IMG/VR virus record: IMGVR_UViG_3300025118_000148
Coordinates: 1 to 23,825 of that record
Source of the DNA: a virus
DNA: 23,825 bases
Direction: 5' to 3' (one strand)
The notes below the pieces were generated by a model. That model saw only the letters and a program-made list of their open reading frames with translations. It was not told where the DNA came from and did no database searches. The position numbers and the translations under genes are program-made. Below, in pieces: positions 1-23,825 of this stretch. The stretch's first letter is position 1; each line of letters starts with the position of its first letter.

Positions 1-237
1 ATTCAACTTTGTAGATGTGACATCAAGTAATCCTCTAAGTTCAATAATACCAGTTGCACCTGAATTATCCTTGACTTCTTCTACTTGGGCTTGGAGAGTC
101 TCAATGTCTTGTTGCATTGTGGCTATGTTAGTTTGCAAAGTAACGTAAGTACCTATGATTGCTACCAATGTAGTTAATACGAATAATACTGAGCCGAATG
201 TGATATTGTATTTAGTTTTTCCTACTTGTACTTCCAT
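1..237 (-). CDS. Partial membrane protein with N-terminal TM segment and coiled coil
   Basis: Seventy-nine codons are visible from an ATG at 237; the reading frame stays open through the left edge, so the C-terminus is missing. Residues about 13-34 form one hydrophobic segment (SVLFVLTTLVAIIGTYVTL), preceded by a short charged N-terminus. A polar heptad-like stretch rich in Gln and Glu follows (TMQQDIETLQAQVEEVKD, about 40-57). This is the layout of a single-pass membrane protein with an extramembrane coiled coil. The start directly follows the TAA of the upstream gene (TAAATG), suggesting translational coupling; I see no strong ribosome-binding site. Its place after the tail fibre and beside other tiny hydrophobic genes fits a lysis cassette (holin- or spanin-like), but no family is recognised and that role is inferred from position only. 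Confidence 0.7.
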   Translation of the reverse strand, partial: MEVQVGKTKYNITFGSVLFVLTTLVAIIGTYVTLQTNIATMQQDIETLQAQVEEVKDNSGATGIIELRGLLDVTSTKLN

Positions 238-393
238 TTATTGTAATGGTATATCTTCTTTTTCAATCTGTCTTGATTGCAATTTATTGAAAACTACATT
301 TTCTACTTTATCTTTGTTTGCAAGAAGTAAGATTGCACCAGTGGCTGCTGCTGCTATTGGAAGTTTTTGGAGAGTCTTTAGAATTTGTGCCAC
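238..393 (-). CDS. Small hypothetical protein with hydrophobic N-terminal half (51 aa)
   Basis: A short frame of 51 residues from GTG at 393 to TAA at 238. It opens with MAQILKTLQKL, continues through an Ala/Leu-rich segment (PIAAAATGAILLLA, about 12-25) long enough for a short membrane helix or a buried amphipathic one, and ends in a charged tail (RQIEKEDIPLQ). A TTG codon at 396, one triplet upstream, sits at better spacing from the AAAGGTG motif in the end of the preceding gene and may be the true start. The next gene begins immediately after its stop. It could be a holin-like or virion-associated peptide; I do not recognise a family. Support is the tight packing, the ribosome-binding motif and a plausible membrane-type composition. 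Confidence 0.55.
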   Translation of the reverse strand: MAQILKTLQKLPIAAAATGAILLLANKDKVENVVFNKLQSRQIEKEDIPLQ

Positions 394-397
394 CAAT

Positions 398-547
398 TTA
401 CGACACCTTTAATACTGCCCAGAACTTAGTCATTAGTGCTGACTTTTCGTCTTGGCTAATCTTCCCATCTTTCTTAGCTTTAATTACTTCAGTAACTAAA
501 GCATATACTGGAACTATGTATTTCAATGTTAATAAAACATTCTTCAT
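398..547 (-). CDS. Small hypothetical protein (49 aa)
   Basis: This frame starts at an ATG that overlaps the stop of the 26-residue gene before it (ATGA arrangement) and ends in TAA at 398. The product has a hydrophobic N-terminal third (VLLTLKYIVPVYALVTEVI, about 4-22), then a basic/acidic stretch (KAKKDGKISQDEKSAL) and an aromatic end (TKFWAVLKVS). An AAAGGTAAG ribosome-binding motif lies about 9 bases upstream of the start. It is coupled to its neighbours on both sides. The KxxKDGKISxDE stretch is loosely reminiscent of a calcium-binding-like loop often seen in small phage holin-type proteins, but this is weak. Function unknown; a membrane-associated role in the small-gene cluster is possible. 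Confidence 0.6.
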   Translation of the reverse strand: MKNVLLTLKYIVPVYALVTEVIKAKKDGKISQDEKSALMTKFWAVLKVS

Positions 548-624
548 TTTTTCTTACCTTTAGACTTCTGTTTTTTCTTTGGTCTACCTACTTTTTTACC
601 GTAAGTCCCTGCTCCACTAGGCAT
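544..624 (-). CDS. 26-residue lysine-rich AT-hook-like peptide
   Basis: ATG at 624 to TGA at 544 gives MPSGAGTYGKKVGRPKKKQK followed by SKGKKK. A motif AAAGG sits 8 bases upstream of the start. The gene overlaps the stop of the preceding gene by 8 bp and shares ATGA with the next gene, exactly as expected for a translated member of this compact operon. The GRPKKK core flanked by lysines resembles an AT-hook, a motif that binds the minor groove of AT-rich DNA, and the opening MPSGxGTYGxKxGRP is a pattern I associate with tiny conserved proteins in marine phage tail/lysis regions (from memory, unverified). Role unknown; DNA binding or virion packaging accessory are possibilities. Confidence 0.7.
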   Translation of the reverse strand: MPSGAGTYGKKVGRPKKKQKSKGKKK

Positions 625-829
625 CTTTTGTACCTTTCGTGTCTAAACTTTCCTCTAAAACATCATCATCCTTATCGTCACATTTACAATCGTTATTTTT
701 ACATTTCGATTCAAGTTCTGTAATCCTTCTTAATAGTGCTTGTTCTTTCAAAGCCCAATCTATAGCAGGATTAGCATTTACTGCTGCCTGAACATCCTCT
801 GCTTTTATAGTTATGTCAGATGCTTCCAT
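617..829 (-). CDS. Hypothetical protein with Cys-rich acidic C-terminus (70 aa)
   Basis: ATG at 829 with a strong upstream AAGGAGA ribosome-binding site, ending in TAG at 617. The first half is a predicted helical region (EDVQAAVNANPAIDWALKEQALLRRITELESKC) ending in a short leucine-zipper-like run. After this come three cysteines in a charged stretch (CKNNDCKCDDKDDD, about 43-56) that could bind metal. The final acidic tail contains LEESLDTKG. It follows the 62-aa gene by 8 bp and overlaps the next tiny gene. I recognise no family. Its position after the tail fibre would fit a fibre-assembly helper or a small virion protein, but there is no direct evidence. Confidence 0.8.
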   Translation of the reverse strand: MEASDITIKAEDVQAAVNANPAIDWALKEQALLRRITELESKCKNNDCKCDDKDDDVLEESLDTKGTKDA

Positions 830-837
830 TTATCTCC

Positions 838-1026
838 TTATGATAATCCTAAATCAGAAACTGAATTAGAAGCTATTGCTTCCTCATACTTTCTAACTCT
901 GTTATTTAATTCATTCTTTAACCACAATGTTACACCATTATTGTCTGGTGCACTACCATTGACTGTTAAAGCATCCTTAATTCTTGTTAACTGTGAATCA
1001 TTTACAGTTATTGTTAAATCTGCCAC
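838..1026 (-). CDS. Hypothetical protein downstream of tail fibre (62 aa)
   Basis: Translation starts at a GTG overlapping the TAG stop of the tail-fibre gene by one base (TAGTG). AAAGGAG stands 8 bases upstream, so the GTG start is well supported. The product begins MADLTITVNDSQLTRIKDAL and continues with a helical segment (VTLWLKNELNNRVRKYEEAIA). It is soluble, without cysteines or membrane segments. Coupling to the fibre gene suggests co-production with it, for example as a folding or attachment helper; this is positional inference. No family recognised. Confidence 0.8.
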   Translation of the reverse strand: MADLTITVNDSQLTRIKDALTVNGSAPDNNGVTLWLKNELNNRVRKYEEAIASNSVSDLGLS

Positions 1027-2180
1027 TATTCTGCTCCTTTAAGTGCTAATTGTTCTTCTAGTTTATTTACTTTATCACCTAATTGTCTAATTGCTCCTAC
1101 CATAAGAGAGTTAAGTCCTTTTAGAGAATAATGGAATAAACCATTATCACTAACAGAAATTATATTATGTTTTTCTAAAGTTTCTTTATGTTCATTAACC
1201 CAATCTTTAAATTCAGTCTGGTATTTAGGTTCTGAGGCTACAACACCGTTCCATGCAGTAAGCAAGGCTACGTCATCATAATCATCATAAGTAGTAGTGT
1301 TTGAGCCATCCATAAATATATCTCCGTCACCTTTAAATATGTGAGTAGTAGTATCAATTCCTGCACCTTTTTTAAACACTATAACATTTTCATCTGCAGT
1401 TAAAACACTGGTTAAACTATTGCTACCATCATGCTCTATGCCTTCTATTACAACTGGAGCCCCTGCAGTGTTATCTGAAGCAGTATCAGCGTTACTTTTT
1501 TGATAACCTCTAATCCTAACTGCTGCATCCAAACTATTTGTTTCTTCTGTGTCATTAACACCTTGTATAGCAATACCACCGTTTCCATCTGCAAGGCTTA
1601 TCCATCCATAAGTATCAGTTTCTGCGTATGTAGTAAGCCCGTGAGCAACACTACTTCCTTTTAAAGATATATTTGCAGTTTGATTTCCTGCTGAATTTAT
1701 AGTTAAACCAATTGTTTGATTAGCATTTGTTGTTTCATTAATAAATAATTCTTGTATTTGAGTTTGAGTTTGGTCTCCAACATTACCACTGCCATCTGTA
1801 ATAAGAACAGTACCAGTTTCATTTGGAATAGTTACTGTTGCATCTGCTGTTAATGTTTCAGGAATTAAAGTTGCAACATATTGATTTGATGAGCCAGACC
1901 TTAATACAAAGTCTTTAACATCAACTCTTTGTAGCATGATTTCATCATCGTACTTATATCTAGTTACGTTGCTTTCGTCTGTAATCTCGACATCCATTTG
2001 ATATACACTGCTTACAGTTACATCCCCATTGTCAAAACTCCATGCACCAGTAGTGCCATTAATAGTTGTAGATGCCCTAGGATTAGCAGTAGTATTCCTA
2101 TCATAAAGTTTAACTGTCCTGCCATTGTCTATTGGTGTCCCATCTGAATCGTATGCAAATCCTGATAATTCTATTCCCAT
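1026..2180 (-). CDS. Tail fibre protein
   Basis: The 384-residue product has the modular layout of a trimeric fibre. Residues 1-90 look like an immunoglobulin/CNA-B-like beta domain (SGFAYDSDGTPIDNGRTVKLYDR). About 108-130 carries the linker TADATVTIPNETGTVLITDG, close to the AD.T.TIP..TGT pattern common in phage fibres. The middle (135-295) is Thr/Asn/Gly-rich beta structure. The end (300-384) becomes helical, with FKDWVNEHKETLEKHN and a final coiled coil (IRQLGDKVNKLEEQLALKG) that resembles the tail of fibres ending in an intramolecular chaperone of the S74 type, though I cannot see its catalytic Ser-Asp pair clearly. Likely role: host adhesion at the virion surface. The start has AGGAGA inside the last codons of the upstream nuclease gene (TAAATG junction). 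Confidence 0.8.
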   Translation of the reverse strand: MGIELSGFAYDSDGTPIDNGRTVKLYDRNTTANPRASTTINGTTGAWSFDNGDVTVSSVYQMDVEITDESNVTRYKYDDEIMLQRVDVKDFVLRSGSSNQYVATLIPETLTADATVTIPNETGTVLITDGSGNVGDQTQTQIQELFINETTNANQTIGLTINSAGNQTANISLKGSSVAHGLTTYAETDTYGWISLADGNGGIAIQGVNDTEETNSLDAAVRIRGYQKSNADTASDNTAGAPVVIEGIEHDGSNSLTSVLTADENVIVFKKGAGIDTTTHIFKGDGDIFMDGSNTTTYDDYDDVALLTAWNGVVASEPKYQTEFKDWVNEHKETLEKHNIISVSDNGLFHYSLKGLNSLMVGAIRQLGDKVNKLEEQLALKGAE

Positions 2181-2603
2181 TTAGTCTCCTATCGGCGTAC
2201 TTGTGTAACCACTTAACGCCCTTCTAACATAATAGTCAGCGTTTTCAAACGCTTCGTCTTCGTCAATATAAGCAATTTTGATGCCTTTAGCCTCATATTG
2301 CTCTCTTTGTAGTCTATCATGTGCTCGTTGATTAGTCGTTCTTGCGTGAAAATATTTACTCTGAACATTAATTCCCATAGGTGGAGAAACTATTAAAAAG
2401 TCTGCTACAGCACCACCTCTTTGTAATCTACCACCAAATTGTTTTGATTGATAAGTAAAATCTACATCCAATTTTCTACCAGTTCTGAGCAGTGCTTTAT
2501 ATACATAATATTCTGGTTGGCTTCCTCCTGCTAATGTCCACCACTGAGGCACAGGCTCCAAAACCCTGCCACTACTTGTTCTTCTCTGCCTCTGGGTTAC
2601 CAC
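2181..2603 (-). CDS. PD-(D/E)XK-type nuclease-like protein
   Basis: This 140-residue protein shows the core of the PD-(D/E)XK nuclease fold: an early helix with Glu31 (PEYYVYKALL), a glycine-rich turn leading to Asp68 (GGAVADFLIV), and a strand with Q-x-K (INVQSKYFH, Gln81 and Lys83), then a helix with Gln99/Gln102 and a beta strand (GIKIAYIDED). Gln in place of the usual Glu/Asp of the (D/E)xK motif is found in several members of this superfamily. It starts at GTG overlapping the stop of the preceding gene (TAGTG), with GAGG upstream. It lies inside the tail block, between the propeller-like tail protein and the fibre, so it may be virion-associated or simply an accessory DNA-processing enzyme. 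The fold call rests on motif order; activity is inferred. Confidence 0.65.
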   Translation of the reverse strand: MVTQRQRRTSSGRVLEPVPQWWTLAGGSQPEYYVYKALLRTGRKLDVDFTYQSKQFGGRLQRGGAVADFLIVSPPMGINVQSKYFHARTTNQRAHDRLQREQYEAKGIKIAYIDEDEAFENADYYVRRALSGYTSTPIGD

Positions 2604-4489
2604 TACACTGCCTCACTTAACGTTAATCTAAAACGTGCCCTCTCGTTTAACCCTGTTTCCTCAAGAGCCTGTGCACTCAATGCTGTTACGAAATAATTTC
2701 TAGTGCCTCCAGAGTCGTCACGATAAGTAAGTTCCATTAGTGTATTAGTTGAAATCGCCGTTTCTACGGCTGCTTGTAAATCTCTTATAGTTTTACCTTT
2801 ATGACTATTAGTTAAGTCTAGGACTACATCAAAACCATATTGAACAGGTAATGTCTTTTTAAATAGTAAGGCTAATTTAATTAAATCAGGTGTATTTGTA
2901 GCCGTTCCACCTCTTGCTAACGCTGCTTTTAATTTAATAGTTCTAAACTCTACACCTGACGGAGTAGTTGAGTTTGGTAATTTAAACTCTGTTTCTCCAG
3001 TGCTTGTGATTGCTGTAAGGTCAGTAAATGAATCACTGTAATTAATAGCATAAGATATAGTTATTGTTTCATTAGATGTAGGATTTTTAGTTTCTGCTCT
3101 AATTGCCAGTGCTACTTTGTCTTGTCCTATAACACCTGCATCAAAGTATGGTGTTTCAAGTGTTGCTGCACTTGCGTAGCTTTGGTCTGAGATTTGGCTA
3201 GGATTAATTACATCAGTAGATAAACTAATATAATAAGCCTCGCTGTCATAATTGACCCATAATCTATAATTACCTTGGTCTGTGCCTACAAAAGCACCTG
3301 TGATACCTGCAGAACTACTACCTGTAATATGTTTTATTTCATAACCTCTGTCATCAAATGCTGCAATATAAGAATAACCTACAAGTCCACCACCTATAGA
3401 AGTATTCATTCTTGACCTACTACCTGCAGTAGCGTGAATTTTAGTAGTAGCAGGCGTGGTGTCTTGCTCTTGTGCATTAACCACCACCAACAATTCATTA
3501 TGTGTAGGTACGAGTTTTAATATTTTACCTCTGTATGTTTGTGGAACACCATCATCTCTATCTAAACCAATAGTTGTTACAATCGTTGCATCAGAGCCTA
3601 CGTTAATTTTATATATACCCATACTAGATGGATAATAAATACTACCTCTCCAAGTTGTAGTACCTTTACCATTATTATTACTCCTTGGTATTTTAAAATC
3701 TGTCTGAACAAATCTTGTATTAGTATCATCGTGAACGTATAGACCTTGTTTAGTCACAGCGTATAAGACTCTATCTTGGCTAGCGTTTCTTGCAACTATT
3801 AAACCTACAACATCATCGTCATCTAATTTTAACTTTGCATCTACAGTCCAACTACCAGATAAATCTGATGAACGATATAACTGACCATCACTGCTAATTG
3901 CATATAACTGGTCTTTCCAAAAGGCAATATATGGAGTGCTTTGAGTAGAATTTGAAGCCCAACTTTCACCGGTAGTGCTGTAATATATACCCCTATTATT
4001 TGCAAAAACTGCCGTTGGAACACTATTTACCATTCCAACCTCAGCATCTGTTGTACTGTCAATTGGTGTTGTTGTTGACACTTCAATAGTTGTCCAAGTG
4101 TTATCTGGATTGTATGTATGCAGGAATCCTCCTCCTGCTGCATACAACACACCTTTAAATGTTAAAAACTCTGTCAGGGTAGTGCTAGGGTCAGAACCAC
4201 TAGCAGTTGCTAGTTTTGGTAATACGAAATGGTCTGTGTGTCTTAATTGACCTGTAGACCACCATACTCTATCTAAATCCTTAGAGGCATCCATACGTTC
4301 TATACCAATACCTCCTCTGTGGTCACTTGATACAAACGTAGATGTAATAGGGTTTGACTCTAAGTTATAATCACCGAGTGTAATCTTGCCGGGAAATTGG
4401 CTAGTAATAAATCTTCTTACGGGATTTGATACTCTATAATAAACTCCGTTAAGTATTATTTCATTTTCTTCTACTACTTTTGCTGCCAT
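2603..4489 (-). CDS. Large beta-propeller-like tail protein (putative nozzle/tail hub)
   Basis: The 628-residue product contains several blade-like repeats between about 105 and 345, each with a hydrophobic strand pair and aromatic turn: EFLTFKGVLYAAGGGFLHTY, AVFANNRGIYYSTTGESW, AFWKDQLYAISSDGQLYRSS, VLYAVTKQGLYVHDDT, WRGSIYYPSSMGIYKINVG and ELLVVVNAQEQ. From about 445 onwards a beta-sandwich follows (LETPYFDAGVIGQDK, YAINYSDSFTDL), and a helix/strand end (IRDLQAAVETAISTNTLMEL). Podoviral tail-nozzle proteins are built around a propeller, and the gene lies directly after the adaptor gene, so a nozzle or tail-tip role is likely. Its ATG overlaps the upstream stop (TAATG). A receptor-binding tail protein with a propeller is the main alternative. 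No signal peptide or membrane segment. Confidence 0.65.
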   Translation of the reverse strand: MAAKVVEENEIILNGVYYRVSNPVRRFITSQFPGKITLGDYNLESNPITSTFVSSDHRGGIGIERMDASKDLDRVWWSTGQLRHTDHFVLPKLATASGSDPSTTLTEFLTFKGVLYAAGGGFLHTYNPDNTWTTIEVSTTTPIDSTTDAEVGMVNSVPTAVFANNRGIYYSTTGESWASNSTQSTPYIAFWKDQLYAISSDGQLYRSSDLSGSWTVDAKLKLDDDDVVGLIVARNASQDRVLYAVTKQGLYVHDDTNTRFVQTDFKIPRSNNNGKGTTTWRGSIYYPSSMGIYKINVGSDATIVTTIGLDRDDGVPQTYRGKILKLVPTHNELLVVVNAQEQDTTPATTKIHATAGSRSRMNTSIGGGLVGYSYIAAFDDRGYEIKHITGSSSAGITGAFVGTDQGNYRLWVNYDSEAYYISLSTDVINPSQISDQSYASAATLETPYFDAGVIGQDKVALAIRAETKNPTSNETITISYAINYSDSFTDLTAITSTGETEFKLPNSTTPSGVEFRTIKLKAALARGGTATNTPDLIKLALLFKKTLPVQYGFDVVLDLTNSHKGKTIRDLQAAVETAISTNTLMELTYRDDSGGTRNYFVTALSAQALEETGLNERARFRLTLSEAV

Positions 4490-5763
4490 TAATCAATCCA
4501 AACACACCTTTGAGGTGTTTGGCTTTTTGCTAATGTCTGTTCTGCTAATAGATTCATTCTTTCACTATCTAGTTGTGCAGCTTCTCTTCTTTCAGAAGAC
4601 CTGTCAGACCTAGCAAGTAAAGCCATTGCTGTTGTTTTTTGTATTATATACTCTGGTTCTATATCACAAGACGTAGAATCAGCAGTCAACAACGTTGGTT
4701 TTTTTACTCCAGTTAATTTAATTAATGAATTTCTAACAGTAGCCCTTGCTGTTTCATCAAGAACTATTCTCCTGTTAGCCCTGTCTATAGTATAAAAATT
4801 TCTATGGAGTTCTTCGTAATATGAACCGTAATCTCTTGTTGCTTCAATGTTATCTATTGATACGGTTGCTACACCAATATCTGCTACTTGAATTAATCCT
4901 ACAGATATTATTGCTGTTAAATTTTCTGAACTACTTAAAGCTACTCTATGGTGTGTCCAAGTATCTACAGATGTTGCAGGTACAGACACGTCTTCATAAA
5001 CACCACTTGTTGCATTGTTTGCAACTGCAGATACTCTTACTGCAAATTGTCCTGCTGTTAGTGCTACATTAGTTTTAATCCAAAACTCTATATGTGTGTA
5101 GCCTGATATATCTGTTGAACTAATTGAGTCGGATATAAGAATTGTGTTTATTCCAGTGCCTGACGGTATAACCATTTTATTTGCACCACTGCCTTCTCTG
5201 TGGTCTTCTGTGTCAACTACTACACTTGTAACACCTGTCACAATTTCATCAAATACAGAATCACAAGTAAGCAATGATTTGCCAAAGTATTTTTGCCTAA
5301 ATTCAACCTTTTGAAGTCCAATTAAATCGCTTGGTAGGGCATAACTATATACTTCTCTTGATGAATGGAGAGTAAAATCTGTCATGGTTGGGGCACCTTT
5401 TCTAGTAATGCTAGATATAGACCTATTTATAAAATCATGTATTCTTGCAGGTGGCATATCGTTGTCATATATTTCATAAGCATCTCCAGAAGCAACGTTA
5501 AAACTAAGTGCAGGTGATACTGTGATTAAGCTAGTGCTAGCAGTATAGTCAGTTATTCTTCTTATATTTACAGTGTTATCTGTAGCATCTGTAACTACAA
5601 TCCATGAACCATTATATTCATCGTCACCACCAAAAAGGTTTATTGTGTCTTTTAAAGTAATTGTGTCTGTATTTGCACTAGCAGTTCCTACAGTACAAGC
5701 ACCAAGTTGATAGCCTATTGACTGTCTAAGTTCTGCTCTAGTTTTTGCTTGTATTACTGCCAT
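4489..5763 (-). CDS. Head-to-tail adaptor-like protein with a jelly-roll insertion
   Basis: Residues 1-100 form an N-terminal helix plus a small beta barrel. Residues 102-123 contain the helix PPARIHDFINRSISSITRKG, of a kind found in connector/adaptor proteins that sit below the portal, followed by YALPSDLIGLQKVEFRQKYF. Residues about 160-312 then look like an inserted beta-sandwich: YTHIEFWIKTN, WTHHRVALSS, IISVGLIQVADIG and VSIDNIEATRDY follow the strand order of carbohydrate-binding-like jelly rolls. The adaptor frame resumes with FYTIDRANRRIVLDETARA and a helical C-terminus rich in Arg, Glu and Gln (360-415). Likely role: ring joining portal to tail, with an outward-facing sugar-binding or decorative domain. 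AGGAGG and AGGAT lie upstream of the ATG. Adaptor assignment is by motif and position next to the propeller tail protein. Confidence 0.6.
   Translation of the reverse strand: MAVIQAKTRAELRQSIGYQLGACTVGTASANTDTITLKDTINLFGGDDEYNGSWIVVTDATDNTVNIRRITDYTASTSLITVSPALSFNVASGDAYEIYDNDMPPARIHDFINRSISSITRKGAPTMTDFTLHSSREVYSYALPSDLIGLQKVEFRQKYFGKSLLTCDSVFDEIVTGVTSVVVDTEDHREGSGANKMVIPSGTGINTILISDSISSTDISGYTHIEFWIKTNVALTAGQFAVRVSAVANNATSGVYEDVSVPATSVDTWTHHRVALSSSENLTAIISVGLIQVADIGVATVSIDNIEATRDYGSYYEELHRNFYTIDRANRRIVLDETARATVRNSLIKLTGVKKPTLLTADSTSCDIEPEYIIQKTTAMALLARSDRSSERREAAQLDSERMNLLAEQTLAKSQTPQRCVWID
4498..4522. other. Inverted repeat at the adaptor/nozzle gene junction
   Basis: On the plus strand CCAAACAC (4498-4505) pairs with GTGTTTGG (4515-4522); an alternative pairing extends the stem to 10 bp with a two-base bulge. 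CTTTTTG follows directly on the plus strand, so it resembles an intrinsic terminator for plus-strand (antisense) transcripts. In the minus-strand message it forms a stem just before the ATG of the 628-aa gene, within the last codons of the adaptor gene, and could affect initiation there. The stem lies inside coding sequence, so it may be incidental. Confidence 0.4.
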
Positions 5764-5778
5764 TTATATCCTTACCTC

Positions 5779-6111
5779 CTATAACTCTACTTCTAATGCT
5801 TCAGGATATGAATCTCCTGATGCGTTTCTTATTGATTCTCTAGCAGTATTTATCTCATCTACTGCATCAGTTAATATACTCCAACTGCCATCATAAGCGA
5901 AACAATTACCCCAAAACTTTGTTGGTGCAGTTACATCATCAACCCTATCGTGAGTTGATGTAGTGCAGGTAGGGTCTATATAACTTGAAGCACCATTATT
6001 TAAAGTGTAAGCACATTGGTTTGAATCAAAAGTTATATTGTTTATATCTACTAAATTTGTAAAACAATAGGTTACGGCATTATCAGATTTTCTTTTAAAT
6101 ATTGTTGCCAT
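5779..6111 (-). CDS. Small structural-type hypothetical protein (110 aa)
   Basis: ATG at 6111 follows a clear AGGAGA site and directly abuts the stop of the propeller gene. The product opens MATIFKRKSDNAVTYCFTNL and contains four cysteines (CFTN, QCAY, TCTT, NCFA) spread over its beta-rich middle, then a helix (SILTDAVDEINTARESIRNAS) and an acidic end. It has no membrane segment. It lies between the seven-repeat propeller protein and the adaptor, inside a run of virion genes, so a minor tail or fibre role is likely. I recognise no family. Confidence 0.7.
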   Translation of the reverse strand: MATIFKRKSDNAVTYCFTNLVDINNITFDSNQCAYTLNNGASSYIDPTCTTSTHDRVDDVTAPTKFWGNCFAYDGSWSILTDAVDEINTARESIRNASGDSYPEALEVEL

Positions 6112-7419
6112 TTAATCTCCTAACTCTACACCTACTGCTCTAAGATGACCACCTGAACCACCTAAGTCTTCATTATAAGAGAATACCATTCCATAACCAA
6201 ACGCTGAATGGTCTACTCCATCCATACTTGCACCATAAGTATGTAATCCACCAAAACTGGCTTCTATGGTAGTGCTTCCAGTTGTACTGTCGTGAGTATA
6301 GTCTGTACCATCAAATGTATATATATCAAATTCAAAAGTACCAGAACCACTTGATGTATGACCATAAGTCATAAGTTTATTTCTATTATGTTGATACAAT
6401 ACTCCTCTACACGCATTTGTTGCAGATTGAGCAACTTGTTCTTTTGCTGTTCCTGCCCAAGTAACAGTAGTTCCTGATACTGTAAAATAATTTAAAACAT
6501 AATTTGAACCATCGTATATAAAAACGTGATGTGTATTGTTACTAGTATCATATACTGCCCAAGTACCTCCATTCTGTCCACCACCAGCAGGGTCAGAGTT
6601 AACACTATAAAGTGCTTCTGTATTTAAAGTAATTGTTCTATTCCCTGTGCCACCTAAAGAAACAACTCTTGCTCCTATTTTTGTTCCATTGTCATATATA
6701 AGAACTGTTTTCTCAATGTCAGGGTCATAGGTTAATTGGAATCTTTCTACAGTTGTATCCACAAACTCTACACCTGTGCCTACATCTGTTGAATCGTCTG
6801 AAGTATCTACAGTACAAGCATATACATAATTTGGGTCACCTGATTCATCTCCTTTTTCTATTGCAACTAAACACACATTTGATGCTGGGTTGTAACTTGC
6901 AATATCTGTACCATCTGCTTGTCCATGCCCACCAGAACCATCAAATATTGTAGTAGGAGAACCGAAGGTAACAGTCTTGGTTCCCATAGTTCCAGAAATT
7001 ATTTTATAAGCATTCGCACCACTAGCACTATCCCCACTAGAAAGATAAGCCACCATAAGCCTATCATCATCAGTATTGTATGTTGCTCCTGTATGATAAG
7101 CCGAACCAGTAGTGCTAAAGACTACTGCCGAGCCATGTGATTTATCTGCTGCCATAACTACACAAGTGGCATAATCGCTATTATTATTATCTCCATAGCA
7201 AAAAATAACTTGATTAGTATCTGGGTCATACGCTTGTGATAAACCCCAATGCCTTGTGGAGTTTCCACTTAAAGTGGCATCCAATGAAGTAACTGCAAGG
7301 GCAACTGTGCCTACAAAATCTAATCCGTTAACGTGTTCTATTTGAGCATCAGTTAAGCCATTTACTTTTGCTATAGATGCTATAGCTATAGTATTAAGGT
7401 TATCAATTTCATTACCCAT
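6112..7419 (-). CDS. Predicted seven-bladed beta-propeller virion protein
   Basis: After an N-terminal motif (NTIAIASIAKVNGLTDAQIEHVNGL, residues about 9-33, read here as two adjoining halves) of a type seen in marine phage structural proteins, the chain shows a repeat about 50-62 residues long. Each repeat has an aromatic-Asp turn followed by a hydrophobic strand: YDPDTNQVIFCYGD (64), YNTDDDRLMVAYLS (114), YNPASNVCLVAIEKG (176), YDPDIEKTVLIYDNG (231), YDTSNNTHHVFIYDG (290), YQHNRNKLMTYGH (342) and a degenerate copy near 402. Seven such units suggest a closed propeller. Propellers on virions usually bind surface glycans or proteins, so an adhesion or fibre-tip role is inferred. The start overlaps the stop of the 896-aa fibre gene (TAATG), suggesting stoichiometric coupling. 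Confidence 0.75.
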   Translation of the reverse strand: MGNEIDNLNTIAIASIAKVNGLTDAQIEHVNGLDFVGTVALAVTSLDATLSGNSTRHWGLSQAYDPDTNQVIFCYGDNNNSDYATCVVMAADKSHGSAVVFSTTGSAYHTGATYNTDDDRLMVAYLSSGDSASGANAYKIISGTMGTKTVTFGSPTTIFDGSGGHGQADGTDIASYNPASNVCLVAIEKGDESGDPNYVYACTVDTSDDSTDVGTGVEFVDTTVERFQLTYDPDIEKTVLIYDNGTKIGARVVSLGGTGNRTITLNTEALYSVNSDPAGGGQNGGTWAVYDTSNNTHHVFIYDGSNYVLNYFTVSGTTVTWAGTAKEQVAQSATNACRGVLYQHNRNKLMTYGHTSSGSGTFEFDIYTFDGTDYTHDSTTGSTTIEASFGGLHTYGASMDGVDHSAFGYGMVFSYNEDLGGSGGHLRAVGVELGD

Positions 7420-10109
7420 TATGCTGCTCTTTCTATTACATCTAAGCTAGGATTAACAAAAACATCTCTGGGTCCAACTGCTATACCTACTCTCTGCACA
7501 AATTCATCATCTGCATCAGGAATAGTTGCAGTTACAAGACCTGCTGTATCATCATCTACATACATTATTGCACCTTCGGTCAAATCACCACCAAAACCAT
7601 CTGAATCATTATAAATTCCGTGTGTTAATATTTTTATTGCACCACCATCAGAAGCACCTGTAACTGCTACACCAATACAAGGCATAGTGCCTACAGCATT
7701 TCCCTGAGCTTTTGCAACTCTACCATCTGCTGTATGAACATAAACAGCATTTCCTATTGCTATAGTTCCATTTGATATAAAATTAAGAACAATACCAGTA
7801 TAAGTATCATTAGCAAGTGCCGAAGCACCTAGTGAATCAATCACTATAGGAGTACCAGATAAAGTACCACCTGTAGTTCCATCGTGAGTAAGTTTTACAT
7901 CACTACCTACACCTAAGTTAAGTACAGCACTATCTGTAATCAGCGTAACGTCATCTCCAAATATTCCATCTAGTGCTACGCTTAATCCACCATCTGTTTG
8001 AAGTGAACCATCTGTAGTTGAAGTTGCATTAGTAGTATCATCTGTTTTTATAATTCCACTTGCTACTATCGTGCTTGTAGTTAGGGCTCCTGTTGCAAGT
8101 GTTCCACCACCTACTGTAAGAGTTTCAGATGAATGAGTTAAAGTAATATCACCATTGTTTAAGTTTATTACTGAACCACTTGCTAAAAATAAATCTGACC
8201 ACATTTTGGAGCCAGTACCCAAGGCTATGCCATCACTTGTAGTTGGTGAAAATTCATTAGCAGCCAAAGTTATTTCGTTTGCATCACCTACTCTAAATAT
8301 AATATTGTCATCAGTAGTAAAATCAATTAAATTGTGTGCATCTCTACCTACTTTAGTGCTTGAATTTAATATAGTAGTTATGCCTGTTTGAGCACCTGCT
8401 AGTAATACAGCAGTGCCTTCAACAGTTATTGCACCTGAACTTGCTCTTGCTATTGTTGTATCTGAAGCATGACCTAGTTCAATAGTATCTGTTTGAGTCT
8501 TACCTGCAACAGTTACACCTGCTGCAGCATCTAAGATTCTAAATCCTTCTGCATCACCATTGTCTGTAAATATAAGGTCTTTGCCATCTGTGGCTAACTT
8601 AACAGTAACATCACCAGAACCACTTTCTGTAAGTCTTAGTATTTCAGCACCAAAAGCACCGTCAAGAAATTTAAATACTCCAGTGTGTGCATCAAATGAC
8701 ATATCACCGTCAATATCAAATGAAAAATGTGCTGCTGCTGCATCGTCATCTGTACTTGTTACAGTTGTTGCTCCGTGAGTTGTTGTAACTATTGTTACTT
8801 TATCTCCAGTATCACTACTGTCTGTAATAGTAATTGTGCCTGCGTTTAAATTAATTTGGTCTACTGTTAAATCAGTTAAAGTTCCAAGGGATGTGACGTT
8901 TGGTTGGGCTGCAACACTAAGTTGTCCTCCTGATGTTAAAGCTGCAGTGCTACCTGTAGTAAGCCCTCCTGCAATGATTGTATCTCCAGAAGAATCAATA
9001 CTGAATTTAGTTGCTCCACCTACTGCAGCACCAGTATCAATTTTAAATATATCACTATCGTCATCATCTACACCGATAGTCCATTCATCTGTGCCATTAA
9101 TATCAAATGTAATTCTTGGGTCACCAGATGAACCTGCGCCAATTTCAAGGTCTCCTGCTCCATCATAAGTAAGAGTAGACTCTGCATCTAGTTCTGTTAT
9201 TGTAGAACCAATAGTAACAATTTCATTAGCAGTTGCGTTGTTTAATGCTGTTACTGATGCAGTTGGTACTGTTGCCCATTTAACACCACCTGTTTGACTA
9301 CTATCTGCAGTAAGAACGTGGTCATTAGTTCCAACTGCCTTTACATCCATACTACCTGTACCAGTTCCTACAACCAGTCCACCTTTGGCTATTGCCGATA
9401 TATCTGCTTCAATTCCACCTACTTCGTGTTTAAGAGTGCCATCGTTAGCAGTCATTACTTGAACTGCAACAGGAGCACCAGAGCCGTCTGCTACAACCAT
9501 TTTACCGTCTGTAGCACCAACAAGCCCTGTACCACCATAGGCTAACGCTATTGCAGTACCGTTCCAAACACCTGTGGCTATTGTTCCAAGTGTTGTAAGT
9601 GATGAGGATGTAACACCACTACCTAAAGTGTTGTTAGAAAGAACTGTAGTGCCGTTTACTTTAAATGTTTTGCCACTGGCTATATCTACGTTTTCTGAAA
9701 AATCAAAATCTCCAGTAGCGTTTGTAAATGTAATTGTCTTATCAGTACCAGCTTTTATTGTTAATCCACCACCATCAGCATTAGCATCACTAGGAGAACC
9801 AACTTTGTTTAACTCCATGTTTTTGTCTTCAACCTGAATGGTTGCAACGTTTGCTGTGATTGTGTCACCAGATACTGTTAGGTCACCACCTACTGTAATA
9901 TCTTCTGCCCAAGCTAAACCTGTTGATGTGCTTGAGTCTGCAATAAGTATTTTATTGTTTGTACCTATTGCTAATTTGTCCCAAGTGCTTCCTGTGTAAA
10001 CTAAAATATCACCTTTAGCCTCAGTTAAACCTGTTATATCAGTGTGACTCGCACTATCTAATGTGTGCGAACCCATTTTGCCAAGACTGGCAGCTTTTAC
10101 TCCTAACAT
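7419..10109 (-). CDS. Long fibre/structural protein with repetitive beta-rich sequence
   Basis: An 896-residue, Thr/Ser/Gly/Asp-rich protein of low-complexity beta structure. It opens with GKMGSHTLDSASHTDITGL and the GDILVYTGSTWDKLAIG unit common in phage fibres, followed by LAWAEDITVGGDLTVSGDTI. Repeated units of the form GDLTVSGDTI, TGSTAALTSGGQLSV and GNGTAIALAYGGTG-like linkers fill the middle; there is no coiled coil and no membrane segment. About 770-896 forms a separate compact domain (AIGNAVYVHTADGRVAKAQG, IGVAVTGASDGGAIKILTHG) similar in style to DUF2190-type decoration domains. Likely a head- or tail-associated fibre. The upstream ribosome-binding site is GGTGGA; the 127-aa gene stops immediately before its ATG. 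Few or no cysteines, as expected for extended fibres. Confidence 0.75.
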   Translation of the reverse strand: MLGVKAASLGKMGSHTLDSASHTDITGLTEAKGDILVYTGSTWDKLAIGTNNKILIADSSTSTGLAWAEDITVGGDLTVSGDTITANVATIQVEDKNMELNKVGSPSDANADGGGLTIKAGTDKTITFTNATGDFDFSENVDIASGKTFKVNGTTVLSNNTLGSGVTSSSLTTLGTIATGVWNGTAIALAYGGTGLVGATDGKMVVADGSGAPVAVQVMTANDGTLKHEVGGIEADISAIAKGGLVVGTGTGSMDVKAVGTNDHVLTADSSQTGGVKWATVPTASVTALNNATANEIVTIGSTITELDAESTLTYDGAGDLEIGAGSSGDPRITFDINGTDEWTIGVDDDDSDIFKIDTGAAVGGATKFSIDSSGDTIIAGGLTTGSTAALTSGGQLSVAAQPNVTSLGTLTDLTVDQINLNAGTITITDSSDTGDKVTIVTTTHGATTVTSTDDDAAAAHFSFDIDGDMSFDAHTGVFKFLDGAFGAEILRLTESGSGDVTVKLATDGKDLIFTDNGDAEGFRILDAAAGVTVAGKTQTDTIELGHASDTTIARASSGAITVEGTAVLLAGAQTGITTILNSSTKVGRDAHNLIDFTTDDNIIFRVGDANEITLAANEFSPTTSDGIALGTGSKMWSDLFLASGSVINLNNGDITLTHSSETLTVGGGTLATGALTTSTIVASGIIKTDDTTNATSTTDGSLQTDGGLSVALDGIFGDDVTLITDSAVLNLGVGSDVKLTHDGTTGGTLSGTPIVIDSLGASALANDTYTGIVLNFISNGTIAIGNAVYVHTADGRVAKAQGNAVGTMPCIGVAVTGASDGGAIKILTHGIYNDSDGFGGDLTEGAIMYVDDDTAGLVTATIPDADDEFVQRVGIAVGPRDVFVNPSLDVIERAA

Positions 10110-10493
10110 CTAATCCACCCCTGTATTTACATATAAATATGTTGAATTGCCATCCGGTGTAGAACCATAAGTTAATCTTATGATGTAATACGGGAATGGG
10201 TCGCTACAACACTCATATCCTCCAGTTGTTGCTGCAGTAGTAAATGAACCTATGCTTACTGTTCCTGCACTTCCTACTGCACCATCAGAAGTTTGACTTC
10301 CGTATAATGTCGTAGTTAAAGTTTGGTCTGCTCCATTATAAACATGAATTGCTTGCACTGACTTTCCATTGCCACTAAATATATAATCATGGTTATCGGT
10401 ATCGTCAGCAGTCAATGTTGCAGATAAATATATAGGTATAGAGGCTGAATAAATATTTAAATCACTGTTAACTTGCCCTAATGCTGTTGCCAT
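10110..10493 (-). CDS. Beta-rich structural protein (127 aa)
   Basis: The 127-residue product begins MATALGQVNSDLNIYSASIP and continues in alternating strands (AIHVYNGADQTLTTTLYGSQ, VSIGSFTTAATTGGY, YYIIRLTYGSTPDGNSTYLY) consistent with a single beta-sandwich. A vicinal Cys-Cys pair occurs in GGYECCSDPF (about 94-97). AAAGGA stands upstream of the ATG. The gene directly abuts the long fibre gene and probably makes an attachment or cap protein used with it. Such small sandwiches occur as head-fibre bases and tail completion proteins; I cannot choose between these. Confidence 0.7.
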   Translation of the reverse strand: MATALGQVNSDLNIYSASIPIYLSATLTADDTDNHDYIFSGNGKSVQAIHVYNGADQTLTTTLYGSQTSDGAVGSAGTVSIGSFTTAATTGGYECCSDPFPYYIIRLTYGSTPDGNSTYLYVNTGVD

Positions 10494-10502
10494 TATTATC
10501 CT

Positions 10503-10862
10503 TTAAAAATATAATTTACCAGTTGAAGATTCTTCTCTCTTCTTCCAATATTGTTTCATTTCTCTAATTATTTTACCAATTTCTTTTCTTTCATCCGTAG
10601 TTGGTTTACGTTTATGTTCCTTCTCTCTTTGTTCTAAAAGCCACTTTTCGTAAGCATTTCCTGCTAAGTCTTCTATCTCAGCTTTCGAATGGGTGTTATC
10701 ACCTAATACTCTAAGTTCAAATAACTTTCCTGTTAGTGGGTCTTTAACTTTAAAATGATAAGCCTTTACACCTGTGTCTCCACCTAAGTCTACGACACGG
10801 GTTACAACTGAACCTTCTGGGGTCCATAGCCCATCTATATTTCCGTTATATTCCGTTACCAT
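10503..10862 (-). CDS. Hypothetical protein with basic helical C-terminus (119 aa)
   Basis: Residues 1-60 are beta-rich (NGNIDGLWTPEGSVVTRVVDLG, read in short strands, then AYHFKVKDPLTGKLFELRVLGD). Residues 60-112 are helical and strongly charged (EKWLLEQREKEHKRKPTTDE, EIGKIIREMKQYWKKREESS). It starts at ATG 10862, nine bases below a long inverted repeat, without an obvious ribosome-binding site, in contrast to its neighbours. It lies between decoration-like and beta-rich virion genes. Function unknown; the basic helix could contact DNA or another virion protein. Confidence 0.7.
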   Translation of the reverse strand: MVTEYNGNIDGLWTPEGSVVTRVVDLGGDTGVKAYHFKVKDPLTGKLFELRVLGDNTHSKAEIEDLAGNAYEKWLLEQREKEHKRKPTTDERKEIGKIIREMKQYWKKREESSTGKLYF

Positions 10863-10871
10863 AATTTAACG

Positions 10872-10910
10872 TGATAAGGGTGCCCAAAGAAGGTAAAAAC
10901 ACCCTTATCA
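10872..10910. other. Perfect 11-bp inverted repeat between two structural genes
   Basis: TGATAAGGGTG (10872-10882) and CACCCTTATCA (10900-10910) are perfect arms around a 17-base loop. The element fills most of the 64-bp gap after the decoration-like gene. On the minus-strand message the stem is followed by CGTTAAATT, not a U-run, so it is a weak candidate for an intrinsic terminator. More likely it is a partial attenuator or a 3'-end stabiliser for the abundant capsid/decoration message; it also sits right before the next start codon and might limit its translation. Confidence 0.7.
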
Positions 10911-10926
10911 TTAAGTTAGAATGTTA

Positions 10927-11679
10927 TTAATCTAAGTTTTGTAGGAATACAGTGTGGTATTCATCATTCACACCAGCCTTACCGTGCAATCTTCCTAATG
11001 CTGGAGTTGTATCTCCAGATACTGCAAGTAATTGTCCTGCGTGGGTTGAACTTTGTCCTACCAATGTTCCTACTGCTGGGTTTCCATCCATTGCTACAGC
11101 AGCAATACCTGCTGTTTGAATCCATCCATAGTAGTCTGCAGTGAAACTTCTTGTTGTAACTCCAACGAATCTTCCTGCAATTGCAGCAGGTGCAACTACG
11201 ATGTCCTTGTAAGGACTCTTAATTAAACCTGCAGTTTCAGTTCCTGCTGTGATAGCAGTTCTAAAACCATCTTCTTCGTCAATGGTAATTACACCAGTGC
11301 CTGAAGAATCTATCGCTGGATGCGATTTAATTTTATAAAACTCATGTGGGTTTGCTGATGTTCCTAAAATTGGTAAGTTAAAAAACAAGTACCCTTCAGC
11401 GTAAAGGTTTTTTGCTGCTGCTGTTGCACCAAGAGTTATGCTTATTGTAGTGTCACCGGCTGATGGTGAACTTGCTACTACCAAGTCTTCGTCATGGTTT
11501 CCTTCAACTGCTTCTGAAGCTGTTACTAAACCTTCAGTTATTGCTGTACCTCCATTGTGTGCGTATTTGAATCTTCTTCCGTCTTTAAACGTCATAGTTG
11601 TACCTAGAGGATGTCTCTGGTCGGAAGTTTCTTCTTTTTCCCAGCCGTATTTACCGGCTATTGTATTTGGAAAAGACAT
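10927..11679 (-). CDS. Putative capsid decoration/head protein
   Basis: A 250-residue protein beginning MSFPNTIAGKYGWEKEETSD. The N-terminal segment (HPLGTTMTFKDGRRFKYAHN) is followed by beta structure and a C-terminal half with YYGWIQTAGIAAVAMDGNPA, VGTLVGQSSTHAGQLLAVSG and ALGRLHGKAGVNDEYHTVFL. The YGWIQTxG unit with repeated 'value-tag' strands resembles small beta-barrel decoration proteins of the DUF2190 type. It comes two genes after the major capsid gene and has its own strong site (AAGGAGAT), which fits a high-copy head protein. No catalytic motifs. Its ATG overlaps the stop of the preceding gene by one base. A head-tail junction protein is an alternative. Confidence 0.6.
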   Translation of the reverse strand: MSFPNTIAGKYGWEKEETSDQRHPLGTTMTFKDGRRFKYAHNGGTAITEGLVTASEAVEGNHDEDLVVASSPSAGDTTISITLGATAAAKNLYAEGYLFFNLPILGTSANPHEFYKIKSHPAIDSSGTGVITIDEEDGFRTAITAGTETAGLIKSPYKDIVVAPAAIAGRFVGVTTRSFTADYYGWIQTAGIAAVAMDGNPAVGTLVGQSSTHAGQLLAVSGDTTPALGRLHGKAGVNDEYHTVFLQNLD

Positions 11680-12080
11680 TAAACTATCTCCTTATTATTT
11701 ACGGGTTTCTTATACACCCCGTCACCAACCGATGTTTGTTTATTTGAAGAAGAGGCAGGAACTCGGTCAATGTTTACATCCACTGCCTCTTCTTTTTTTA
11801 TTGTAGTCTTAGTCTTTGCATTTAAGCAATGCCTGCATTCGCAGTCATCTGTAGGTGGATACGCATACGCCCCTTTTCGAGCCATTGATTTTAAGTAGTC
11901 AGGGTTTCCCGGAACATTAGGAATTGCTCTGCCTTTTCTAAAACCAATATCACCACTAGAATTTAATTTATCTATGTGCCAATATAGCGTGGTTTTAGCC
12001 TGCCAGTTATCTACCATATCCCAAGAGTAACCTGCACTTACAAGTTCCTGTCTCATTGCTTGACGTTCTTTAGTATCCAT
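11679..12080 (-). CDS. Hypothetical protein with Cys-x-Cys-x-x-Cys motif (133 aa)
   Basis: The product begins MDTKERQAMRQELVSAGYSW and has a helical N-terminal half (WDMVDNWQAKTTLYWHIDKL). The loop FRKGRAIPNVPGNPDYLKSM follows, then KGAYAYPPTDDCECRHCLNA near residues 80-99, whose CxCxxC arrangement could take part in metal binding. The last 45 residues are polar and probably disordered. AGGAGAT precedes the ATG. It lies between the major capsid protein and the decoration-like protein, so a head-assembly role is plausible, but I recognise no family. Confidence 0.75.
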   Translation of the reverse strand: MDTKERQAMRQELVSAGYSWDMVDNWQAKTTLYWHIDKLNSSGDIGFRKGRAIPNVPGNPDYLKSMARKGAYAYPPTDDCECRHCLNAKTKTTIKKEEAVDVNIDRVPASSSNKQTSVGDGVYKKPVNNKEIV

Positions 12081-12099
12081 TTTATCTCCTAATTATTGC

Positions 12100-12984
12100 T
12101 TATGCGTTAGTTGCTGGTGCTGTTGCATCAAAAGTTAAAGCTGCTCCTCTAGAGTCATCAATCTCAAACACACCATAGTCTGCTGTGATTACGATTTCAG
12201 TTGCTCTCATTGAGGCATCTCTTTGTCTTTCAGTTCTAGTGTCTACTGATTTAAGTACACCTAGGGCTGATTTGTCTGCAATTACACCTACAGTTGTTGC
12301 TGCAGTGCTGTTATCAAGGTTTCCATCTTCAAAGATTGGAACTCCGTTAAGAGGTCTTAGTCCACTGAAGAAGTTTCCTAATAATTCTTTAGACCAGCCA
12401 TCTGGGACTGGGTATGTTTGTGATGCTGTTACTGCAGTTGCAGCAAGGTCGTATACAGCAAATGGATGGTGCAATATGTAAATATTGTTTCCAAATGATG
12501 TTCCTGCTGCTCCTCCACCTTTCGCTGTGGCAATTGCACCTGCTACGTTTGCAAGAGTCATGGATTTAGTAGTAGCACCAAATGAGGTCCCATTGTTTAA
12601 TCCTGAGTATAATGCGTGAACGTCAGTGTCCTTTTTTCTTGCCATAGCATCTCCAAGCTGTCTTCCGACAATTGAAAATATGTTGTTTGCAGATTGTCTT
12701 ACTAATTTATCAGTAAGGATTACTTTTGCTCCTACTTCTGAAGCAGTAAGGTCAACTGTAGACATTCCAATTTCTTCTTCATCTACGATGTCGAATCCAT
12801 CAGTTAAGTCTGATACAGTCATTTTACCTACTTTAGGCACAGTTACCTGCTTTGCTCCTTTTGGCAAATTCATTTGCTCAATCAAAGCCATTGCAGGAGC
12901 GTTGTGCTCTTCAGTGTACCTAGCAGCAGTAATTATTATGTTCTGGGCATTTTCTAAATTCCCAGTAGTTGCTGTCTGTGGCAT
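12100..12984 (-). CDS. Major capsid protein (HK97 fold)
   Basis: The 294-residue product has the size and segment order of an HK97-fold coat protein. An N-terminal arm (MPQTATTGNLENAQNIIITA) is followed by VTVPKVGKMTVSDLTDGFDI, resembling the extended loop strand. A long spine helix (KLVRQSANNIFSIVGRQLGD, about 95-115) comes next, then a Gly/Ala/Thr-rich P-domain strand region, IYILHHPFAVYDL, GLRPLNGVPIFEDGNL, and the closing A-domain strands (MRATEIVITADYGVFEIDDS). It is directly preceded by the scaffold gene and followed by head genes, the classical order. TAGGAGA lies 10 bases ahead of the ATG, a strong site expected for the most abundant virion protein. Confidence comes mainly from position, length and fold-like segment order; no family search was possible. 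Confidence 0.85.
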   Translation of the reverse strand: MPQTATTGNLENAQNIIITAARYTEEHNAPAMALIEQMNLPKGAKQVTVPKVGKMTVSDLTDGFDIVDEEEIGMSTVDLTASEVGAKVILTDKLVRQSANNIFSIVGRQLGDAMARKKDTDVHALYSGLNNGTSFGATTKSMTLANVAGAIATAKGGGAAGTSFGNNIYILHHPFAVYDLAATAVTASQTYPVPDGWSKELLGNFFSGLRPLNGVPIFEDGNLDNSTAATTVGVIADKSALGVLKSVDTRTERQRDASMRATEIVITADYGVFEIDDSRGAALTFDATAPATNA

Positions 12985-12997
12985 TTTAAGTTATCTC

Positions 12998-13894
12998 CTA
13001 TATGTCACCGGAAGCTACTCTTGCAGCATATTCTTTGACCTTCGGGTCATTGTCACCTGCCAAGTAGCGTTCCATTAAAGTTTTTTCATTTAATGGTGCC
13101 GACTGCGATGCCTGTCCTGACTGAAGTTCTTGTGAAGGTCCTGTATTTGGAACTTTACTTTGCTGTGCATCTAGTACACGTTGTTGCTGGACTGTTAAGT
13201 CAGCAATACTATCAGCCATTGATACCATTGCATCTGGGTCAGTAGTAGCCATCAAAACATCATAAGCTGATTTTTTTCCGACTTTCTGATTAGGGTTAAT
13301 ACCCTTTTCCAAAAGCAATTGTCTCGCAGTTGCTACCTTTGCAGTATTTTCTGCTGTAGTCTGATATTGCTGCTGTTCAGTTTCTAATCTTTGTTTCTCC
13401 TGCTGCAATTGAAGCATTTGCCTCTCTTGGTTTGCAGCTTGGATAGACAGCGATTGTGCCTGCTCAGGAGCATATCCTTGCATTTCATACTGCTGTTGAA
13501 CTTCTCGTCTTTTAGCTTCTATTGTAGTTTCAGACTGACTCATTACTAACTGTTGTTGCAGTTGAGTCTGTTGATTCTGTAATTGGGCTATTTGTTTGTC
13601 ATAGGATGATTGGGCTTTACGCCATTCATCTTCTGAGTAAGAACGAGAGTCTTCAACACTCGTTGTTGGCTCAACGTTTTGAGGTGGTTCTGCACCGACT
13701 GAGTTTGGTTCTGAAGTTCCTGTTTGCTCTGCTTGTTCTGTTCCATTATTTTGTATCAATCCTTGTTGCTGTAATTCTTCATTAACAGCAGGGTCGGTAT
13801 TGTCTACAATTTCTGAAGTAGCTTCAGCAGGCTCAGAAATTTCTGAATCTGACTCAGGAGATGTTGAAATCTCAGGTTGTTTATCTGTTACCAT
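12998..13894 (-). CDS. Capsid scaffolding protein
   Basis: A 298-residue, strongly acidic and Gln-rich protein. Residues 1-85 are disordered (Glu/Ser/Pro/Thr). Residues about 90-215 are a long coiled coil dominated by Gln, Leu, Glu and Arg (QIAQLQNQQTQLQQQLVMSQ, QERQMLQLQQEKQRLETEQQ). After this a compact region occurs (QLLLEKGINPNQKVGKKSAY), and a basic-acidic C-terminal helix (TLMERYLAGDNDPKVKEYAA) of the kind that binds coat protein. Composition, order (directly ahead of the major capsid gene) and an AGGAG site support a scaffold that templates procapsid assembly and leaves before DNA packaging. No protease motif is visible in this gene. Confidence 0.85.
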   Translation of the reverse strand: MVTDKQPEISTSPESDSEISEPAEATSEIVDNTDPAVNEELQQQGLIQNNGTEQAEQTGTSEPNSVGAEPPQNVEPTTSVEDSRSYSEDEWRKAQSSYDKQIAQLQNQQTQLQQQLVMSQSETTIEAKRREVQQQYEMQGYAPEQAQSLSIQAANQERQMLQLQQEKQRLETEQQQYQTTAENTAKVATARQLLLEKGINPNQKVGKKSAYDVLMATTDPDAMVSMADSIADLTVQQQRVLDAQQSKVPNTGPSQELQSGQASQSAPLNEKTLMERYLAGDNDPKVKEYAARVASGDI

Positions 13895-13931
13895 TACAAC
13901 TCCTAATATATTTAATTTGTTTTATTGTATA

Positions 13932-16900
13932 CTATTTTTTATTTTTTTCTATAATGCTACCTATTGAAAAGTCTAATTCCTCTTTCCAATTAATAGGTGA
14001 TTCTTTTTCAATAAGTTCCATATAGTAATCTCTTGCTTCCCAAGAAGTTATTATTTTTTCTGCTAAATTACGGTCATGTTTTTTTATAGCAAGAAGTAAA
14101 TCTTCGGGCATATGGAAGTCCATTATATTAGAATTTGCAGCAACATATCTTTCCTGCTCTTCTGTCCAGTTGTAACTATCTTTGATTTCATCGTATTTAT
14201 CCCAATCGACAATAGTGCTTTTCCCACCATCTGCACTAGGTAAATATATATCTTGGTCAAACGTAGACCAATGTTGACTAAGTGCTTGCAGTTCTGCTGG
14301 AGTGCCACCATAGTAATCCATGCCGTCATCGTTGTCGCTGTCATCCCAGCCATATTCTATTTTTCCTCTATCTCTTCTTATTACTCCAAAATCTTTTCTT
14401 CCTTGTTTGTATTGGTATACAGCATCTTTTGGTGAAAGATTACCGTTTCTCATATTTACTGTTATATCGTTTAAGAGTTTAAAATAATCTAAATCTGCTG
14501 AAGTTGTATTTGGTACATCTCTATTAACATTGTCGTCAGCATAATAGGCTGCTGTAACAATTTTTTGTTGGAATGGGAGTAATTCGGTATATCTTTTGCC
14601 AAACAATTCTTTTGCTACACTTTGCTTGTCTTCATAGGAACTATTACCTACACCTATAAATTCTGCAGCAAATCCTATTCTAGGTGCTATTGGGTTATCA
14701 TAAAGTTCTATTGATTCCATCAAGCCTGAATAAATAAGTGGGGTAAGGTAATCCCTTGCTGTCTTGCCAAATTTTGAGGTTTCAACTGGGTTATATATTT
14801 CATAATCTAATTCGTTACCAAGAAAATCTGTTCCTTGTATTCCACCATATATCATTCCAGCAGTAGGGTGCAAAGCACCTCTTATTCCACCCATAAGTAA
14901 TTTTTTAGGATGAATATCGTATGGCTTACCTGTTCCAATGCCTCTAGGTTTTAAAGTTTTTTCGTCTAAAAACAGACCAAGACTATTAAGAACAATACCA
15001 GTATATTTATTGTTGCCTGCTGCTATATCGTAGGTTGTTTTTGCAATTCTTAATTTACCTTTTATCCAGTCATAAGTAGCAGTTTCGTCACCTGTTGCTT
15101 TTTCATAAAGAAACGGAATCAAAAAACCAAGTGTTGTTACCATTCCGTAAAATCTAACGTGGTCTCCAATTAATTGCTTTCTTGCTGACCAAACCATTTG
15201 TGGGTATTCAACAAAAGGTGCTATAGGAAGATATGCTCTTGCTGTCTGCATTCTGTAAGAAAAGAAAAGTTGATTCAAGATGGCAACAACTTCATCGTCA
15301 AAAATTTTTGGTCCCCTGCCAGTTGCTGCGTTAATTATTTTATTTAAACCCTCCAGTGTTTTTACTGCTCTATCACCTTCTTGTGGAGATATTTTTCGTG
15401 CTTCTCTTACAAAAGTTTCTGCAGTTCCGTCTGGCGATATATTTTTCATCATGCTTTTAAAAACATTGAATCTTAGGTTATTTAAAAATCCTGAGTGAAA
15501 TGCTGCAGATGCTCTAATTATTGGACCAATTACTGAATAATCTGGCAATTTGTCTAAAAATGTAGGAATAAATTGTTCTTCTCTGTCTACAAGAGAGGTG
15601 CTTAAACTATCTGTAATTTCAAGACCGGTTTGCTTTGCGTATTCAAAGTCTGGGTCTTCAGCATATTTTTCCAATTCTATTCGTTGAACATAAGGGTCAA
15701 ATTTATTTATAAGCATTGCTCGCTTTGCTTCTTTTAAAGCAGGTGGGATTGACTTAGCCCAAGACAATGGTCTTGCAAACATATAATAACCACCCTGCCT
15801 AGCCAATGCAGACACTTCTGCAGTTGCCATCATTGTTCTAGGTACATTCCAAATTTGAGAAAAAGCATCTAATGCCCTTTCCTTTTTACTTCTAAGTTTT
15901 GATAATGCCTTATAAATATCTTTACCTAACGCTTTTTCAAGCAGTGCTCTTTCTCGTGCATTAGGAAGTTTGCCTTGCATTCCAAATTTAATATTTTGGG
16001 GTTTTGTGCCAACTTTATATTGTGTGCCACCAAGTAATTTTACCAAGGCTATGAATGCAGTGTTTTGGTCTACTTGGTTTGCTATTCTTGTTGTTATTAA
16101 TGTGTTAATTTCATTTACATCATTATTATCAAAAATTGCTTGATATAAAGTTTTTCCATAATCACCTCTTTGTGAGGTTATCTCATCGGCAGTTAATGTT
16201 ACAAAGCCATTTGTACCAGTAATCTTTCCTCTATATATAGGGCTAACTCCAGCCCGGTTAGCATTGAATATAATAGAATTTTTAAGGGTTTTAATATTAT
16301 CATCTATTGCAAAACCTTGGTATCTCGGACCAGTTCGTTTTGCTTCTTTATTTAATTTTCTTGTTGCTTCATCAAAAGATTCTCTTACAGTTTTGTTTGC
16401 GTTGTAATTTGCATCAAAAGGATTTTGTCCTTCTTCTAAATTTTTACTTCTTGTTTCAATAAAACCTCTTGTTTTTGCATCTTTTACCCTTACCTCGTTT
16501 ATATTTAATGTTATGTTGTTTTGTTTATCAGATGTATCTAAAACCTTTACTAATTTTTCTAGTATTGATTTTTGCTTAGTAGAAAAAGGAATATTTTGAC
16601 CGTATCTCATTCTTCTTAAAATTACCGGCATCTTATTAAAAACTTCATAAAGTGCATCTTTTAACTGTGGGTTTTTCGCAAGTTCACTTTGTAAGGCAGG
16701 GTCAAATTTCTTTCCTGCTTGTTTCGTAATTAATAAATCAATAATATATCTTTGTTCATTTTCTTTTAACCAATCTTTACCGTTTGGATAGCCGTTTGCA
16801 ACAGTGTATTTTCTGTTTTTATCTGAGGCTTGAAAAATTTTACCTCTTCTAGTTTTTCCTGTCTGTGGGTCTACGCTACCAAAAATGTAATCAATTATGT

Positions 16901-18161
16901 GTTTTTTCTGTGACCTTGTTAAAAACTTTAGTTTTGCTGCAACTTCTGGGTCATCAAACATATTAGGAAACATATCTCCTAAATCATTAGATTTAATTAA
17001 TTTATTACTGTTGTTTTGTAAAAATTCTACAAGGTCATCGTCAGTAAATTTACCAGAACCACCTGTTACTTTTCCAACTGCTATTATCTTCCCATTTTCG
17101 TCATAACGAACTCCAAATGGTTTTCTTTTTATTTCAAAAGGTTCTATGTCTGGGGTAGTAAAAGTTTTTCTATACCTTCTGTCAGCAAGCGATTTGGTTA
17201 CCATGTCTTTCATATTGTTTCCAATAAAGCTGTAATCAAGTTCAGGTGTAACAACTGATTTCTTAGGATTATCTATAATTTCCCAATTAACTCTTTTTCC
17301 TGCATCTACAGGTGTCATTGCTCTGCCTATACCAGCAAGACCAACACCTGTACCAACAACTCCTGCTGCTAACGCTGTTAGTGTGTTTTCCCATGGATAA
17401 GCAGTGCCTTCTTGTTTTCTTTTATCTGTGCCTGCTATTAATGATGCCGTAGGTGCTTGTATTGCAGTTTCTGCTGCTATTCTAGTAGGTAACCCACCAG
17501 TAGCAACTGGTGTTGTTAAAAGTTCACCAACTCTACCAACTCCTCTTGTTGCTGCAGCCTTTGCACCGGGCAAACCTCTTGCACCTATTTGCATACCTCT
17601 AAATCCTGCACTTACTGCTGGACCTAGCCCTGCAGTTCCTAATGTGATTCCTATGTCTGCAGGAGTTGACATATAAGCAGCACCTCCAAGCCCTGCTTCT
17701 AAAGGTGTCATACCACCTACAAGAGGCACCCATTCAGGTATTTCTGGTCCAAATTGTGCACCGTATTGCCCTGCTAAATTACGGTCAATTGTTTGGTCTA
17801 TTATTGCTTCTGGTCTACCTTCTACTCCACCTAATTCAATTTCGGTGCCAGAATACGGACTGAGTGTTTCACCAATACCACCAAATGTAGCAAGAGCCTG
17901 CTCTCTTAATCTATCTGGATTAACTACACCACCCTCTCCAAAAAAAGGAATATCGCTTTCAGGTGTAGGGATAGAGGGGGGTGACAACAATCCACCACCA
18001 CTTATATATTTAGGTGGTTTTATATTTTTAAATACATCATAACTTTTTTCTAAAAAAGATTTAAACGTAACAGGGTCTTTTACTTTTACGTTAGGACCTA
18101 TTGTTTGTTTTGCTACTCGGTCTAGTATTTCTTGTTCTCTTTGAAAATCTTGAAATAGCAT
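13932..18161 (-). CDS. Giant virion protein, putative DNA ejection/internal protein (LPD38-like region)
   Basis: At 1409 residues this is the largest gene here. An N-terminal soluble part (1-140) leads into Gly/Ala-rich hydrophobic segments (about 150-240, and 259-282 with LTALAAGVVGTGVGLAGIG), unusual in a soluble protein and typical of proteins that insert into membranes during genome delivery. Residues 290-800 are charged and alpha/beta. About 870-1050 shows a run I associate with LPD38-type domains of phage polyproteins: SVIGPIIRASAAFHSGFLNN, INAATGRG, ILNQLFFSYRMQTAR, with the hydrophobic FYGMVTTLGFLIPFLY next. The C-terminus (1200-1409) is acidic and helical. The gene lies between portal and scaffold, not after the tail genes where internal proteins of T7/P22-like phages sit. 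No tape measure appears in the window, so this is not one by position. The ATG has no strong ribosome-binding site and is 2 bp after the previous stop, suggesting coupling. Confidence 0.65.
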   Translation of the reverse strand: MLFQDFQREQEILDRVAKQTIGPNVKVKDPVTFKSFLEKSYDVFKNIKPPKYISGGGLLSPPSIPTPESDIPFFGEGGVVNPDRLREQALATFGGIGETLSPYSGTEIELGGVEGRPEAIIDQTIDRNLAGQYGAQFGPEIPEWVPLVGGMTPLEAGLGGAAYMSTPADIGITLGTAGLGPAVSAGFRGMQIGARGLPGAKAAATRGVGRVGELLTTPVATGGLPTRIAAETAIQAPTASLIAGTDKRKQEGTAYPWENTLTALAAGVVGTGVGLAGIGRAMTPVDAGKRVNWEIIDNPKKSVVTPELDYSFIGNNMKDMVTKSLADRRYRKTFTTPDIEPFEIKRKPFGVRYDENGKIIAVGKVTGGSGKFTDDDLVEFLQNNSNKLIKSNDLGDMFPNMFDDPEVAAKLKFLTRSQKKHIIDYIFGSVDPQTGKTRRGKIFQASDKNRKYTVANGYPNGKDWLKENEQRYIIDLLITKQAGKKFDPALQSELAKNPQLKDALYEVFNKMPVILRRMRYGQNIPFSTKQKSILEKLVKVLDTSDKQNNITLNINEVRVKDAKTRGFIETRSKNLEEGQNPFDANYNANKTVRESFDEATRKLNKEAKRTGPRYQGFAIDDNIKTLKNSIIFNANRAGVSPIYRGKITGTNGFVTLTADEITSQRGDYGKTLYQAIFDNNDVNEINTLITTRIANQVDQNTAFIALVKLLGGTQYKVGTKPQNIKFGMQGKLPNARERALLEKALGKDIYKALSKLRSKKERALDAFSQIWNVPRTMMATAEVSALARQGGYYMFARPLSWAKSIPPALKEAKRAMLINKFDPYVQRIELEKYAEDPDFEYAKQTGLEITDSLSTSLVDREEQFIPTFLDKLPDYSVIGPIIRASAAFHSGFLNNLRFNVFKSMMKNISPDGTAETFVREARKISPQEGDRAVKTLEGLNKIINAATGRGPKIFDDEVVAILNQLFFSYRMQTARAYLPIAPFVEYPQMVWSARKQLIGDHVRFYGMVTTLGFLIPFLYEKATGDETATYDWIKGKLRIAKTTYDIAAGNNKYTGIVLNSLGLFLDEKTLKPRGIGTGKPYDIHPKKLLMGGIRGALHPTAGMIYGGIQGTDFLGNELDYEIYNPVETSKFGKTARDYLTPLIYSGLMESIELYDNPIAPRIGFAAEFIGVGNSSYEDKQSVAKELFGKRYTELLPFQQKIVTAAYYADDNVNRDVPNTTSADLDYFKLLNDITVNMRNGNLSPKDAVYQYKQGRKDFGVIRRDRGKIEYGWDDSDNDDGMDYYGGTPAELQALSQHWSTFDQDIYLPSADGGKSTIVDWDKYDEIKDSYNWTEEQERYVAANSNIMDFHMPEDLLLAIKKHDRNLAEKIITSWEARDYYMELIEKESPINWKEELDFSIGSIIEKNKK

Positions 18162-18163
18162 AA

Positions 18164-18517
18164 TTAAAACCCATATAAAAATTTTCCTGTTGATGTAATT
18201 GGGCTAGTGCTTAGTCCTGCAGCATATTGTGGTGCACTTCTCATTCTGTCAGCAAAATCAAAACCTTTAAGATAATCAATAAAAGTGTCTGCGTTTTGAC
18301 CACCTAAAACCCTGTTTACATTAGAACCAAGGAACTCTGAAAAAATTGGTTGATATTGGTTTTGGAAAAATTGTCTTTGACCAAATGTTAAATCACTTGG
18401 TAACGCAGCCTGAAATAAACCCTGTGTAGTAAAGCCTTGGGCTAAGTCCTGTTGAAAAGGATTAATGTCAGGCACACCACCAAAATTACTTTGGTTAGAA
18501 AAATCACGTTGCATCAT
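18164..18517 (-). CDS. Hypothetical protein in portal-giant protein interval (117 aa)
   Basis: A 117-residue Gln/Phe-rich protein: MMQRDFSNQSNFGGVPDINP, then TTQGLFQAALPSDLTFGQRQ, and FFQNQYQPIFSEFLGSNVNR followed by FIDYLKGFDFADRM. Many aromatic residues separated by Gln/Asn/Gly give it the style of a virion-internal or scaffold-related peptide. It sits 3 bp after the 261-aa gene and 2 bp ahead of the giant protein. No membrane segment and no recognised domain. A partner or chaperone of the giant protein is an inference from adjacency. Confidence 0.75.
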   Translation of the reverse strand: MMQRDFSNQSNFGGVPDINPFQQDLAQGFTTQGLFQAALPSDLTFGQRQFFQNQYQPIFSEFLGSNVNRVLGGQNADTFIDYLKGFDFADRMRSAPQYAAGLSTSPITSTGKFLYGF

Positions 18518-18520
18518 GGC

Positions 18521-19306
18521 TTAATTAAGTCCTAATTGGCGTTGCAAGAAATCAAAAAAACCTGCTTCTCTTTGTTCTTGTGGTGCTGATGCAAACCTTC
18601 CTGCAACAGTACTTTCTCTAGGAATTAAATCGCTTCCTAAAAATCTTCCATATTTATCCAGTGCTGCACCTGCACCTAAACTATATAAATTTCGCATTCT
18701 ATCAGCACCCCCTTCGTCTGCTGAAGTTGCTTGGAAATATGGATTTAAAGCATCCATAACTTTTGGAAATGAAACTCCTGTAGATGTTGGGGCACCTTGC
18801 CTTGCTAAATTTTGTAGGTCAGAAAAAGTTGACCTTGCTCTACCTAATATACCTTGGGGTCCCGTACCAATAGATGCTCCTAAATTTCTTGCTAAATCTC
18901 CAAGTCTTACTCGGTTTAACTGACCTTCTTCGTCTACATTTTCAAATGTTTCAGGATTCATTAAAGAGCCAAATCTAAGTATATTTTGACCTACGGGTGC
19001 AAAGTCTCTAAAAAATCTTGATGTTGCACCTTGTACAGGGGCATCTGGGTCAATTCCTAAGCCTTCTAAAAACCCTCTTTGAAATATACCCCCAAGTGCT
19101 CTTTCTTCGTCTATTTGCTCCCTACGCAGTGCTCCTCCAGCACCTTCAGCAGGTTCATTAAAAAGAGATGTCTCTAAAGTATCAACACTTGCATTAGGGA
19201 ACTGCCCAGTAAATTTATCTCGTGCTTCTTCTTCGGAGTTAGCAGTAATATTTATAGTTTGCTGATTACCCTCTGAGTCTTTATAAGTTATCCTAAACGT
19301 CTTCAT
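18521..19306 (-). CDS. Hypothetical virion protein downstream of portal (261 aa)
   Basis: The start ATG shares ATGA with the portal stop, so translation is coupled. The first 45 residues form a small beta-alpha-beta unit (MKTFRITYKDSEGNQQTINI, EEEARDKFTGQFP) similar to short domains found at the N-terminus of phage internal proteins. The remainder is Gly/Arg/Phe-rich with loops such as FQRGFLEGLGIDPDAP, NILRFGSLMNPETF and VMDALNPYFQATSADEGG, ending EAGFFDFLQRQLGLN. The C-terminal helix is hydrophobic on one side. Function unknown; position between portal and giant protein suggests an internal head role. Confidence 0.75.
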   Translation of the reverse strand: MKTFRITYKDSEGNQQTINITANSEEEARDKFTGQFPNASVDTLETSLFNEPAEGAGGALRREQIDEERALGGIFQRGFLEGLGIDPDAPVQGATSRFFRDFAPVGQNILRFGSLMNPETFENVDEEGQLNRVRLGDLARNLGASIGTGPQGILGRARSTFSDLQNLARQGAPTSTGVSFPKVMDALNPYFQATSADEGGADRMRNLYSLGAGAALDKYGRFLGSDLIPRESTVAGRFASAPQEQREAGFFDFLQRQLGLN

Positions 19307-21228
19307 TCTTCTTCTAGTCCTATACTATTAAGTAATTGAGTTCTATCACTTTGGGCTCCGGGTCTGGGTGCTGCCGTGTTCATGCCTTGGTTGGGAGATG
19401 GAGTATTCGGTATGCCCCCCATGGCTGCGTTTGGCATTACTTCTGGTCTTACTCCATTTGATGTAGGGGCTCCCTGTTGGGGTGCCATTGGTTGCTGCAT
19501 CTGTCCATATTGTTGCATAAACGCCATACGTTGTGCAAGTTCCTGCATCTGTTTTTGTTCTTCAGCAATTTTAATTTCTTGTAAGTAATGTTGAGCCATC
19601 TGTTCATCTCCACTTTTCATTGCTGCAGTATACATTTGAACTAACTGCATAATTGGAGTAGATGTTCTTGCTATCTGTTCAAAGATTCTTTGTCTTTCTA
19701 AATCAGCATCTTGCATCTTAAGTATTCTGTCTCTAGCAAAATCCATAGACACTAATGACTCACCAGTTGGTGTCGGTTGAGTTGCCATCTGAGCAATTGA
19801 ATATCTTTGCATATCATCTTCTGGTAATGCAGGTTGCATTGTGAAACTTAATTCTCCAGACTTCATAATGTCATCTGGGGTAATTGGTCCATCAAAAGGC
19901 ATTCGTGCATAAGTTTTCCCAGAAACGTTTAATGGTTTATATGCTTTAGTTTTATACATCAATAATAAATGTTCAAACGACATTTCTAATAAATTTTGAA
20001 CTGCAGTTAATCTTGGAATTACTTTTTGTTCTATATTGGTTCCAAGCTGTCTCATTGCGTACCCTGATATAGGAGCCTGCAAAATACCAAATGCCTGTGG
20101 TGGTAATCCACCATCAGTTTCATCATCATTTATTGCTCCAAGTAATACATCAGCATCTCTTGGTGATTCTGTTAATGGTAAAGGTTGTACGTCTTCTTGG
20201 TTTTGAGTTGACACATTTATTTGTGACCCCTTCTTTGACGGGTTATCTTCTAAACCTTTAGTCCCATCGAGTGAAGAAACTTTATACGCTTGGTCAACTG
20301 CCCTTGCTGCAAGTGCCATTCTGTAAGAAAACACTCTATTCTTCATCTTAATTATTGTTCTGTTAGGGGCAAATATAGATTCACTAAAGTCTTTTATCGG
20401 GTCTTCTACATCACTAATTGTATCTATATTTCTAAGTCCTGTTTCGCTTGATGCCAATACAGGAACACTACCTATTGCAACTGTGCAAATAGGAAACATA
20501 TTAGCAAACGTATCTGCAGGTTTCTTGGCATACTTTCCGTCAATAATAACGGAGTTCATATATTTTATTTCCCCACCAGAAACAGTTTTTTCATAATAAT
20601 CATATACATACTCTAGGTTGTCTTCGTCATCTAATAATGAATCATCAAAGTCAAAGTTCTTATATTCACTTCTAATCTGTGCTCTGGTCTTGCTCATTCT
20701 ATAAGCAGCCCAAATTGGCTCTTCTTCACCGTACTGAACAACCAAATGCCTTGGGTCCATAGGTAAAATTTCTGCAAAAGTATCACCGTTAGGTTTTTTT
20801 CTAAGCAGTGACCTCGCTGCAATTCTTCCACCTCTTACAACCGAGTACCATGCAAGTTGAGGAATAAGTAAAGGGTCACCTTTTCTTTGAAGCCTCTTAT
20901 TAATTTGCCTCATCATTCCGATAACAAGTCTTTCTAGGTTATCGTTTGCTGCTCTCTTCTCTTCATCGGCTGCATCATTGTTGACACGGATTACTGTTTC
21001 TGAGCCTGAGATAAAACTTTCGACTTTATCAGCCAAAGTTCTCATTGAGTTGGTAGTGTAAGCATCCTCTGGGTCGACACCTTCTTCTTCGTCTGGAGTA
21101 AATGGTGTTAATCGCCAGTCTGAATAATCTAAATCCATCCTGTCGTGAAGTGGCTGGTCTTCATTAAACCTAGATTCTATCTTAGCCATTATGCCGTCTA
21201 CAATTTCGGCTTGAGTTTTTCTTGCCAT
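19303..21228 (-). CDS. Portal protein
   Basis: A 641-residue protein in the standard TerL-portal order. The N-terminal domain (MARKTQAEIVDGIMAKIESR, YSDWRLTPFTPDEEEG, TLADKVESFISGSETVIRVN) and the body (LAWYSVVRGGRIAARSLLRK, EILPMDPRHLVVQYGEEEPI, AYRMSKTRAQIRSEYKNF) follow the pattern of podovirus-type portals of 600-700 residues. The crown/stem part is around 370-450 (QAPISGYAMRQLGTNIEQKV). The C-terminal 120 residues are Gln/Met/Pro-rich and probably disordered (MQQYGQMQQPMAPQQGAP). The twelve-fold ring it would form is the DNA entry point for the terminase and the attachment site for the adaptor. Its ATG lies seven bases after the stop of the basic gene. Confidence 0.85.
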   Translation of the reverse strand: MARKTQAEIVDGIMAKIESRFNEDQPLHDRMDLDYSDWRLTPFTPDEEEGVDPEDAYTTNSMRTLADKVESFISGSETVIRVNNDAADEEKRAANDNLERLVIGMMRQINKRLQRKGDPLLIPQLAWYSVVRGGRIAARSLLRKKPNGDTFAEILPMDPRHLVVQYGEEEPIWAAYRMSKTRAQIRSEYKNFDFDDSLLDDEDNLEYVYDYYEKTVSGGEIKYMNSVIIDGKYAKKPADTFANMFPICTVAIGSVPVLASSETGLRNIDTISDVEDPIKDFSESIFAPNRTIIKMKNRVFSYRMALAARAVDQAYKVSSLDGTKGLEDNPSKKGSQINVSTQNQEDVQPLPLTESPRDADVLLGAINDDETDGGLPPQAFGILQAPISGYAMRQLGTNIEQKVIPRLTAVQNLLEMSFEHLLLMYKTKAYKPLNVSGKTYARMPFDGPITPDDIMKSGELSFTMQPALPEDDMQRYSIAQMATQPTPTGESLVSMDFARDRILKMQDADLERQRIFEQIARTSTPIMQLVQMYTAAMKSGDEQMAQHYLQEIKIAEEQKQMQELAQRMAFMQQYGQMQQPMAPQQGAPTSNGVRPEVMPNAAMGGIPNTPSPNQGMNTAAPRPGAQSDRTQLLNSIGLEEE

Positions 21229-21234
21229 AATAAA

Positions 21235-21480
21235 TTAACCTCTATATGTTGGGGCTTTTCTTCTTTTAGTAGCTTTTCTAGCAGCTTTTGCTGCTCCCTG
21301 TCCTGCTTTCTTTGCTAGATTAGAGCCAAATATAATAGTTGGATGTCTCAATTCTTTATTTCTTATTGCTTTTTCGGCACCTCTTACAATAGCATCAAAA
21401 GTATTTCTTGCTCCTGAAGTTTTTGTAGTTTTTCTTGTAGTTTTGGTTGTAGTTGTAGTTTTTCTTATTGGTCCAGCCAT
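21235..21480 (-). CDS. Histone-tail-like basic protein (81 aa)
   Basis: The product begins MAGPIRKTTTTTKTTRKTTK and ends AARKATKRRKAPTYRG, with a short central region (NTFDAIVRGAEKAIRNKELR). Over a third of the residues are Lys, Arg or Thr, the composition of histone H1-like tails and of DNA-condensing peptides. A clean AGAGGAGA site precedes the ATG. It lies between the large terminase and the portal, where small head-completion or packaging factors are common. It could coat or condense packaged DNA, or help the motor engage DNA. There is no fold-level homology to rely on; the role is inferred from composition and position. Confidence 0.7.
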   Translation of the reverse strand: MAGPIRKTTTTTKTTRKTTKTSGARNTFDAIVRGAEKAIRNKELRHPTIIFGSNLAKKAGQGAAKAARKATKRRKAPTYRG

Positions 21481-21490
21481 ATTGTCTCCT

Positions 21491-22909
21491 CTATCTGAAT
21501 CTTGATACGGGTATCAATTCTCTTTGATAATTGTCATTTCCTGCATAACCAAATTGATTAACCATCAAGTAAGTCAATGCCTTTATACTATGATTATACT
21601 TATCTCTTGGAACATTTCCAACCACCCCACCTTCACGGTTCATTTGCCAACTATAAACTCTGACCTGTCCGTCAAACGGATTTGGGGCTCCTCCGAACTC
21701 AGAAATCAACCCTTTACACTTGGGGTCCATTACAAGATTTGGCTCTTTGGTAAGTGGGTCAGCTTTAAGCATGGAGTTCATTCTTTCTATCCCGTCAATA
21801 ATTTTTACGGGCTGACTTAACATAGACAACCCTGACTCCTTAAACCAAATTTCCGTATTAGATGGCATTGCTCCTGCATGAGCAGTTCCTGCAATATCAA
21901 TAACACCTAACTTTTGAGTGTCTTTCCACCAATATCTATTTTTAGCAATGCTTACAATGTCCGATGCAACCAATTCTCTTTCATAAATTTCGTCAAACAC
22001 CTGCACTTGACCGTCAATAATATGACATACCTCAACTGCATAGGCAGATTCAGTAAGCCTTGAATATCCGGGGTCTACTGCAAGGTAAACAATCTCATCA
22101 GGGTCAAACTTAACTTCCCTCACATGAATATTCACATTAAATACTGGATGAACTAAACCACTAGGTGGACTAGGAACTCCTGCGACACGTTCATTAAACC
22201 ATTCCTCCGAATGTTCAATCTTCATTTTCTCTATTTCGGGGTCAATTTCTCCCAAAGGAAATATATGCGTATTAGTCCAAGTAGGTAAAGAAAAACTTTT
22301 AGCACTCTCTAATTTTTGAATGCTAGGGGACTGCCAAGAAGTAAACTGTTGGGGGTACCAACCAAGCGAACCCTCAAATGTTCCCTCCAAAAATACCCAA
22401 CCTCTCTTTTCAGCGACACGTTCCATTAATCTCCAATAACTTTCTTGGTCTAACTGCGAAGCCTCACAGGCAACAATACCCATAGGAGCCTCCATCGCAA
22501 GTTTTCTATAGTCGGTTGCAGACTTAGTTTTAATAATCAATGGTTTCAAGTTCTTGGACCCTACTGATATCTCTATATATCCGGGGTCAACCTGACGTGT
22601 GGCACGTTTAATTATCCCTAGCCTAGTAAAAGCATCCCCAAGATAATCAAATTCACCCCTAGTTCTCTCGTAATCTGCAGCAACTAGCCAATACACGGAA
22701 CCTGCTGCTTTATCTGGGTCCTCAACAATGTGACTCATTATTTTCTCGAACATATACATTGCTCCCAGATTAGATTTACCTGCTCTTACGCCACCTGCTA
22801 CTAACTTGAATCTAGCATCGTCATTGAGAATTTTAAGCTGTGCTTCAGTAGGCTTGTATTTTATGGCACTAAATAGGGCATCACGTTGTTCTTGCTGCAT
22901 GAGACACAT
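21491..22909 (-). CDS. terL: Terminase large subunit (ATPase-nuclease)
   Basis: The 472-residue product from ATG 22909 has both motor and nuclease signatures. Walker A: GGVRAGKSN at 39-47. Walker B/catalytic-carboxylate region: MGIVACEASQ with Glu149. Coupling segment near 170-180 (GWVFLEGTFEG). The RNase H-like nuclease contains Asp279 (YLAVDPGYS), Asp338 (GVIDIAGT) and a likely third acid Asp436 (NVPRDKYNHSIKALTYLMV). It drives DNA into the procapsid and cuts the concatemer. The frame stays open upstream to 23137, but that extension is encoded by the G-rich spacer, is composed of Gly/Val/Trp and has no family resemblance, so I reject it. ATG 22900 (starting MQQEQRD) is an alternative start. 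Neither has a clear ribosome-binding site. Usual family length is 450-600. Confidence 0.9.
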   Translation of the reverse strand: MCLMQQEQRDALFSAIKYKPTEAQLKILNDDARFKLVAGGVRAGKSNLGAMYMFEKIMSHIVEDPDKAAGSVYWLVAADYERTRGEFDYLGDAFTRLGIIKRATRQVDPGYIEISVGSKNLKPLIIKTKSATDYRKLAMEAPMGIVACEASQLDQESYWRLMERVAEKRGWVFLEGTFEGSLGWYPQQFTSWQSPSIQKLESAKSFSLPTWTNTHIFPLGEIDPEIEKMKIEHSEEWFNERVAGVPSPPSGLVHPVFNVNIHVREVKFDPDEIVYLAVDPGYSRLTESAYAVEVCHIIDGQVQVFDEIYERELVASDIVSIAKNRYWWKDTQKLGVIDIAGTAHAGAMPSNTEIWFKESGLSMLSQPVKIIDGIERMNSMLKADPLTKEPNLVMDPKCKGLISEFGGAPNPFDGQVRVYSWQMNREGGVVGNVPRDKYNHSIKALTYLMVNQFGYAGNDNYQRELIPVSRFR

Positions 22910-22989
22910 TTTAGCATAAAATTTTATATGGGGTAGTACCAATACAATAATAAAGCATAAACCACTAAGAACTACCCCCCCCACCTCCT

Positions 22990-23007
22990 GTCGCAGGTAA
23001 CTGCGAC
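22990..23007. other. Hairpin 1 in the G-rich stretch
   Basis: GTCGCAG (22990-22996) and CTGCGAC (23001-23007) are perfect 7-bp arms with a 4-base loop. It shares the outer stem GTCGC/GCGAC and flanking CCT and CA bases with hairpin 2. Confidence 0.8.
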
Positions 23008-23053
23008 CAACACCACCACCACCACCTACACCCCCACACACCCCCAGCCACCT

Positions 23054-23068
23054 GTCGCTTACAGCGAC
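23054..23068. other. Hairpin 2 in the G-rich stretch
   Basis: GTCGCT (23054-23059) and AGCGAC (23063-23068) are perfect 6-bp arms with a 3-base loop. It starts 64 bp from hairpin 1; the outer five base pairs are the same while the inner pairs differ in a way that keeps pairing. Confidence 0.8.
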
Positions 23069-23123
23069 CACAACCCACACCTCCACCCCCACACCACCAG
23101 TAACCCAGCCCCTGAAAGCTGTT

Positions 23124-23144
23124 GCAACTTGTCCCACAAGTTGC
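23124..23144. other. Perfect 9-bp inverted repeat
   Basis: GCAACTTGT (23124-23132) and ACAAGTTGC (23136-23144) flank a 3-base loop. It is not followed by a U-run in the minus-strand message, so it is not a standard terminator. It sits between the operator-like dyads and the G-rich stretch. Confidence 0.8.
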
Positions 23145-23169
23145 TCTATGTATCAGGCGAATTCAATTT

Positions 23170-23190
23170 TTAGAACGTTTGTTCTACTTT
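23170..23190. promoter_or_regulatory. Operator-like dyad, copy 1
   Basis: TTAGAAC-N4-GTTCTACTTT. The core TAGAAC-N4-GTTCTA is a perfect 6-bp dyad and includes GAAC-N4-GTTC, the core of the LexA/DinR box known in Gram-positive bacteria. It matches copy 2 at 19 of 21 positions, both differences being in the spacer. Confidence 0.6.
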
Positions 23191-23203
23191 ACATAACTAA
23201 AGA

Positions 23204-23224
23204 TTAGAACTTATGTTCTACTTT
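23204..23224. promoter_or_regulatory. Operator-like dyad, copy 2
   Basis: TTAGAAC-N4-GTTCTACTTT, 34 bp from copy 1 and 24 bp beyond the terS stop on the coding strand. The two copies are in the same orientation, and the shared flanking bases (TT on the left, CTTT on the right) show that more than the palindrome is conserved, which suggests a bound protein or a recent duplication. Confidence 0.6.
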
Positions 23225-23248
23225 GGGAACTAATGGGAATTATTAGGA

Positions 23249-23764
23249 CTATTTAGAGTCTTTTAAAGCCTCTTTGCTTGGGCTTTCGGGTAGATTTATA
23301 TTAATTAGGGCTTGAATTAGGCTCTTTGCTTGGTCGTCAATTGTGGCTTGATTTTTCTGTTCTCCGTATCGGTCAGGATATTTCTTAGACAACAGCCATT
23401 GACTATTACGACTCTTTACCTGCTCATTCTCTGCAGTCGTTAACTCCGTTAATTGCAATGCCTCAAACTCAGTAACAGCCTCTGCAACTGTATCATGTAA
23501 CTTTAGAGTTAATTGCTTGTATCTGTCACTAGGGTTTAGGTTCTTTGTATCTGTAACAGTATCTAGTAAATTACTAGTATCTGTATCTGTTTCTGTATCT
23601 AGTATCTGACGGCACTTCTCACCGAAACGGAGCCAACCACTAGCCACAGACTCAGAAACCCCACAGTGACGAATTATAGCAACTGTAGGGGGTAACCCAA
23701 GCCGTTCTATATCCCTCTTGATTAAGTCTATTTTCTTAGTATCTATTTGTAGCTTTCTAGTCAT
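23249..23764 (-). CDS. terS: Terminase small subunit
   Basis: The 171-residue product starts MTRKLQIDTKKIDLIKRDIE, with a helix-turn-helix-like segment at 25-47 (PPTVAIIRHCGVSESVASGW LRF read in two parts) able to bind DNA. A Thr/Asp linker (54-74, CRQILDTETDTDTSNLLDTV) and helices for oligomerisation follow, then the motif SQWLLSKKYPDRYGEQ (121-136), typical of terminase small subunits of the WLL..K.PDRYG kind. The tail is helical and acidic. It recognises the packaging site and recruits TerL. The ATG lacks a visible ribosome-binding site; the promoter ahead would give a leader of only about five bases, which could mean leaderless translation. Length is normal for the family (140-200). Confidence 0.85.
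   Translation of the reverse strand: MTRKLQIDTKKIDLIKRDIERLGLPPTVAIIRHCGVSESVASGWLRFGEKCRQILDTETDTDTSNLLDTVTDTKNLNPSDRYKQLTLKLHDTVAEAVTEFEALQLTELTTAENEQVKSRNSQWLLSKKYPDRYGEQKNQATIDDQAKSLIQALININLPESPSKEALKDSK
23547..23607. repeat. Cluster of GTATCT words inside terS
   Basis: Six exact GTATCT copies start at 23547, 23559, 23577, 23583, 23595 and 23602, with a GTTTCT variant at 23589. Spacing is 6 or multiples of it until the last. Two further copies lie at 23519 and 23739. In protein they encode the Asp-Thr-rich linker. Packaging sites (pac) of several phages lie within or near terS, so this array might be a binding site; simple codon repetition is the plain alternative. Confidence 0.55.
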
Positions 23765-23776
23765 AACTAATTATTC

Positions 23777-23805
23777 ATTTTAACAGTTATAAATTAATGG
23801 GTCAC
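23777..23805 (-). promoter_or_regulatory. Candidate sigma-70 promoter ahead of terS
   Basis: On the minus strand a -35-like GTGACC (23800-23805, 4 of 6 to TTGACA) is separated by 17 bases from TAAAAT (23777-23782, 5 of 6 to TATAAT), which is preceded by an extended -10 TG. Only 12 bases separate the -10 from the ATG, so the leader would be around five bases, agreeing with the absence of a ribosome-binding site. It may drive the late operon. AT-rich sequence produces such matches by chance. Confidence 0.35.
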
Positions 23806-23825
23806 TTTGGTTCTATTGCGTCTTA

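Follow-up and report, generated by a model that had tools for sequence, protein, structure and literature searches.

A bipartite element conserved with the large terminase gene is a candidate packaging site in a family of uncultured marine phages

The window, by which we mean the whole stretch of DNA analyzed (23,825 nucleotides of an IMG/VR virus record, with the late genes on the minus strand), contains a noncoding gap between the genes of the small (TerS) and large (TerL) terminase subunits, and the conserved core of this gap, as judged by sequence comparison, is a bipartite element at its TerL-proximal end (22907 to 22979, minus strand). We consider it probable, at roughly 60%, that the gap serves as a cos- or pac-like site, which terminase would recognize and cleave to initiate packaging, and we present the element as a candidate: its kind, a packaging site, is known, its sequence and arrangement are new, and we do not regard it as a proven cos or pac. 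Since virion ends are needed for the purpose, the packaging sites of uncultured phages are rarely identified; here, comparative analysis of sequences alone isolated a sharply defined candidate. The marine phage family concerned is large and has no close relative among named phages (the best TerL matches are at approximately 23 to 26%). Moreover, the pattern GGGGTANGNCTTR-N24-TACCCNTG provides a sequence tag with which such phages can be found and their genomes oriented.

The terminase locus and its noncoding gap

TerL (21491 to 22900, minus strand; phrog_2, E value of 1.3e-15) starts at the ATG at 22898 to 22900, a position fixed by three relatives (L014 to L016) that carry an in-frame stop two codons upstream of it. 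It follows that the GTG-extended frame reaching 23137 is noncoding and that the gap spans 22901 to 23248, so that the 339-bp interval without a supported gene, which the sequence-only reading had described between terS and terL, is confirmed and grows to 348 bp; a TerL N terminus running through the gap is excluded by the same stops. On the other side lies a TerS-like gene (23249 to 23764, minus strand), which adjoins TerL in relatives and has a weak profile match to phrog_1482, a terminase small subunit profile matched in 6 of 6 aligned relatives (best E value of 1.5e-4). The layout with the gap is common to all window-group relatives that cover it. A TG-N-TAAAAT box stands just before the start codon of both TerS and TerL (window positions 23764 to 23825 and 22908 to 22913, respectively), and neither gene has an evident Shine-Dalgarno sequence in the window, unlike some early genes of G018.

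The two matching dyads, the perfect 9-bp hairpin, and the G-rich tract with two hairpins that had been pointed out in the gap are all present and exceed chance expectation. In particular, the 9-bp hairpin GCAACTTGTGGGACAAGTTGC occupies 23124 to 23144, the other two hairpins are GTCGCAGTTACCTGCGAC (22990 to 23007; 7-bp stem) and GTCGCTGTAAGCGAC (23054 to 23068; 6-bp stem), and the dyads TAGAACGTTTGTTCTA (23171 to 23186) and TAGAACTTATGTTCTA (23205 to 23220), two copies of TAGAAC-N4-GTTCTA and thus of the GAAC-N4-GTTC type, sit in 21-nt copies that are 90% alike. The gap holds 9 perfect stem registers of at least 6 bp, a count that includes alternative registers of single hairpins, compared with a mean of 0.45 in Markov shuffles; 9 registers were reached in 0 of 1000 shuffles, a stem of at least 9 bp occurred in 0.6% of them, and neither was found in any of the 65 other tiles of the window. 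On the TerL-sense (minus) strand, the G-rich, C-poor tract (22971 to 23115; 145 nt) has a base count of 79 G and 14 C, and no 80-nt stretch elsewhere in the window is as G skewed as the one it contains (G minus C of 43, compared with a mean of 3.9 and a standard deviation of 6.1). Both dyads resemble Gram-positive LexA boxes; LexA/SOS operators were rejected as an explanation, the gap dyads being restricted to the window subgroup and the matches elsewhere being single and scattered.

Conservation of the gap among relatives

A TerL search returned 32 loci at 76 to 100% identity, and a search with the TerL alignment returned 521 relatives, 80 of which were kept. According to TerL identity to the window, we distinguished group 1 (the window type, 83 to 100%), group 2 (54 to 55%), and group 3 (the distant group, 49 to 51%). 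The hairpins and dyads are altered or lost between relatives in group 1, and at 88% TerL identity the hairpins already differ or are missing: besides the contigs nearly identical to the window, the 9-bp hairpin is kept only in L020, the 6-bp one is present in L020, and the 7-bp one is present in L020 and L008, the latter two being different or absent elsewhere. The window and the two contigs nearly identical to it each have two dyad copies, G018 has one, and the wider group has none. Conservation of these features in related terS-terL gaps, which had been proposed as a check, was thus limited to the closest relatives for the dyads and to a few relatives for the hairpins, and we rejected the hairpins or dyads as the functional core for want of conservation. 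Related genomes lacking all the elements had been named as evidence against a site; the hairpins and dyads are indeed mostly missing, but the G-rich composition is conserved and the two-block element described below persists even in the distant group.

Group 1 gaps have a C-rich left part and a G-rich right part, and their last 80 nt before TerL are conserved; the G-rich tract is conserved in composition and not in sequence, and in gaps such as that of L014 the tract is kept as a G/T stretch free of C, while hairpins are absent. Group 2 has a gap of this type directly before TerL, even with other small genes between the gap and TerS, and in both groups the GC skew at the gap switches from C rich to G rich. 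Group 3 has no TerS-TerL gap, and the element lies instead upstream of TerS, where several of its genomes have their most G-skewed stretch, containing the same blocks A and B. A G-quadruplex reading was dropped, G-runs being scarce in group 2 gaps as judged from the gap sequences.

A two-block element at the TerL-proximal end

The element overlaps only in part the features listed by the sequence-only reading, which had missed it. It comprises block A (GGGGGTAGTTCTTAG; 22965 to 22979, minus strand; consensus GGGGGTAkGkCTTrG), a spacer of unconserved sequence (22937 to 22964, minus strand), and block B (CTACCCCATATAAAATTTTATGCTAAAATG; 22907 to 22936, minus strand; consensus TACCC-TGACAG-AATTTTT-NN-TAAAA), and blocks A and B carry arms in inverted orientation, GGGGTAGT/ACTACCCC, with GGGTA and TACCC. 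The end of block B, TAAAAT (22908 to 22913, minus strand), stands 7 nt before the TerL ATG and is a possible −10 hexamer of a putative leaderless promoter; a TANAAT hexamer ends 6 to 8 nt before this ATG in most group 1 and group 2 lineages.

Among 60 non-redundant copies from the distant group, many columns of block A (GGGGGTAtGgCTTg) and block B (TACCCnTGACAGaATTTTT...TAAAA) are near invariant, the columns of the pattern itself being inflated because part of this set was selected by the pattern; the same blocks are seen in the copies added from loci chosen by TerL. The spacer columns of these copies mostly carry 0.1 to 0.5 bits and contain little C. The distance between the blocks in group 3 is 23 nt in nearly all loci and 24 nt in two, and the window spacer is approximately 5 to 6 nt longer. 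A full-length nucleotide profile of the group 3 element gave no significant match in the window (best E value of 4.4, at another place), which we attribute to this longer spacer. The window was then scored with separate block A and block B matrices, built from distant relatives only. The block A matrix placed the window site, at 22979 to 22965 and −79 from the TerL ATG, at rank 1 of 47,650 positions. Furthermore, block A is found at −78 to −82 of TerL with rank 1 to 4 in almost all group 1 and group 2 genomes, the exceptions being represented by G017, with its best match elsewhere in the gap, and G045 (rank 72); in nearly all window-group genomes, it is found at −78/−79 with rank 1 or 2. With the block B matrix, the site has rank 3 of 47,650 in the window and rank 1 in G002, and it is weak in group 2. 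The block A of group 2 (GGGGGTATAGCTTAG, e.g., in L098 and L104) resembles the 5′ end of bacterial tRNA-Ala genes; a tRNA search found none in the window.

Linkage of the element to TerL

A scan of the whole IMG/VR collection with the pattern yielded 74 matches, compared with approximately 3 expected by chance (our estimate, which assumes 2.9 million contigs with a mean length of approximately 20 kb). This TerL family is encoded 723 to 2920 bp downstream, on the same strand, in 70 of the 74, and the remaining 4 records end too soon. Among 29 group 3 loci picked by TerL alone and having at least 2.3 kb of upstream DNA, 25 have the element by profile match, never doubled or inverted, and in 4 it is absent within 3 kb. 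The element is single copy in 11 of 13 long contigs and never occurs on the opposite strand; at blastn sensitivity, it had no match in 50,697 named phage records. It adjoins the terminase genes and is conserved with them, as a cos site should be.

TerL is 45 to 90% identical across representatives, and TerS is 22 to 60% identical within group 3, with no detectable similarity between groups. Since TerL retains this identity while TerS is divergent or non-homologous, the element appears to be inherited with TerL and not with TerS; its position relative to TerS varies, being on one side or the other, and in some cases inserted genes precede it. In 43 of 46 group 3 loci, the interval from the element to the late genes is enriched in short repeats, and several group 1 genomes have ATTCYNA-type repeats in the TerS-side part of the gap; both are candidate TerS sites.

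Contig ends

Of the 52 whole contigs that contain the element, 17 have their start no more than 410 nt to the left of it, compared with 3.4 expected, and the 1 kb to the right of it holds no contig end, compared with 8.2 expected. This pattern is compatible with packaging initiated at the element and proceeding in the direction of TerL; the excess may also be caused by assembly failure in the G-rich tract, or by contigs without terminase genes going unrecognized as viral. Contigs ending in the gap from the TerS side numbered 0 of 19, a sample too small to use. The ends of the long contigs of groups 1 and 3 are scattered, and many of these contigs pass through the element and are not phased there, which is compatible with headful packaging or concatemers and not with a strict cos in pure virion DNA. 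The two contig ends of G022 (L025 and L027) overlap within TerL but differ, being approximately 83% and 92% identical to the window protein, which suggests a mixed-strain assembly.

Proposed function and rival explanations

The data support well the earlier suggestion of a cis-acting site, and of the functions proposed with it (packaging, replication, or late gene control), packaging is the likeliest; what did not stand is its starting point, as the hairpins and dyads that prompted it are unconserved and the conserved part is the element formed by block A, spacer, and block B. In packaging initiation, terminase would grip blocks A and B, and TerL would cut the concatemer in or near the spacer, the sequence of which would for this reason be free to vary, with translocation then running towards TerL. 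TerS would dock elsewhere, on repeats specific to each lineage, the G-rich tract to the left of the element could act as an auxiliary flank, and in the window lineage the end of block B may double as the −10 box of a leaderless TerL promoter. In that lineage, the element lies between TerS and TerL because a different TerS gene stands upstream of it. Against packaging we counted the spacer that is 5 to 6 nt longer in groups 1 and 2, together with the weak block B there, the 4 of 29 distant-group loci without the element, and the absence of any recognized HNH gene beside the terminase genes.

A more specific proposal, which we advance tentatively and hold at somewhat less than even odds, is that this packaging site is read mainly by TerL: bipartite and with a nearly fixed spacer, it would have been inherited with TerL while unrelated TerS genes were exchanged on either side, and specificity would be split between a conserved core read by TerL and interchangeable repeats read by TerS. 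If confirmed, the site would have stayed conserved with TerL while TerS was replaced wholesale, which bears on the evolution of terminase specificity.

In lambda-like phages, cosQ, cosN, and I2, on which TerL acts, are conserved, and cosB, bound by TerS, is variable (PMC4669245). The locus examined here is similar to this cosQ-cosN-I2-cosB arrangement in that the terminase genes adjoin the site, repeats lie next to a conserved core, and the arms are in partial 2-fold symmetry; the conserved core set against a divergent TerS may be analogous to the parts acted on by TerL and bound by TerS, respectively, and the unconserved spacer could be the cut region. However, we claim no sequence similarity, the window group has a different order with respect to TerS, and the assembled contigs are unphased at the site; the scattered ends of the long contigs, which continue through the element, do not point to fixed cohesive ends. 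In P22, the pac measures 22 bp and lies within the TerS gene; pac sites are considered to be recognized by TerS, and TerS is more diverse than TerL (PMC9611059). The element may be comparable to the pac sites of headful phages (P22 and SPP1), in which packaging runs onward from a single recognition site near the terminase genes: it is single copy, and the scattered contig ends are compatible with permuted genomes; different from P22, the site lies outside both terminase genes and follows TerL rather than TerS.

The main rival, which we judge rather unlikely, is late-operon control, in which the element would be a promoter or regulator-loading site, bound by RNA polymerase and a conserved regulator, that switches on the terminase and structural operon. 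It retains some plausibility because the group 3 element precedes the first late genes, between divergent early and late operons, and because the TANAAT hexamers just upstream of TerL in most group 1 and group 2 lineages suggest a leaderless transcript; in some group 2 genomes, a terminator-like hairpin with a T-run follows the upstream gene. Like the late promoters of tailed phages, the element lies upstream of the late operon, in one copy (as is possible for a single late operon) and with near-fixed spacing, but it has no canonical −35/−10 within it. In particular, the column statistics of the 60 distant-group elements gave no TTGACA and TATAAT approximately 17 nt apart within the element: the block B position before TGACA is random (0.02 bits), the nearest TAAAA comes approximately 12 nt after TGACA, and there is no sigma-70 layout, while a separate TTGAC box, located approximately 30 nt further downstream, is enriched in part of the distant group (11 versus 1.1). 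Moreover, the window TerS, upstream of the element, would be excluded from such control, and a promoter would not usually extend over approximately 65 bp, with two blocks held at a nearly constant distance.

The flip of the GC skew at the gap in groups 1 and 2 and the repeats beside the element could also be taken for a phage replication origin, with the strand switch and the repeats as initiator and unwinding region; we regard this as improbable, given that skew near divergent operons is predicted by gene orientation, that the DnaC/IstB-like ATPase and winged-helix genes are located elsewhere, and that the element remains with TerL upon a TerS swap. Less credible still is a structured RNA or RNA-level signal arising from hairpins in the TerS-TerL transcript, since the hairpins, strong in the window, are unconserved, no covariation is seen beside the invariant arms (position 7 pairs with position 37 in 32 of 60, compared with 30.6 in shuffles), and an Rfam search returned no family at the gathering score, its single match being at chance level (E value of 0.92). 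An attP-like attachment or recombination site, to which the bipartite structure, the inverted arms, and the tRNA 5′-end likeness of group 2 block A (a lead only) could point, is the least probable reading, as neither a tyrosine nor a serine recombinase (PF00589 and PF00239) was found in 11 long genomes, a result that we counted towards packaging.

Host lead and variation within the gap

The first genome scan of a prophage-based host search found no relative, and the second found distant TerL on Chloroflexota metagenome-assembled genome (MAG) contigs. These TerL relatives (L169, L170, and L171; 45 to 48%) lie on Chloroflexota/Dehalococcoidia contigs of 82 to 253 kb, and one search detected TerL relatives in 3 of the 393 genomes it covered from this class. 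Since none of these contigs carries the element, a Chloroflexota host is a weak lead.

Two kinds of variation were observed in the gaps. Among L005, L029, L032, and L018, read on the TerL-sense strand, near-identical gaps have the central hairpin segment within the G-rich tract replaced, as if by recombination, and the replacement segment of L029 resembles that of the more distant L018. The gaps of L088, L093, L096, and L106 have a C-rich or pyrimidine-rich left half and a G-rich right half, and they carry differing simple repeats (CACCCTG, CTTTCTT, and GATAATG) at the same place.
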